Below are positions 1-64,000 of a stretch of DNA of 64,000 bases, piece after piece. Source of the stretch: Paraburkholderia caballeronis (GTDB taxonomy: Bacteria > Pseudomonadota > Gammaproteobacteria > Burkholderiales > Burkholderiaceae); assembly GCF_900104845.1 (NCBI RefSeq), contig NZ_FNSR01000001.1, positions 682,001 through 746,000 of the forward strand, read 5' to 3'. Position 1 is the first letter of the stretch; each line of letters begins with the position of its first letter. The position numbers and the translations under genes are program-made. Under the pieces are notes generated by a model, which saw only the letters and a list, made by a program, of their open reading frames with translations, ran no database searches and had not been told where the DNA came from.

Positions 1-807
1 TTTTTCGCGCTGCACGTCATTGCGATCCCGCTGGTGCTGATCGGCCTCGTGATCGCGCACATCGTCGCGCTGCACGAGGTCGGCTCGAACAACCCGGACG
101 GCATCGAGATCAAGGATAAAAAGGATGCGGACGGCGTGCCGCTCGACGGCATCCCGTTCCACCCGTATTACTCGGTGCACGATTTCATGGGCGTCTGCAT
201 TTTCCTGATGGTTTTTGCGGCGATCGTGTTCTTCGCCCCGGAAATGGGCGGTTATTTCCTCGAAGCGAACAATTTCGTGCCGGCGAACCCGTTGCAGACG
301 CCGCCGGAGATCGCGCCGGTGTGGTATTTCACCGCGTTCTACGCGATGCTGCGCGCGACCACCGACCCGTTCAAGATCGTGCTGATGATCGTGATCGCGC
401 TGCTGGGCCTGTTCGCGCTGCTGCGGGCGCGCGGCCGCTGGCGCGTCGGGCTGCCGGCGCTCGCGGTGCTGGTGATCCTCGCGATGTACTTCACCGAGTC
501 GAAGTTCTGGGGCGTCGTCGTGATGGGGACCGCGGTGCTGTCGCTGTTCTTCCTGCCGTGGCTCGACCGTTCGCCGGTGAAGTCGATCCGCTACCGGCCG
601 CTGTTCCACAAGGTGTTCCTCGGGATTTTCGTCGCCGCGTTCCTGACGCTCGCGTTCCTCGGCACCCGGCCGCCGTCGCCGGCCGCGACGCTGATCGCGC
701 AGGTCTGCGCGCTCGTCTATTTCGCGTTTTTCCTCGGCATGCCGTTCTGGACGCCGCGCGGCACCTTCAAGGAGCCGCCGGAGCGCGTCCGGTTCAAGCC
801 CCATTAA
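1..807 (+). CDS. petB: Cytochrome b subunit of the bc1 complex, 3' part only
   Basis: This is the C-terminal part of ubiquinol:cytochrome c reductase cytochrome b, an integral membrane subunit of respiratory complex III. The reading frame is open from base 1, so the start lies outside the window. The first residues carry two His 14 residues apart (FFALH and VIAH) before LHEVGSNNP, which matches the second haem-ligand pair of cytochrome b. The Qo-site loop reads PVWY rather than the mitochondrial PEWY. Several hydrophobic helices follow. The gene ends 17 bp before petC, which suggests a petABC operon. The family assignment is firm. Confidence 0.96.
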   Translation, partial: FFALHVIAIPLVLIGLVIAHIVALHEVGSNNPDGIEIKDKKDADGVPLDGIPFHPYYSVHDFMGVCIFLMVFAAIVFFAPEMGGYFLEANNFVPANPLQTPPEIAPVWYFTAFYAMLRATTDPFKIVLMIVIALLGLFALLRARGRWRVGLPALAVLVILAMYFTESKFWGVVVMGTAVLSLFFLPWLDRSPVKSIRYRPLFHKVFLGIFVAAFLTLAFLGTRPPSPAATLIAQVCALVYFAFFLGMPFWTPRGTFKEPPERVRFKPH

Positions 808-824
808 CCGCGAGCGAGCAAAAC

Positions 825-1601
825 ATGACGAAAAATCCACTGCTTTCGGCGCTCGCGCGGGTCGCGGGCGCCGCGTCGCTGCTGCTCGCGTGCGGCCTGG
901 CGGCTGTTCCGGCTCATGCGCAGGAGAACATTCCGCTCGACCGCGCGCCCGATAACGGCGAAAATCTCGTTTCGCTGCAACATGGCGCCCAATTGTTTGT
1001 AAACTATTGCCTCAACTGCCACAGCGCGAACCTGATGCGCTTTAGCCGACTGCAGGATCTCAGCATCGGGCAGAAGGAAATCGAGGCCAATCTGCTGTTC
1101 ACGACCGACAAGGTCGGCAACACGATGTCCATCGCGATGCGGCCGGACGACGCGAAAGCGTGGTTCGGCGTGGCGCCGCCGGACCTCTCCGTGGAGGCGC
1201 GGGCGCGCAGCCGCGACTGGCTCTACACGTACCTGCGCAGTTTCTACCGGGACGACGCGCGCCCGACCGGCTGGAACAACCTGGTGTTCGAGAACGTGAG
1301 CATGCCGCACGTGCTGTGGCAACTGCAGGGCATCCGGACCGCCAAGTTCGAGGACGCGGTGGACGAGGAAACCGGCGAAAAGGTCCACCGCTTCGCCGGC
1401 TTCCAGCAGGTCACACCGGGGACACTGTCACGGGTGGATTATGATGCTGCCGTGGCCGACCTCGTGGCCTACCTCGGGTGGATGTCGGAGCCCGAGCAGC
1501 GGACCCGCAGACAGCTTGGCGTGTGGGTGCTGCTGTTCCTCGGCGTCCTGAGCTTTTTCGCGTGGCGATTGAACGCCGCGTACTGGAAAGATATCAAATA
1601 A
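825..1601 (+). CDS. petC: Cytochrome c1 of the bc1 complex
   Basis: 258 aa. Cytochrome c1 carries electrons from the Rieske centre to soluble cytochrome c on the periplasmic side of complex III. A Sec-type signal peptide ends near residue 32 (AHA-Q). A CxxCH covalent haem site (C62-L-N-C65-H66) follows, and a single C-terminal membrane anchor lies near residues 228-250. The ATG at 825 is chosen because it places the signal peptide at the N terminus; the frame is open further upstream but out of register with petB. It lies directly after petB and is followed by a terminator hairpin. Confidence 0.96.
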   Translation: MTKNPLLSALARVAGAASLLLACGLAAVPAHAQENIPLDRAPDNGENLVSLQHGAQLFVNYCLNCHSANLMRFSRLQDLSIGQKEIEANLLFTTDKVGNTMSIAMRPDDAKAWFGVAPPDLSVEARARSRDWLYTYLRSFYRDDARPTGWNNLVFENVSMPHVLWQLQGIRTAKFEDAVDEETGEKVHRFAGFQQVTPGTLSRVDYDAAVADLVAYLGWMSEPEQRTRRQLGVWVLLFLGVLSFFAWRLNAAYWKDIK

Positions 1602-1634
1602 TCACGTCCTGACCGGCGTGGGGCTGGCGCGACG

Positions 1635-1656
1635 AAAATCCGTCCGACGGATTTTT
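1635..1656 (+). terminator. Rho-independent terminator after petC
   Basis: An 8-bp stem (AAAATCCG / CGGATTTT) with a 5-nt loop is followed by a T-run. It lies between petC and sspA and separates the two transcription units. Confidence 0.7.
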
Positions 1657-1695
1657 CGCGTGCTGGCCTTTGGGTTTTTTGAGGAAACGTAAATC

Positions 1696-2307
1696 ATGAT
1701 GGTTCTGTACTCCGGCACTACCTGCCCGTTCTCCCAGCGTTGCCGGCTGGTGTTGTTCGAAAAGGGCATGGACTTCGAAATCCGCGATGTCGACCTGTTC
1801 AACAAACCGGAAGACATCGCCGTGATGAATCCGTACGGTCAGGTGCCGATTCTGGTCGAGCGCGACCTGATTCTGTACGAGTCGAACATCATCAACGAAT
1901 ACATCGACGAGCGCTTCCCGCATCCGCAACTGATGCCGGCCGACCCGGTGCAGCGCGCGCGCGCGCGCCTGTTCCTGCTGAATTTCGAGAAGGAACTGTT
2001 CGTGCACGTCGGCACGCTCGAAAACGAGAAGGGCAAGGCCGCCGAGAAGAACCACGAGAAGGCGCGCCTCGCGATCCGCGACCGCCTCACGCAGCTCGCG
2101 CCGATCTTCCTGAAGAACAAGTACATGCTCGGCGAAGAATTCTCGATGCTCGACGTCGCGATCGCGCCGCTGCTGTGGCGCCTCGACCACTACGGGATCG
2201 AGCTGTCGAAGAACGCCGCGCCGCTGATGAAGTACGCGGAGCGGATCTTCAGCCGTCCGGCCTATATCGAGGCGCTGACCCCTTCCGAGAAGGTGATGCG
2301 CCGCTAA
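1696..2307 (+). CDS. sspA: Stringent starvation protein A, GST-fold
   Basis: 203 aa. SspA is a glutathione-S-transferase-fold protein that binds RNA polymerase and adjusts transcription in stationary phase. The N-terminal thioredoxin-like half shows CPFSQRC (residues 10-16) and VPILV followed by YESNIINEYI, as in GST-like proteins. The C-terminal half is helical. Two adjacent ATG codons (1696 and 1699) can serve as the start, with GAGG about 10 bp upstream. The sspA-sspB order downstream of petABC is the usual beta-proteobacterial arrangement. Confidence 0.95.
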   Translation: MMVLYSGTTCPFSQRCRLVLFEKGMDFEIRDVDLFNKPEDIAVMNPYGQVPILVERDLILYESNIINEYIDERFPHPQLMPADPVQRARARLFLLNFEKELFVHVGTLENEKGKAAEKNHEKARLAIRDRLTQLAPIFLKNKYMLGEEFSMLDVAIAPLLWRLDHYGIELSKNAAPLMKYAERIFSRPAYIEALTPSEKVMRR

Positions 2308-2376
2308 GCGCCTGCGGGCCTTCAGGTCGATAGGCGCCGTGTTGTGCGGCGCGTGTCGACTCGCAGAGGAATGTCG

Positions 2377-2871
2377 ATGCAAGAGATTTCCACGAAGCCG
2401 TATCTGCTGCGCGCGCTGTACGAGTGGTGCACGGACAATGGCTACACCCCGCACATCGCGGTGCGGGTCGATAACCGGACGCGGGTGCCGCGGCAGTTCG
2501 TCCGCGACGGCGAGATCGTGCTGAACATCAGCTTCGAGGCGACGAGCCAGTTGCAGATGGGCAACGAGCAGATCGAGTTTCACGCGCGCTTCTCGGGCAA
2601 GTCGCACAAGATCGAAGTGCCGGTCGCGAACGTGCTCGCGATCTATGCGCGCGAAAACGGCCAGGGGATGGCGTTCCCGGTCGAGGCCGCGGTCACGCAG
2701 GGCGATGCCGGGCCGGTGCTGTCGTCCGAGGTCGACGAGCACGGACTCGAAGAGGTGGAGGCGGCGAGTGCTGCCGCTGCCGACGACGAGGCGCGCGCCG
2801 AACCGCCCGCGCCGGATGCCGGCGACGACGGCGCGAAGGGCGGCAAGGGGCACCTCAAGATCGTGAAATGA
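2377..2871 (+). CDS. sspB: ClpXP protease specificity-enhancing factor SspB
   Basis: About 164 aa. SspB tethers ssrA-tagged proteins to the ClpXP protease. The folded N-terminal domain begins ISTKPYLLRALYEWC and contains IVLNISFEATSQLQ. An acidic, alanine-rich linker (roughly residues 115-150) leads to a short basic C-terminal tail (GHLKIVK) that fits the ClpX-binding tail of the family. I place the start at 2377 because AGAGGA sits about 7 nt upstream. The in-frame ATG at 2371 is too close to that site, and an upstream extension to 2344 lacks family similarity. Confidence 0.94.
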   Translation: MQEISTKPYLLRALYEWCTDNGYTPHIAVRVDNRTRVPRQFVRDGEIVLNISFEATSQLQMGNEQIEFHARFSGKSHKIEVPVANVLAIYARENGQGMAFPVEAAVTQGDAGPVLSSEVDEHGLEEVEAASAAAADDEARAEPPAPDAGDDGAKGGKGHLKIVK

Positions 2872-2889
2872 AGTAGAATCGCGTGCTAC

Positions 2890-2965
<76 letters not shown>

Positions 2966-2973
2966 ATTAAATC

Positions 2974-3007
2974 AAAGGGTTACGTGAGTTTCTTGCGTAA
3001 CCCTTTT
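2974..3007 (+). terminator. Terminator-like hairpin carried by the island after the tRNA
   Basis: An 11-bp stem (AAAGGGTTACG / CGTAACCCTTT) is followed by a T-rich tract. It resembles, but is not identical to, the stronger hairpin at 20302-20335 that follows the displaced tRNA end. The island therefore supplies its own tRNA terminator. Confidence 0.7.
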
Positions 3008-3023
3008 CTCTTTCTTGGCTCCG

Positions 3024-3047
3024 TGTAACCGCTGTGTAACCGGATTC
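3024..3047 (+). repeat. Left arm-type repeat of the island
   Basis: The sequence TGTAACCGCTGTGTAACC followed by GGATTC is repeated in the same orientation at 20100-20123 with only two differences. It contains two TGTAACC units 11 bp apart. It lies 59 bp inside attL, which is the position expected for an integrase arm-type or excisionase site. Confidence 0.6.
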
Positions 3048-3118
3048 GATCAGCACAAGTCCATCTAGATCACTGCGATACGAGAGGGGCTTGGCAGCAA
3101 CTGCAGACCGCCTACAGG

Positions 3119-3868
3119 ATGAGTTCCGACGTTTTCAAGAAATACAGCCAGCCCGCACAAAAGCGAATCGCGTTCCTTGAGCTGGTCGAGTACTACGTCA
3201 ACCGGAGTCCGCGATGGACGCCTGCCGACGGAGCGTTGCTGGTCAATGGCGTTATCCCGTCTCCGCAAGGTCGCAAGGACATTCCGACGTCCGTGGGCGA
3301 TGCGCGCCAGCTCGACGATCCCGATCTGCCTGCTACCCCACAGCAGCTAGGCGGCGCAAGGCGCGTGCTTGATGACTACCTCGACCATGTGAAGGATGGC
3401 GATCTGCCACCCGGTGACGAGGTGCTGTCGGACGATTTCCTGAAGTGGTGCTACGACAGCGACCAAGCGCCGTGGCACGTGCCCAAGCTACCGGAATTCC
3501 TGCGACATCTCTTTTTTCCGGGCTCGAAGGAGCATCCATTCGCGCTATCGGTCACGGACGAACTAGCATCCTTGAGACTCGTGGTCAAAGAGGACGCTGC
3601 TAGTCGGATACATAGAACGAGTGGACCGGGTAAGCGCCCGGGACTTTACGCAGAAATATTGCTCGCCCAAGACGAAGCCCGGCAGAAGGACCTCGATCAC
3701 AAGGATCCGGATGTTATCTGGGGCATTCTCGACACGATGAGCAAGGATCCGGGCGCAAAGAGCACCCGGTTACGAGGCAGCGATCGAAAGGGAATTACGT
3801 ACGCTTCTCACGAGGGGGAGAAGACCTACACCTACAAAGCTCTCAAGAAGTACCTGAGCGGCAAGTAA
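3119..3868 (+). CDS. Hypothetical island protein
   Basis: 249 aa, not recognised. The protein is soluble, highly charged and has no signal peptide or membrane segment. The middle is proline- and aspartate-rich (PSPQGRKDIPTSVGDARQLDDPDLPATPQQ), and the C-terminal 60 residues are basic with GITYASHEGEKTYTYKALKKYL, which could be a small nucleic-acid-binding fold. The ATG at 3119 has only AGGA immediately before it, so the start is uncertain. It is the first gene inside attL, transcribed inward, and may belong to the island's mobility or accessory genes. I assign no function. Confidence 0.6.
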   Translation: MSSDVFKKYSQPAQKRIAFLELVEYYVNRSPRWTPADGALLVNGVIPSPQGRKDIPTSVGDARQLDDPDLPATPQQLGGARRVLDDYLDHVKDGDLPPGDEVLSDDFLKWCYDSDQAPWHVPKLPEFLRHLFFPGSKEHPFALSVTDELASLRLVVKEDAASRIHRTSGPGKRPGLYAEILLAQDEARQKDLDHKDPDVIWGILDTMSKDPGAKSTRLRGSDRKGITYASHEGEKTYTYKALKKYLSGK

Positions 3869-4057
3869 GCGCGCCCGTTATTGCCCGTTATTTCCCAATA
3901 TTCCCCGCTATATCGACCGGTCAGCCGGTGGTCTCTATCGTGCACTCACACTTTGTTGAGCCGCATGGATAGATGTTGATGAAACCGTGTTCCAGTGCGG
4001 TTCCGCGAAGTGCAATTTCTGAATCCCTTGTGACCTGCGGCGGGATTTTGTAGCCAG

Positions 4058-4897
4058 TCAGGCAGTGAGTCGCATGTCGATATTATCGGACTCCAGCCAG
4101 GCTCGACGGACCGTGGCTGGAGGTTGGTAACGATGAGCGCTATGTGGCCGCCTCTCGTTGTAGAACTGGCGCCATTGCTCGATGAGCATTTTGGCCTCGG
4201 CGCAGCTGCGGAACCATTCGCGATTCAGCAGTTCGTCACGCAGTTTGCCGTTGAAGCTTTCGACGAAGCCATTCTGCCAAGGGCTGCCCGGCGTGATGAA
4301 AGCCGGGCCAATCGATGCGTCACGCAGCCAGCGCATGACCCGGGCGGCGGTAAATTCCGCGCCGTTGTCCGACCGGATGAATGCCGGCTTTCCATACAGC
4401 CGCATCAGCCTCGACAGCACCAGAATCACGTCCTGCGAACGCAGGCTGGCACCGACCTCGATTGCCAGGCATTCCCGGGTGTACTCGTCGATCACGCACA
4501 GCATCTTCAAGACACGGCCGTCGACCAGTTGATCGTGGACGAAGTCGTAACTCCAGACCGAATTGGGCTTTGTCGCGCCAGGCAGGCGGATATCGCTGCC
4601 GCAACGCCGCCGGCGCGGCCGCCGCTTCGGGATGTTCAGCTTCAGCGCACGCCACATCCGGCGCACGCGCGATTCGCCCAGCGACAACCACGCCGAGATA
4701 CGGCGATACCCAAAGCGCGGCACTTCCTGGGACGCCGCGATCAACCGTTCGCCCAGGCTCCGGTCTTTCTCCGGTTGCCTGAGTGCGTAGGTCGCCACCC
4801 GGCGGCTCAGCCCCAGGTAACGACATGCCTTGCGTTGCGATAATCCCCGCCGGGTCAGGACTTCCAGCGCTTCGCGCCGGCCCGTCGGGGTGCTCAT
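4058..4897 (-). CDS. IS3-family transposase OrfB (DDE integrase domain)
   Basis: 279 aa. OrfB supplies the catalytic domain for transposition. An N-terminal helical segment (HTH_21-like, [15 protein letters not shown]) precedes the rve-type integrase core. The acidic triad is visible: D in [14 protein letters not shown] in [11 protein letters not shown] and E in [17 protein letters not shown]. The ATG overlaps the OrfA stop in an ATGA arrangement that includes an A7 run. The ORF looks intact. The OrfA/OrfB sequences resemble the IS407/IS2-like branches of IS3, which I infer rather than prove. Confidence 0.92.
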
Positions 4898-4904
4898 TTT
4901 TTTC
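4891..4904 (-). other. Programmed -1 frameshift site between OrfA and OrfB
   Basis: An A7 heptamer in the A_AAA_AAA phase sits directly before the OrfA stop and overlaps the OrfB ATG. The geometry fits -1 frameshifting in IS3-family elements. No stimulatory structure was evaluated. Confidence 0.65.
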
Positions 4905-5157
4905 GGCTGAACTCCTTCAGCCCGTCGATCACCAGCAGTTGCTCGGCAATCAGGCGCTTGAGCCGATCATTTTCCGATTCCAGTTCTTTGAGACGCCGGG
5001 CCTCGGCGACATCCATGCCGCCGAACTTGTTTCGCCAGCGGTAGAAAGTCTGTTCCGTGATGTTGCGCCGTTTGCACAGATCCTTCACCGCTTCTTCGCG
5101 GCTCTCGGCTTCCCGCAGGATGCGGATGATCTGTTCGTCGGTGTGGCGCTTCTTCAT
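4894..5157 (-). CDS. IS3-family transposase OrfA (HTH_Tnp_1)
   Basis: 87 aa. OrfA is the DNA-binding partner of the IS3 transposase. An N-terminal helix-turn-helix ([13 protein letters not shown] through [14 protein letters not shown]) is followed by a leucine-zipper-like coiled coil ([20 protein letters not shown]). The last codons are CGA AAA AAA TGA, so A_AAA_AAA is in the zero frame. A -1 shift there enters OrfB and would make the OrfAB fusion transposase typical of the family. Confidence 0.93.
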
Positions 5158-5427
5158 CGAGTTCTCCTTGCCTACAGGATAAGAGAACTCACTTGCCGTT
5201 TGGCTACATGATCCGTCTTGTATGTTTAAACCAGATCAGCGCGGTACAGTCTGATCACCGCTGAGGTGACCGGACCGGATCGTGTAACCTGGAATCGTCT
5301 GGAGTCGGCGAGTCCGCTCGCCAGCTCGTACCTGAGTCGATTGCGCACGTTCTCCGTGCTGGTCTTCCTGAAGCCCGAACGGTTAATCGAGCGGTTTGAT
5401 ACCAGCTCGCATGTACAAGAAAGGGAT

Positions 5428-6404
<977 letters not shown>

Positions 6405-6475
6405 CATTTAACACGGTTACTCAGGTCAGTTCAGCGTGCATTCTTGCTTTCTCCCGTGGGATCGAACGCTCGCTG

Positions 6476-6994
6476 TCACGCATCGCCTTGCGTCGGTTGC
6501 TTCGCGTACTGCTTCAGCCCTTCCTGTACGAGCGAGCCGATCGCGTTCCTGACGGCATCGTCATCCGCCGTGTCGTACGTCGGGAGCGCGTTGACTGACA
6601 AGGACTCACCCGGCAGTCTGAATCTTTGGTCCACGTGCAGGCGCGAAATGCCGGCCGCCGCGAGCACCCGCCGTGCGTACTCCGGAAAATTGTTCGTGTG
6701 GCCCATCAGTGCGTTGCATGAGGTGAGCTTCCGTTTGATCGCCGCCATTTTCCTGGCTGCGGCGCGCAGTTCATTGAGACGAGCACCGATGTGCGAGTGA
6801 TACTCGATCTCGAATGCGTAGGCGTCCTCGAACTGATCGCTGAACGAACACCGGATGCGAATGTCGCCCATGTAGACATCGCCGAAGGCATTGATCAGAT
6901 AGTTCCTCAATTCGATGACGATTTTGCCGAAGCCGTATTCCGAATATCCATAGCAGTAGGCAAATGGTTCTTGCTTGGTAGCGGGAAGTGACAT
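6476..6994 (-). CDS. Hypothetical protein divergent from the defence cassette
   Basis: 172 aa, not recognised. I chose the ATG at 6994 because AGGAGG stands 6 nt upstream; the frame is open further but that region has low-complexity Ser/Pro. The protein looks cytosolic and alpha/beta: an early aromatic stretch (FAYCYGYSEYGFGKIVIEL), a central helix rich in Arg/Ala (ARLNELRAAARKMAAIKRKL) and an acidic C-terminus. It is divergent from the WYL regulator gene at 7461 and shares the 466-bp intergenic region, so it may be co-regulated with the cassette. No catalytic motif is evident. Confidence 0.7.
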   Translation of the reverse strand: MSLPATKQEPFAYCYGYSEYGFGKIVIELRNYLINAFGDVYMGDIRIRCSFSDQFEDAYAFEIEYHSHIGARLNELRAAARKMAAIKRKLTSCNALMGHTNNFPEYARRVLAAAGISRLHVDQRFRLPGESLSVNALPTYDTADDDAVRNAIGSLVQEGLKQYAKQPTQGDA

Positions 6995-7460
6995 GAAACC
7001 TCCTGAGAGAAGTGCGCCGACGCGGGATTGGGGCGGCGGAGAGGCCTTTGATGGCTGAGCTCGGGAAGGTGATATGTGACTGAGATTTTCTGGAATGCAC
7101 CGGAGGTGCACCCTGACGGGCGGCGGGTTGGGTATCTGGGCGACTCAATTCCGCCAAACTCAAATCCTTCCGACGCGTGGGGCATTGAACAACGGATGGT
7201 TGCTAGGCAGTGCGGCGCGCTAGTGCATTCTCGTCAGTATGTAATCCAGGTGCGTGATCGCACAGTCGGTCAAACGGCTAGTCACATCGCTCGTCGTCTG
7301 CTCTGCCGGTTGATATGAGGGAACACTGCTCCCCTACTTTTTCATACCGGACAGGTTAGAAGCTGATCATTTTGATTCGATGTATCGATCAATTTAAGAC
7401 ATGTTGACGTATCGTTAGGCGATGGTTATCCTTGCCCCGTACTGGCATTAGCTACCCACC
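6995..7460. promoter_or_regulatory. Divergent intergenic region of the defence cassette
   Basis: 466 bp without a convincing gene. It is AT-richer towards 7320-7420. It contains the near-palindrome at 7372-7392 and a possible TTGACG (7404-7409) 16 bp before TTATCC, a weak promoter candidate for the regulator gene. A GTG-initiated 80-codon frame at 7076-7318 is present, but I see no support for it. Confidence 0.5.
7372..7392. promoter_or_regulatory. Candidate operator for the WYL regulator
   Basis: TTGATTCGAT, GT, ATCGATCAA: the two halves are complementary apart from one extra T. It lies 69 bp upstream of the regulator start and just upstream of the putative promoter. BrxR-type regulators bind such inverted repeats upstream of their own genes, so autoregulation is a reasonable inference. 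Confidence 0.5.
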
Positions 7461-8357
7461 ATGTCAAACGATCGTCTTTCCGAGATGACCCAAGCCCAGC
7501 GCGACCGGCTCGCATTCATCGAGCTGCGTCTGCGCTTTGTTGGCGAAATCCGCAGGCAGGATCTCGTAACCCGCTTCGGCATCCAGTCCGCAGCCGCAAC
7601 GCGAGACCTTGGGCAATACAAGGAACTGGCGCCGCGCAACATGGAATACGACGCTAGCAGCAAGGTCTACGCATGTGCGTCTTGGTTTCGCCCGGTTTTC
7701 GATTTTCCTGCCGAACGTGTGCTTCGATGGCTCGCCCAAGGCTACGGCGACGCTGAACCCGTCCGTTGGAAAGGGCTGGTCGCCCATGATGGAACCAGTC
7801 TGCCTGTCAGGGCCGACCTCGAAATGCTTTCGGTTGTGACGCGTGCTATCCACCGTTGTGATGCTGTGGAAGTCTCCTATCGTGCGTTATCGAGTGGCCT
7901 TACAACTCGAGAGATCGTACCGATCGCGCTCGCCGACAGCGGATTACGCTGGCATGTCCGAGCATTCGACCGGCGCAGCGGTGAATTCCGCGACTTCGTG
8001 CTGGGTCGGCTTGATGACGCGCGACTGGTCACGGGTCCAATCGCCGAGCATGAGATGCCAGATCAGGATATCCAGTGGAACCGTATCACCGAACTGGAGC
8101 TTGTGCCTCATCCAGCTAACGTGCAGCACCCCGATACCATCGAGGCGGAATACGGCATGGAGGGTGGCGTACTCAAGGTTCGCACTCGCGCGGCAATGGC
8201 CGGCTATCTACTGCGCCGCTGGGATGTCGACTGCACCGCGGACCACAGCCTCAAGGGCGGTGAGCATCATCTTTGGCTGCGCAATCGCCAAGCGCTATAT
8301 GGCATCACCAATCTTGCCATTGCCCCCGGCTACGGGGCATCGGGCTCTGAATGGTGA
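7461..8357 (+). CDS. BrxR/CapW-like wHTH-WYL transcriptional regulator
   Basis: 298 aa. Three parts are visible: an N-terminal winged helix-turn-helix (about residues 12-60, RLAFIELRLRFVGEIRRQDL..FGIQSAAATRDL), a WYL-type domain (about 120-200, with LRWHVRAFDRRSGEFRDFVLGRL) and a C-terminal extension resembling WCX (about 205-298). This is the architecture of BrxR and CapW regulators that control BREX, CBASS and other defence loci. It is the first gene of the cassette, 42 bp upstream of the helicase, and probably represses it until an unknown nucleic-acid or nucleotide signal is bound. The ATG at 7461 lacks a strong ribosome-binding site; M9 is an alternative start. Confidence 0.85.
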   Translation: MSNDRLSEMTQAQRDRLAFIELRLRFVGEIRRQDLVTRFGIQSAAATRDLGQYKELAPRNMEYDASSKVYACASWFRPVFDFPAERVLRWLAQGYGDAEPVRWKGLVAHDGTSLPVRADLEMLSVVTRAIHRCDAVEVSYRALSSGLTTREIVPIALADSGLRWHVRAFDRRSGEFRDFVLGRLDDARLVTGPIAEHEMPDQDIQWNRITELELVPHPANVQHPDTIEAEYGMEGGVLKVRTRAAMAGYLLRRWDVDCTADHSLKGGEHHLWLRNRQALYGITNLAIAPGYGASGSEW

Positions 8358-8399
8358 TGGCGATAAAGACATGGGAAATAACTGGAAGGGGAATGTACC

Positions 8400-11918
<3,519 letters not shown>

Positions 11919-11932
11919 AAGAAAACCGAAAC

Positions 11933-14452
11933 ATGACAACCATCAAGACTCCAAAAAAATTGATCGAGGTCGCGCTACCGCTGGACGACATCAACATAGC
12001 GTCCGCGCGAGAAAAATCGATTCGACATGGCCATCCGTCGACGCTGCACTTGTGGTTCGCACGACGCCCACTAGCGGCTGCGCGCGCGATCTTGTTCGCG
12101 CAAATGGTCAATGATCCTGGATATGAGCGCCATCTTGGGCGAGGGGTGAATAAGGAAAAGGCAAAGCTTGAGCGCGAACGGCTCTTCTCAATCATCCGCG
12201 ACTTAGTCAAGTGGGAAAACACAAACAACGAGGATGTCCTTAACCGCGCGCGAGACGAAATTAATCGATCGTGGCGGGAGACCTGCGAGCTCAATGCCGG
12301 CAAGCCGGGATTTGACCCTGAGCGGTTGCCGGTTTTTCATGACCCGTTCGCTGGTGGTGGTTCGCTGCCGCTGGAGGCCCAACGCCTTGGCTTCGAGACC
12401 TACGCTACTGACCTGAATCCGGTCCCGGTGGTTCTGAACAAGGCAATGATTGAGATCCCGCCGCGTTTTAAAGACCGTGCCCCTGTTGGACCAAAAGAGT
12501 ACGCCGCCAAACAATCTCGAATTGAAGAGATCTGGTCGGGTGCACAAGGTCTCTCCGAAGACCTGCGCCGCTATGGGAATTGGGTGTTGCAGCAAGCCAC
12601 TGAAAGACTTGCACAGCATTACCCTAAAATCAAATTGCCTCATCGCTTGGGAGGAGGCAAGGCCACCGTTCTTACGTGGCTTTGGTGCCGGACTGTAGCC
12701 AGCCCCAATCCGGCCGCCGGGGGTGTCCATGTTCCATTGGCCAAGTCTTTTCAGATCGCCTCCCGTGAGGGCCGTGAGTTCTGGATTGAACCGAAGGTGT
12801 CGGAGGATCGGCTTAGCTACGAATTTGTACTCAAAGAAGACGGCCCTCCGGCGTATCCAAGCACCGTTGGTGGTCGCGGCGGAATCTGCGTGCTGACCGA
12901 TTCACCAATCACTCTCAACTACATACGTGCCGAAGGTGTCGCCGGACGTATGGGCCAGCGGCTTATGGCTGCGGTCGTCGAGACTTCCAACGGAAAGGCT
13001 TTCGTTGCCGCCAGCGAGATCGAGGAGCCGGATTTTTCAGGCATGGAGCAGACCGCGCCGGACGCGGAGATCCTGCATTGGGCCGGCTGCACCAACGTAG
13101 TGGTCTATGGGATGAAGACGTTCCCCAGTCTATTCAATCTCCGACAACAATTGGCGCTGTCCACCTTTTCATCGCTAGTCGTGGAGGCTCGGGAGCTTGT
13201 CAAGCGTGATGCCGTCGCTGCCGGATTTCCGGACGACGGAGTTACTCTTCGCGACGGGGGCGCCGGGGCGACCGCTTATGCCGAAGCTATTTCCGTTTAC
13301 CTTGCGTGCGCGATTGGGCGAGCGGCTGATTACTGGAACACGCTTACGTCATGGGAGTCGGGCGGTGAATTCGTTGCCCACGCCTTCACTAAGCATGCTC
13401 TGCCCATCGTCTGGGACTATGGGGAAATCAACCCGTTGACCGACGGAGGGGGTTCTTGGTCCAGCGCATTGGGCTGGATTGCACGAGTCATCGACCTGCT
13501 ACCTGCTAACGCGCCTGGCCACGTGTTCCAGCTCGACGCTGCCAAGGGTACGATTCCTAGCGAAGTCCAAACGGTAGTATCGACTGATCCCCCTTATTAC
13601 GACAACGTTCCCTACTCGAACCTGTCGGACTTTTTTTATATTTGGTTGCGCCCATGCTTACGCGACGTTTTCCCTGATGTGTTCGCAACGCGTCAGACGC
13701 CCAAGGAGGATGAGCTCGTCGCCTCGCACAGCCTCTATGAGGACATTGGCGATGCAATGAAGCACTTCACCGATGGCATGACGCTGGCGCTGAGGCAAAT
13801 TCACGCCAAGTCCAACGACAGCGTTCCCGTAACGATCTACTACGCTTTCAAGCAGAGCGACACCGGGGCCAGCGGCACAGCTTCTTCCGGGTGGGAGAGC
13901 TTCCTGGAGTCGGTCATCAAGGCAGAGTTTGTCATCACTGGAACTTGGCCGGTCCGAACCGAGCGCAGCAGTCGCGGACGCGCAATTGGCTCGAATGCAT
14001 TGGCATCGTCCATCGTTCTCGTTTGCCGCAAGCGCGACAAAAATGCCGAAGCCATCTCGCGCCGGGACTTCCAGCGCGAACTCAAAGATCATCTCAGGGA
14101 TGCATTAGAAGAAATGATTGGCGGCGTCGAGGGCGTCTCACCAGTCGCGCCTGTCGATCTCGCGCAAGCAGTGATCGGTCCCGGCATGGCGGTCTTCTCG
14201 AAGTATTCTTCCGTGCTCGAAGCGGATGGCAGTCCGATGACGGTTCACACGGCATTGACGCTGATCAACAAAATGCTGACTGATGGTGCGGATGACTTCG
14301 ATTCCGACACCCACTTCTGCTTGGCCTGGTTCGATGAGCAAGGTTGGGCGGATGGAGATTTTGGTCAAGCAGACGTTTTGGCTCGTGCGAAGGGTACTAG
14401 TGTCCAAGCGGTCGCAGCCGCCGGGGTGGTGAGGTCTGGGGGGGCAATGTGA
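11933..14452 (+). CDS. DUF1156-family DNA methyltransferase
   Basis: 839 aa from the ATG at 11933; an in-frame ATG at 11915 overlaps the helicase stop (ATGA) and is an alternative. The N-terminal DUF1156 region begins [35 protein letters not shown]. Motif I of the SAM site is [13 protein letters not shown] (about residue 137), and the catalytic motif is [12 protein letters not shown] (about 551), which predicts amino-methylation of adenine or cytosine. In a defence role it would modify self DNA. Just before the stop lies a run of seven G, and the next small gene overlaps the stop in the -1 frame. The C-terminus may therefore be truncated relative to single-chain homologues. Confidence 0.9.
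14438..14444 (+). other. G7 homopolymer at a gene junction
   Basis: Seven consecutive G lie five codons before the methyltransferase stop. Adding one G would remove the stop and give GGG-GGG-GGC-AAT-GTG-AGG-TTG, reading straight into the 107-aa frame. The tract could be a slippage site, a phase-variable tract, a recent mutation or an assembly error. Confidence 0.6.
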
Positions 14453-14772
14453 GGTTGTTTAAACCCGCCGAATACGCGGCCGATTGGCGTCCCGAAAATG
14501 ACAATAACACTCCAGTCTGGGAAGCGCTCCATCAAATGATCCGCGCGTTGCAGTCGAGCGGAGAAACTGCGGCCGGAGAGCTTCTTGCTGGCATGCCAGC
14601 AAGAGCGGATCAAATTCGAAACCTAGCCTACCGTCTCTACACACTCTGCGAACGCAAGAAGTGGGCGGATGAAGCACGGGCCTATAACGAGCTCGTCACA
14701 GCATGGAGTGCAATCGAACAGGCGGCAGGAGAATTTGGCGTGGTCAACACTCAGCGTGAATTGGATATTTAA
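14449..14772 (+). CDS. 107-aa protein, probable detached C-terminus of the DUF1156 protein
   Basis: 107 aa with a GTG start that overlaps the methyltransferase stop by 4 bp (GTGA); no clear ribosome-binding site is seen, so translational coupling is likely. The protein is helical: [18 protein letters not shown], then [12 protein letters not shown], then [25 protein letters not shown]. From memory, long DUF1156 proteins end with a very similar segment (ERKGWAEEA-like), so this may be that domain made as a separate chain. A single-base change in the G7 tract would join the two. It lies 13 bp before the DUF499 gene. Confidence 0.75.
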
Positions 14773-14785
14773 ACGGGGAACGACA

Positions 14786-17632
14786 ATGACTCTGAAACCG
14801 TGGCGCGAAATTGCGGAACCGCATGCCGATGTGCGTGAAGGAAACTTCCAGCAGGCCGAGTTCGCGGCTGACCTGTCACGCGTGCATGCAGGCACAGCAG
14901 CCGAGGAATACCAGAATCCAGCCCTCTTTTTCCAACGCACCTTCATAACCGAAGGCATGCGACTGCTGCTCGACTCCGTAGTCAAGCGACTTTCTGGCAA
15001 AGGCGGGGATCCGGTCATCCAGCTGCAGACCGCATTCGGAGGCGGCAAGACGCACACGATGCTTGCGGTCTATCATCTTGCCAAAAGTAGCGGGCCAACG
15101 AGCGACCTACAAGGTGTACCTGCGATCCTCGATGCAGCCGGAATAAGTGAGCTGCCCAAGGCACGTGTCGCTGTTCTTGATGGCATAAAGTCATCACCCA
15201 ACCAGCCTGTCGTGAGAGATGGACTAAAAATCCGCACGCTATGGGGTGATCTTGCCTGGCAGTTGGGCGGCGAAGAAGGTTACGCGCTAGTCGCAGATGC
15301 CGATGCCTCGGGGACGTCTCCCGGCAAAGCAGTTCTGGAGGAACTGCTTGGTCGCTATGCACCGTGCGTGATTCTCATCGACGAGCTGGTCGCCTATATC
15401 CGCCAATTCGATGATGGCAAGGTGTTGACGGGCGGTACGTTCGATTCGAATCTCAGTTTCGTGCAGGCGTTGACGGAGGCATTGAAGGCTGTGCCGACCG
15501 CTGTGCTACTGGCGTCGTTGCCGGAGTCGGCCAAGGAAGCAGGCAGCCAGCGCGGTGAAAAGGCGCTGCAGACACTTGCGCACTATTTCGGTCGTATTCA
15601 CGCGTTGTGGAAACCGGTCGCGGCAGAAGAAGCCTTCGAGATCGTCCGTAGGCGCCTCTTCACGAACATCAACAACCGTCTAACTGCAGAATCGGTGTGC
15701 CGAACCTTCGCGGACTACTACACCACGAATCGCGATGATTTCCCTCAGGAAACGCAGGACAGCAAGTACTTCGAGCGCTTAACGCATGCGTATCCAATTC
15801 ACCCCGAGGTATTTGACCGCCTATACGAAGACTGGTCAACGCTCGATAATTTCCAGCGCACGCGAGGAGTACTTAAACTGATGGCCAAGGTGATCCATCG
15901 CTTGTGGAAAGATGGCAATAACGATCCGCTGATCATGCCGGGTAGCTTTCCCCTGATGGATGCAGATACGCGTAACGAAGTTCTCTATTATCTTCCCCAA
16001 GGATGGGACCCGGTCATTGAGCGAGATGTTGACGGCGAACGTTCCGAAACGTGGGATATCGAGAATCGCGATACCCGGTTCGGTAGTGTGCAGGCGTGCC
16101 GTCGCACCGCGCGTGCGATTTTTCTCGGAAGCGCACCCAATACCACCAACCAGGGGTTACGCGGCGTCGATCTCGAGCGCGTCATCCTGGGTGTGGCCGT
16201 TCCGGGCCATCAGGTGAACCTGTTCAAGGATGCGCTTCGCCGGCTGGGTGATCGGTTGCACTATCTGAACCAAGCGAACAACCGCTTCTGGCTGGATACC
16301 CGTCCTAATCTGCGCCGCGAAATGGAAGAGCGCAAGCGCAAGTTCCAAGACAAGGAAGATGTCTTTCCTGCAGTCCGCGAGCGCGTGCAGCGTTTCCTCG
16401 TGAACGGCGTGTTCAGCGGCACCCATATTTTTACCGGTAGCAATGACGTGCCAGACGACTGGGCACTAAGACTGGTGGTACTCCCCCCCGACGCAGCTTT
16501 CAGCAAGAGCGGGCAAAGTCTTGCCATCGATCATGCGACCGAGATTCTCACGATGCGTGGCGACCAGCCGCGCATCAAGCGGAATCGCCTGATCTTCGTC
16601 GCGGCTGACTATGACAGCGTGAGCCGCCTCAAAGATCACGTGCGCTCGTACCTTGCCTGGCGTAGCATTGTCACCGACTACAAAGATAACCGGATCGTTC
16701 TAGATAACTTGATGGCCAAGCAGGCGCAGGCCAGTCTCGATCAGGCCGAGGACACCGTCAAACGCATGGTCCGCGAGACCTACAAATGGCTGCTAGCTCC
16801 TGCCCAAGAAGCACGTCAGGGGAAAGGACTTTCGGAAATCCTGTGGGAACCTTTCCCACTTAACCCCGGCGCGCAGAGCTGGACTCAGGAGATAGAGCGC
16901 GTCCTTAAAGACAACGAGCTGTTGATCAGTGAGTGGGCACCTATCCATCTCGCTAGGGTGCTCCGGGAGTGGTTCTGGAAGGAAAACTTCAAAGACGTCA
17001 GCGCGCTGAACGTGTGGCAACAAAGCTGCCAGCAGCTCTATCTGCCCCGGCTGAAGGACGACGACGTGTTTTTCAACACGATGGCCGCCGGCGCAGAAAG
17101 CCGGGAGTTTTTCGGCATTGCGCAGGGCAGGGAAGATGACCGGTATGTGGGCTTCAGCTATGGCAAGCGGACATCTCTGATCAGGGACTCGTCGTTGCTG
17201 CTGATCGAGCCGATCGCTGCGGCTGCGTACATGGAGCAATTGCGAGCAGCGGAGGAAGCTTCTCGGGCCCAGGCTGCCAGCGCTACCTCCGGAGCAGCAA
17301 CGACGACATCAGCAGGCGAAAGCACCTCGCCAGCGACCGGTACTTCCTCAGGAAACACGCCTAGCGCCGGAGCAGCGGGTACCGTAAGCCAGACTATCAA
17401 CAAACGATTTTACGGGGTATTCGACCTCAATCCGATTCAGGCCAAGCGGCAGTTTGCTGATCTGGCTGACGAGGTGGTGCAGCAATTCACTGTGCGTCCC
17501 GGCGTGAACGTGACGATCACTGTCGAAATCCAGGCTGAATCCATCACAGGATTCGATGCGGGGATCCAGCGTGCCGTAACGGAGAACTGCATCACGCTCA
17601 AATTCAAACCCGGAAGTTTTGAACCAGAATAA
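14786..17632 (+). CDS. DUF499 AAA+-type ATPase of the defence cassette
   Basis: 948 aa from the ATG at 14786, preceded by GGGGAA; the frame is open to 14669 but that part overlaps the previous gene. Walker A is AFGGGKTHT (about residues 84-92) and Walker B is [12 protein letters not shown] (about 194). Near residues 828-866 there is a Ala/Ser/Thr/Gly-rich low-complexity linker, then a compact C-terminal domain ([28 protein letters not shown]). DUF499 proteins co-occur with DUF1156 methyltransferases in defence islands and are reminiscent of the large BrxC/PglY ATPases of BREX. It likely powers or gates the complex formed with the methyltransferase and helicase. Confidence 0.88.
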
Positions 17633-17976
17633 TCGCTGCGAATATCGTAAAGAAGCCAAGCGGTCCACTGGTATGAAACCGATAGCTGTTGGATAGACTT
17701 GGCTTATTTTCGAAACGGCGCGTTCATGACGTCGTCGGCAATCGATGCGATGACGTCGTGAATTTCGCGAATATTAATACACTTGGTCAACCGCGCCCTG
17801 ATGCCTCAGATACGCGCAGGTTACGGGCGACGAAGGGCGACTTGTCTGGCAGGCGCAGTCGCAGGTCGAGCTTTTGTTGGTATTTCCGTTGGCACCGGAG
17901 CAGTCTGGGGGGCATTTCTGGGGGCATGAGGGAACAGGTATGCCGCCTGACACTGACGGCACAGTTGCTCTCGAGC
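17633..17976. other. Intergenic, no supported gene
   Basis: 344 bp between the DUF499 gene and the antitoxin gene. On the minus strand a TTG-initiated 28-codon frame (about 17718-17804) reads TKCINIREIHDVIASIADDV, which looks protein-like but is too short to call. No terminator with a clear T-run was found. Confidence 0.4.
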
Positions 17977-18300
17977 TTAAAGAACTGCTTCGAGTCCCTT
18001 CCTGTCAATCAGGTTCAGCAGTTTTTGCGAAGGTCCGCTCGGTCGCTTGTCGCCGATCTCCCACTTGCGCACCGTCGAGGAGCTGGTGTTGAGCGCAGCA
18101 GCAAGCACCGCCTGGCTCAAATGAAACCGGGCGCGCAACGCGCGAATTTTCGCAGCATCGTATTCCGGTACGGGTACGAGGCACAGTGCCTCGTACTTCT
18201 GCATCTTCCGCTTGTCGATAAAACCGAGGCGATGCAGATCGGCCGCCGTTTCATGAACGGCACCGAGGATCGCGCTCTTGGCTTTAGCTTTGGTCGGCAT
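17977..18300 (-). CDS. Antitoxin with XRE-type helix-turn-helix
   Basis: 107 aa. The ATG at 18300 has AGGAG 7 nt upstream; longer frames lack one. The C-terminal half is a lambda-repressor-like HTH (LRARFHLSQAVLAAALNTSSSTVRKWEIGDKRPSG), and the N-terminal half would wrap the toxin. It overlaps the upstream toxin gene by 17 bp, the toxin-first order seen in HigBA-like modules. It is expected to neutralise the toxin and repress the operon at the palindrome 18676-18694. It probably stabilises the island. Confidence 0.9.
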   Translation of the reverse strand: MPTKAKAKSAILGAVHETAADLHRLGFIDKRKMQKYEALCLVPVPEYDAAKIRALRARFHLSQAVLAAALNTSSSTVRKWEIGDKRPSGPSQKLLNLIDRKGLEAVL

Positions 18301-18667
18301 GACAAATCTCCTGTAGCGTTCCGTCGGCCACCGCAAGATCGAGTTGGCCGGACGTTCTGGCAAGCAAATCCGCAGCAAGACTCTGCAAAGCATCGAGTTC
18401 GCTGTCACTGATATTCGAGCGTTCGTTTTTCTCGAATCCGAACACAAAGAACCAGCGGGTTCCCTTGTTTGTTGCAAGGAGCGTTCTGGCCCCGCCACGC
18501 TTGCCTCGCCCGGAAAGGCCAACCCGCTTCTTCACGACACCGCCCCCAAGGTCGGCATCGATCAGCCCGGCAATCATTTCCTCGACCGCCTCGCACAAGG
18601 CCGCATCAGTCAGCCCGGACTTGCGCATCCAGCGCTGGAAGTGTCGGTTTTTGAACACTCTCTTCAC
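18284..18667 (-). CDS. RelE/HigB-family toxin
   Basis: 127 aa, GTG start. The fold signature is clear: KKRVGLSGRGKRGGARTLLA then RWFFVFGFEKNERSNISDSELDALQ, typical of the RelE-like PF06296 family of ribosome-dependent mRNA interferases. The C-terminus is somewhat long for the family. It is the promoter-proximal gene of a toxin-antitoxin pair and lies directly downstream of a strong promoter with an overlapping palindrome. Leader length is only a few bases after the predicted transcription start, so translation may begin with little or no leader. Confidence 0.9.
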   Translation of the reverse strand: MKRVFKNRHFQRWMRKSGLTDAALCEAVEEMIAGLIDADLGGGVVKKRVGLSGRGKRGGARTLLATNKGTRWFFVFGFEKNERSNISDSELDALQSLAADLLARTSGQLDLAVADGTLQEICHADQS

Positions 18668-18673
18668 TTTCGT

Positions 18674-18701
18674 ATTATGCCACTTGGTGGCATAGTTTCA
18701 A
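18674..18701 (-). promoter_or_regulatory. Toxin-antitoxin promoter with embedded operator
   Basis: Read on the minus strand, TTGAAA (18701-18696) and CATAAT (18679-18674) are separated by 16 bp. A perfect inverted repeat TATGCCAC-CAA-GTGGCATA (18676-18694) fills the spacer and overlaps the -10 box. This is the layout expected for autorepression by the antitoxin. Confidence 0.8.
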
Positions 18702-20062
18702 GATTGGGTTGAATCGAATTCGATGCCAGCCTGCTCCAGCATCCACGCCTCGATGCGGGTGTGCCACTGGCGTAGCAAGTCGAGCGGTCGTCGGCGGTAG
18801 TGCTTCTCAGCCAATGCGCTAGGCTTATGTCCCTGAATTTGGGCCACGACACCGGCGGGAACCTCCAGCCACTCGGCCAGCGTGCCGAACGAACGGCGCA
18901 AACCCTGTAGCGTCACATGGGGTAGGCCCGCTTGTTCGATGGCAGTCCCGTGCGCATAGCGCGGTTCTTCGATGTGGCCGCTTTCCGATGCGCTGCTCGG
19001 GAATACCCAAGGCGACGGTTGCCAGGGCGAGCCTGCCGCTGTCAAGGCCTGCCGCTGTGCGGCGCTCGGCGGCGTCTCGTTGATACGCTTCAGTTCCAGC
19101 AGGAGCGATCGGAAATAGGGCGTCAGCGGGATGGTGCGGGTGCCTTCGATCTTGTCGCGCAGCTTTATCTTGTTCCAGCGCAAATCGACGTTTTCCCACC
19201 GCAGTTCCGCGAGTTCTTCGCGGCGTGGGCCAGTGATGAGAACCCCTTGCAGGTAGGCGGACGCCACGGGATTGGGTAGCGCGCGTACCGCCTTAAACCA
19301 TGCTGGCAATTGCTCGCGCTCTAGGCAGTCGCCTTCGGGTGTTTTCGTACTGGGCAACAGGGCCGTGACCTTGGGAGACGAGTGGCAGTCATCCGGCAAC
19401 AACCCCTTGAATTTGGTTTGACCCTCGCACCAACCGGCAAAGGCCTTGAACATGCGATAGGCGTAAGCGATGCTCGTTGGGCGTTTGGCAACCTCGTCTT
19501 CCATCCAGCTGGCGATCGTGTCGCCAGTCATGTGGGACAGATTCAGCGGCATGAGCGGATACAGCGGGCCTTGGCTGGTCAGCCCCTTTCCGCGCTTCTT
19601 TTTCTCGCCGCCGGGGGCGGCCAATTTGCGGTGGTCCTCTATGTACTGCGCGCTGCGCGGGCGCTTCGTTTTCGGGGAAGGTTTCGCTTCCAGCTCGATC
19701 AGGTAAGCCGCCCATGCGTCGGCAAATGTCACGTTTTGGCGCTCGGCTTCGGCCTTTCGCGTAGCTACGGCGGCACGCTGCTCGGCTGCGTGTTCGCGCG
19801 GATCGATGCCTTCGTCAACGAGGCGCTGCAGGCGGCGCGCCTCCTCCTGTGCCTGGTCGATGTTCCAGCTTCTGGGGTCGCCTATCGTGACGCGGACGGC
19901 GTCTCCGTTGAGCTTTGCCTGGAAGATGTACGCCTTCGCCCCTGCCTTGGTTGCACGCAAGCCGAGACCGGGAGCTTTGCTGTCCCAGATGAATGCCTGT
20001 GATTTGCCGGCAGGGCACTTATGCGCTTCTACGCGTCCTGCCGTGAAATTGACCTTCGCCAC
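18698..20062 (-). CDS. Tyrosine integrase of the island (P4-like)
   Basis: 454 aa. It catalyses site-specific recombination at the tRNA-Thr gene. The N-terminal DUF4102-like arm-binding region (GLGLRATKAGAKAYIFQAKL..RVTIGDP) is followed by a core-binding SAM-like domain and the catalytic domain. Visible catalytic residues are R280 (TGPRREEL), R389, H412 (GHKPS) and the nucleophile Y422. The position that is usually His in the HxxR motif reads Gln (Q386-G-L-R389). The gene points inward from attR, 184 bp away, with arm-type repeats between. The ORF is intact. Confidence 0.93.
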   Translation of the reverse strand: MAKVNFTAGRVEAHKCPAGKSQAFIWDSKAPGLGLRATKAGAKAYIFQAKLNGDAVRVTIGDPRSWNIDQAQEEARRLQRLVDEGIDPREHAAEQRAAVATRKAEAERQNVTFADAWAAYLIELEAKPSPKTKRPRSAQYIEDHRKLAAPGGEKKKRGKGLTSQGPLYPLMPLNLSHMTGDTIASWMEDEVAKRPTSIAYAYRMFKAFAGWCEGQTKFKGLLPDDCHSSPKVTALLPSTKTPEGDCLEREQLPAWFKAVRALPNPVASAYLQGVLITGPRREELAELRWENVDLRWNKIKLRDKIEGTRTIPLTPYFRSLLLELKRINETPPSAAQRQALTAAGSPWQPSPWVFPSSASESGHIEEPRYAHGTAIEQAGLPHVTLQGLRRSFGTLAEWLEVPAGVVAQIQGHKPSALAEKHYRRRPLDLLRQWHTRIEAWMLEQAGIEFDSTQS

Positions 20063-20081
20063 CGTTACCGCCCTCGGAGAG

Positions 20082-20106
20082 GGTTACATGGACATTCCAT
20101 GTAACC
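20082..20106. repeat. Perfect inverted repeat upstream of the integrase
   Basis: GGTTACATGG, spacer ACATT, CCATGTAACC: 10-bp arms with a 5-bp spacer. It starts 19 bp upstream of the integrase start and overlaps the right arm-type repeat. It could be an integrase or excisionase site that also represses int. Confidence 0.65.
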
Positions 20107-20123
20107 GCTATGTAACCCGATTC
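20100..20123 (+). repeat. Right arm-type repeat of the island
   Basis: TGTAACCGCTATGTAACC followed by CGATTC matches the left copy at 3024-3047 with two differences and the same orientation. It lies about 120 bp inside attR, so both copies would flank the core in the circular attP. Confidence 0.6.
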
Positions 20124-20246
20124 TCGGACTTTGAGGGCATTCATGTCAATGTAAGAAGGTGACGAATTTCCTTGTTAGCCTTATGTTTACTGGGTTTGTG
20201 GCGATTTCTTACTCTTTGATCAACGTCGATAAATGTCGCATCTTGA

Positions 20247-20294
20247 TGATTTGTAATCATCAGATGGTGGGTTCGAGTCCTGCAGCCGGCACCA
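20247..20294 (+). repeat. attR core: displaced tRNA-Thr 3' end
   Basis: 48 bp matching 2918-2965 with two mismatches (A for G and T for C in the variable/T-arm region). Only the 3' part of the tRNA is present, so it is not a functional gene. It marks the island's right boundary. Confidence 0.92.
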
Positions 20295-20301
20295 GTAAAT
20301 C

Positions 20302-20335
20302 GAAGGGGTTACAGGAAAATTCCTGTAACCCCTTC
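20302..20335 (+). terminator. Original tRNA-Thr terminator
   Basis: A 15-bp perfect stem (GAAGGGGTTACAGGA / TCCTGTAACCCCTTC) with a 4-nt loop lies 7 bp after the displaced tRNA end. It is probably the ancestral terminator of the tRNA gene before integration. Confidence 0.8.
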
Positions 20336-20528
20336 GCTATTCTTCGGGCTCCGAGCCCTGTCCGACCGATACCGGTAAGCGTCCCACCAGTCTCCAGCAT
20401 CACCGCCGCACTCGCACAACGTCTGCTTCACCCGCCTCGTACAGCACGCCCGGATCGACTACCGCAACTGTTAAACTCAGCCGGTAGTCGACAGCCAGCA
20501 CCCACCAATCAAAAAAAGGAAGTTATGC

Positions 20529-21593
20529 ATGGGCATGCATCCGAAGTTCGAGCGTGAAGACTCGTTTTTGCTGGCAGACATGGTGCTCGGCGCCGACAAG
20601 CTGGATGTCCTGAAGCAGTTGATCGACCGTAAGCTGGTATCCGTCGAGAACGTGGAGGCGTGGGGACGCCTGCTCGCGGCGCTGCAGGTCGACTCGACGG
20701 GCTGGTTCAAGATGATCGACCATCTGAAGGTCAGAATCGATCCGCTGATCGGCAGCGGCGGCTACATTTCGGAAAAGAGTCCGTACGACATCGTCGGCAA
20801 CTACAAGGCCGCGGCCCTCGGATTCGACGCAAACTTCTTCAGCCACGCGAATTTCAGCGGGAAAACGGCGCTGGATTTCGGCGCGGGTGTCTACCGGCCG
20901 TTCTGCGTCGCCGTCATGCTCTTCGCCAACGGCTTCGACCGCGTTTATTCGTTCGAGCCGTTCGCATTGAAACCTGACTTTCCGCTCGCGTCGCTGATGC
21001 ATCTGGTGAACCAGATGCTCGTTCAGCCGGAGCGGTTCGACTTTTCCGGAATCGGCGAGGACGCGCTCCTTCAACGGGTGCGGTCGCTCGATCTCCGGCA
21101 TATCGACAGGTCGCTCGCAGCCGTCGCGAACAACGAAACCGACGTGATCGACCTCGGTGGCGTGCTGTTCACCAGCAACATCGACCGGATCCCCGACGGC
21201 GCAATCGACGCGCACTTCAGCAATGCGGTGCTCGAACACGTTCAGGACATGGCCCGTCATTCCAGCATCCTGCGTCGCGTTACGTCGGCAACGAGCGTCG
21301 GTTATCACATCGTCGATTTCCTCGATCATCGCTATTACGACGACAACAACCTGTCGCCATTCGAGAAGTATTACGACGGCGTGCTGGACGAGATCAACGG
21401 ACTCACGCCCTCGGACCTGGAGCGCGTCTTCCTGCAGGACGAATGGTCGGTGGGGAAAATCACCTGGAAAACCGTGCCGGCCGAGTATTTCGAAAGAGAA
21501 ACGCGGCCGGTCATCGATCGGTACGCCGGCTATTCGAGGACCGAACTCGAACAGCATCTGAACTGCTACCAGTTCAGGAAGGACAACGCGTAG
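20529..21593 (+). CDS. Class I SAM-dependent methyltransferase, orphan
   Basis: 354 aa. A Rossmann-type SAM motif I (ALDFGAGVYRPF, about residue 118) and a later acidic/HFSNAVLEHVQD segment resembling Methyltransf_11 motif IV-post support methyltransferase function. The N-terminal 90 residues are helical (LLADMVLGADKLDVLKQLID) and unassigned. The substrate is unknown. The ATG at 20529 follows AAGGA by 8 nt; ATG at 20535 is possible. It sits just outside attR and before a minus-strand gene, with no operon partner. Confidence 0.75.
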   Translation: MGMHPKFEREDSFLLADMVLGADKLDVLKQLIDRKLVSVENVEAWGRLLAALQVDSTGWFKMIDHLKVRIDPLIGSGGYISEKSPYDIVGNYKAAALGFDANFFSHANFSGKTALDFGAGVYRPFCVAVMLFANGFDRVYSFEPFALKPDFPLASLMHLVNQMLVQPERFDFSGIGEDALLQRVRSLDLRHIDRSLAAVANNETDVIDLGGVLFTSNIDRIPDGAIDAHFSNAVLEHVQDMARHSSILRRVTSATSVGYHIVDFLDHRYYDDNNLSPFEKYYDGVLDEINGLTPSDLERVFLQDEWSVGKITWKTVPAEYFERETRPVIDRYAGYSRTELEQHLNCYQFRKDNA

Positions 21594-21666
21594 CCGAGTT
21601 GTCGACGGGGCAGGTCCGCGTATTCATCGCGACGCATCCAGGCCAGTTCGCGATGAAACAGGCGTG

Positions 21667-22728
21667 TCAGACCGCCGCCGCATCCGGAAACACGACGCCA
21701 TACCGCGCGCCACAAGCACGGAGCGGCTCGACGATCGCCGGATGCAGCCGCACGCCGTGAGCCCGTTGATAAGCGCGCCGCTCGACCGCCCGGTCACCCG
21801 GCATCCGCACCGGCTCACCCGCCGTACGCGGCGGATTGTTGCGACACGCGTGGGCGAGCCAGTCCATCTGCCGGTCGAACGCGGCCATGCCGCTGAACGC
21901 ATCGGGCTCGTACAGCGTGACGAACACGGTCGCGCCCCAACCCTCCGGCGGATCGGCGCGTCCAAAACCCGCTAGTCCGCCGGTCAGCGCCTCGATCAGC
22001 AACGCCAGTCCAAAACCCTTATGTCCCGCGCTGAGTCCGCCGAGGGGCAGGATCGTCCCGGGCGGGTCCGAGAACAGCACGCCGGGATCGTCGGTCGCAT
22101 TGCCGCTCGCATCCAGCATCCACGGTTCCGCGAATCGCTCGCCGCTTGCGTGCCGCCGCGCGGTCATCGCGTTAGTCGTTACGGATGACGAAATGTCGAT
22201 CAGGATCGGCGTATCGGACGTCGGTATCCCGATCGCAATCGGATTCGGCGTGAACAGCGCGCGCGTGCCGCCGAACGGCGCGACGCTCTGCACGCTCGGG
22301 TCCGAACTCGCGAGCAGCATCACGAACCCGGCCTCGGTTGCCTTCAGCAGATACGCGGCGAGACATGCGATGTGATGGCTGCGGCGAATCACGAGCGTCG
22401 CGCTGCCGAGTTCGCGCGCACGCGGCGCTAGCGCGTCGATGCCGCGCGCAACGAGCGACGGGCCGGGCAGGCGCCGGCCGTCCCATAACAGCGCGGCGGG
22501 GCGATCGGACACGACGTCCGGGCCGCCGTGTTTCGTCATCGTGCCGGCTTCGAGCGCGCCGACGTAACCCGCGAGCAACGCGAGCCCGTGCGTGTCGTGG
22601 CCCATCAGGTCGCCCTCGACCAATGTGCGCGCAACGATATCCGCATGCTCGTGGTCGAGCCCGGCTACGCACAGAACGTTCGTCGCATACGCGCCCAATG
22701 CATCGCTTTCATAGCGGGGATCGGTCAT
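21667..22728 (-). CDS. Ldh_2-family malate/L-lactate-type dehydrogenase
   Basis: 353 aa from the ATG at 22728, preceded by GAGGAG. The family oxidises 2-hydroxy acids such as malate, lactate, ureidoglycolate or sulfolactate with NAD(P). Diagnostic segments include LVEGDLMGHDTHGLALL, VIRRSHHIACLAAY (catalytic His region), FGGTRALFTPNPIAIGIP and LGGLSAGHKGFGLALLIEALTG. It is divergent from the CoA operon at 22933 across a region holding operator copy 1, so it may oxidise a hydroxy acid in the same pathway. The substrate cannot be decided from sequence. Confidence 0.88.
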   Translation of the reverse strand: MTDPRYESDALGAYATNVLCVAGLDHEHADIVARTLVEGDLMGHDTHGLALLAGYVGALEAGTMTKHGGPDVVSDRPAALLWDGRRLPGPSLVARGIDALAPRARELGSATLVIRRSHHIACLAAYLLKATEAGFVMLLASSDPSVQSVAPFGGTRALFTPNPIAIGIPTSDTPILIDISSSVTTNAMTARRHASGERFAEPWMLDASGNATDDPGVLFSDPPGTILPLGGLSAGHKGFGLALLIEALTGGLAGFGRADPPEGWGATVFVTLYEPDAFSGMAAFDRQMDWLAHACRNNPPRTAGEPVRMPGDRAVERRAYQRAHGVRLHPAIVEPLRACGARYGVVFPDAAAV

Positions 22729-22813
22729 CCTCGTGTCTCCTCGATCGGTCTGGAAAGCCCTGTTCTTAAGGGATGCGAACACGATAGTCGATCGCCCAGG
22801 CGGTGGGAAGACG

Positions 22814-22861
22814 TTGATTCAACGATCAAGTATTGTGCGTCGAAATCCACGTCACTAGACT
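22814..22861 (+). promoter_or_regulatory. Shared operator/promoter, copy 1
   Basis: TTGATTCAACGATCAA (dyad TTGAT-N6-ATCAA, 22814-22829) is followed by TTGTGC (22833-22838), a 17-bp spacer and TAGACT (22856-22861). The same arrangement recurs at 28965-29012. It should drive the operon at 22933 and could also influence the divergent dehydrogenase. Confidence 0.75.
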
Positions 22862-22932
22862 GGCATCGCCAGTGCGAACTCCGGCACGCAACGTGTGCCG
22901 CGAGGCGCGGTCTGTAACGAGGAGATGAACCA

Positions 22933-23457
22933 GTGAGCAACGAATACATCACCGACAAGGTCAAGGCGATCATCGGTGCGCAGACGGAATGGGTGCCGTC
23001 CACGCACCCGGTCGAAGCAAGCGAGGTCCGCCGTTTTCATCACGCGACGATGGATCGGGCGCCACGCTACTGGGACGAGGACTGGGCCGCGACGAGCCGC
23101 TACGGCGGCCTCGTCGCGCCGCCCGGTTTCCCGGTGCACGCGTTTCGCCGGACGCCGGATTCGCCCGATCCGCTCGACGACATGAACAAGCCCGATTTCG
23201 ACGGCTTGAGCCGCAGCTTCAGCGGTCTGCCGGCGGTCGAGGTGCCGCTGCCGCGCGACCTGAACGGCGGCTACGAATACGAGCTGTACCGCTATGCGCG
23301 CGTCGGCGAAAAGGTGCTGCGCCAGGCGCGCTACAAGGACATCGTGCAGCGCGACGGCCGCAGCGGCCCGATGGTGTTCGTCGTCATCGAGGAAACCTAC
23401 GTGAACGAGCAGGGCGAGAAGCTGCTGAAGGTCACCAACACGCAGATCATGCGGTAA
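22933..23457 (+). CDS. MaoC/FAS1-dehydratase-like protein, N-terminal hydratase half
   Basis: 174 aa, GTG start with GAGGAG upstream. The sequence matches FAS1-type dehydratase N-terminal regions of the hot-dog fold: PVEASEVRRFHHATMDRAPRYWDEDWA, then YGGLVAPPGFPVHAF. Such proteins pair with a second hot-dog subunit to hydrate enoyl-CoA thioesters (for example mesaconyl-CoA or itaconyl-CoA hydratases). The partner gene follows after 17 bp. The active-site Asp/His of hydratase 2 lies in the partner. The substrate is inferred from the CoA-transferase/lyase context. Confidence 0.82.
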   Translation: MSNEYITDKVKAIIGAQTEWVPSTHPVEASEVRRFHHATMDRAPRYWDEDWAATSRYGGLVAPPGFPVHAFRRTPDSPDPLDDMNKPDFDGLSRSFSGLPAVEVPLPRDLNGGYEYELYRYARVGEKVLRQARYKDIVQRDGRSGPMVFVVIEETYVNEQGEKLLKVTNTQIMR

Positions 23458-23474
23458 GCAGGGAGGAGAGAGAC

Positions 23475-23966
23475 ATGGCTGCACTGTGCTTCGAGGACGT
23501 GGAAGTGGGAGCGGAGATTCCGCACGTCGTCAAAGGGCCGATGAGCACCGCGCATATCGTGCGCTGGTCGGCGTCGATGGAGAACTGGCACCGGATTCAC
23601 TACGACTGGCGTTACGCGACCGGGCATGACCGCCTGCCGGACGTGATGGTGAACGGTTCGTGGAAGCAGCACGTGATGCTGCAGCTGCTGACCGACTGGG
23701 TCGGCGAAAGCGGCTGGCCGTGGAAGCTGTCGTTCCAGTTTCGCGGGATGAACGTGCCGGGCGACACGCTGACCGCGTGGGGCCGCGTGACGGGCCGCGA
23801 GCAGCGCGGCGGCTACGGCGTCGTGCATCTGGAAATCGGCCTGCGCAATCAGGACGGCATGGAGAGCACGCCGGGCAGCGCGAGTGTCGTGCTGCCGCTG
23901 CGCCACGGCGAGCCGGTGCCGTATCCGTTCGATCCCGCCGTTCTCGATCAGCCCGTCACGGCATGA
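23475..23966 (+). CDS. MaoC-like hydratase, C-terminal half
   Basis: 163 aa, ATG preceded by GGAGGAGAGAG. Hot-dog-fold MaoC family: VEVGAEIPHVVKGPMSTAHIVRWSASMENWHRIHYDW, in which N-W-H-R-I-H-Y-D contains the hydratase Asp/His pair, and later FRGMNVPGDTLTAWGRV. It forms the second half of the heteromeric hydratase with the preceding gene. Its stop overlaps the start of the first CoA-transferase (ATGA), so translation is coupled. Confidence 0.85.
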   Translation: MAALCFEDVEVGAEIPHVVKGPMSTAHIVRWSASMENWHRIHYDWRYATGHDRLPDVMVNGSWKQHVMLQLLTDWVGESGWPWKLSFQFRGMNVPGDTLTAWGRVTGREQRGGYGVVHLEIGLRNQDGMESTPGSASVVLPLRHGEPVPYPFDPAVLDQPVTA

Positions 23967-25264
23967 ATGCGATCGAACGTCTTCCGCAAGAGCGTGCGCG
24001 GGTGGCCGCGCCGCTTCGCGACGTGCACGTGCTCGAATGGTCGGATGCGATGTCCGCCTCATTCTGCGCGCGGCTGCTCGCGGACCTCGGCGCCGACGCG
24101 CTGAAGGTCGAACCGCCGGGCGCCGGCGATCCGCTGCGGCGGCTCGGTCCGTTCGCCCCCGATGCCGCGTATGGCGACGACGGCGCGTTGTTCGCGTATC
24201 TGAACCACGGCAAGCGCAGCGTCACGCTGGACGTCGGGCGCGGCCTCGGCGCGGCGCTCTTCAAACGGCTCGTCGAAACGACCGATCTGCTGGTCACGTC
24301 GAAAACGCTCGCGGAACTGGACGCGCTGGGCCTTGGCGCCGACGTGCTGCACGAGATCAACCCGGCGCTCGTCGTGCTGTCCGTCGCGCGCTTCGGTTCG
24401 TTCGCGGCGCAGAACGGCGCTGCTTCGACGCCGCCCGCATCGACGGACTTCACGCTGACGCACCACGTCGGTTACGCGTTTCACCAGGCGCGTCCGGTTC
24501 ACGAACCGCACCGGCAGCCGCCGGTCGCGTGCGCGGACCGCGAAGTCGCGCTCGCGGCCGGCGTCGCGGCGGCCAACGGCGCGATATGGGGGCTGCTCGA
24601 CGCGCAGCTGAACGGCGAAGGCCGCGCGATCGAATGCTCGCAGGCGGACGTGATCGCGCATCTGCTGATCGAGCCGGTGGCCGACTATGGCCGCGGCGAG
24701 CGCACCTTCAGCCGCGTGCGCGAGGAACTGCAAGGCACCGAGGTCGCGGGCGGCCTGATCTGGCTGCTGCCGTGCAGCGACGGATTCGTGATGATCTCGC
24801 CGCGCGAGCAGCATCAGTGGGACCGCTGGGTCGAACTGCTCGGCAGTCCGCCCTGGTCGAAGGACGCGGCGCTGTGCGGCGAGCGCGCCGCGCGCAACGA
24901 AAACTGGCTGATCCTGCAGGACGAGATGTCGGTGTGGACGCGCACGCGCACGCGCGCCGAAGTGTTCGAGCGCGCGCAGGCCGCGCGGGTCGCGTGTTTT
25001 CCGGTGAGCGGCGCGCGCGATCTGCTGGATAACGAACAGTTGCACGCGCGCGCGTTCTTCGACCAGTGGTCGGGAACCGGCGGCGCGGCGCTGCCGATGC
25101 CGGGGCTGCCGTTCAGGCTCGACACGTCGTCCGGAGCCACGCTGCCGCGCGGCCGGCAGGTGCGCCCGCCGCGCCTCGGCGAAGCGAATCGCGACGTGTT
25201 CGAGACGATGCTCGGACTCTCGCCGGGCGAACTCGAACAACTGCGTCAGCAGGGAGTGGTGTGA
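23963..25264 (+). CDS. Class III CoA-transferase (CaiB/BaiF), first copy
   Basis: 433 aa. Family III CoA-transferases move CoA between carboxylic acids through an aspartyl-CoA thioester. Typical segments are VHVLEWSDAMSASFCARLLADLGADALKVEPPGAGDPLRR, AYLNHGKRSVTLDV and VACADREVALAAGVAAANG. The N-terminal 20 residues are an extension. It overlaps the MaoC stop by 4 bp and the second transferase start by 1 bp. The divergent second copy suggests a two-subunit transferase, as in succinyl-CoA:malate/citramalate CoA-transferases. The acceptor acid is unknown. Confidence 0.88.
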   Translation: MNAIERLPQERARVAAPLRDVHVLEWSDAMSASFCARLLADLGADALKVEPPGAGDPLRRLGPFAPDAAYGDDGALFAYLNHGKRSVTLDVGRGLGAALFKRLVETTDLLVTSKTLAELDALGLGADVLHEINPALVVLSVARFGSFAAQNGAASTPPASTDFTLTHHVGYAFHQARPVHEPHRQPPVACADREVALAAGVAAANGAIWGLLDAQLNGEGRAIECSQADVIAHLLIEPVADYGRGERTFSRVREELQGTEVAGGLIWLLPCSDGFVMISPREQHQWDRWVELLGSPPWSKDAALCGERAARNENWLILQDEMSVWTRTRTRAEVFERAQAARVACFPVSGARDLLDNEQLHARAFFDQWSGTGGAALPMPGLPFRLDTSSGATLPRGRQVRPPRLGEANRDVFETMLGLSPGELEQLRQQGVV

Positions 25265-26433
25265 TGAAGCGACAGGCATTGGCGGGATTGCGCGTCGTCG
25301 ATTTCAGCTGGGTGCTGGCCGGTCCGATGACGACGAAGATGCTGGCCGGCATGGGCGCGGAAGTGATCAAGATCGAATCGGCGTCGCGCCGCGAACATAC
25401 GCAGCGGCCGCCGTGGTGGGCCGTCGTCAACGCGGGCAAGCGGAGCTGCACGGTGAACCTCGGGCGGCCGCAGGGGCCGGAACTGATCCGGCGGTTGATT
25501 GAATCGAGCGACATGGTGGTCGAGAACTTCTCGAACGGCGTGCTCGCGAAGTTCGGGCTGGATTACGACACACTGCGCGCGATCCGCCCCGATCTGATTT
25601 TCGTGTCGGCGTCCGGCACCGGCCGCGAAGGGCCGCAGCGCGACGCGCTCGCGTATGGCTCGCTGCTGCAGGCATACAGCGGCCGCGCGAGCGTGGTCGG
25701 CACGCCGAACACGCGCGTCGAGGCGATGGGCATCCTGCCGGCTTGGACCGACCCGATCACCGCGCTGTGGGAAAGCTGCGCGGTGCTCGCGGCGATCCGG
25801 CATCGGCGCCGCACCGGCGAGGGCGCTTACATCGACCTGTCGATGCTGGAGAGCACGGTCGCGTTGCTGCCCGAACTGCTGTTCCGCGAGACGCTGAAGA
25901 GCGAATTGCCGACGGCGAGCGGCGCGCGCGAGCCTGACGCGTCGCCTTCAGGATGCTTTCGCTGCGCGGGCGACGACGACTGGATCGCGCTGTCGGTGCG
26001 CGACGACGCGCAGTGGCACGCGCTGTGCGCGGCGATGGACCGGCCGGGGCTGATCGCGGACGCCCGTTTCGCGGACGGCGTGAGCCGCGCCGCGCATCGC
26101 GCCGAAGCGGATGCGCTCGTCGCCGGCTGGCTCGCGAAGCAGGATGCGCGGCGCGCGCTCGACGCGTTGCAGCGCGGCGGCGTGCCGGCCGCGCGTTCGC
26201 GCCACATCGGCGAGGTGGTCGAGGACCCGTATTTCGCGCAGCGCGGCCTGTTCCCCGAACTGGCCGACGGCTCGCGCAGCATCGCGCTGCCATGGCGCGA
26301 CACGGCCGGCTGGCGCGGCGAATTCAAACCGCCGCCGAAGCTGGGCGAGGACAACGATTACGTATTCCGCACGTTGCTGGGACTGCGCGAGGAAGAGGTC
26401 GACGCATTGACCGAAGCCGGCGTGCTGTGCTGA
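25264..26433 (+). CDS. Class III CoA-transferase (CaiB/BaiF), second copy
   Basis: 389 aa. The family is clear: LAGLRVVDFSWVLAGPMTTKMLAGMGAEVIKIE, VVNAGKRSCTVNLGRPQG, and an Asp in ILPAWTDPITALW where the nucleophile region is expected. The start overlaps the preceding stop (TGATG). Sequence identity to the first copy is low by eye, which fits two different subunits rather than a recent duplication. Acts in the cytosol with the hydratase and lyase of the operon. Confidence 0.9.
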   Translation: MKRQALAGLRVVDFSWVLAGPMTTKMLAGMGAEVIKIESASRREHTQRPPWWAVVNAGKRSCTVNLGRPQGPELIRRLIESSDMVVENFSNGVLAKFGLDYDTLRAIRPDLIFVSASGTGREGPQRDALAYGSLLQAYSGRASVVGTPNTRVEAMGILPAWTDPITALWESCAVLAAIRHRRRTGEGAYIDLSMLESTVALLPELLFRETLKSELPTASGAREPDASPSGCFRCAGDDDWIALSVRDDAQWHALCAAMDRPGLIADARFADGVSRAAHRAEADALVAGWLAKQDARRALDALQRGGVPAARSRHIGEVVEDPYFAQRGLFPELADGSRSIALPWRDTAGWRGEFKPPPKLGEDNDYVFRTLLGLREEEVDALTEAGVLC

Positions 26434-26469
26434 CCGGGCGGAGACAACTAGATATCGAGGAGCGAGAAG

Positions 26470-27390
26470 ATGAAAGAGAAAGTGGCGGTATGCGAAGTGG
26501 GGCCGCGCGACGGCCTTCAGATGGCGCACGACATCATGCCGACGGCGCTGAAGACGCGCTGGATCGCGGCGATCGCGGAAGCCGGCGTCGGCGAAATCGA
26601 GGTCGGCAGCTTCGTGCCGCCGAAGCTGGTGCCGCAGATGGCGGACACGGCCGACGTGGTGCGCGCGGCGCTCGCGCAACCGGGCCTGCGCGTGATGGCG
26701 CTGGTACCGAACCTGAAAGGCGCGCAGGCCGCGTATGCGGCGGGCGCGCACGGCGTCGGCGTGCCGGTGTCGGTCAGCGAGGGGCACAGCCGCTCGAACA
26801 CGCGCAAGGGCACCGAGGAACAGGTGGACGAAGTGCGCCGGATCGTCGAATGGGTGCGCGAGCAGGAGCGGCCGATGGCCGTCGAGCCGGGTTGCGCGAC
26901 CGCGTTCGGCTGTGCGATCGACGGCCTGATTCCGGCCGACAAGGTCGTGCGGACCGCGGTCGCGCTCGTGGAGGCCGGCGTGGACGCGGTCGCGCTCGCC
27001 GACACCGTCGGCTACGGCAATCCGGCCCAGGTGCGCTCGCTGGTGCGCGCGGTGCGCGCGGAAATCGGCGGCAAGCTGACCAAGCTGCATCTGCACGACA
27101 CGATGGGGCTCGGGCTCGCGAACGCGCTCGCCGGGCTCGAAGAAGGCATCCGGTCGTTCGATTCCGCGCTCGCGGGCCTCGGCGGCTGCCCGTTCGCGCC
27201 GGGCGCGTCGGGCAACATCGTCACCGAGGACCTCGTGTTCATGCTCGAAAGCATGGGTTTCGACACCGGCATCGACCTCGACCGGCTGATCGCCGCGCGC
27301 GAACTGCTGCACGAAGGCGTGCCGGGCGAGCCGATGTACGGGCAGGTGCCGAAAGCAGGCATTCCGAAAACATTCCGGGTACTGGCATGA
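26470..27390 (+). CDS. Hydroxymethylglutaryl-CoA-lyase-like enzyme
   Basis: 306 aa with GAGGAG upstream. A TIM-barrel HMGL-type lyase that would cleave a 3-hydroxy-3-methyl-acyl-CoA. Conserved features: EVGPRDGLQ (catalytic Arg-Asp), EVGSFVPPK, HLHDTMGLGLANAL (metal-binding His pair) and GLGGCPFAPGASGNIVTED, which contains the catalytic-loop Cys. The length matches bacterial HMG-CoA lyases (about 300 aa). In this operon the substrate could be HMG-CoA, citramalyl-CoA or a relative; sequence alone does not decide. Confidence 0.88.
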   Translation: MKEKVAVCEVGPRDGLQMAHDIMPTALKTRWIAAIAEAGVGEIEVGSFVPPKLVPQMADTADVVRAALAQPGLRVMALVPNLKGAQAAYAAGAHGVGVPVSVSEGHSRSNTRKGTEEQVDEVRRIVEWVREQERPMAVEPGCATAFGCAIDGLIPADKVVRTAVALVEAGVDAVALADTVGYGNPAQVRSLVRAVRAEIGGKLTKLHLHDTMGLGLANALAGLEEGIRSFDSALAGLGGCPFAPGASGNIVTEDLVFMLESMGFDTGIDLDRLIAARELLHEGVPGEPMYGQVPKAGIPKTFRVLA

Positions 27391-27473
27391 CCGGATTGTG
27401 AGCGGCGGCTCGTTTGGCTATCGTGTGGTTCGGTTGTGCCAGTCAACGGCGCCCATGCGCCGGTAAGGAGACC

Positions 27474-28826
27474 ATGGTGCAGGAGAATCCACACGGCGGC
27501 CCGTCCGCCGCGCCGGCCGCGTCCGGCGATTACCTCACGCGGGCGGAAACGCTCGACATGCTGCAGGTCAAGCTGCAGACGCTGTATGCGTACGTGAGCC
27601 GCGGTCTGATCCGCAGCGTCCCGCAGGGCGACAAGGGGCGGCGGCTGTACGCGCGCCAGGACGTCGAGCGGATGAAGTCCCGCGCGGACGCGCGCAGCGG
27701 CCACGCGCCGGTGGCCGCCGCCGCGATGCGCTGGGGCGAGCCGATCATTTCCAGCACGATCACCGAGATTACCGCGAAGGGGCCGCGTTATCGCGGCGTC
27801 GCGGCGCTCGATCTCGTGCGCGAAGGTCGCACGTTCGAGGAAGTCGCCGCGCGCTTCTGGAACGTCGGCGACGACGTGCGGCTGTCGTGGCATCCGTGCG
27901 CGCGCACGCTGCGCGTCGCGGACGCGTGGGCGCACAGCGCGGGCATCCAGCCGCGCCGCGACCTCGTGCGCTTTTTCGCGGACGTCGCGTTGAGCTTCGG
28001 CGCCGAGCATCTGCGCGGCGCGGCGACGCCCGCCGCGCAGGTGAACGGATCGAGCCGCCTGATCGCGACGATGGCGCAATGCCTCGGTTATCTGCGCCGC
28101 GCGCCCGACGGCGAGCATGCGCTGGCAAAGCGCGGCCACGGCATCGCGGCGACGCTGCTCGCGGCGCTCGGCGGCGATCCCACTCTCACTGCGCACGTCG
28201 CCGCGCTCGACGCGGCGCTCGTGCTGTGCGCCGATCACGAACTCGCGCAGGCGACGTTCGTCGCGCGCATTGCCGCTTCGGCGGGCGCCGACATCGGCGA
28301 ATGCGTGGCGGCCGCGATTCTCACGCAAACCGGGCTGACGTCCGCGCGTTCGTACGAAAGCGCGGAGGATCTGCTGCGCGCGTGCCGCACGCGGCCTGAC
28401 GCGCAACGCCGTTTCGCGGCCGAATATGCGGCGCATCGCAACCTGCCGGGCTTCAATCATCCGCTATATCCGGATGGAGACCCGCGCGCGGCCTGGCTGA
28501 TCGACGCGGCGCGGCGTCTGGACGGCCGGCATCCGGCCGCCGAGCCGCTGCACCACGCGCTCGAAATGGCGGCCGCATACGGTTGCCTGCCGAGCCTCGA
28601 AACCGGGCTCACGCTGCTGACGATCGCGCTCGGCCTGCCGACACGCAGCGCGTTCGCGCTGTTCATCATCGGGCGCACGGTCGGCTGGGTCGCGCACATT
28701 CTCGAACAGCGCGCGTCGGGCGCGTTGATCCGTCCGCGCGCCGACTATCTGCCGGCCGAGCCGCGCGCGACGGCGGAAAGCGCACTCGCGGCCGCCGCGC
28801 CGCTCGTGGTGGCGGCGTCGTCCTGA
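27474..28826 (+). CDS. HTH-citrate-synthase fusion with altered catalytic residues
   Basis: 450 aa, ATG with AAGGAG upstream. Residues 20-70 form a MerR/excisionase-type helix-turn-helix (YLTRAETLDMLQVKLQTLYAYVSRG..GRRLYARQDVERMK). The rest is citrate-synthase fold: CADHELAQATFVARI (H255), GFNHPLYPDGDPRA (H329) and FALFIIGRTVGWVAHILEQ. In the usual GPxHGGA motif the catalytic His is replaced (TGLTSARS, S290), and the catalytic Asp of PNVDF appears as Glu (PSLE, E376). It may therefore be a CoA-ligand-sensing regulator rather than a working synthase. It ends the operon, 138 bp before operator copy 2. Confidence 0.82.
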   Translation: MVQENPHGGPSAAPAASGDYLTRAETLDMLQVKLQTLYAYVSRGLIRSVPQGDKGRRLYARQDVERMKSRADARSGHAPVAAAAMRWGEPIISSTITEITAKGPRYRGVAALDLVREGRTFEEVAARFWNVGDDVRLSWHPCARTLRVADAWAHSAGIQPRRDLVRFFADVALSFGAEHLRGAATPAAQVNGSSRLIATMAQCLGYLRRAPDGEHALAKRGHGIAATLLAALGGDPTLTAHVAALDAALVLCADHELAQATFVARIAASAGADIGECVAAAILTQTGLTSARSYESAEDLLRACRTRPDAQRRFAAEYAAHRNLPGFNHPLYPDGDPRAAWLIDAARRLDGRHPAAEPLHHALEMAAAYGCLPSLETGLTLLTIALGLPTRSAFALFIIGRTVGWVAHILEQRASGALIRPRADYLPAEPRATAESALAAAAPLVVAASS

Positions 28827-29190
28827 CCGTCGCTCGCGGCCGTTCCGGCCGCAGTCTCCCTGTGTTCAAGCTGCGCGCGTCGAACCTTCCGGGCTCGACG
28901 CGCGGCGCGCATGGCCGTCGTCGATGCGGTTCGAACCGCGCGTGTTCCTGCGTGCAAAACGGAGTTGATTCAACGATCAAGTATTGTGGACCGGAGCACG
29001 CGTCACTAGACTGGCCTGCAACGTACGGGATCGTGCGCGCAGCGAAACCGTATCGGAGCCGTTGTCACACCGGAGGTCGTTCGACAGGTGGAGGACAGCG
29101 CCAATAATTAGTATGACTATGCGAATGTCCGGGGCGCGACAGCCGCTCGTGCCGCGCAAACGGACCGCATATCAGGAGGAGGCTCAGGAG
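28827..29190 (+). promoter_or_regulatory. Leader region of the MFS gene
   Basis: 364 bp without a gene. It contains operator/promoter copy 2 (28965-29012) and then about 170 nt of leader before the MFS start, ending in GGAGG and AGGAG motifs. No clear riboswitch was recognised. Confidence 0.5.
28965..29012 (+). promoter_or_regulatory. Shared operator/promoter, copy 2
   Basis: The dyad TTGATTCAACGATCAA (28965-28980), TTGTGG (28984-28989), a 17-bp spacer and TAGACT (29007-29012) match copy 1 in sequence and spacing. It lies upstream of the transporter gene, so transporter and catabolic operon should respond to the same regulator. Confidence 0.75.
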
Positions 29191-30639
29191 ATGAACACCC
29201 CCAACAGAACGATGTCCGCCGACCTGGTGGGCGCGCTCGATCAGCCGGATTACCTGGACAGGCCGATGACGCCGGGCCAGGTTACCGCGCGGTTCGACCG
29301 GCTGCCGATGACGGCGACGATGTGGAAGACGCTGACGCTCGTCGCGCTCGGCGGCTTCTTCGAGTTGTACGACGTGTATTTCGCCGGCTACATTGCGCCG
29401 GGCCTGTTTCACTCCGGCATCCTCACGGCGACCACGCCGACGTTCTTCGCGATGAACGGGCTCGCCGGTTTTCTCGCATCGCTGTTCGTCGGGCTCTTCA
29501 TCGGCACGATCGCGTTCGGCGGTCTCGCTGACCGTTTCGGCCGGCGCCGTGTGTTCGCGGCGTCGATGCTGTGGTACTGCGTCGCGACCGTCGTGATCGC
29601 GTTCCAGGACACCGCGCTCGGCCTCAACATCTGGCGGCTGATCTGCGGGATCGGCGTCGGCGTGCAGTACGTGACGATCGATTCGTACGTGTCCGAGCTG
29701 ACGCCGCGCCGCGCGCGCGGGATGGCGTTCGGCCTCGTGTACGGCGTCGCGCAGATCTGCGCGCCGTTGATCGCGCTGCTCGCATGGGTGCTGGTGCCGA
29801 TCGCGCCGCTCGGCTTCGAAGGCTGGCGCTGGGTGATCCTGATCGGCTCGACCGGCGCGCTGTTCGTCTGGTACCTGCAACTGCGCCTGCCCGAGTCGCC
29901 GCGCTGGCTCGTGCAGAAGGGGCGCATCGACGAAGCGAAGCGCGTGATGCACGTGATCGAATCGAAGGTGCGAGCCGAATACGGCAAGGCGTTGCCGCCG
30001 CCCGAGGAAAGCCCCGAGGTTGAGGAGCAGAGCGGCACGCTGCGCGAACTGTTCGGCCCGACCTACCGCTCGCGCACGCTGATGCTCGTCGTCGTGAACT
30101 TCTTCCAGACCATCGGTTATTACGGCTTCGTGAGCTGGATTCCGACGCTGCTGATCGCGAAGGGCATCATGGTCACGCGCAGCCTCGAATACACGTTCCT
30201 GATCGTGCTGCTGTATCCGATCGCGCCGTTCATCGTGATGCTGGTCGCGGACCGCTTCGAGCGGAAGTGGCAGCTCGTGTGGAGCGCGATCTCGGTCGCG
30301 GTGATCGGCGTCGTGTTCTCGCTGCTGAAGACGCCCGGCTGGCTGATTGCGGTCGGCATCGTGCAGACGCTGGTCGTGAACTGGCTGTCGACGATCGTGC
30401 ACACGTACCAGGCCGAGTTGTTCCCGACGCGCATCCGCGCCGGCGGTGTCGGGTTCGTCTATTCGTGGAGCCGGCTGTCGTCGATCTTCGTCGGCTTCTT
30501 CATCGCGTTCTTCCTGCGCGAGTTCGGCGTGCCGGGCGTGTTCGTGTTCATCAGCGGCGCGATGGCGATCGTCGTCGTCGCGGTCGCGCTGTTCGGGCCG
30601 CGCACCACCGGGCTCGCGCTGGACGACATCGCACGGTGA
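29191..30639 (+). CDS. MFS transporter, sugar/aromatic-acid porter type
   Basis: 482 aa with AGGAG 6 nt before the ATG. Twelve hydrophobic segments can be counted approximately. The A-loop motif GGLADRFGRRRVF between the second and third helices and the later ADRFERKW are typical of metabolite:H+ symporters; PESPRWLVQKGRIDEAKRV is the signature of the sugar porter/AAHS-like branch. A central cytosolic loop (about residues 250-290) separates the halves. Sharing its promoter with the CoA operon suggests it imports the operon's carboxylate substrate. Confidence 0.9.
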   Translation: MNTPNRTMSADLVGALDQPDYLDRPMTPGQVTARFDRLPMTATMWKTLTLVALGGFFELYDVYFAGYIAPGLFHSGILTATTPTFFAMNGLAGFLASLFVGLFIGTIAFGGLADRFGRRRVFAASMLWYCVATVVIAFQDTALGLNIWRLICGIGVGVQYVTIDSYVSELTPRRARGMAFGLVYGVAQICAPLIALLAWVLVPIAPLGFEGWRWVILIGSTGALFVWYLQLRLPESPRWLVQKGRIDEAKRVMHVIESKVRAEYGKALPPPEESPEVEEQSGTLRELFGPTYRSRTLMLVVVNFFQTIGYYGFVSWIPTLLIAKGIMVTRSLEYTFLIVLLYPIAPFIVMLVADRFERKWQLVWSAISVAVIGVVFSLLKTPGWLIAVGIVQTLVVNWLSTIVHTYQAELFPTRIRAGGVGFVYSWSRLSSIFVGFFIAFFLREFGVPGVFVFISGAMAIVVVAVALFGPRTTGLALDDIAR

Positions 30640-30648
30640 GTCATGAAG

Positions 30649-30674
30649 CCGGGGCGGCGCGGCCGCCCCCGGTT
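30649..30674. terminator. GC-rich hairpin between convergent genes
   Basis: An approximately 10-bp GC stem (CCGGGGCGGC / GCCGCCCCCGG with one bulge) is followed by only three T. It lies between the convergent MFS and AraC genes and may terminate both. Confidence 0.45.
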
Positions 30675-30727
30675 TCGCCACCGTGAAGCGTGTGCGGACC
30701 TGCTCGACCCACACGCCGCCGCGCGCG

Positions 30728-31675
30728 CTAATGCGACGACACAAACACCGCCCCTCGATGCACGGGCGGCACCGCAAAACTCTCCTTCATGCGCCGCGCT
30801 TCCTCGGCCGGCGTGAGCCCGAACAGCCGCTTGAACTCGCGGCTGAACTGCGACGCGCTCTCGTAGCCGACTTCGCCGGCCGCCGCCGCCGCGGTCACGC
30901 CGTTGCGCACCATCAGCAGCCGCGCCTGATGCAGCCGGATCGACTTCAGGTACTGGATCGGCGACGTGCTGGTCACTGTCTTGAAGTGGCTGTGGAACGC
31001 CGGCACGCTCATGCCGGCCTCGCGCGCGAGTTGCCCGACGTCGAGCGCCTCGTCGAACGACGAATGAATGCGGCGCAGCGCGTGCGAAATCTTGCCGAAC
31101 TGGCCGTGCGCGGCGAGCGCCGCGCGTATCGATCCGCCCTGATCGCCGGTCAGCACGCGGAAATACAGTTCGCGCACCAGCGCGGGACCGAGCAGCCCGG
31201 CTTCGAGCGGATCGTCCATCGCTTCGAGAAAACGCAGCACCGATGCGCCGAGCCGCGCGTCCACCGGCGAGGAAATCATCCCTTTCGGTGCGGCGGGCGG
31301 CTGGCCGCCGCGTTGATCGATCTGCAGCATCAGGTCGGCGGCGACCTTGAAGTCGAGGTGCATGTAGATCGCGAGCAGGGGTTTGTCGGCGCTCGCGTCG
31401 GTCTCCATCGTGAACGGCACCGGCACCGACACGGCCAGATAGTGCTGCTCGTCGTACAGATACACGCGATCGCCGAAGAAGCCCCGCTTGCGCCCCTGGC
31501 AGACGATCACGATACCCGGGTCGTACAGCACCGGCGTCCGTTTCAGCGGGCGGTTCGAGCGCAGGAAGCGGACGTCGGGCAGCGCGGTCAGGTTGTAGCC
31601 TTCCTGCGGCGCGAGCCGGCCGAGCAGCGAAATCGTGCGTTGCCGGCTGCGCGCGTCCCATGTCGGGTCGCTCAA
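30728..31675 (-). CDS. AraC-family transcriptional regulator
   Basis: 315 aa. I choose the TTG at 31675 because GGAGG stands 6 nt before it; the frame is open to an ATG at 31792, but the extra 39 residues are low-complexity. The N-terminal AraC_N/cupin-like domain (FLRSNRPLKRTPVLYDPGIVIVCQGRK) is followed by a double HTH: LDVGQLAREAGMSVPAFHSHFKTVTSTSPIQYLK and NGVTAAAAAGEVGYESASQFSREFKRLFGLTPAE. It is divergent from the SDR gene 210 bp away and probably regulates it. Confidence 0.93.
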   Translation of the reverse strand: MSDPTWDARSRQRTISLLGRLAPQEGYNLTALPDVRFLRSNRPLKRTPVLYDPGIVIVCQGRKRGFFGDRVYLYDEQHYLAVSVPVPFTMETDASADKPLLAIYMHLDFKVAADLMLQIDQRGGQPPAAPKGMISSPVDARLGASVLRFLEAMDDPLEAGLLGPALVRELYFRVLTGDQGGSIRAALAAHGQFGKISHALRRIHSSFDEALDVGQLAREAGMSVPAFHSHFKTVTSTSPIQYLKSIRLHQARLLMVRNGVTAAAAAGEVGYESASQFSREFKRLFGLTPAEEARRMKESFAVPPVHRGAVFVSSH

Positions 31676-31885
31676 TGAATCCTCCGTGGTGGTCGTGCCT
31701 GTTGCACACGCACTATCGCACGAGTTGCGTGCGGCGCGCGCGGCGCTCATAGGAATAGGCAATAACGATAGAGGAATCCGCTTCCACGCCAATGCTTCGG
31801 AACCCTACCATCTGGTTCGACGGCATCGTACGTCGCGCAGCGATGTGATGCCCGACCATCGTTCATTCATTGGCGGGAACCGAGG

Positions 31886-32719
31886 ATGTCAGCAGACAAG
31901 ACGATTTTCATCACCGGAGCGAATAGCGGCTTCGGACGCGCATTGGCCGTCGCGGCGCTCGACGCCGGCCATCGGGTGATCGGCACCGTACGCAGCGATG
32001 CCACGAAGCAGGCGTTCGAGGCGCTGCATCCGGCGAACGCGTTCGCGCGGATACTCGACGTCACCGACTTCGACGCCATCGACGGCGTGATCGCGGAAGC
32101 GGAGCACAGCGTCGGCCCGATCGACGTGCTGGTCAACAACGCGGGTTATGGGCACGAAGGCATCATGGAGGAGTCGCCGCTCGGCGAGATGCGCCGGCAG
32201 TTCGACGTGAACGTGTTCGGCGCGGTCGCGGTGACGAAGGCGGTGCTGCCGTTCATGCGCGCGCGCCGACGCGGCCACATCGTGAACATCACGTCGATGG
32301 GCGGCTTCATCACGATGCCGGGCATCGCGTATTACTGCGGCAGCAAGTTCGCGCTCGAAGGCATTTCCGAGGTGCTCGGCAAGGAGCTGAAGCCGTTCGG
32401 CATCGCGGTCACCGCGGTCGCGCCGGGCTCGTTTCGCACCGACTGGGCCGGCCGCTCGATGGTGCGCACCGCGCGCAGCATCGCGGACTACGACGCGCTG
32501 TTCGACCCGATCCGCCAGACCCGCGCGGAGCGCAGCGGCCATCAGCCCGGCGACCCGGCGAAGGCCGCGCGCGCGATCCTGACGCTGATCGGCAGCGACG
32601 ACCCGCCCGCGCATCTGCTGCTCGGCACCGACGCGCTGACGCTGGTGCGCGGCAAGCTCGCGAGTTACGCGGCGGAGATCGACGCGTGGGAAGCGGTCAC
32701 GCGTTCGACGGACGGGTAG
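31886..32719 (+). CDS. Short-chain dehydrogenase/reductase
   Basis: 277 aa. Classical SDR: cofactor motif TGANSGFGRALA (residues 10-21), NNAGYGHEG, catalytic Ser in ITSMGG and Y-x-x-x-K in YCGSK, followed by APGSFRTDWAGRS. The R in position after the second strand (TVRSDAT) suggests NADP preference, which is only an inference. The gene is divergent from an AraC regulator of the type that often controls such reductases. The substrate is unknown. Confidence 0.92.
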   Translation: MSADKTIFITGANSGFGRALAVAALDAGHRVIGTVRSDATKQAFEALHPANAFARILDVTDFDAIDGVIAEAEHSVGPIDVLVNNAGYGHEGIMEESPLGEMRRQFDVNVFGAVAVTKAVLPFMRARRRGHIVNITSMGGFITMPGIAYYCGSKFALEGISEVLGKELKPFGIAVTAVAPGSFRTDWAGRSMVRTARSIADYDALFDPIRQTRAERSGHQPGDPAKAARAILTLIGSDDPPAHLLLGTDALTLVRGKLASYAAEIDAWEAVTRSTDG

Positions 32720-32764
32720 GCGATACGGGCCACACGCCGATGGCCGGGCGTCGATGGGCGGTCG

Positions 32765-33769
32765 TTACGCGATCGGCGTCGTCACCGGCGCGACGTCCAT
32801 CACGTCGCCGGGTTCGGCGGCGACGAACCGCCGCTCGTCGATGCCGCGGCGGCGCAGCGCGTCGCGCAGCAGCGCGAGCGGTTCCTCGCGCGCTTCGTCG
32901 GTGAGCCGGAACACGCCCCAGTGAATGCCGATCGACTGCGCGGCGCCGAGGTCCTCCATGATGCGCACCGCCTCTTCCGGATCGGTGTGCTGGTCGCGCA
33001 TGAACCAGCGCGGCGCATACGCGCCGATCGGGATCAGCGCGACGTCGGGCGAGCCGATGCGCGCGCGCATCTGCCGGAAGATCTCGCCGTTGCCGTAGCC
33101 GGTGTCGCCGGCGAAATACACGAGGCCATCGGGCGTTTGCAGCATGAACCCGCACCACAGCGCCATGCGCCGGTCGCCGGTGCCGCGCGCGGACCAGTGA
33201 TACGCGGGCACGAACGTCGCGTCGACGCCGCCCGCGAGTTCGACCCGATCCCACCAGTCGCCGGTGACGACGCGCGCATCCGGGATCACGCTGCGGACGA
33301 TCGCGTCGTTGCCGAGCGGCGTGACGATGAGCGGCGCGTGCGCCTGATGCAGCCGGCGCAGCGTCGCGACGTCCAGATGGTCGTAGTGGTTGTGACTGAG
33401 CAGGATCGCGTCGATCGGCGGCAGGCGGTCGAACGCGACGCCCGGCGCGCTCACGCGCTTCGGCCCCGCGAAGCTGAACGGGCTCGCACGCTCGGACCAG
33501 ACCGGGTCGGTCAGCAGGTTCAGCGAGCCGGCCTGGATCAGCACCGTCGCGTGGCCGACCATCGTGATGCGCAGGCCGGCGACCCGTTCGTCCGGAACGG
33601 TCTGCCGGCCGCGCACCGCATCGGGCCAGCGCGCGGCCTTTTCCTTCATGCGCCAGCGCAGCAGGTCGGCGGCCGAGCGGTCGGTGCTCGGGTGGTCCGG
33701 GTTGAAGAAGCGGACCCCGTCGTAGTGGTCGCTGACCGGGCCGGAGTAATACTTGTTGACGCTTGCCAT
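32765..33769 (-). CDS. Metallo-beta-lactamase-fold hydrolase (UlaG/NAPE-PLD-like)
   Basis: 334 aa, ATG with GGAAAGAG upstream. The metal-binding motif is HNHYDHLD, with further ligand candidates in FVPAYHWSARG, FAGDTGYGNG and IGIHWGVF. N-terminal VGHATVLIQAGSLNLLTDPVWSERASP is characteristic of the L-ascorbate-6-phosphate lactonase/NAPE-phospholipase D-like branch. Probable phosphodiesterase or lactonase, substrate unknown. It faces the SDR gene tail-to-tail. Confidence 0.9.
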   Translation of the reverse strand: MASVNKYYSGPVSDHYDGVRFFNPDHPSTDRSAADLLRWRMKEKAARWPDAVRGRQTVPDERVAGLRITMVGHATVLIQAGSLNLLTDPVWSERASPFSFAGPKRVSAPGVAFDRLPPIDAILLSHNHYDHLDVATLRRLHQAHAPLIVTPLGNDAIVRSVIPDARVVTGDWWDRVELAGGVDATFVPAYHWSARGTGDRRMALWCGFMLQTPDGLVYFAGDTGYGNGEIFRQMRARIGSPDVALIPIGAYAPRWFMRDQHTDPEEAVRIMEDLGAAQSIGIHWGVFRLTDEAREEPLALLRDALRRRGIDERRFVAAEPGDVMDVAPVTTPIA

Positions 33770-34003
33770 GCGGCTCTTTCCAGTTGACGCGGAGACGGAA
33801 CGGACGCTGCGCGCCGCGTTTCGCGAGGCTGGCCGTCGGGCGACGGGCCGATCGGGAAACGGTAACCGATATGCGGGAATCCTGCTGACGCGGCTTGCGG
33901 GGGACGAGCGGTTCGAAGCCTGTGTTCGCGTGGCCGTTTTGCCAGGCCGACGCATGCGTCAGCACGAGCCCGGTTGCACCGGCCGCCGTTCCACCGAAGC
34001 CTG

Positions 34004-35188
34004 CTAATCCCCCATCGCGCGAAACGCCTGGTCGAAATCGCCGATCAGGTCGTCGACGTCCTCGATGCCGACCGACACGCGGACGAGCGTCGGCGCGATG
34101 CCGGCCGCCGGCCGTTCGTCCGGCGCGAGGCGCGCGTGCGCGTGCGTCATCGACGCCGGATGCTCGATCAGGCTCTCGACGCCGCCCGGGCTCACCGCGA
34201 TCCGGATCAGCTTCAGGCCGTTGACGAACGCCTTCGCCTGCTCGAACGAGCCGGCCAGTTCCAGCGCGACCATGCCGCCGGGCGCGCGCATCTGCGTGAC
34301 CGCCACCGCGTGGCCGGGGTCCGCCGCGAGGCCCGGATAGTGGACGCGTGCGACGTGCGGCGAGCCGGCCAGATAACGCGCGAGCTTCGCCGCGTTGTCG
34401 CAGTGCCGCTCCATGCGCACCGACAGCGTCGCGATTCCGCGCAGCACCAGATACGCGGTGTCGGGCGCCATCGCCGCGCCGGTCGCATGCCCGATGCCGT
34501 CGAAGCGCAGCCGCGCCACGTCCGCTTTCGTGCCGCAGATGCAGCCGCCGACCCCGTCGCCGTGTCCGCCGAGGTACTTCGTCGTCGAATGCACGACGAG
34601 GTTCGCGCCGAGTGCGAGCGGGTTTTGCAGGTACGGCGTGGCGAACGTGTTGTCGACCACCACGCGTACGTGCGGATGATGCGTATGCGCGAGCGCGCTG
34701 AGCGCCGCGATGTCGTTCACCTTCAGCGTCGGGTTGCACGGGCTCCCGAAATAGACGATCGCAGTGTTCGCCTTCAGCGCGTCGCGCACGCGATCGACGT
34801 CGTTGAAATCGACGCCATCGACTTCGATGCCGAAGCGCGTCAGCGCGTGCGCGAACAGCGCATGGGTGTCGCCGTGCAGCGCGGTGTCCGCGAGCAGATG
34901 GTCGCCCGGTTTCAGGAACGTCCACATCACGGTCGAGATCGCGCCGATGCCGCTCGCGGTGACGACACAGTCGCCAGCGCCTTCGAGCGCGGCCATCCGC
35001 CGTTCGAGCGCGGCGTTGGCCGGGTTGCCGAGCCGCGTGTAGCCGTACAGGTCCGGCTCGCTGGCGAAGAGGCCGGCCTCATCGACCGACGCGAAGCCGG
35101 ACGTGCCCGAACGGGACACGGGCGTGGTTACGGAGCCATACGGATCGCGTTCCGTGCCGGCGTGGATCACCTGGGTGCTTCGCTTCAT
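34004..35188 (-). CDS. PLP-dependent trans-sulfuration enzyme (cystathionine synthase/lyase type)
   Basis: 394 aa with GGAGG before the ATG. Cys/Met-metabolism PLP family: PLP lysine in VVHSTTKYLGGHGD, substrate loop YGYTRLGNPANAALERRMAALEG, DNTFATPYLQNPLALGA and SVGIEDVDDLIGDFDQAF. It could be cystathionine gamma-synthase, cystathionine lyase or methionine gamma-lyase; residues separating these activities cannot be judged safely by eye. It has no operon partner and is preceded by a 700-bp region without genes. Confidence 0.88.
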   Translation of the reverse strand: MKRSTQVIHAGTERDPYGSVTTPVSRSGTSGFASVDEAGLFASEPDLYGYTRLGNPANAALERRMAALEGAGDCVVTASGIGAISTVMWTFLKPGDHLLADTALHGDTHALFAHALTRFGIEVDGVDFNDVDRVRDALKANTAIVYFGSPCNPTLKVNDIAALSALAHTHHPHVRVVVDNTFATPYLQNPLALGANLVVHSTTKYLGGHGDGVGGCICGTKADVARLRFDGIGHATGAAMAPDTAYLVLRGIATLSVRMERHCDNAAKLARYLAGSPHVARVHYPGLAADPGHAVAVTQMRAPGGMVALELAGSFEQAKAFVNGLKLIRIAVSPGGVESLIEHPASMTHAHARLAPDERPAAGIAPTLVRVSVGIEDVDDLIGDFDQAFRAMGD

Positions 35189-35895
35189 CGGTCGGGTCCT
35201 CCGTGGCGGAACGGCGTGAGTGCCTGGAACGGCCGGCCCGCTGCCGCCATGCGGTGCATTCGTTCGGGTGCAGGCGCCGCTCTGCGTGACGCCGTTCGGG
35301 TTCTTCGCCGGATCGGCCGGTGGGCCGTTGTCGATTGCGGGGACGGTCATGTCGCGCAGAGTGGCGAAGATGCGCGATGGCGTGCGGCGGTCGCCGTTTT
35401 TTAGCGAGGCTTCGGCCGCTGCCGGATGCGCAGCGTGTTTGTTCGCGTTGATCGGCTTACCCGCCGGTCTCCGTTCGAACAGCTTCACAGGGGTGAACGC
35501 GATGGCGATTGCCGGCGCGTCATGGGGGACGGGAAACGCGGGGCCAGCGCGAATCGAAGGCGGGGGGCGAAGGTGCCGCGGCGCCGACGCAGCGCAGCGA
35601 AGAAGCCGGAACCGGCGCGACGAGTTTCCATGCGCTCCGTTCGTTCAGCGATGCGAACGCGAGGCCATGACCCAGGCATGCAGGGATGGGCGGCCGGTTG
35701 TCCGCGGCCGGCGGGCAGCGACGCATGACAGCACCTCGGCGTGAACCGGCGTCGCGGCAGGCCGAACGGGCGGCGCGCGGCGGCGGTCGGGCAGGGAGGG
35801 AGTCAGCGTAGCACGACGGCCGGACGGCCGTTCGCAAAGCGGCGGCGCCGGACCGGCGTAGCTGCGCGCGAAGAAGCAGCGCCGGCCCGAAGCGT
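35189..35895. other. Long intergenic region, no supported gene
   Basis: 707 bp between the PLP enzyme and the EF-hand gene. Open frames on both strands are Arg/Pro/Ala-rich shadows. I looked for SAM- or SAH-type riboswitch elements upstream of the PLP gene and recognised none. The frame of the PLP gene remains open upstream for 100 codons, but without a plausible start or domain. Confidence 0.4.
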
Positions 35896-36480
35896 TCAGC
35901 TCGCCGTATTCGCGGCGTAAAGCTGCGTCGCGAGGCTCGCGAGAATCGCGTTGGTGTCGAGCGTCTGCGGATGCTGGGCCTGCTCGCTCAGCGCGTTGGT
36001 CTGCTGGCCGGCCGATCCGTCCAGCGCGGTCCGCAGTTCCTGCTGCATGAACTGCGTGAAGCGGTCCGTCGTGAACGGGTTCGGCACGCTGTTTTTGAAC
36101 TCCGCATCGGTGACGACGCCGTTGCCGTCCGCGTCCATCGCGCTGAACAGCGACTGCGCGGAATCCGCGCTGCCGCCGCCCGCGACGACCGCTTCGGTGA
36201 GTTCCTGAAGCGACACGTTGCCGTCGCCATCCCGGTCGACATCCGACGCCAGTTGCGACTTGTACAGGTCGCCGAACGACACCGTTTCGATGTCGACGCC
36301 CTTGGCGCGTAGCTGGTCGAACGACGCGGCGTTCTTCGCGGCCGCGGCGCCGGCCGCTTTCTGTTCGGCGGCGGACTGCGCCTGCGCATCGGCGATCAGC
36401 GACGCCGACGCCGCGCCCTGGGACGCGAGCGAGTTCGCGTACGACGTGTAGATCGGGGGGAGGGTGGTGATCGCGCTCAT
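35896..36480 (-). CDS. EF-hand calcium-binding protein
   Basis: 194 aa from the ATG at 36480 (a GTG at 36489 is possible; neither has a strong ribosome-binding site). Two canonical EF-hand loops are seen: DVDRDGDGNVSLQEL and AMDADGNGVVTDAEF. The N-terminal 60 residues are Ala/Ser-rich and helical with no signal peptide, and the C-terminal segment is Gln/Thr-rich. This resembles XopAW/CREC-like bacterial EF-hand proteins often found in Burkholderia. Function is probably calcium binding; export is unknown. Confidence 0.85.
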   Translation of the reverse strand: MSAITTLPPIYTSYANSLASQGAASASLIADAQAQSAAEQKAAGAAAAKNAASFDQLRAKGVDIETVSFGDLYKSQLASDVDRDGDGNVSLQELTEAVVAGGGSADSAQSLFSAMDADGNGVVTDAEFKNSVPNPFTTDRFTQFMQQELRTALDGSAGQQTNALSEQAQHPQTLDTNAILASLATQLYAANTAS

Positions 36481-36854
36481 GTTGCCCACGATAGCCGCGG
36501 CGGCGCGCGGCCGATTGCCCGAACAGGCCGCGATATTTCCCCCTATTCCCGGGTAAAAAGGGGGCGCGCGCGATTGTCAGCGCTATTGTCAGCTTTGCGA
36601 AAGAGAGGGACGCCACGGCTCGCCGCGTGGGGTCAAACGCCCTGGTACTTTCCCAACAGGGCCAGAAATGCGCGAAACTTCGGCCCGCTTTCATCTAAAC
36701 TCTGCACTTTGATTGCAAAACCGTCCGGCGGAGGCGGGGGAAAGAAAACCTTCCGCGGGCGTCAAAGGCCGTCGATAACGGCCGATAACCAAGGATATGC
36801 GTCTGCTCGCCGTGTTTCGCGGCTGGCGGACGGCCCCACAGAAGGATAGACACC
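36481..36854. other. Intergenic region upstream of the glycosyltransferase
   Basis: 374 bp between two divergent genes. It is less GC-rich near 36650-36730. A short inverted sequence GCCGTCGATAACGGC (36767-36781) is seen. No gene, terminator or clear promoter was identified. Confidence 0.4.
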
Positions 36855-37877
36855 ATGTTGCAATATACCCGTGGCGGTCCCGCGCGCGGGGAGGCGTATC
36901 TGGCGGGCGGCTATGCCGGGGGAACCCGCGAATCCCAACGTGATCTGATCTCGCTCGTCGTCCCGTTCCACAACGAAGCCGCCATCACCGGCGCGTTCTT
37001 CGACGCCGTCGTGCCCGTGTTGCAGGGCATCCCCGATTCGGACTACGAGATCGTCTGCGTGAACGACGGCAGCACCGACGCGACGCTCGAACGGCTGATC
37101 GCCGCGTGCGACGCGAATCCGCGCGTGCGCGTGATCGATCTGTCGCGCAATTTCGGCAAGGAAGCCGCGCTGACGGCCGGCATCGATCTGGCGGACGGCG
37201 CCGCGGTGATCCCGTTCGACGCGGACCTGCAGGACCCGCCGGAAGTGATTCCGCAGATGGTCGCGCGCTGGCGCGAAGGCTACGACGTCGTGCTCGCGAA
37301 GCGCGCGGAGCGGCAGACGGACACCTACGCCAAGCGCGGCACCGCCGCGCTGTTCTATCGCGTGCACAACGCCATTTCGGACACCGAGATTCCGGAGAAC
37401 GCCGGCGACTTCCGGCTGATGTCGCGGCAGGTGGTCGATTCGCTGAAGCAGTTGCCGGAAAACCGGCGCTTCATGAAGGGCCTGTTCGCGTGGGTCGGCT
37501 TTCGCACGACGCAGATCGAGTACGTGCGCCAGGCGCGCGTCGGCGGCGAGTCGAAGTTTTCCGGCTGGAAGCTGTGGAACTTCGCGATCGAGGGGCTCAC
37601 GAGCTTCGGCACGCTGCCGCTGCGCGTGTGGACATACCTCGGCGGCGCGACCGCCGGGTTCGCGATCCTGTACGCGGCCTACCTGATCCTGCGCACCGCC
37701 GTGCGTGGCGTCGACGTGCCGGGTTACGCGTCGATCATCACCGCCGTGCTGTTCCTCGGCGGCGTGCAACTGGTCGGGATCGGCGTGATCGGCGAATACG
37801 TCGGGCGCATCTACATGGAAGCGAAGCGCCGCCCGGTCTACATCGTCAGGCGCACCTACCGGCAAGGCCAGTCGTGA
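36855..37877 (+). CDS. GT2 family glycosyltransferase, GtrB/DPM1-like
   Basis: 340 aa. An N-terminal GT-A domain shows LVVPFHNEAA, VNDGSTDATLERL and PFDADLQDPPEVI (DXD-type metal site), then two C-terminal membrane helices (about 250-330). This architecture is typical of bactoprenol glucosyltransferases and ArnC-like enzymes, which load a sugar on undecaprenyl phosphate at the inner membrane. The next gene encodes a GT-C-type protein that could use the lipid-linked sugar. The ATG is 855 bases after a 36.8-kb AT-richer stretch with GAAGGA upstream. Confidence 0.92.
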   Translation: MLQYTRGGPARGEAYLAGGYAGGTRESQRDLISLVVPFHNEAAITGAFFDAVVPVLQGIPDSDYEIVCVNDGSTDATLERLIAACDANPRVRVIDLSRNFGKEAALTAGIDLADGAAVIPFDADLQDPPEVIPQMVARWREGYDVVLAKRAERQTDTYAKRGTAALFYRVHNAISDTEIPENAGDFRLMSRQVVDSLKQLPENRRFMKGLFAWVGFRTTQIEYVRQARVGGESKFSGWKLWNFAIEGLTSFGTLPLRVWTYLGGATAGFAILYAAYLILRTAVRGVDVPGYASIITAVLFLGGVQLVGIGVIGEYVGRIYMEAKRRPVYIVRRTYRQGQS

Positions 37878-38059
37878 CGCGCGGCGCCTGACCTGACCGC
37901 GCGTTTCGCACGGCCAGCGAGGATGCCGCAGCGGCTCGCACGGCGCAAAGCCGTATCGTTGCGACCCGCGCGTGCGCCTACGTTTGCGTCGCGCACACGG
38001 ACCGCCGTAGCGCATCGCACGCGCGGCGACCCGCAATTCGTTCAAACAAAACAATCCCC

Positions 38060-39589
38060 ATGACACAACCGATATCCGCGAGCCGGCCGGCCCGCGACTT
38101 CCACGCCGGCGGTCACGCCGCCTCCGGCATGACGCGCCTCGTCGCGCTGCTGCCGATCCATGCCGTCGTGTGGACGATCGCCGCGTGGCTGTCGCGCGGC
38201 AACCTCGACACGCAGGGCGACATGGTCGAGAACTACGTGTGGGGCATCGAATGGCAGGCGGGTTACGCGAAGCATCCGCCGCTGTTCGCGTGGATCACCG
38301 CCGCATGGTTCCGCGTGTTCCCGCACACCGACGTCGCGTATTTCGCGCTGTCCGCGCTGAACGCGATGGTCGGGCTGCTCGGCATCGCCGCGCTCGCGGG
38401 GCGTTTCGTGCCGCGCCGGGTCGCAGTGGTCGCGGGGCTCGCGATGGCCGTGACACCGCTTTATTCCGGGCTGGCGATCAAGTTCAACGCGAACGCGGTG
38501 CTGCTATCCGTATGGCCGTGGGCCGCGTATTGCTTCGTGCGCTACATGCAGACCGGCGGCTGGCGGTCCGCGCTCGCGCTCGGCGCGCTTGCCGCGGCCG
38601 CGGTGCTCGGCAAGTATTTCTCGATCGTGCTGCTCGTCGCGTTCGCGCTCGCCGCACTCGTGCGGCCGGCGTGGCGCGCGCGGCTCTTCCACTGGCGGTC
38701 GGCCCTCGTCGTCGTGGCGGGGCTGGCCGTGCTGCTGCCGCACCTGCACTGGCTCGTGACGAATCACTTCCCGACGTTCGGTTACGCGGAGCAGCGCACC
38801 GGCGGCACGCTGCTGTCGGCGGTCGGCCGGTTCGGCATCTATACGCTCGCGCAGATCGGCTACCTGCTGCCGGCGTTCTGCTTCGTGATCCTGATCGTGG
38901 GCGAAGGCCGCCTGCGCGCCGCGAAGCGGATGGCGTCGAGCTACGTGCGGCCGTCGCTGCATCCCGATCTGTGGTGGCTCGCGTTCGCGCCGCTGATCGT
39001 CGTCGGCGCGATCGCGGTCGCCGCGAGAACGCAGATGGCGTCCGTGTGGGGCATGGCCGAATGGTTCGCGCTCGCGCCGCTGTGGCTCGCGGTGCTGGTG
39101 CGCGAGCGTGTGCCGGTGCGGCCGGAGCGCGCCGCGTGGGTGCTCGTCGTCTACTGGGCGGTCGTGCTGGCCGTCAACGCGACGATCGGCTATTCCGGCG
39201 CGCGCCGCAACACGGACGACGCCGCCGAGCCGCGCGCGGAACTCGCGGCGGCGGCCGGCGCGCTGTGGCAAGAGCGGACCGGCGAGCCGCTGCGGATCGT
39301 CGCTGGCTCGACGCAGTCCGCGCAGTCGATCGCGTTCTACGGCGGCGACGGCGCGCGGTTCTGGGACTATGGCGAGCCGCGCATGACGCCGTGGCTGGGC
39401 AGCGGGGATTTCGCCCGCGACGGCGTGCTGTTCGCGTGCCGCGGCGACGACGCAACCTGCGCGACGCACGCGGCGGCGATCACCGGCGCGAAGCCGGTGC
39501 GCGTGACGGTGAGCAAGCACGCATGGGGGATGACGCTGCCCGCGCGCGCCTACGATCTGTTCGTGAAGGCGCCGGACAACGGCGGTTGA
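38060..39589 (+). CDS. GT39/ArnT-like membrane glycosyltransferase
   Basis: 509 aa. About ten or more membrane helices with a periplasmic C-terminal part. Near the N-terminus, an acidic pair in GNLDTQGDMVENYVWG and KHPPLFAWITAAWF are the loop features of polyprenol-phosphate-sugar-dependent GT-C transferases (PMT_2/ArnT). It lies 182 bp after the GT2 gene in the same direction, so the pair probably makes and transfers a lipid-linked sugar to a surface glycan or lipid A. The target is unknown. Confidence 0.88.
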   Translation: MTQPISASRPARDFHAGGHAASGMTRLVALLPIHAVVWTIAAWLSRGNLDTQGDMVENYVWGIEWQAGYAKHPPLFAWITAAWFRVFPHTDVAYFALSALNAMVGLLGIAALAGRFVPRRVAVVAGLAMAVTPLYSGLAIKFNANAVLLSVWPWAAYCFVRYMQTGGWRSALALGALAAAAVLGKYFSIVLLVAFALAALVRPAWRARLFHWRSALVVVAGLAVLLPHLHWLVTNHFPTFGYAEQRTGGTLLSAVGRFGIYTLAQIGYLLPAFCFVILIVGEGRLRAAKRMASSYVRPSLHPDLWWLAFAPLIVVGAIAVAARTQMASVWGMAEWFALAPLWLAVLVRERVPVRPERAAWVLVVYWAVVLAVNATIGYSGARRNTDDAAEPRAELAAAAGALWQERTGEPLRIVAGSTQSAQSIAFYGGDGARFWDYGEPRMTPWLGSGDFARDGVLFACRGDDATCATHAAAITGAKPVRVTVSKHAWGMTLPARAYDLFVKAPDNGG

Positions 39590-39806
39590 TCGGCGGGCGA
39601 GGCGGGCGTCGTGTCGTGCAGCTGGCGGCGCGGCGGAACCGGCTGAACGGCGGAAAGCCCGGTCGCCAAAGTCCCCGTTGGTCCGCACCACGCATCACCG
39701 CCGCCGGCCCCGCGCGAATACGCGATGCGTGTTCCGCGCGGCGCCGCTGCTGACCGACTGGCAACCGGGCGTGACCGCCCGCCCGCCGCCTCCGAGCGCC
39801 GCCGCC

Positions 39807-42086
39807 CTAATTCAACTCCGGCGGACTCGCGACATCCCCCCCGCTGATCTGCATCTCCGCCCTGGTGCCGACGAGCGTGTCGGTCCATTGCACCGGCAGC
39901 AGCGGATAACCGAACAGATACCCCTGCTGCCGGTCGCAGCGGATCGCGCGCAGAAACGCGGACTGCTCCGGCGTCTCGACGCCCTCGGCGGTCACCTCGA
40001 TGCCGAGCGCGTGCGCCATCACGATGATCGCCTTCGTCAGCGCGACCGAGTCGCGATCCGACGTCAGCTCCGCGACGAACGAGCGGTCGATCTTCAGGCA
40101 CTGCACGGGGAAGCGCTTCAGATACGACAGCGACGAATAGCCGGTGCCGAAATCGTCCAGCGTGATCCGCACGCCCAGTTGCGTGAGCGCCGACAGCGTC
40201 GGGAACACGCTGCCGTTCTCCGCCATCAGCACGCCTTCGGTGATCTCCAGTTCGAGCCCCGCCGGTTCGAGTCCGGTGCGCGCGAGGCAGTGCCGGACCT
40301 TGTCGACGATGTCGTCGGTCAACTGGCGCGGCGACAGGTTCACCGACATCTGCAGGTCCGGCGCGATCGTGCGCCGCCATTCGGCCGCCTGCGCGCACGC
40401 GTGCTCCAGCACCCAGTCGCCGATCGCGACGATCAGCCCCGACTCCTCCGCGATCGGGATGAACTCGACCGGCGACACCGGCCCGAGCGTGCTGTTGTTC
40501 CAGCGCAGCAGCGCCTCCGCCGCGACGGTCTGCCCGTTGTTGCTGCTGACGACCGGCTGGTACACGAGCGTGAACTCGTCGTCCGCGAGCGCCTGGCGCA
40601 TCAACTGCTCGATGCGGATGCGGCGCAGCAGGGTCTGCCGCAACTCGCTCGTGAAGAACTGGCAGCGGTTGCGGCCGCGCTCCTTCGCCTCGAACATCGC
40701 GGAGTCCGCGTTGCGCATCAGCGTCGCGCCGTCGTTGCCGTCGTCCGGATACAGGCTGATGCCGATCGACGCGCCGAGATAAAACTCGCTGCCCGCGATC
40801 TGGAACGGCTGCGCGATCGCGTCGAGCAGCCACTCGCACAGCGACACGATCTCGGTCACCTCGTTGTACGCGTGCACGAGCACGACGAACTCGTCGCCGC
40901 CGACGCGCGCGAGCGTGTCGCCGCGCCGCATCCCGCGCGTCAGGCGGTCCGCGACCGCGCGCAGCAGCGAGTCGCCGGCCGCATGGCCGGCCGTGTCGTT
41001 GACCTTCTTGAAACCGTCGAGATCGATGAACAGCACCGCCGCGCGCGTCGTCGTCTGCCGGCGCTCGGGCGTCGCGTCGAACGCGGTGTGCATCCGGTCG
41101 AGCAGATACGCGCGGTTGAACAGGCCGGTCAGCGGATCGCGCGTCGCGAGATGCATCAGCCGTTGATGCGCGTCGCGCACCGGGCCGACGTCGTTGAACG
41201 AGATCAGCAGCGCGCCCGGCTTGCTCTCGCCGGCCGCGACGATCGGCACGACGTTTTCCTTGATCCACACGATCGCACCGTCGCTGAACAGCAGCCCGAT
41301 CGTCTCGCCGAGCACCGGCTGGCCGCTCGTCAGCACGCGGTTGATCGGCCATTCGGCCTCGGGCATCCGCGAGCCGTCGTTGCGGAACGCGGGCGTCATG
41401 ATGCTGTACACGTGACGGCCGACGAGGCTCGTCTGCTCGCGCAGGATCCGCTGCGCGCTCGGGTTGCACGCGAGCACCACGCCGGCCGGCGTCTGCACGA
41501 CGACGCCTTCGTGCAGATGGTTGATTACGAGCCGGTGATATTCGCCGTCCTGCGACAGCCGGTGAGCGATCGCGTCGCGCTGGATCGCGAAGCCGATTGC
41601 GCGGCAGGTGTCGAGCATCGCGGTTTCGTCGGCGCGGGTCGGACGGCGCAGCACGCGATGGTGGACGCTCAGCACGCCGAGCACCGAGCCGGCTTCGCTC
41701 AGCACCGGCATCGCCCAGCACGACACGATGCCGGCCGCGATCGCGATGCGCTCGCAGCGCCGGCAGCCGCCGCGGCTGCGCGCGGACGCGATCGCATCGT
41801 CGTCCGCGACGAACCGGCCGGTCTCCAGCGCGACGCCGCAGGTGCACGCGGGCGGGCAGCGCATCGAGCCTTCGAACGATGCGGCGAACGACGTCGGCAG
41901 CGACGGTGCGACCGCCACGCCGACGCGCGCGCGATCGTCGTCGAGCAGACGGATCGAGCATGCGGCGTCCGCGCCGAGCGTACGCTCAAGCTGGGTGCAG
42001 ATCTGCGCGAGCGACTGCGGCAACGGCGGATTGCGCACGATCGATTCGTGCGCCGGCGGCGGGCCATGATGGAGTGAGTCGGTCAT
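39807..42086 (-). CDS. GAF-PAS-GGDEF-EAL cyclic-di-GMP protein
   Basis: 759 aa. Domains in order: GAF (about residues 15-180), PAS (about 190-310), GGDEF (about 325-490, intact RVGGDEFVV) and EAL (about 505-750, intact AAEALLRW and LDDFGTGYSSLSYL). Both catalytic signatures are intact, so synthesis, hydrolysis or both of c-di-GMP are possible. The GAF domain contains clustered cysteines, CPPACTCG and GGCRRCE, that could bind a metal or respond to redox. No membrane segments were seen. The ATG at 42086 is preferred to 42122 because the extra residues add no domain. Confidence 0.93.
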   Translation of the reverse strand: MTDSLHHGPPPAHESIVRNPPLPQSLAQICTQLERTLGADAACSIRLLDDDRARVGVAVAPSLPTSFAASFEGSMRCPPACTCGVALETGRFVADDDAIASARSRGGCRRCERIAIAAGIVSCWAMPVLSEAGSVLGVLSVHHRVLRRPTRADETAMLDTCRAIGFAIQRDAIAHRLSQDGEYHRLVINHLHEGVVVQTPAGVVLACNPSAQRILREQTSLVGRHVYSIMTPAFRNDGSRMPEAEWPINRVLTSGQPVLGETIGLLFSDGAIVWIKENVVPIVAAGESKPGALLISFNDVGPVRDAHQRLMHLATRDPLTGLFNRAYLLDRMHTAFDATPERRQTTTRAAVLFIDLDGFKKVNDTAGHAAGDSLLRAVADRLTRGMRRGDTLARVGGDEFVVLVHAYNEVTEIVSLCEWLLDAIAQPFQIAGSEFYLGASIGISLYPDDGNDGATLMRNADSAMFEAKERGRNRCQFFTSELRQTLLRRIRIEQLMRQALADDEFTLVYQPVVSSNNGQTVAAEALLRWNNSTLGPVSPVEFIPIAEESGLIVAIGDWVLEHACAQAAEWRRTIAPDLQMSVNLSPRQLTDDIVDKVRHCLARTGLEPAGLELEITEGVLMAENGSVFPTLSALTQLGVRITLDDFGTGYSSLSYLKRFPVQCLKIDRSFVAELTSDRDSVALTKAIIVMAHALGIEVTAEGVETPEQSAFLRAIRCDRQQGYLFGYPLLPVQWTDTLVGTRAEMQISGGDVASPPELN

Positions 42087-42456
42087 ACCAGAGCGTTCGG
42101 TAAAGGACTTCGAGGCCAGCACGATGCCACTGGCTGTAATTACGGCTACCGCCGAACGGTTCTTTATACGGGGGCCGGTAGTTTTTGCTGATCCCTTTGC
42201 GGGGCCTTTGCTGGCGCGGGATCGCGCCGCTCGGCGCGGGGCGGGCTGGCGGCGTGATTAAGCGTATGCTGAACCTGGCGTGCGATGAGCGGCGCTCGCT
42301 GCGGCCTCGATTGCGTATACATCAGATGATTGCGCGCGAAACCAGATGCGAACCGGGTAGTGGCATGTGTCGACGCAGGCGGGCCGGGCGCGTGCTATAT
42401 GATGGCGGCCCACGACCGCCGTCCACGTTGCCCCGTCTGTCCAACCGATTGCAGAG
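42087..42456. other. Intergenic, nothing recognised
   Basis: 370 bp between the divergent GGDEF-EAL and methyltransferase genes. It should contain both promoters, but I see no clear boxes, repeats or RNA. Confidence 0.4.
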
Positions 42457-43590
42457 ATGACCGAATTCCCGACCGTCGCCTGGCCCGAAGCCGGCGTAAC
42501 CCACCAGGTCCGCTGGCGTTCCGAGGCCGGCGTGCCGGCGCCGAAACGCGTGGTCGTCGCGGACGACACGACGACCGCCGACGCCGCCTACCGGCTCGCG
42601 TGCGAAGGCACCGCGCTGCTGTGGCGCGGCGACTTCCAGAACGCGCGCCAGTTGCTGCAGGCGCTGAACCGGCGCGCGGAACGCAAGCCGCGCAAGGCGG
42701 CGGCCGCGACGCCGCTCGACGCGTTCCATCTGCATCGTCAGGCGCAGTCGCAGCGCGCGCGCACGCTCGGGATGCTGCTGATCCCGCTCGACGGCGACTA
42801 TGCGATTCCGCTGCGGCGCGCGCCGGACGTGAAGCTCGCGTGCGAGGAAGCGTACGGGCCGGCGACCGGCGACGCGTCGGCGGTGTCGCTGCGCGAACTG
42901 CTCGGGTTGATCGGCGCGCACGAGTGGCGCAGGAAGGGTGTCGAGATCGCCGCGCTGAACGCGCGCATTCATCCGCACTATGGGGTGTTCTCGCCGGTGC
43001 GCGGCGAGTACGTCGATCTGGTTGCGCGCGCGCCGCTGCCGTCGCTGGACGCCGCGTTCGACATCGGCGCCGGCACCGGCGTGCTCGCGGCGGTGCTCGC
43101 GTCGCGCGGCGTGAAGCGCGTGGTCGCGACCGACCAGGACCCGCGCGCGCTCGCCTGCGCGCGCGACAACGTGGAGCGGCTCGGTTACGGCGACCGGATC
43201 GAGGTGGTCGAGGCCGATCTGTTTCCGCCGGGGCGCGCGCCGCTTGTCGTCTGCAATCCGCCGTGGGTGCCGGCGCGGCCGTCGTCGCCGATCGAGTCCG
43301 CGGTGTTCGACCCGGACAGCCGGATGCTGCGCGGTTTCCTCGCCGGACTGAAGGATCACCTCGCGCCGGGCGGCGAGGGCTGGCTGATCCTGTCGGACTT
43401 CGCGGAGCATCTCGGGCTGCGCTCGCGCGACGAACTGCTCGAGGCGATCGCGCAGGCCGGGCTCGAAGTGGCCGGCCGCGACGATATCCGGCCGCGCCAT
43501 CCGAAGGCGGCCGATCCGTCCGATCCGCTGTACCGGGCGCGCGCGGCGGAGGTCACGTCGCTGTGGCGGCTGAAGGCGAAGGACGCATAA
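42457..43590 (+). CDS. Class I N5-glutamine/RNA-type methyltransferase (PrmC/RsmC-like)
   Basis: 377 aa. The C-terminal half is a Rossmann methyltransferase: AFDIGAGTGVLAAVLA (motif I), VVATDQDPRALACARDN and VVCNPPWVP (NPPW motif IV), which is typical of enzymes that methylate amide or amino groups in proteins or RNA. The N-terminal 170 residues form a separate domain (YRLACEGTALLWRGDFQNARQLLQAL). It is distinct from the authentic prmC at 55576. The substrate is undetermined. Confidence 0.85.
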   Translation: MTEFPTVAWPEAGVTHQVRWRSEAGVPAPKRVVVADDTTTADAAYRLACEGTALLWRGDFQNARQLLQALNRRAERKPRKAAAATPLDAFHLHRQAQSQRARTLGMLLIPLDGDYAIPLRRAPDVKLACEEAYGPATGDASAVSLRELLGLIGAHEWRRKGVEIAALNARIHPHYGVFSPVRGEYVDLVARAPLPSLDAAFDIGAGTGVLAAVLASRGVKRVVATDQDPRALACARDNVERLGYGDRIEVVEADLFPPGRAPLVVCNPPWVPARPSSPIESAVFDPDSRMLRGFLAGLKDHLAPGGEGWLILSDFAEHLGLRSRDELLEAIAQAGLEVAGRDDIRPRHPKAADPSDPLYRARAAEVTSLWRLKAKDA

Positions 43591-43613
43591 GCCCCCCGCG
43601 CGGCCTGTGCGGC

Positions 43614-43933
43614 CTACGCGGCGCGCGCTGCGCCGTCGCGCGCGCGGTCGCGGCCGCGTTCGACCGGCAGCGGTTCGATGCGCCCGACGATCACCAGATA
43701 GCTGAATGCGCCGAGCAGGCAGAAGCCGCCCGCGACGACCAGCGGCACCGTGAACGATCCTTTCGTCAGCGCGACCATCGCACCGGTGAACGTCGTGATC
43801 AGGATGCCCGCGAGGTTCGACGCGAAGTTCTGGATGCCGCTGATCGACGCGACGTGCCGCGGTGACGGCGCGACGTCGGCCGGCAGCGCCCAGATGCTCG
43901 CGGCCGCGAACGCGAGGCCGCCGTACGAGTGCG
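43614..43933 (-). pseudogene. C-terminal remnant of an MFS anion:cation symporter
   Basis: On the minus strand an open frame without a start encodes about 105 residues that end in a normal stop: HSYGGLAFAAASIWALP, then SGIQNFASNLAGILITTFTGAM, then VPLVVAGGFCLLGAFSYLVIVG. These are the last three helices of an ACS-family (glucarate/galactonate-type) MFS carrier. Upstream of about 43933 the similarity stops abruptly, so the N-terminal three quarters are missing. It is probably a deletion remnant. Confidence 0.75.
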
Positions 43934-44236
43934 ATTGACCCGGATTGCGGTGCCGGAAGCGTCATGGCTCGCCGTCCGCGCCGCAAAACCGGGCGGCGGA
44001 GGCGACGTGCGGCGAAGAACGGGAAAGCGGCGGAAAGGCGGGAACGGCCGGTACGCAAGGGACGGATTTCATCGCGGGGGACCCCATGACGGCGCGGCGA
44101 GAACGTCTGCTGCGGCAGCGCGTGATGCCGTGGCGCGCTGCGTGCCATTGATCCTGCGAGTGCGCGGCGCACGGGGTCAAGCCGCGACCCCGCCGCAGGC
44201 GACGCCGCGCCGCGCGCGGCCGCGGCGGTTCGGCGC
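43934..44236. other. Intergenic next to the MFS remnant
   Basis: About 303 bp. It follows the truncation point of the transporter remnant and holds no recognised gene or repeat. The deletion joint should lie at its left edge. Confidence 0.4.
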
Positions 44237-44557
44237 TCAGCCGGGATACGCCTCGTCGACCTTCAGCCCCGCGAGCTTGAAGATCACCCGCAGCGTCTGG
44301 GGCTTGATATCGCGGCGCGCGGCCAGCGACGACATCACGAAGTCGAGCACCTTCGCATACTTCAGCAGGATCAGGCAGTTCTCCAGATCCGCCGCGCCGT
44401 CGCGCATCTGCTCGGCGATGCGCAGCATCTCGACCGAGATGTCGCGCGCCATTTCGAGTTCCAGTTGCTGTTTTTCGGTCCACCCGGGGGTGGCCAGCAG
44501 CTTCGTGAGCAGTTCCTGGAATTTCTGCTCGGCGTTTCCGTCCGGTTGTGCGTTCAT
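44237..44557 (-). CDS. Small conserved-type hypothetical protein
   Basis: 106 aa, not recognised. It is soluble and helical with no Cys: FQELLTKLLATPGWTEKQQLELEMARDIS, then a hydrophobic LENCLILLKYAKVLDFVMSSLAA and a C-terminal basic/hydrophobic end. It looks like a single folded helical domain, perhaps a regulator or adaptor. It has no operon partner: the neighbours on both sides are on the other strand or far off. Function is unknown. Confidence 0.65.
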   Translation of the reverse strand: MNAQPDGNAEQKFQELLTKLLATPGWTEKQQLELEMARDISVEMLRIAEQMRDGAADLENCLILLKYAKVLDFVMSSLAARRDIKPQTLRVIFKLAGLKVDEAYPG

Positions 44558-44981
44558 CGCTGCCTCATACCCGGCGTTGCGCTTCCCGCAACGTGTGCCG
44601 TTTGCGGAAAATGATGCCGGCTTGCCTGGCGCCGCAGCCTCGACGGCCCGGCGTGACGCTCCCTATGCGCGTGCCGCAGGTCTTTGCCTCGACCTTGCAG
44701 CCGCGCCCCTCGGTCCCTCGGCATCGGGGGGCTGTCGCCCGCCGCGTCGTTTGGTGTTGTTCGAACCCCTGCCGCCACGCGAATGCCGTGCCCGACGACC
44801 GTGAGCCTGGATGCCGGCCCTGTGCATGCCCGCGCGTGTTTGTGTGGTTCGCGCGTCGGTTCGCGGGCCGCCCGCCGGCCTCGCATCGCTTTTTCCGTAA
44901 AATGGCAGTCAATCCACCCTGCTTCCGTCGCCTGTCGCACGTTTTGCGGCATTCGACTTCATTCTCTCTGCGTATCCAGCG
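44558..44981 (+). promoter_or_regulatory. Intergenic with a possible -10 box
   Basis: 424 bp, mostly GC-rich with no gene. The sequence TAAAAT at 44898-44903 is the best -10 candidate for the gene at 44982. No matching -35 box was evident. Confidence 0.3.
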
Positions 44982-45863
44982 ATGTCCAGCAAGACCTACG
45001 AAGTCCGCCCCGAGCAGTCGATCGAGCTCCTGAAGGAGCTTCACATTCTGACACGCGACGGCAAGATGAATCAGGACAGCCGCCGCAAGCTCAAACAGGT
45101 GTATCACCTGTTCCAGTTCATCGAGCCGCTGCTGAAAGATCTGAAAGCCGATGGCCGCGACATCACGCTAGTCGATCACGGCGCGGGCAAATCGTATCTA
45201 GGTTTTATCCTGTACGACCTGTTTTTCAAAGGGCTCGGCGACGGATCGCGAATCTTTGGCATCGAAACGCGCGACGAACTGGTGCAGCGCTCGTGCGAGC
45301 TTGCGGCACGGCTCGGTTTCGACGGGATGTCGTTCCTGACGCTGTCGGTCGCCGACTCGATCGCGTCGACCGCGTTGCCGCCGACCGTCGACATCGTCAC
45401 CGGCCTGCACGCGTGCGATACCGCGACCGACGACGCGATCCGTTTTGCGCTGCGCAAGAAGGCGCGTTACATCGTCGTCGTGCCGTGCTGCCAGGCGGAG
45501 GTCGCGGGCGTGCTGCGGCGGAACAAGGGCAAGTCGCTCGGCGACGCGCTGACCGAAATCTGGCGTCATCCGCTGCACACGCGCGAGTTCGGCAGCCAGA
45601 TCACGAACGTGCTGCGCTGCCTGCAACTCGAAGCGCACGGTTATCAGGTCAGCGTGACGGAGCTGGTCGGCTGGGAGCACTCGATGAAGAACGAGCTGAT
45701 CGTTGCGCAGTACAAGGATCTGCCGCGACGCCGTCCGGCAGAGCGGCTGCGCGAGATTCTCAGCACGCTCGGGCTGGCCGAACTGAACGAACGCTTCTTC
45801 GTGGACGACGGCATTGACGGCGCCGCGGCCGGGGCCGTGGTGGAGGCGGGCGATCGCGGGTGA
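44982..45863 (+). CDS. SAM-dependent methyltransferase, Methyltransf_32-like
   Basis: 293 aa. SAM motif LVDHGAGKSYLGFILY (about residue 63), acidic IFGIETRDELVQ and the family-specific VTGLHACDTATDDAIR and IVVVPCCQAEV support Methyltransf_32 (GSTCD/SETD-associated type) proteins. Cys and His in HACDT and PCCQ are conserved in the family and may bind metal or take part in catalysis. Stand-alone gene; substrate unknown but RNA is plausible. Confidence 0.82.
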   Translation: MSSKTYEVRPEQSIELLKELHILTRDGKMNQDSRRKLKQVYHLFQFIEPLLKDLKADGRDITLVDHGAGKSYLGFILYDLFFKGLGDGSRIFGIETRDELVQRSCELAARLGFDGMSFLTLSVADSIASTALPPTVDIVTGLHACDTATDDAIRFALRKKARYIVVVPCCQAEVAGVLRRNKGKSLGDALTEIWRHPLHTREFGSQITNVLRCLQLEAHGYQVSVTELVGWEHSMKNELIVAQYKDLPRRRPAERLREILSTLGLAELNERFFVDDGIDGAAAGAVVEAGDRG

Positions 45864-45874
45864 CACCCGCCGCG

Positions 45875-46465
45875 TCATTCGGCGTCGTCGCTGCGGCTCA
45901 TCCACTCGCGCCAGCCGGCGGGGCCGAGCCGGCGCAGCGTTGCCTGGTTGCGTCCGTAGATCGCCTCGGCGTCCGGAAACGCATCGACCGCGCGTTCGAT
46001 GCTCGCCTCGCGCAGCAGATGCAGGATCGGATACGGCGCGCGGTTCGTGTAGTTCTCGATGTCGTCCGGCGCGGCGCCTTCGAACTGGTACTGCGGATGA
46101 AAACTCGCGATCTGCAAGGTGCCTTCCAGACGCAACTGCTTCAGCAGGCGGTCCGCGAAATACAGGCTGTCGTTGAAGTCCGCGAAGTTGGCGAGCGCGT
46201 GCGGGAAGATCAGCAGCGTCGTGTCGCGTTCGGCGGGATCGGCGTTTTGCAGCGCGAGCAGCTCGGCTTCGAGATCGGTCAGCACGTGTTCGAGGTCCGT
46301 CGCGTCGCTGATCGCGTAGCGGATCTGGTTCTTCACGTGCACGCTCTTCGCGAACGGACACAGGTTCAGGCCGATCACCGCGCGCGTGAGCCAGTGGCGG
46401 GTCGCCTGAAGGATGTCGTCGTGCGACGGCGCGGGGTCGGGTCGATCGGTAGGGAGGGCGGTCAT
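45875..46465 (-). CDS. DUF1415 family protein
   Basis: 196 aa. Diagnostic DUF1415 segments: HWLTRAVIGLNLCPFAKSVH, TTLLIFPHALANFADFNDSLYFAD and IASFHPQYQFEGAAPDDIENYTNRAPYPILHLLREAS. The family is widespread in proteobacteria, without a known function. The motif GLNLCPFA includes a conserved Cys. It converges with the methyltransferase gene, 11 bp between stops. Confidence 0.92.
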   Translation of the reverse strand: MTALPTDRPDPAPSHDDILQATRHWLTRAVIGLNLCPFAKSVHVKNQIRYAISDATDLEHVLTDLEAELLALQNADPAERDTTLLIFPHALANFADFNDSLYFADRLLKQLRLEGTLQIASFHPQYQFEGAAPDDIENYTNRAPYPILHLLREASIERAVDAFPDAEAIYGRNQATLRRLGPAGWREWMSRSDDAE

Positions 46466-46542
46466 CCGCGCATTTTACCGACGCGTTGCGGCGCGCGCGG
46501 ACGCGGGTTGCCGCAGCGGTTCGGCGGGCAGGCGTAAGCGCG

Positions 46543-47193
46543 TTACGCGTCCGATGGCGTGCCGGGTTTCGGCGGGCATGCGGCTTCGATCAGCAGCTTC
46601 GCGACGCGCGGCGCCGCCTGGATCGGCCCGCAGCCCGTGCCGTGAGTCTGGCTCGCCGCGTAGACGCCTTCGATCAGCAGCGCGAGCGAGTTGGCGAGCG
46701 CGGCCGGATCGGCGGCGTTGGCCTCTGTCGCGACGTCGGTCAGGCGCGCGACGAGGCGCGTCTTGTTGTCGAGGACGGCGCGCCGGGCCGGATGCGACGC
46801 ATCCGGAAACTCCGCCGCGACGTTCACGAACGGACAGCCGCGATAATCGCTCGCCGATGCGCGCTGCGTCAGGTCGTCGAAGTATTGCAGCAACTGCTTC
46901 GCGGGCTCGCCCGGATGTTTCGCGAAGCTGCGTTCGACGCGTTCGAAGAAGCGTCCGTCCGCGCGCTTCAGGTACGCGACGACGAGGTCGTCCTTCGACG
47001 AGAACTGCCGGTACAGGCTCATCTTGTTGACGCCCGCGCGCTCGACCACGGCCTCGACGCCGACCGCGCGCACGCCTTGCTGATAGAACAGGTCGTCGGC
47101 CGCGCGCAGCAGATGTTCCTGCGCGCGCGGACCGGCCGTGTGCGCGCGGCGGCGCGCCGGTGCGGCGGGGAGCGAGGTGGGATCGTCGTTCAT
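46543..47193 (-). CDS. TetR-family repressor
   Basis: 216 aa from the ATG at 47193; the frame is open to 47226 but that start overlaps the operator. The N-terminal HTH is AEDLFYQQGVRAVGVEAVVERAGVNKMSLYRQFSSKDDLV-like (residues about 30-75, A-A-D-D-L-F form), and the C-terminal ligand domain resembles TetR_C proteins with SDYRGCPFVNVAAEF. It is divergent from an MFS transporter, with a palindrome between them, so it is a probable repressor of that transporter and of itself. Confidence 0.92.
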   Translation of the reverse strand: MNDDPTSLPAAPARRRAHTAGPRAQEHLLRAADDLFYQQGVRAVGVEAVVERAGVNKMSLYRQFSSKDDLVVAYLKRADGRFFERVERSFAKHPGEPAKQLLQYFDDLTQRASASDYRGCPFVNVAAEFPDASHPARRAVLDNKTRLVARLTDVATEANAADPAALANSLALLIEGVYAASQTHGTGCGPIQAAPRVAKLLIEAACPPKPGTPSDA

Positions 47194-47226
47194 GGGCTTT
47201 CTGGCGTCAGGGACATCGCTTGACAT

Positions 47227-47242
47227 GTTACCGACCGGTAAC
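47227..47242. promoter_or_regulatory. TetR-type operator palindrome
   Basis: GTTACC-GACC-GGTAAC has 6-bp perfect arms and lies 34 bp before the repressor start and 158 bp before the MFS start. The ACCGACCGGT core is typical of TetR operators. Confidence 0.75.
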
Positions 47243-47400
47243 TAACATCGCAACTCTCTTGTGACAGGGCGGTACCAATCGCCGCATGCCGGTAGTCGTC
47301 GGAGACCGGCATGGCGGACGGCGGAACCCCGTCGGCCGCGCAAGTATACGAACGAATCATACGAACGACGACTCCGCGAGCGGAGCGACCTGGAGCACCG

Positions 47401-48684
47401 ATGAACTGGGCAGCGGCAAGGATAGGCGGGCGTTTCCATTACGGATGGCTCGTGGTGGCGGTGGTATTTCTGGTGCTGCTCGCGGCGGCGGGCACGCGCG
47501 CGACGCCGAGCGTGCTGATGGTGCCGCTCGAACACCAGTTCGGCTGGAGCCGCGCGACGATCTCGCTGGCGATTTCGGTGAACATCGCGCTGTATGGGCT
47601 GATGGGCCCGTTCGCCGCCGCCGCGATGCAGCGTTTCGGCGTGCGGCCGACCGTGCTCGTCGCGGTCGGCACGATGGCGGCGGGCGTGGCGCTGTCGTCG
47701 ATGATGAGCGCGCCGTGGCAGATGGTGCTGATCTGGGGCGTGATGGTCGGCGGCGCGACCGGGGTCGCGGCGCTGTCGCTGTCGGCGACGGTCGTCACGC
47801 GCTGGTTCACCACGCATCGCGGCCTTGCGATGGGGATCCTGACCGCCAGTTCCGCGACCGGCCAGCTCGTATTCCTGCCGTTCCTCGCGGCGATCGCGCA
47901 GAAGCACGGCTGGCAGTCGGTCGTGCTGGTCGTCGCGGCCGCGGCCGTCGTCGTGCTGCCGCTCGTGGCGTTCCTGCTGCCGGAGCGGCCGACCGACGTG
48001 CAGCAGCGTCCGTTCGGCGAAGCGCACGATGCGCCGGTCGCGCCGCCGGCGCCGCACCAGAATCCGCTGAGGATCGCGTTCGACGCGCTGACGTCCGCGA
48101 GCCGCACGCGCGACTTCTGGCTGCTGTTTTTCAGCTTCTTCATCTGCGGCGCGAGCACGAACGGCTACGTCGGCACCCACCTGATCGCGATGTGCGGCGA
48201 CTACGGGATGACGGAAGTGCAGGGTGCGTCGCTGCTCGCGACGATGGGGATCTTCGACCTGTTCGGCACGACGCTGTCCGGCTGGCTGTCGGACCGCTTC
48301 AACAGCCGCGTGCTGCTGTTCTGGTACTACGGGCTGCGCGGGCTGTCGCTGATCTATCTGCCGCACGCGTTCGGGATCGACTTCTTCGGCTTGCCGATCT
48401 TCGCGGTGTTCTACGGGCTCGACTGGATCGCGACGGTGCCGCCGACGGTGCGGCTCGCGACCGACGTGTTCGGCAAGGAGCGCGCGCCGATCGTGTTCGG
48501 CTGGGTCGTCGCGGGCCACCAGCTCGGCGCGGCGTTCGCGGCGTTCGGCGCGGGGCTGCTGCGGTCCAGCCTCGGCACGTACACGGTTGCGTCGATGATC
48601 TCGGGCGGGCTGTGCCTCGTCGCGGCGGTGCTCGTGCTGCGGATCAACCGCGGGCCGCGGGCGGTGACGACGCTGGCGGTGTGA
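47401..48684 (+). CDS. MFS transporter, monocarboxylate-type
   Basis: 427 aa, with TGGAG before the ATG. It has 12 predicted helices and RYGW-type start FHYGWLVVAVVFLVLLAAAG that is typical of the oxalate/formate-monocarboxylate (OFA/MCT-like) branch. Loop motifs: MQRFGVRPTVL and the later GWLSDRFNSRVLL. An upstream in-frame extension to 47311 is rejected because it lacks a ribosome-binding site. It is divergent from and probably repressed by the TetR protein; the substrate may be a monocarboxylate or a drug. Confidence 0.9.
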   Translation: MNWAAARIGGRFHYGWLVVAVVFLVLLAAAGTRATPSVLMVPLEHQFGWSRATISLAISVNIALYGLMGPFAAAAMQRFGVRPTVLVAVGTMAAGVALSSMMSAPWQMVLIWGVMVGGATGVAALSLSATVVTRWFTTHRGLAMGILTASSATGQLVFLPFLAAIAQKHGWQSVVLVVAAAAVVVLPLVAFLLPERPTDVQQRPFGEAHDAPVAPPAPHQNPLRIAFDALTSASRTRDFWLLFFSFFICGASTNGYVGTHLIAMCGDYGMTEVQGASLLATMGIFDLFGTTLSGWLSDRFNSRVLLFWYYGLRGLSLIYLPHAFGIDFFGLPIFAVFYGLDWIATVPPTVRLATDVFGKERAPIVFGWVVAGHQLGAAFAAFGAGLLRSSLGTYTVASMISGGLCLVAAVLVLRINRGPRAVTTLAV

Positions 48685-48984
48685 CGGCGGGGCGCGCGAC
48701 GCGCCCGTTCTGACCGGTTGACCGGCGGCCAATGGGCATGCGATCGGGGCGGCGACGGCACAAGCGGCATCTTTCGGGGGACGCCGCGGGGTCATCGCCG
48801 CGTGCAGAAAGAACCTGCCGCGTGATGCGCCATCCCGCCGCAACCCTCGCTTCCCGGCGTCGCCGCTTCCGCCATCCGGCGTCGATCCGCGTCGCCGAAC
48901 ATCGGACAGCGCATTTCACTTTGCCCGGTTATGCTATGGGCCCCGGGGCGAGCCGCCCTCCATCAATCGAGGATTGAGAAGCGC
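48685..48984. other. Intergenic, nothing recognised
   Basis: 300 bp between the MFS and nitroreductase genes, both on the plus strand. GAGGATTGAG immediately precedes the nitroreductase start. No terminator with a T-run was seen. Confidence 0.4.
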
Positions 48985-49584
48985 ATGACGCACAAACCCG
49001 CACCTACCGCTGTGCCCATTCATGAACTGATCGCCGGCCGCTGGAGCCCGCGCGCGTATTCGAGCGAGCCGGTGAGCCGCGACGCGCTGCATGCGGTGGT
49101 CGAGGCGGCACGCTGGGCGCCGTCCGCGTACAACCTGCAGCCGTGGCGCTTCATCGTGTTCGACCGCGCGACCGACGAGGCGGCGTTCAAGCGCGCGTTC
49201 GCGACGCTCGTGCCGTTCAACCAGCAATGGAACACGCCGGCCCCGATCCTGATCGCGGTGACCGCGCAGACGCTGAACGCGAAGGGCGAAGTGAACCGCA
49301 CCGCGCAGTACGACACCGGCGCGGCCGCGATGTCGCTGGTGTTGCAGGCGCACGCGCTCGGCCTCGCCGCGCACCAGATGAGCGGTTTCGACGCGAACGC
49401 GTTCCGCACCGAGTTCGCGATCCCGAACGACGTCGACGTGCTCGCGATCATCTCGATCGGCCACTACGGCGACGCGGACAAGCTCGAACCGGTGCTGCGC
49501 GACCGCGAAAAGGCCGAGCGCAGCCGCTCGGCGGTCGGCGACGTCACCTACGAAGGCGCGTGGAAGAAGCCGTTCCACGCCTGA
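48985..49584 (+). CDS. Nitroreductase-family FMN oxidoreductase
   Basis: 199 aa. The family motif is RWSPRAYSSEPVSRDALHAVVEAARWAPSAYNLQPWRFIVF, which binds FMN phosphate (R-S-x-R region). TAQYDTGAAAMSLVLQAHALGLAAHQMSGFD continues the fold. It reduces nitro, quinone or similar substrates with NAD(P)H; the physiological substrate is unknown. Frame open to 48931, but only the ATG at 48985 fits the family start. Confidence 0.92.
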   Translation: MTHKPAPTAVPIHELIAGRWSPRAYSSEPVSRDALHAVVEAARWAPSAYNLQPWRFIVFDRATDEAAFKRAFATLVPFNQQWNTPAPILIAVTAQTLNAKGEVNRTAQYDTGAAAMSLVLQAHALGLAAHQMSGFDANAFRTEFAIPNDVDVLAIISIGHYGDADKLEPVLRDREKAERSRSAVGDVTYEGAWKKPFHA

Positions 49585-49617
49585 CCGGCGCGCTCGACAG
49601 GCGCAGCCGGACCGACG

Positions 49618-49643
49618 AACGCGCGGGGTTGCCGCGCGTTTTT
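49618..49643 (+). terminator. Terminator after the nitroreductase
   Basis: An 8-bp stem (ACGCGCGG / CCGCGCGT), 5-nt loop and T5 run. It separates the nitroreductase from the YegD gene. Confidence 0.75.
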
Positions 49644-49749
49644 CATTGGGGCTGCATCGGGCGGGTCCGGTTGCTGCGCGCCGCGCTTTCGTGTTAAAAA
49701 GCCGGTCCTCTCCCCTGCCCGCGCGAGCCGAATGCGGCACGTCCCTGCC

Positions 49750-51003
49750 ATGACCACCTTCTGCGCGATCGACTTCGGAACCTCCAACTCGGCGGTGGCG
49801 CTGCCCACCGCGGACGGGCTGCGGCTCGCGCCCGTCGAAGGCGCGCACGTGACGCTGCCGACCGCCGTGTTCTTCAACGTGGACGAACACACGCGCGAGT
49901 ACGGCCGCGCGGCGCTCGACGCGTACATCGACGGTTTCGACGGGCGGCTGATGCGCTCGATGAAGAGCATCCTCGGCTCGCCGCTCGCGGAGACGACCAC
50001 GGACCTCGGCGACGGCAGCGCGATTCGCTACACGGACGTGATCACGATTTTCCTGGAGCACCTGAAGCGCAGCGCGGAGCATTTCGCGGGCGCGCCGATC
50101 GCGCGTGCGGTGCTCGGCCGGCCGGTGTTCTTCGTCGACGACGACCCGCGCGCGGACCAGCTCGCCCAGCATCAACTGGAGGCGGCCGCGCGCGCGGTCG
50201 GCTTCTCCGAGATCCAGTTCCAGTACGAGCCGATCGCGGCCGCGTTCGACTACGAGTCGCGGCTGACGGAAGAAGGGCTCGTGCTCGTCGCGGACATCGG
50301 CGGCGGCACCTCCGACTTTTCGCTCGTGCGCGTCGGCCCGCAGCGGATGCAGCGGCTCGAACGCAAGGACGACGTGCTCGCGCATCATGGCGTGCACGTC
50401 GCCGGCACCGACTTCGACCGCCGCGTCGAACTCGCGACCGTGCTGCGCGAACTCGGCTACCAGTCGCTCGATCCGCAGGGGCGCGAAGTGCCGAACCGCG
50501 TGTACTTCGATCTGGCCACCTGGCACCTGATCAACACCGTCTATCCGCCGAAACGCGTCGCGGAACTGCGGCTGATGCGCCATCTGTATCGCGACGCGCG
50601 GCATCACGAACGGCTGATGCGCGTCGTCGAGGAGCGGCTCGGCCATGCGCTCGCGGCGCGCGCGGAAGAAGCGAAGATCGGCGTGTCGGCCGGCGGCGAG
50701 ACGCTGATCGACCTGGAACGCGTCGAGGACGACCTGCGGCTCGCGTTCGACGAGGCGCAACTGGTCGACGCGGGCCACGACGAAATGCGCCGCATCGTGC
50801 AGGCGGCGCGCGACACCGTGCAGACCGCCGGCGTCGCTGCGCGCGACGTGAGCGCGATCTATTTCACCGGCGGCTCGACCGGGCTCGTGTTCCTCACCCG
50901 CGCGCTGGCGGACGCGTTCCCGGACGCGCGGCCGGTGTTCGGCGACCGGCTCGCGAGCGTCGCGACCGGACTCGGCATCCACGCGCAGCGGCTGTTCGGC
51001 TGA
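49750..51003 (+). CDS. yegD: YegD-like Hsp70 family protein
   Basis: 417 aa. Actin-type ATPase fold: phosphate 1 IDFGTSNSAVALP, phosphate 2 VADIGGGTSDFSLV and adenosine motif IYFTGGSTGLVFL. There is no substrate-binding C-terminal domain, so it is shorter than DnaK and matches the YegD branch of uncharacterised Hsp70 proteins. A methionine at 49732 lies six codons upstream but the ATG at 49750 aligns with the family. The gene is followed by a terminator. Confidence 0.92.
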   Translation: MTTFCAIDFGTSNSAVALPTADGLRLAPVEGAHVTLPTAVFFNVDEHTREYGRAALDAYIDGFDGRLMRSMKSILGSPLAETTTDLGDGSAIRYTDVITIFLEHLKRSAEHFAGAPIARAVLGRPVFFVDDDPRADQLAQHQLEAAARAVGFSEIQFQYEPIAAAFDYESRLTEEGLVLVADIGGGTSDFSLVRVGPQRMQRLERKDDVLAHHGVHVAGTDFDRRVELATVLRELGYQSLDPQGREVPNRVYFDLATWHLINTVYPPKRVAELRLMRHLYRDARHHERLMRVVEERLGHALAARAEEAKIGVSAGGETLIDLERVEDDLRLAFDEAQLVDAGHDEMRRIVQAARDTVQTAGVAARDVSAIYFTGGSTGLVFLTRALADAFPDARPVFGDRLASVATGLGIHAQRLFG

Positions 51004-51043
51004 ACGGCTGCTGTCCTTTCCTGCCGATTCGTCGCTGCAAATG

Positions 51044-51079
51044 AAAAACCCCGCGTTCCGGCTGGAACACGGGGTTTTT
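51044..51079. terminator. Bidirectional terminator between yegD and cspA
   Basis: A long stem (AAAAACCCCGCGTTCC / GGAACACGGGGTTTTT with one mismatch) between converging genes. T-runs on both strands allow use in both directions. Confidence 0.85.
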
Positions 51080-51134
51080 CGGTAAGCTTGCCATCCGGGA
51101 CGCCGCTCAGGCAGGCATCCGGGCGGTCAGGGTC

Positions 51135-51338
51135 TTACAGCGGCTTGATGTTCGCCGCTTGCTTGCCCTTCGGGCCAGTCTTCACTTCGAACTGAACCTT
51201 CTGGTTTTCCTGCAGCGTCTTGAAGCCGTCGACGCGGATTTCCGAGAAATGCGCGAACAGATCTTCGCCGCCGCCGTCCGGCGTGATGAAGCCAAAGCCC
51301 TTAGCGTCGTTGAACCATTTGACGGTACCGGTTTCCAT
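51135..51338 (-). CDS. cspA: Cold-shock protein, CspA family
   Basis: 67 aa, single cold-shock domain. RNA-binding motifs RNP1 (KGFGFI) and RNP2 (DLFAHF) are intact. The ATG is preceded by AGGAAAG at an 8-nt distance. The gene converges with yegD and starts with about a 140-nt leader downstream of a consensus-like promoter. That arrangement is typical of cold-shock genes whose leader mRNA responds to temperature. Which Csp paralogue it is cannot be decided. Confidence 0.96.
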
Positions 51339-51774
51339 ATTACTTTCCTAAAAATGAATTTGAGGCCGAAGCCCGAAGGTGCATGAAAATCAAGGAAGGG
51401 GATGGGAACAGCCGGAGTACCGTTTGACAGGCGAGCAACCACGAAAGACCAATTCACACTCGACGCTTGAAATCCTGCCCGCACTTTATACGGCGAATCG
51501 ACAGTGAGTGTCAACTGGGGCGCCTGCTGATGGACGGTGTTTTTATCATGAGGGTCAAAACGTCGCTTACAAAGCTTGCAAATTTTTCCGGATTTTTGTA
51601 GGACGCAGCACATTTTTGAAGCTAAGCGGCGGTGCAACCGTTAAACTACGCGCCGCGCGAAAAGTTGCGCCGCGCAGGTGCAGCCTTTGCGCGCAGAGGC
51701 GACCGCCGCGTGGAGGTTTCCAGCCGTTTCCCATGACCGCGCGGTGTCGATCTGCTCTTCATACAGGAGAAGAC
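51339..51774 (-). promoter_or_regulatory. cspA long leader and divergent permease upstream region
   Basis: 436 bp without a gene. On the minus strand a promoter at 51485-51514 gives an untranslated leader of about 140 nt. On the plus side the region 51540-51620 is AT-rich, which may hold the permease promoter. The permease GTG at 51775 is preceded by AGGAGA. Confidence 0.55.
51485..51514 (-). promoter_or_regulatory. Promoter of the cold-shock gene
   Basis: Read on the minus strand, TTGACA (51514-51509) and TATAAA (51490-51485) are separated by 18 bp. This is close to the consensus sigma-70 promoter and the best promoter seen in the window. It lies about 150 bp upstream of the start. Confidence 0.8.
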
Positions 51775-53367
51775 GTGAAAAGTTCTATTCAACGGAACAT
51801 CGGCCCGCTCGCGCTGATGTTTACCGGTCTCGGCTCGATCATCGGATCGGGCTGGCTGTTCGGGGCGTGGAAAGCAGCGAAGATTGCCGGTCCCGCAGCT
51901 ATCTGCGCGTGGGTGATCGGCGCGGTCGTGATTCTCGCGATCGCGCTCACCTACGCGGAACTCGGCGCGATGTTCCCCGAGTCCGGCGGCATGGTGCGCT
52001 ACGCACGCTACTCGCACGGCGCGCTGGTCGGTTTCATCAGCGCGTGGGCGAACTGGATCGCGATCGTATCGGTGATTCCGATCGAGGCGGAAGCGTCGAT
52101 CCAGTACATGAGCACGTGGCCGTACCCCTGGGCGCACGCGCTGTTCGTGGACGGTTCGTTAACGACAAACGGGCTCTTGCTGTCCGCGGTGCTCGTGGTC
52201 GTGTACTTCATGCTGAACTACTGGGGCGTGAAGCTGTTCGCGCGCGCGAACACCGCGATCACCGTGTTCAAGTTCGTGATTCCGGGCCTGACGATCATCG
52301 GCCTGATGGCCGGCGCGTTCCATCACGAGAACTTCGGCCAGGCCGCGACGTTCGCGCCGTACGGCTGGTCGGCGGTGTTCACGGCGGTCGCGACGAGCGG
52401 CATCGTGTTCGCGTTCAACGGCTTCCAGAGCCCGATCAACCTCGCGGGCGAAGCGCGCAATCCGGCGAAGAGCGTGCCGTTCGCGGTGATCGGCTCGATC
52501 CTGCTGGCGCTCGTGATCTATGTGCTGCTGCAGATCGCATACATCGGCGCGGTGAATCCGGCCGATGTCGAGAAGGGCTGGAACCTGTTCAACTTCAAGT
52601 CGCCGTTCGCGGAACTCGCGATCGCGCTGAATCTGAACTGGCTGGCGATCCTGCTGTACATCGATGCGTTCGTGTCGCCGAGCGGCACCGGCACGACCTA
52701 CATGGCGACCACCACGCGGATGATCTACGCGATGGAGCGCAACAACACGATGCCGAAGATGTTCGGCAACGTGCACCCGCTCTACGGCGTGCCGCGTAAC
52801 GCGATGTGGTTCAACCTGCTCGTGTCGTTCCTGTTCCTGTTCTTCTTCCGAGGCTGGAGCGCGCTCGCGGCGGTGATCTCGGTCGCGACGGTGATCTCGT
52901 ACCTGACGGGCCCGATCAGCCTGATGGCGCTCAAGCGCGCGGCGACCGACCTCGAACGTCCGCTGCACGTGCCGGCAATGAAGGTGATCGCGCCGTTCGC
53001 GTTCGTCTGCGCGTCGCTGATCCTGTACTGGGCGAAGTGGCCGCTGACCGGCGAAATCATCCTGCTGATGGTCGTCGCGCTGCCGGTGTATTTCTACTTC
53101 CAGGGCAAGTCGGGCTGGGAAGGCTGGGGCCGCGACCTGAAGGCCGCATGGTGGCTCGTCGCGTACCTGCCGCTGATGGCGCTGCTGTCGCTGATCGGCA
53201 GCAAGCAGTTCGGCGGCTCCAACCTGATTCCGTACGGCTGGGACATGCTGACCGTCGCGGTCTTCTCGCTGGTGTTCTATTTCTGGGGCGTGAATTCGGG
53301 CTATCGCACCGAATACCTCGAAGAGCGCGAAAAGCACGACGAGATTCTCGAAGGCATGGGCGCCTGA
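51775..53367 (+). CDS. APC-superfamily amino acid permease
   Basis: 530 aa, GTG start with AGGAGA. About twelve hydrophobic segments. The first helix carries the GSIIGSGWLFG backbone-binding motif typical of APC transporters, and later SGIVFAFNGFQSPINLAGEARNPAKSVP is the family signature. It probably imports an amino acid by proton symport; the branch (aspartate/proline-like) is not decided. A frame from 51508 is open but lacks features before the GTG. Confidence 0.92.
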   Translation: MKSSIQRNIGPLALMFTGLGSIIGSGWLFGAWKAAKIAGPAAICAWVIGAVVILAIALTYAELGAMFPESGGMVRYARYSHGALVGFISAWANWIAIVSVIPIEAEASIQYMSTWPYPWAHALFVDGSLTTNGLLLSAVLVVVYFMLNYWGVKLFARANTAITVFKFVIPGLTIIGLMAGAFHHENFGQAATFAPYGWSAVFTAVATSGIVFAFNGFQSPINLAGEARNPAKSVPFAVIGSILLALVIYVLLQIAYIGAVNPADVEKGWNLFNFKSPFAELAIALNLNWLAILLYIDAFVSPSGTGTTYMATTTRMIYAMERNNTMPKMFGNVHPLYGVPRNAMWFNLLVSFLFLFFFRGWSALAAVISVATVISYLTGPISLMALKRAATDLERPLHVPAMKVIAPFAFVCASLILYWAKWPLTGEIILLMVVALPVYFYFQGKSGWEGWGRDLKAAWWLVAYLPLMALLSLIGSKQFGGSNLIPYGWDMLTVAVFSLVFYFWGVNSGYRTEYLEEREKHDEILEGMGA

Positions 53368-53432
53368 GGTTCGGCGCACTCGCAGCGTCGGAGCCGGCAC
53401 ATGCCGGCTCCGGCGGCGGTAACGAGGCTATG

Positions 53433-53469
53433 AAAAAACCCGCCTGAAGCGATTCAGGCGGGTTTTTTT
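53433..53469. terminator. Bidirectional terminator between converging genes
   Basis: Stem AACCCGCCTGAA / TTCAGGCGGGTT with a 4-nt loop (GCGA), and A and T runs on both sides. It lies between the permease and the minus-strand dioxygenase. Confidence 0.9.
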
Positions 53470-53494
53470 GCGTCCTGTCGGGCTGGCGGACTCT

Positions 53495-54295
53495 TCAGGC
53501 GGTCGCCGGGCCGAACACGTAGTTCGTCATCGCGAGCGCGCGCTGGTACGTGCCGAGCGACTGCACGGTCAGCGCGTAGTCGTCGTCCGCCGCGCCGAGC
53601 GCGGCGAATACCGGCAGCAGATGCTCGTCGGTCGGATGCATCAGCTGCGCATACGGCGCGCGGCGGCGGTAGTCGAGCAGCGCATCGACGTCGCGCGCGC
53701 GCAGCCGGTCCTCGAACCAGTCGGTGAACTCGGCGACGCGCGGGTCCGCGTCCTCGGGCCGCGCGGAAAAATCGGCGGCGCGCAGGTTGTGCGTGATCTG
53801 GCCGGAGCCGATCACCATCACGCCGTCGTCGCGCAACGCGCGCAGCGCGCGGCCGATCGCGAAGTGGTGCGCGGCGTCCGCGCGCGGCTGGATCGACAAC
53901 TGCGCGACCGGCACGTCGGCCTCGGGGAACATCAGCAGCATCGGCACCCATGCGCCGTGGTCGAGCCCATACGGCTCGCTGCCGGTCGCGATGCCCTGCT
54001 CGCCGAGCAGCGCGGCGGCGCGGCGCGCGGTGTCGGGCGCGCCCGGCGCCGGATACTGGATCTCGTACAGCGCGCGCGGAAAGCCGTAGAAGTCGTGGAT
54101 CGTTTCCGGCCGCGTCGCGGTGCTGACGACCGGCTGCTGCGTGCCCCAATGCGCGGACAGCATCAGGATCGATTCGGGCCGCGGCAGTTCGGCGGACAGC
54201 GTGGCGAAGCCGCCGGACGGCAGCGACGGGTCGATCGGCAGCGTCGGCGCGCCGTGCGACAGGAACAGCGTCGGAATGCGGGAAGGTGAGGTCAT
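53495..54295 (-). CDS. ygiD: 4,5-DOPA extradiol dioxygenase-type protein (YgiD/DODA)
   Basis: 266 aa. Class III extradiol ring-cleavage dioxygenase fold (LigB-like): PTLFLSHGAPTLPID (first metal His), LSAHWGTQQPVVST, YGLDHGAWVPMLLMFPEADVPVAQLS and MHPTDEHLLPVFAALGAA. The metal-binding His residues at SHGAP, SAHW and LDHGAW are all present. The family cleaves DOPA or related catechols. Short gene with no operon partners; the in vivo substrate is unknown. Confidence 0.9.
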   Translation of the reverse strand: MTSPSRIPTLFLSHGAPTLPIDPSLPSGGFATLSAELPRPESILMLSAHWGTQQPVVSTATRPETIHDFYGFPRALYEIQYPAPGAPDTARRAAALLGEQGIATGSEPYGLDHGAWVPMLLMFPEADVPVAQLSIQPRADAAHHFAIGRALRALRDDGVMVIGSGQITHNLRAADFSARPEDADPRVAEFTDWFEDRLRARDVDALLDYRRRAPYAQLMHPTDEHLLPVFAALGAADDDYALTVQSLGTYQRALAMTNYVFGPATA

Positions 54296-54462
54296 GGCCT
54301 GAAGGACGCGACAGGCGTCCGGGTGGATTCAGTTGATCTCAATATAGTTGTGTCGCGCGAGGAATTAAACGGCCCCAGCGGGATTTGATTGCATCGTGCC
54401 TGTTGATAATCGTCAGCCGCGCGAGAAGCCGCCGCCGAAGCGTGCATTGGCGACGCGCCGGG

Positions 54463-55077
54463 TCAATCGCCGGCGCCGCCGCGCAGCCCGGTCCACGCCG
54501 ACGCGAGCGGCGGCCCGAGCGAGAACAGGTCGAGCACGCGCGCGACCGTCTGATCGACCATCTCTTCGATCGACGCCGGCCGGTTGTAGAACGCCGGCAG
54601 CGGCGGAAAGATCACGCCGCCCATCTCGGTGACGGCGGTCATGTTGCGCAGGTGCGCGAGGTTGAGCGGCGTTTCGCGCACCAGCAGCACGAGCCGGCGG
54701 CGCTCCTTCAGCGTGACGTCGGCCGCGCGCGCGATCAGGTTGTCCGCGAGCCCGTGCGCGATGCTCGCGAGCGTATTCATCGAGCACGGCGCGACGATCA
54801 TCCCGTCGGTCGCGAACGAGCCCGACGCAAGGGCCGCGCCGATGTCGCGCACCGGATGGACGACGTCCGCGCGCGAATGCAGTTCGTCCTTCGTGAGTCG
54901 CAGCTCGTGCTGGATGTTCAGCCAGCCGGCCGCCGAGATCAGCAGATGGGTTTCGACGCCGCCGAGTTGCCGCAGCAGGTCGAGGGCGCGGACGCCGTAG
55001 ATTGCGCCGGTCGCGCCGGTGATCGCGACGATCAGCCGGCGCGGGCGATGAAGCAGCGTGACGTCGGCGGGGCTCAC
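54463..55077 (-). CDS. ubiX: Flavin prenyltransferase UbiX
   Basis: 204 aa. UbiX adds a dimethylallyl group to FMN to make the prenyl-FMN cofactor for UbiD decarboxylases in ubiquinone synthesis. Flavoprotein motifs are VAITGATGAIYGVRAL, IVAPCSMNTLASIAHGLADNLIARAADVTLKERRRLVLLVRETPLNLAHLRNM and the C-terminal PPLPAFYNRPASIEEM, with all segments well conserved. It ends a hemA-prfA-prmC-grxD-ubiX array of same-strand genes. Confidence 0.95.
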   Translation of the reverse strand: MSPADVTLLHRPRRLIVAITGATGAIYGVRALDLLRQLGGVETHLLISAAGWLNIQHELRLTKDELHSRADVVHPVRDIGAALASGSFATDGMIVAPCSMNTLASIAHGLADNLIARAADVTLKERRRLVLLVRETPLNLAHLRNMTAVTEMGGVIFPPLPAFYNRPASIEEMVDQTVARVLDLFSLGPPLASAWTGLRGGAGD

Positions 55078-55132
55078 GACTGCCGCCCCGCGTCCCGGGT
55101 CAAACGGAAAGGCAACGACGCGTGAAACCGCG

Positions 55133-55444
55133 TCACGCGGCGGCGAACAGTTGCTGGAGTTCGCCGTTCTGGTACATCTCCATCATGATGTCCGAGCCGC
55201 CGACGAATTCGCCGTTCACGTAAAGCTGCGGGATCGTCGGCCAGTTCGAGAATTCCTTGATGCCCTGGCGGATCCCGTCGTCTTCGAGCACGTTGACGGT
55301 CTTGAACTGATCGACGCCGCAGGCTTTCAGGATCTGCACCGCCCGGCCGGAAAAGCCGCACATCGGAAACTGCGCGTTGCCCTTCATGAACAGGACGACG
55401 GCGTTTTCATCGACGATCTGCTTGATGCGTTGTTGGGTATCCAT
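55133..55444 (-). CDS. grxD: Monothiol glutaredoxin (Grx4 type)
   Basis: 103 aa. The active site is CGFS (in [14 protein letters not shown]), which defines monothiol glutaredoxins that carry or deliver Fe-S clusters. Other signatures are [31 protein letters not shown]. The ATG at 55444 fits the family; the frame is open upstream but that region has no features. It lies between prmC and ubiX in the same direction. Confidence 0.95.
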
Positions 55445-55575
55445 GACTGACCTTGCTAGAGATTGATGCGAGACAAGGCGAAATGATAGCGGATTTCGCC
55501 GGGGCGAGCCGGGCGCTGCCAGGCGCGCGTGGGCGCGCCCGCGCGCGGTCCTGCTGCGGTTCCGGCGCGCGCGGT

Positions 55576-56433
55576 TCAGTTCGTGAAACGGCCGCCGCTG
55601 ATCCGCTCGATGCCGGCCAGGTCGCGCATCGAGCGCACGTCCGCAAAGCCGCGCGCGGTCAGCAGCGCGCGTACCGCTTCGGCCTGGTCGTAGCCGTGTT
55701 CCATCCACAGCACGCCGTCCGGCGCGAGCCAGCGCGGCGCGTCGGCGACGATCGCGCGCAGCGCCGCGAGGCCGTCCGCTTCGTCGGTGAGCGCGCCGCG
55801 CGGCTCGAAACGCAGGTCGCCGGACGACAGGTGAGGGTCGCCGTTCGCGATATACGGCGGATTGCTGACGATCGCGTCGAAGCGCAGCGCCGGATCGAGC
55901 GCGTCATACCAGTTGCCTTCGACGAACGTCAATGCGCCGCCGGACCGGCCCGGCCCGGCGAGCCGCGCCGCGTTGCGCGCGGCGATCGCGAGCGCGGCGG
56001 CCGAGCGGTCGACCGCCCACACACGCGCGTCGGGCCGCGCGGACGCGATCGCGACCGCAATCGCGCCGCTGCCGGTGCCGAGATCCAGCACGCGCGGGTG
56101 CGCGATGCGATCGAGCGCGTCGAGCGCCGTTTCGACCAGCAATTCCGTTTCGGGGCGCGGGATCAGCACGTCCGGCGTCACGTCGAAATCGAGCCCGAAG
56201 AATTCGCGCGAGCCGGTCAGTTGCGCGACCGGCTCGCCGCTCACGCGGCGCGCTTCGAGCGCGCGAAAGCGCGCGACGCTCGCGGCGTCGAGCGGCTCGT
56301 CGCCGCGCGTGATCAGTTCGGTGCGGCGCCAGCCGAGCACGTGCGTGAGCAGCACGCGTGCTTCGAGCACGGGCAGCGGCGACGCGCGCAGCAGCGCGGC
56401 GGCGCTGGTGCTGGGGTTTTCGTCAGCGGCCAT
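55576..56433 (-). CDS. prmC: Peptide chain release factor N5-glutamine methyltransferase
   Basis: 285 aa. PrmC methylates the Gln of the GGQ motif of release factors. It has an N-terminal helical domain ([13 protein letters not shown]), SAM motif [16 protein letters not shown] and the catalytic NPPY ([12 protein letters not shown]). It begins 10 bp after prfA, its substrate gene, on the same strand, so the pair is almost certainly co-transcribed. Confidence 0.96.
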
Positions 56434-56442
56434 CGCGGGTCG

Positions 56443-57525
56443 TCATTCCGCGTCGCCGAGCGACGCAAGCAGTTCCGCCTGATGCTCGCTGACGAGCGCC
56501 GCGATCAGTTCGTCGAGGTCGCCGTCCATGATCGCTTCGAGGCGGTACAGCGTCAGGTTGATCCGGTGATCGGTGAGCCGCCCCTGCGGGAAGTTGTACG
56601 TGCGGATCCGCTCGGAGCGGTCGCCGGAGCCGACGAGGCTCTTGCGCGTCGCCGCCTCTTTCGCGTGCTGCTCCTGGTACTGGCGGTCCTTGATCCGCGC
56701 GGCGAGCACCTTCAGCGCGCGGTCCTTGTTCTTGTGCTGCGAGCGGTCGTCCTGGCACTCGACGACGATCCCGGTCGGAAGATGCGTGACGCGCACCGCC
56801 GAATCGGTCTTGTTGATGTGCTGGCCGCCCGCGCCCGACGCGCGGAACGTGTCGATCCGCAGGTCGGACGGGTTGATCTCGACTTCGCCGATTTCGTCGG
56901 CTTCGGGCATCACCGCGACCGTGCACGCGGACGTGTGGATGCGGCCCTGCGTTTCGGTCGCCGGCACGCGCTGCACGCGATGGCCGCCCGATTCGAACTT
57001 CAGCTTCGAGTACGCGGCCTCGCCGGCGATCCGCACGATCACTTCCTTGTAGCCGCCGAGGTCCGACTCGCTCGCGGACATCATCTCGACCTGCCAGCGG
57101 TTGCGTTCCGCGTAGCGCAGGTACATCCGCAGCAGGTCGCCCGCGAACAGCGCGGACTCGTCGCCGCCGGTGCCGGCGCGGATTTCGAGGAAGATGTTGC
57201 GGTCGTCGTTCGGGTCCTTCGGCAGCAGCATCTTCTGGAGATCGAGCTGCAACTGCGCCATCCGCTCGCGCGCGCTTTTCACCTCGTCCTCGGCGAACTC
57301 GCGCATCGACGCGTCCGCGAGCAGTTCCTCGGCGGCCGCCTGGTCGGCTTTGGCCCGCCGCCACTGCGCGTAGTGCTCGACCACCGGCCCCAGTTCCGCG
57401 TGTTCGCGCGTGAACTTGCGGTACTGGTCGCGGTTCGACGTGACGTCCGGCCGGCTCAACAGGTCATTCAGCTCGGCCAGGCGCGTAGTCAGCTGGTCGA
57501 GCTTGGATTGCATGCTCGTCTTCAT
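56443..57525 (-). CDS. prfA: Peptide chain release factor 1
   Basis: 360 aa. RF1 reads UAA/UAG and releases the nascent chain. The GGQ motif ([17 protein letters not shown]) is intact, and the RF1-type domain continues [24 protein letters not shown] and [22 protein letters not shown]. Start taken at ATG 57525 ([12 protein letters not shown]), the length expected for the family; the inner ATG at 57513 is possible. It is located between hemA and prmC. Confidence 0.97.
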
Positions 57526-57635
57526 CGGGCGGTGCGGAGCGGGCTCCGGAAAAGGAATGCGGGAAAGGGCGGTGCGGGATGCCCGGACGCGGGCGGCGGC
57601 GCGGCGCGCGAAGCGCCGCAGCGGGGTGATCGTCG

Positions 57636-58931
57636 CTAACGGTCGGACGAACCGGTCGGGTTGCCGTGACGGTAGAAGCCGCTCATCAGCTCGATGAGCG
57701 AATCGCGATTGTCGCTGCTCGCGCTGTGGAGCGCGTGCGTCGGGCCATGGATCAGCTTGTTGGTCAGCGCCTGCGACAGCGCTTCGAGCACCGCCGCCGG
57801 GTCGTCGCCGCGCGCGAGCATCTTCTTCGCACGTTCGAGTTCGGCGCGGCGCAGCGTGTCCGCCTGCGTATGCATGTGGCGGATCACCGGCACGATGCTG
57901 CGCGAGTCGAACCACTGCATGAAGTTCTGCACGCGCGTCTCGATGATCGTCTCGGCCTGCGCGACCGCCGCCTGGCGCGATGCGTTGCCTTCGCGGACGA
58001 TCGCGCCGAGGTCGTCGACGGTGTACAGGAACACGTCTTCGAGCTGGCCGACTTCCGGCTCGATGTCGCGCGGCACCGCGAGGTCGACCATGAAGATCGG
58101 GCGGTGGCGGCGCGCCTTCACCGCGCGCTCGACCGCGCCCAGGCCGATGATCGGCAGCGTCGACGCGGTGCACGACACGATGATGTCGAACTCGTGCATC
58201 CGCGCGGGCAGTTCGGACAGCGGGATCGCGTGGCCGCCGAAGCGTTCGGCGACATCGCGGCCGCGCTCGGCGGTGCGGTTCGCGACCACCAGTTCGCGCG
58301 GCTGCTGCGCGGCGAAGTGCGCGGCGCACAGTTCGATCATTTCGCCCGCGCCGATGAACAGCACGCGCTGCGTCGACACGTTTTCGAAGATGCGCTGTGC
58401 GAGCCGCACCGCGGCCGCGGCCATCGACACCGACTGCGCGCCGATTTCGGTCGTGCTGCGCACTTCCTTCGCGACCGCGAAGGTGCGCTGGAACAACTGG
58501 TTCAGATAGGTGCCGAGCGCGCCGGCCTCGGACGCCGTGCGGACCGCGTTTTTCATCTGGCCGACGATCTGCGTTTCGCCGAGCACCATCGAGTCGAGCC
58601 CCGACGCGACGCGGAACGCGTGCCGCACCGCTTCCGACTGCGGAAGCGCGTACACGTGCGGCGCGAGTTCTTCCTCGCGGATGCCGTGGTAGTGCGACAG
58701 CCACTGCACGGCCGCGTCGCGCGAGCCGTGGTCGTCGGACGCGCAGTACAGCTCGGTGCGGTTGCAGGTGGACAGGATCGCGGCTTCCGGCACGTTCAGC
58801 GCGCGGCGGCCGGCCCACGCTTCCTTCAGGGTGGCGAGCGCGGGCTTGATCTGTTCGAGCGGAAACGCCACGCGTTCGCGCAAGGCGACAGGCGCGGTGT
58901 GGTGATTGATTCCGATCGTTAGGAGCTGCAT
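57636..58931 (-). CDS. hemA: Glutamyl-tRNA reductase
   Basis: 431 aa. HemA makes glutamate-1-semialdehyde from glutamyl-tRNA, the first committed step of haem synthesis. Catalytic Cys is in [12 protein letters not shown], with the GINHHTAP start, [23 protein letters not shown] site [17 protein letters not shown] and dimerisation region. It is the promoter-proximal gene of the hemA-prfA-prmC cluster. A TATAAT box lies about 30 bp upstream. Confidence 0.97.
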
Positions 58932-59460
58932 ACCGTGGGGCCGAGATTTTGGCGGATATTATAACTTTTCCCCGATTTCGGCATTGGGCACGGCTGTGGC
59001 GGCGCGTACACAGGCCTGGCGCACCTGGCCGGGATGTCGTTCGGACGGCCGAGCCCCGCCGTCATTGGGGTTGCGAGCCGTTGTACACAAGGTGATCGGG
59101 GCAGATCGGAATAGCCTGAACGAGTGTGCCCAGGTTTATGCGACGGAACGCCGCGGAACCGGCTGCACGGCTTTGGAGCCGCCGCGGACCGGCCGCGCCC
59201 CGGGTGAATTTCGCCGGAATTCGCGAAGCGAACCCGCCCAGCCACATCCTTATCGGCCGGATGGGCAACGTGTGCCGCGCACCGGCCCCGCGAACTTGCG
59301 TTGCTTCATCGCGCCCCCTACACTCGGTCGCTACGCTGGCTGCGGGCCGCCGCGCAGGCCGCCGCCGTTCACCGACAACCCTCAACGAGACGAAGATGCC
59401 AGTCACCGGGTCGATACGCGCCTGTCCGATTTGTTCCAGAATCGTCGGAACGCGTCGCTA
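58932..59460 (-). promoter_or_regulatory. Divergent region upstream of hemA
   Basis: 529 bp without a supported gene. On the minus strand, TATAAT (58963-58958) precedes hemA by about 27 bp; no convincing -35 box is seen at 16-18 bp. Long Arg/Pro-rich frames in the rest look like shadows. Confidence 0.55.
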
Positions 59461-59715
59461 ATGGGCTGGATCGGCATCGCGATACTCGGCGCGGTCGTCG
59501 GCGTCGCCGGCTGGTGGCTGCATCCGCTGCGCGGTCGCGCCCGTCGCGGGCTGTGGCGCGCGGTGCTCGCCGGCATCGCCGGCGCGGCGCTCGCGAACGC
59601 GGCCGGCCGCACGACCGGCGCTTTCCTCGACGGCGAGACGCTGCAATGGCCGGTTTGCACGGCCGTCGCGCTGCTCGCGGCCGCCGCGATCGCGAGCCTG
59701 TCGTTCCGGCGCTGA
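59461..59715 (+). CDS. Small membrane protein, GlsB/YeaQ/YmgE-like
   Basis: 84 aa. Three hydrophobic segments (WIGIAILGAVVGVAGWWL, AVLAGIAGAALANAAG and CTAVALLAAAAIASLSF) with glycine motifs resemble transglycosylase-associated small membrane proteins. No strong ribosome-binding site precedes the ATG, so the start is uncertain. It is followed after 82 bp by aminopeptidase P. Function in the family is unclear (general stress response). Confidence 0.65.
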   Translation: MGWIGIAILGAVVGVAGWWLHPLRGRARRGLWRAVLAGIAGAALANAAGRTTGAFLDGETLQWPVCTAVALLAAAAIASLSFRR

Positions 59716-59796
59716 CCCGCGCGCCGTCGGCACGCAACGCCGGCGTCGCGCCGCACGCGAACCCGGCGTTCCCATTCCATTTCCGCAGGTGAAACC

Positions 59797-61611
59797 ATGA
59801 CCGCCCGACTTCCCGAAACGTCCTCGATTCCCGAGCGGATCGCCGCGCTGCGCGCCGCGATGGCGCGCGAAGGCGTCGCCGCGACCCTCGTTCCGTCCGC
59901 GGACCCGCATCTGTCCGAATACCTGCCGCCGCGCTGGCAGGGCCGGCAGTGGCTGTCGGGCTTCACCGGCTCGGTCGGCACGCTCGTCGTGACCGCCGAC
60001 TTCGCCGGCGTGTGGGTCGACAGCCGCTACTGGGTGCAGGCGGAACAGCAACTGGCCGGCACCGGCGTGCAGTTGATGAAGATGATGGGCGGCCAGCAGA
60101 CCCAGCCGCACATCGACTGGCTCGCGCAGAACGTGCCGGCGGACGCCGCCGTCGCGGTGGACGGCGCGGTGCTCGGCGTCGCGTCGGCGCGCGCGCTGGC
60201 CGACGCGCTCGGCGCGCGCGGCGTGACGCTGCGCACCGATCTCGACCTGCTCGATCACGTGTGGTCCGCGCGGCCGTCGCTGCCGGTCGAGGCCGTCTAC
60301 GAGCATGTCGCGCCGCACGCGGACACGAGCCGCGCCGGCAAGCTCGACCAGTTGCGCCGCGCGTTGCAGGAGAAGGGCGCGCAGTGGCACTTCATCTCGA
60401 CGCTCGACGACCTCGCATGGCTCTTCAATCTGCGCGGCGCGGACGTCAGCTACAACCCGGTGTTCGTCGCGCATGCGCTGATCGGGCTTGACGCCGCGAC
60501 GCTGTTCGTCGCCGAAGGCAAGGTGCCGCCGGCGCTCGCCGCCGCGCTCGCGCGCGACGGCGTGCAGGTCGCGCCGTATGCGCAGGCCGCCGCCGCGCTC
60601 GCCGCGCTGCCCGCCGGCGCGACGCTGCTGGTCGATCCGCGCCGGGTCACGTATGGGTTGTTGCAGGCGGTGCCGTCGACGGTGAAGCTCGTCGAGTCCG
60701 TCAATCCGACGACGTTCTTCAAGTCGCGCAAGACCGCCGCCGAGGCGGAGCATATCCGCGCGACGATGGAGCAGGACGGCGCGGCGCTCGCCGAATTCTT
60801 CGCGTGGTTCGAACAGGCGCTCGGCCGCGAGACGGTCACCGAACTGACGGTCGACGAGCGGCTCACCGCCGCGCGCGAGCGCCGGCCGGGTTTCGTGTCC
60901 TTGAGCTTCGGGACCATCGCCGGCTTCAACGCGAACGGCGCGATGCCCCATTACCGCGCGACGCGCGAGTCGCACAGCACGATCGCCGGCGACGGCCTGC
61001 TGCTGATCGACTCCGGCGGCCAGTATCTGGACGGCACGACCGACATCACGCGCGTCGTGCCCATCGGCACGCCGAGCGACGCGCAGCGGCGCGACTTCAC
61101 CGTCGTGCTGAAGGGAATGATGGCGCTGTCGCGCGCGCACTTCCCGCGCGGCGTGCGCTCGCCGATGCTCGACGCGATCGCGCGCGCGCCGATCTGGGAA
61201 GCCGGCGCGGACTACGGCCACGGCACCGGTCACGGCGTCGGTTATTTCCTGAACGTGCACGAAGGCCCGCAGGTGATCTCGCACTACGCGCCGGCCGAGC
61301 CGTGGACCGCGATGGAAGAAGGGATGATTACGTCGGTCGAGCCGGGCATCTACCGGCCCGGCAAGTGGGGCGTGCGGATCGAGAACCTGGTATTGAACCA
61401 GCCGGCCGGCAAGACCGAGCTTGGCGACTTCCTGAAATTCGAGACGCTGACGCTGTGCCCGATCGACACCCGCTGCATCGACCTCGCGCTGCTGCGCGCG
61501 GACGAGCGCGAGTGGCTGAACGCGTACCACGACACGGTGCGCCGGCGCGTGTCGCCGCACGTGTCCGGCGATGCGAAGGCGTGGCTCGACGCGCGTACGC
61601 AACCGGTCTGA
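59797..61611 (+). CDS. pepP: Xaa-Pro aminopeptidase (M24B)
   Basis: 604 aa. Pita-bread-fold metalloprotease that removes N-terminal residues before proline. Two creatinase_N-like domains precede the catalytic domain. Metal ligands are seen in DSGGQYLDGTTDITR (Asp pair), GHGTGHGVGYFLNVHEGP (His), SVEPGIYRPGKWGVRIEN (Glu) and the C-terminal Glu. The length of about 600 aa fits the larger aminopeptidase P1-like form. It starts a plus-strand pair with the HAD gene. Confidence 0.93.
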   Translation: MTARLPETSSIPERIAALRAAMAREGVAATLVPSADPHLSEYLPPRWQGRQWLSGFTGSVGTLVVTADFAGVWVDSRYWVQAEQQLAGTGVQLMKMMGGQQTQPHIDWLAQNVPADAAVAVDGAVLGVASARALADALGARGVTLRTDLDLLDHVWSARPSLPVEAVYEHVAPHADTSRAGKLDQLRRALQEKGAQWHFISTLDDLAWLFNLRGADVSYNPVFVAHALIGLDAATLFVAEGKVPPALAAALARDGVQVAPYAQAAAALAALPAGATLLVDPRRVTYGLLQAVPSTVKLVESVNPTTFFKSRKTAAEAEHIRATMEQDGAALAEFFAWFEQALGRETVTELTVDERLTAARERRPGFVSLSFGTIAGFNANGAMPHYRATRESHSTIAGDGLLLIDSGGQYLDGTTDITRVVPIGTPSDAQRRDFTVVLKGMMALSRAHFPRGVRSPMLDAIARAPIWEAGADYGHGTGHGVGYFLNVHEGPQVISHYAPAEPWTAMEEGMITSVEPGIYRPGKWGVRIENLVLNQPAGKTELGDFLKFETLTLCPIDTRCIDLALLRADEREWLNAYHDTVRRRVSPHVSGDAKAWLDARTQPV

Positions 61612-61630
61612 TCTCGCGGGAGACGCGGCG

Positions 61631-62254
61631 ATGGCGATCAAGGCGGTGGTGTTCGATTTCGGCGGGGTGCTGGTGGACTGGAGCCCCGACTATCTGTATC
61701 GCAAGCTGATTCCGGACGACGACGAGCGCCGCTGGTTTCTCACGCACGTGTGCGGCCTCGACTGGGTGATCCGCCAGGACGGCGGGCAGACGCTCGCGGA
61801 CGGCACCGCCGAGCGCATCGCGCAGTTCCCGGACCACGAGGCGCTGATCCGTGCGTTCTACGACCGCTGGCACGAGATGATCGGCGGGATGCTCGACGGC
61901 GGCGTCGCGACGTTCGAGAAGCTGGAGGCGGCCGGTCTGCCGCTGTTCGGGCTGACGAACTGGTCGGCGGAGACGTTTCCGTATGCACAGGCGAATTTCC
62001 CGTTGCTGTCGCGTTGCCGTGATGTCGTCGTGTCCGGTCACGTGAAGCTCGTGAAGCCGGACGCGGCGATCTTCCACGAGATGTTCCGGCGCATCGACGC
62101 GCAGTTGCCGGGCATCGCGCCGCACGAACTGGTGTTCATCGACGACAACCGGATGAACGCCGACGCCGCGACCGCGCTCGGCTGGCACGGCATCCATCAC
62201 ACGAGCAACGCGGCGACCGACGCGCGGCTGCGCGAACTGGGGCTGCCGATCTGA
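61631..62254 (+). CDS. HAD-family hydrolase
   Basis: 207 aa. HAD motif I VFDFGGVLVDWSPDYLY has Asp nucleophile followed by F-G-G; motif II LTNWSAETF, motif III Lys in HVKLVKPDAAIF and motif IV FIDDNRMNADAA. The FGG version of motif I, where the general acid Asp is Gly, occurs in HAD-IA branch proteins such as YihX-like phosphatases. Start at 61631; a frame from 61571 overlaps pepP. 20 bp separate it from pepP, so an operon is probable. Confidence 0.9.
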   Translation: MAIKAVVFDFGGVLVDWSPDYLYRKLIPDDDERRWFLTHVCGLDWVIRQDGGQTLADGTAERIAQFPDHEALIRAFYDRWHEMIGGMLDGGVATFEKLEAAGLPLFGLTNWSAETFPYAQANFPLLSRCRDVVVSGHVKLVKPDAAIFHEMFRRIDAQLPGIAPHELVFIDDNRMNADAATALGWHGIHHTSNAATDARLRELGLPI

Positions 62255-62293
62255 ACGTCCAGGGCCGCGCGGCGCGCGTGCTTATCGGTCTGA

Positions 62294-63421
62294 TTACTGG
62301 CCGAGCAGGTTGCGCAGCGCGTCGCCGAGGCCCCTCGCGGTTTCGCCCGCGCCCTTCACGACGCCTTCCGCGCTGACGCCGAGCGCCTTCGCGAAACCCG
62401 TGCGGATTTCGGTCAGCAGGTGCTCGTTCAGCTCGAACTTCGGATCGCGCAGGTTGCCTTCGAGCGTGAAGTGCAGCGTGAGGTTGCCGTTGTGCGTCTT
62501 CAGCGCGGCGATCGCCGCGCGCGTCGGGATCGCCATGAACGTGTCGAGCGGGTTGCCGGTCGGCGCGAGTTGCAGGTCGTGCAGCGTCAGCGTGCCGGGC
62601 GCGTGCAGATGGTAGTCGCGCACCGTCGACACGAGATCGAGATCGACGGTGCCGCCGGTCACGCGCGCCTTGGTGCCGGCTTTCTTCAGCAGATACGGAT
62701 CGAGCGTCGCCACGTCGACGCCGCGCAGCGTCGTCGTGGTCTGCGAGTCGCGGCTCGCGATCCGGATCCAGCCGCCGAACGCGACGTGCCCGGTATGCGA
62801 CGGCCCGCGGATCGAGCCGGTGACCGACAGTTGCGTCGGCTCGTCGAGCGCGGGCAGGCGCAGATGATCGACGGTCGCGTTCGCGTCGCCGACCGTCACG
62901 CGGTACGGCGGGTTGCCGACCGAACGGTCGTAGAACTCGAACGTGCCGTGCTGGAACGCGATGTGATCGACGAGCTTTTCTTCGGGCGGCGAACCGGACC
63001 CGCTGCCCGGCGACGCGCCGCCGCCGGTGTTCGACACCGACTGGCGCAGGTTCGGCAGCAACTGGATCGAGCCGCTCTGGCGGCGCAGCACGGTCAGGTC
63101 GAAGTCGCTGACCGTTATGTCGCGAATGTGCACGCGGCGCGCGAGCAGCGCGCGCCGGTCCGGCGTGATCGTGATCCGCGCGGCGCGCAGCGCGTCGGGG
63201 GCCGGCCAGTCCGGCGGCGCCTTCAGCCGCACGTTCACGAGTTCGATCGACGTGAGCCCCACGTCGATCCGCTCCGCGCTGCCGAGCGGCCCGAGCGCGG
63301 CGACCACGCGGTTCTTCACCGCGTGCTGGAGCGCAATGGCCCCGCCGAGCGCGGCGAGCACCAGCACCGCGACGACGATGACGGCGGCAACGGCAACGCG
63401 GGAGCGGGTCGATCTCGCCAT
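62294..63421 (-). CDS. AsmA/DUF748-like protein
   Basis: 375 aa, ATG with AAGGAG. An N-terminal membrane anchor (VAVAAVIVVAVLVLAALGGAIAL) is followed by a beta-rich, periplasmic repeat region as in AsmA/DUF748/TamB-like proteins (VNVRLKAPPDWP, RDITVSDFDL, HIAFQHGTFEFYDRSV). A Gly/Ser/Pro linker lies near residues 130-145. Such proteins are thought to help lipid transport or outer-membrane homeostasis. It converges with the HAD gene. Confidence 0.75.
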   Translation of the reverse strand: MARSTRSRVAVAAVIVVAVLVLAALGGAIALQHAVKNRVVAALGPLGSAERIDVGLTSIELVNVRLKAPPDWPAPDALRAARITITPDRRALLARRVHIRDITVSDFDLTVLRRQSGSIQLLPNLRQSVSNTGGGASPGSGSGSPPEEKLVDHIAFQHGTFEFYDRSVGNPPYRVTVGDANATVDHLRLPALDEPTQLSVTGSIRGPSHTGHVAFGGWIRIASRDSQTTTTLRGVDVATLDPYLLKKAGTKARVTGGTVDLDLVSTVRDYHLHAPGTLTLHDLQLAPTGNPLDTFMAIPTRAAIAALKTHNGNLTLHFTLEGNLRDPKFELNEHLLTEIRTGFAKALGVSAEGVVKGAGETARGLGDALRNLLGQ

Positions 63422-63567
63422 GCGGTTCTCCTTGAGCGCCGCGTGGCGCAACGAACGCCGCGCGGCGTGAGCGGGGCGCGCAACCGTCGTGCCGCGCGAA
63501 GCAACGTCGGGAAGAAGAGTTGGGGCGGCCCGGCACGGCGGCGTACGCGCCGCCGTCCCGAAAGCGC

Positions 63568-64000
63568 TTACCGGCTGATCGGCTTGTAGCGCAGACGCTT
63601 CGGCCGCGCCGCTTCCTCGCCGAGGCGCTTGATCTTGTCCGCCTCGTACTCCTGGTAGTTGCCGTCGAAGAACGTGACCTGCGAGTCGCCTTCGAACGCG
63701 AGGATGTGCGTCGCGATCCGGTCGAGGAACCAGCGATCGTGCGAGATCACCATCACCGAGCCCGCGAATTCGAGCAGCGCGTCTTCGAGTGCGCGCAGCG
63801 TTTCGACGTCGAGATCGTTCGACGGCTCGTCGAGCAGCAGCACGTTGCCGCCCGAAATCAGCGTCTTCGCGAGATGCAGCCGGCCGCGCTCGCCGCCCGA
63901 CAGGTTGCCGACGATCTTCTGCTGATCGCCGCCCTTGAAGTTGAAGCGGCCGATGTACGCGCGCGACGGCGTCTCGTACTTGCCGACCGCGAGCACGTCC
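63568..64000 (-). CDS. ettA: Energy-dependent translational throttle protein EttA, 3' part
   Basis: The 5' part lies beyond the window. The visible region of about 144 residues is the second ABC domain of an ABC-F protein: signature [16 protein letters not shown], Walker [21 protein letters not shown] and H-loop [32 protein letters not shown]. The sequence [22 protein letters not shown] before it matches EttA, which gates translation initiation in response to ATP/ADP ratio. Confidence 0.95.

What the first reader, a model, noticed from the sequence alone, without database searches (positions are those of the whole stretch)
7461..17632. Five-gene candidate anti-phage cassette: BrxR-type regulator, SNF2 helicase-DUF3883, DUF1156 methyltransferase, 107-aa protein, DUF499 ATPase
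All five genes run in one direction with 4-bp overlaps or short gaps, inside an integrase-bearing island, headed by a regulator of the type that controls BREX/CBASS. The families co-occur in defence islands; they echo DISARM (SNF2 helicase + methylase) and BREX (large ATPase + methylase), yet there is no PLD-type nuclease, DUF1998 protein, PglZ or BrxL here. The only nuclease-like module is the helicase C-terminus. This looks like a methylation-guided system with its own composition.
Basis: partly seen in the sequence, partly recalled or inferred. Interest (0 to 1): 0.85.

Follow-up and report, generated by a model that had tools for sequence, protein, structure and literature searches.

The report
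Anti-phage operon with swapped, split methyltransferase
A mobile-looking island in a bacterial chromosome (likely Paraburkholderia) carries a known type of three-protein operon predicted to defend against phages (Hma), headed by a BrxR-like regulator; most of its predicted DNA-marking enzyme groups with a distant branch of the family, likely through gene exchange, and is encoded in two reading frames, so the predicted DNA-destroying arm is likely off or weakened in this isolate.

Summary
The five ORFs are real, but the cassette is not new: it is the Hma (helicase-methylase-ATPase) system of PADLOC, also called Type-1 DUF499-centred BREX-related (HmaA 2125 bits, HmaB 1187, HmaC 1544). The '107-aa protein' is the C-terminus of HmaB (164 bits, model 867-973). 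The frame runs through this point in all 63 relatives readable there; here it changes at a seven-G run. An intact 952-aa copy, identical to both pieces except at the last two residues of the first, exists in public data. Reading error, slippage or decay: open. New here: (1) the window's hmaB is a mosaic: HmaA and HmaC group with L016, most of HmaB with another clade. (2) Across 45 loci HmaB is two evolutionary modules: aa 181-660 (target recognition and catalysis) are exchanged, while aa 721-952 mostly travel with HmaA/HmaC. This suggests that the C-terminal third couples HmaB to helicase and ATPase rather than reading the motif. The window breaks this rule and is split inside that part. (3) A BrxR-like WYL gene stands upstream in 31 of 72 such loci.

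The parts
2918..2983 (+). left attachment repeat: 3' part of tRNA-Thr (2890-2965) plus flank
   Evidence: ARAGORN; 66-nt direct repeat, 88% to 20247-20312
7404..7432 (+). promoter-like site TTGACG-17-TATCCT upstream of the WYL gene
   Evidence: 1 found, 0.6 expected from shuffles, so weak alone; TTGACG stands at this place in 9 of 12 aligned loci, window included
7461..8357 (+). BrxR/CapW-type WYL regulator (298 aa)
   Evidence: Pfam WYL 40.6 bits; 7qfz E 1.5e-77, CapW 9c5g E 2.6e-36, BrxR 7t8k E 5e-21
8400..11918 (+). HmaA: SNF2/RapA-type helicase with C-terminal PD-(D/E)XK-type (NOV_C) module; DEAH 230-233, D1077, E1096-x-K1098
   Evidence: PADLOC HmaA 2125 bits; those residues invariant in 47 aligned rows, window included
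11915..14452 (+). hmaB, 5' reading frame: DUF1156, motif I 143-149 (DPFAGGG), DPPY 558-561; 845 aa
   Evidence: PADLOC HmaB 1187 bits, model 1-864 of 973; all of these motif residues but A146 invariant in 67 aligned proteins
14438..14444 (+). run of seven G at which the hmaB frame changes
   Evidence: read; none of 63 relatives has a G run over 5 in the 46 nt compared
   Evidence: PADLOC HmaB model 867-973, 164 bits; AlphaFold model of the intact P0001
14786..17632 (+). HmaC: DUF499 AAA+ ATPase (948 aa from ATG 14786); Walker A FGGGKT 84-89, Walker B VILIDE 195-200; hypervariable 791-869
   Evidence: PADLOC HmaC 1544 bits; FGGGKT and D199-E200 invariant in 46 rows; variability
18698..20062 (-). 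tyrosine integrase of the island
   Evidence: Arm-DNA-bind_3 and Phage_integrase; phrog_1
20247..20312 (+). right attachment repeat

Best explanation
Window 7461-17632 encodes an Hma-type (Type-1 BREX-related) operon - a BrxR-like WYL regulator, the SNF2 helicase HmaA with a predicted C-terminal nuclease, the predicted methyltransferase HmaB in two overlapping reading frames, and the DUF499 ATPase HmaC - that is predicted to mark host DNA with adenine methylation and to destroy DNA lacking the mark. Inferred mechanism: HmaB's inner part (about aa 181-660, target recognition plus catalysis) likely reads a motif and methylates it; HmaC likely assembles on DNA with HmaB; HmaB's C-terminal third (about aa 721-952) likely docks onto HmaA/HmaC; at unmethylated sites HmaA would translocate and cut with its PD-(D/E)XK module; the WYL protein likely represses the operon until a signal arrives. 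Shown by sequence comparison: the specificity part of HmaB varies independently of HmaA/HmaC while its C-terminal third mostly stays with them, and the window's HmaB is a cross-clade mosaic that violates this and is also frame-broken within the C-terminal third. The restriction arm is therefore likely off or weakened in this isolate if the break is real; methylation may persist, because the known catalytic motifs and the recognition insert lie before the break.
For: Family. Catalytic residues kept: HmaA DEAH, D1077, ExK 1096-1098, HmaB motif I and DPPY, HmaC Walker A/B. Conserved neighbourhood: HmaB downstream of HmaA in 53 of 53 and A-B-C in 51 of 53 loci with at least 9 kb downstream; WYL within 1.5 kb upstream in 31 of 72. 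Mosaic: best A-clade identity of HmaA 0.87-0.99 per 120-aa block up to aa 960, 0.72 and 0.85 after; HmaB aa 241-840 0.77-0.95 to the best B-clade row against 0.30-0.65 to the best A-clade row; last 27 aa 0.93 A, 0.48 B. Trees (22 rows): window with L016 fully supported for HmaA and HmaC; window with L128, L062, L055 and L057 fully supported for the HmaB core, and rejected for HmaA (delta lnL 797, p 5e-6) and HmaC (709, p 5e-4); window with L016 rejected for the HmaB core (377, p 3e-41). Two modules over 45 loci, 990 pairs: aa 721-840 partial correlation 0.84 with HmaA/HmaC and 0.01 with the recognition region; aa 541-660 0.19 and 0.76. C-terminal part loses 241 lnL on the A/C topology, 1148 on the core topology. 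Natural pair L030/L031: HmaA 98%, HmaC 96%, recognition region 49%, last 42 aa 100%. Split.
Against: No function was tested. The C-terminal part is not fully congruent with A/C: the A/C topology is still rejected for it (p-AU 8e-5) and the trees differ by 56 of at most 84; aa 841-910 keep a 0.30 correlation with the recognition region. In the window itself aa 721 to about 905 are B-like, so either tight coupling is not needed or this operon is impaired. The 80 loci were chosen by similarity to this HmaA. Tree groups were named after the identities had been seen; one row (L065) that I first put in B falls with A, and without it the HmaA test of window plus all B rows is weaker (delta lnL 42, p 0.027) than (39, p 3e-4). 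The break may be a reading error (an intact copy exists). Methylated motif, base and phage range are unknown.
Confidence: 0.7

Rival explanations
1. Reading error: the isolate's hmaB is intact and the assembly misread the length of the G run, a place where long-read assemblies often err (recalled).
For: P0001, 952 aa, identical to the window's 5' frame at 843 of 845 residues and to all 107 of the 3' frame, lies on other contigs of at most 98,515 bp, not on the window's 3,708,915-bp contig. P0001-P0035 (65% identity or more) are all 944-957 aa.
Against: Of the six G/C runs of seven found in 436 kb of the same genome, the other five lie within ORFs of 124-987 aa; the sample holds no run of eight or more, so it cannot settle the point. 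Sources of P0001 and the sequencing method are not shown.
Confidence: 0.37
2. Phase variation: the G run is a slippage tract that switches full-length HmaB on and off, as described for pglX of the Pgl/BREX system.
For: The frame changes at the run; two states of the gene exist in public data. Phase variation of PglX in S. coelicolor, and frequent pglX disruptions, are stated in PMC9122589 (passages).
Against: Seven G is short for a contingency tract (recalled). None of 63 relatives has a run over 5 there, so the tract is not conserved. The five other hmaB genes flagged as broken show no homopolymer of six or more at the break.
Confidence: 0.27
3. Decay: after a cross-clade exchange HmaB no longer fitted HmaA/HmaC, and the gene was lost by mutation.
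For: HmaB 721-840 of the window's allele has 0.60-0.65 identity to the 15 loci closest in HmaA/HmaC, below the minimum (0.72) of 282 other pairs with A/C identity of at least 0.80.
Against: The same mosaic exists intact (P0001). HmaA, HmaC and the WYL gene are open and keep their motifs.
Confidence: 0.2
4. HmaB works as two chains, the second started at GTG 14449 by the 4-bp overlap with the first stop, or joined by frameshifting at the G run.
For: GTGA overlap at 14449-14452 with a G-rich stretch just upstream. Among the 120 listed of 376 hits to the 107-aa piece, some short C-terminal pieces that begin with M lie on contigs over 20 kb (P0175, P0180, P0187, P0233, P0240), so other genes may be split nearby; they could also be gene-caller or contig-edge fragments.
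Against: The split falls between two strands of a predicted wing (839-842, 845-848). The frame runs through in 63 of 63 loci read there. Most of the 120 listed pieces lie on contigs under 10 kb, as fragments would.
Confidence: 0.1
5. The C-terminal HTH-like domains of HmaB help to read the target motif, as suggested for Type-3 BREX methyltransferases and their BR homologues in PMC12839542.
For: Predicted HTH/wHTH folds (passages; order of helices and strands).
Against: Aa 721-840 do not vary with the recognition region once A/C relatedness is taken out (0.01), and stay similar where that region differs (L030/L031, L061/L062). Aa 841-910 do so a little (0.30).
Confidence: 0.15

Closest known systems
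Hma system (PADLOC; Payne et al. 2021, PMC8565338; passages read)
   Same: HmaA, HmaB, HmaC in order and over nearly full model length
   Different: HmaB in two frames; BrxR-like WYL gene at the head; that paper calls HmaB an m5C enzyme, whereas the DPPY motif here points to an amino-methyltransferase
Type-1 DUF499-centred BREX-related (BR) system (PMC12839542; section 29 and passages read)
   Same: Tripartite core, helicase with C-terminal PD-(D/E)XK module, DUF1156 N6-methyltransferase with inserted TRD, DUF499 ATPase; no HEPN hit here
   Different: WYL/BrxR association and HmaB module exchange were not among the passages found ('recombination' and 'co-evolution' 0 times, WYL and BrxR only in references); split, cross-clade HmaB here
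Snf2-nuclease defence of Halomonas meridiana (reference 112 of PMC12839542; only title and citing sentences seen)
   Same: Cited there as confirming the phage-defence role of the HmaA helicase
   Different: Paper not held; details unknown to me
BREX (PglX/BrxX) and phase-variable Pgl of Streptomyces coelicolor
   Same: Methyltransferase that sets specificity for both methylation and defence (PMC11341690, passages); methyltransferase gene prone to breaks (PMC9122589, passages); BrxR-type regulator
   Different: No PglZ, BrxL, BrxA or BrxB row (nine proteins; for HmaA only the best 25 of 56 families are shown); TRD lies inside the catalytic domain, not C-terminal
DISARM
   Same: SNF2 helicase related to DrmD (419 bits) next to a methyltransferase
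   Different: The HmaA model scores 2125 bits; no DrmB (DUF1998) or PLD-protein row

Membership tests
Hma / Type-1 BR system | HmaA, HmaB, HmaC encoded together in one direction | tested here: met
   HmaB as two adjoining ORFs; A-B-C order in 51 of 53 relatives
Hma / Type-1 BR system | SNF2 helicase with C-terminal PD-(D/E)XK nuclease | tested here: met
   NOV_C 78 bits at 1047-1138; D1077, E1096, K1098 invariant in 47 rows. That the Type-1 helicase carries a C-terminal PD-(D/E)XK nuclease is from PMC12839542; that NOV_C is this module is my reading
Hma / Type-1 BR system | DUF1156 N6-methyltransferase with TRD insert | tested here: met
   DUF1156 99.9 bits; about 400 aa between motif I and DPPY; in this isolate not one continuous frame
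Hma / Type-1 BR system | no standalone DUF3780 (which marks Type-2) | tested here: met
   no such Pfam hit among the nine ORFs scanned
Hma / Type-1 BR system | restriction of phage, host methylation | not testable with these tools
   needs experiment
BREX | PglZ and BrxC (DUF6079) | tested here: not met
   no PglZ or DUF6079 row among nine ORFs; HmaC hits DUF499/HmaC (HmaA list capped at 25 of 56)
DISARM | DrmA, DrmB (DUF1998) and DrmC (PLD) | tested here: not met
   DrmA and DrmD models hit only HmaA, far below the HmaA model; no DrmB or DrmC row (same cap)
BrxR/CapW regulators | full-length similarity to a solved BrxR/CapW (N-terminal HTH and WYL) | tested here: met
   7qfz over 3-293 of 298 aa, E 1.5e-77; CapW and BrxR 7t8k also hit. 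7QFZ occurs four times in the BrxR paper PMC9122601 (count)
BrxR/CapW regulators | binding an operator upstream of its own gene | tested here: inconclusive
   promoter-like site (not above chance by itself) and an ATCATTTT box in 8 of 12 loci, but a palindrome that I see in the window is not kept in L016 although its WYL protein is 98% identical
Phase-variable methyltransferases | homopolymer in the coding frame at which the frame changes | tested here: met
Phase-variable methyltransferases | tract length varies among cells of one strain | not testable with these tools
   no reads available

The most novel reading that the evidence does not exclude
HmaB is an exchangeable specificity cartridge on a fixed coupling tail, and the G run in that tail is a safe switch: when the tail is cut off, HmaB goes on methylating the host but can no longer recruit HmaA/HmaC, so defence can be turned off and on, or a new specificity adopted, without the cell attacking its own DNA.
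Probability: 0.12. Interest if true: 0.78.

Novelty: new variant of a known kind. Interest (0 to 1): 0.5.

Why it matters
Hma is widespread (26 phyla in PMC8565338), but I found nothing on how its methyltransferase talks to its helicase and ATPase. The finding that HmaB's recognition core is shuffled between operons while its C-terminal third mostly stays with HmaA/HmaC points to where that conversation may take place and argues against the published suggestion that these HTH-like domains mainly help to read the target. It also offers natural test pairs (L030/L031: nearly the same HmaA and HmaC, different HmaB core) for asking whether HmaB alone sets the target of both marking and attack. The window's operon is a natural case where the rule is broken. 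The link to a BrxR-like regulator would extend that regulator family to Hma.

Tried and rejected

What I say is not in print rests and on word searches inside PMC12839542, in an open-access library.
Full report
WHAT IS THERE. The window lies on a 3,708,915-bp contig of a 7.1-Mb, three-contig genome. Two genomes listed as same genus hold loci identical over 5.8-5.9 kb to Paraburkholderia rhynchosiae and P. haematera records (L002 = L029, L003 = L067), so the genus is very likely Paraburkholderia. The five ORFs of the finding exist. Pfam confirms WYL, SNF2/Helicase_C plus NOV_C, DUF1156 and DUF499. PADLOC gives the identity: HmaA 2125 bits over 1-1172 of 1176, HmaB 1187 bits over model 1-864, the 107-aa ORF 164 bits over model 867-973 of the same HmaB model, HmaC 1544 bits from residue 40 of the longest ORF. 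So the cassette is Hma plus a regulator, HmaB is in two pieces, and HmaC most likely starts at 14786, where relatives align from residue 1.

WHAT IS KNOWN. Hma was defined as a three-gene candidate system in PMC8565338 (passages). PMC12839542 (section 29 and passages) renames it Type-1 BREX-related, describes the helicase's C-terminal PD-(D/E)XK nuclease, the inserted TRD and three C-terminal HTH-like domains of the methyltransferase, and cites one experiment on the helicase. I could not read that experiment.

CATALYTIC PARTS. HmaA keeps DEAH 230-233 and D1077, E1096 and K1098, invariant in 47 aligned sequences. HmaB has the order motif I (DPFAGGG, 143-149), long insert, DPPY (558-561), which is that of alpha-class amino-methyltransferases (class order recalled; passages say the same of the related Type-3 BREX enzymes). 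HmaC keeps FGGGKT and VILIDE. Of the cassette's genes only hmaB is visibly broken.

NEIGHBOURHOOD. Of the 80 loci kept by a scan with HmaA (583 of 595 pattern matches encoded relatives; the best 80 are kept, so they lean to close kin), 53 have at least 9 kb downstream: HmaB follows in 53 and A-B-C order holds in 51. Of 72 with a near-complete HmaA start and at least 1.5 kb upstream, 31 have a WYL match on the same strand within 1.5 kb (27-98% identity). Gaps over 600 bp, room for extra genes, stand between A and B in 46 of 73 and between B and C in 29 of 61. The WYL protein is BrxR/CapW-like. I found no paper that links BrxR to Hma. The island is bounded by a repeat of the tRNA-Thr 3' part and carries an integrase.

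THE SPLIT. In 63 of the 80 loci the start of the C-terminal part could be read: in all 63 the frame runs through this point, with a consensus near GVVESGxGxLRL, and no G run there exceeds 5. Some of these genes are broken elsewhere. In the window the 5' frame stops at 14452, just after a run of seven G (14438-14444), and the 3' frame takes over at GTG 14449. The protein database holds P0001, 952 aa (9 members, 4 contigs, longest 98,515 bp), which equals the window's 5' frame at 843 of 845 residues, all but the last two, and its 3' frame at all 107, and P0121, 105 aa on a 3,708,915-bp contig, the length of the window's own. Intact copies therefore exist. The next 34 proteins, of 65-89% identity, are 944-957 aa (120 of 7,998 scored are listed). 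Against a unique split: among the 120 listed of 376 hits to the 107-aa piece, a few pieces that begin with M lie on contigs over 20 kb (P0175, P0180, P0187, P0233, P0240), and could be split genes elsewhere or fragments. In the AlphaFold model of P0001 (mean pLDDT 82, pTM 0.77) the break falls between two short strands (839-842, 845-848) of what I read as a winged helix; what follows is a helical tail. Motif I, DPPY and the recognition insert lie before it. In 436 kb of the same genome there are six G/C runs of seven and none longer; the other five lie within ORFs of 124-987 aa, two of them under 200 aa. This does not tell reading error from mutation.

THE MOSAIC. The window's HmaA, HmaC and WYL are closest to Burkholderia sp. 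MS389 (L016: 89, 86 and 98%), yet its HmaB is only 52% identical there. Along the chain the change occurs between aa 60 and 180, and back again within about the last 45 aa. In trees of 22 rows the window pairs with L016 for HmaA and HmaC and with L128, L062, L055 and L057 for the HmaB core, all at 100 (SH-aLRT); the opposite placements are rejected (HmaB with L016: delta lnL 377, p 3e-41; HmaA with the four: 797, p 5e-6; HmaC with the four: 709, p 5e-4). The wider test, window plus all nine B rows, is weaker for HmaA (42, p 0.027) than for HmaC (106, p 4e-7). Groups were named after the identities had been seen. An earlier version counted L065 as B, which it is not.

TWO MODULES IN HmaB. Over 45 loci (990 pairs, window excluded), partial correlations with HmaA/HmaC identity (recognition region held constant) and with recognition-region identity (A/C held constant) are: aa 1-60 0.30 and 0.26; 61-120 0.60 and -0.07; 121-180 0.62 and 0.58; 541-660 0.19 and 0.76; 661-720 0.37 and 0.48; 721-840 0.84 and 0.01; 841-910 0.84 and 0.30; 911-952 0.83 and -0.05 (999 label permutations). 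Conservation level does not explain it: 541-660 and 841-880 have similar mean identity (about 0.68 and 0.65). Trees agree in direction: the C-terminal part loses 241 log-likelihood units on the A/C topology and 1148 on the core topology; Robinson-Foulds distances are 80 (A/C to core), 56 (A/C to C-terminal part) and 76 (core to C-terminal part) of at most 84. The C-terminal part is thus not perfectly congruent with A/C either. Pairs such as L030/L031 (HmaA 98%, HmaC 96%, recognition region 49%, aa 911-952 100%) show exchange rather than fast drift. The recognition region does not vary with any segment of HmaA or HmaC beyond -0.13 to 0.26 (326 pairs, window included). I infer that HmaB carries specificity for the whole system, as PglX does in BREX (PMC11341690, passages), and that its C-terminal third is the coupling surface. 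The window is the exception: in aa 721-840 its allele has 0.60-0.65 identity to the 15 loci closest in A/C, below the minimum of 0.72 among 282 other pairs of like A/C identity; aa 841-905 are also low (0.55-0.66 against a minimum of 0.62), aa 911-952 are not.

VERDICT. A known kind of system, well conserved, here with a cross-clade HmaB and a broken frame. Most likely state: the restriction arm is off or crippled if the break is real (inferred); methylation may persist (speculative; changes in the PglX C-terminus that separate restriction from modification are mentioned in PMC12707154, passages).

Noticed in passing
window 4058-4897 (-) and 5266-6375 (+): IS3-family and IS110-family transposase genes lie between the tRNA and the cassette; the IS110 ORF matches its second domain only over 2-44 of 87, so it may be cut.
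   Followed up: no
window 18284-18667 (-) and within 17977-18522 (-): RelE-family toxin gene (156 bits) with an overlapping HTH protein gene, a likely toxin-antitoxin pair beside the integrase.
   Followed up: partly
window 3119-3868 (+) and 6476-7111 (-): ORFs of 249 and 211 aa without a Pfam or PHROGs match; the first also has no PADLOC or NCBIfam match.
   Followed up: no
L059:15159-15845: An inner piece of hmaB lies in inverted orientation in an alphaproteobacterial MAG; no flanking inverted repeats found.
   Followed up: partly
L023:15701-17638: hmaB lacks about aa 430-741 of its relatives in frame, leaving the two ends joined.
   Followed up: no
HmaC aa 791-869 (window about 17156-17392): Hypervariable segment (mean identity 0.46 among pairs otherwise at least 0.80 alike) that does not vary with HmaB's recognition region.
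   Followed up: partly
L016:9062-9955: WYL protein 98% identical to the window's while HmaA is 89% and HmaB 52%; the regulator may be under stronger constraint or newly exchanged.
   Followed up: no
plasmid, E. coli and viral collections: HmaB relatives in 65 of 72,556 plasmid records (Thermus 16, Rhodococcus 14; E up to 1e-50), DNA matches in 17 of 5,426 E. coli genomes, and two IMG/VR contigs with relatives (L126, L127).
   Followed up: no
P0175, P0180, P0187, P0233, P0240 (database proteins): Short C-terminal HmaB pieces starting with M on contigs over 20 kb: possible further split hmaB genes, or fragments.
   Followed up: partly
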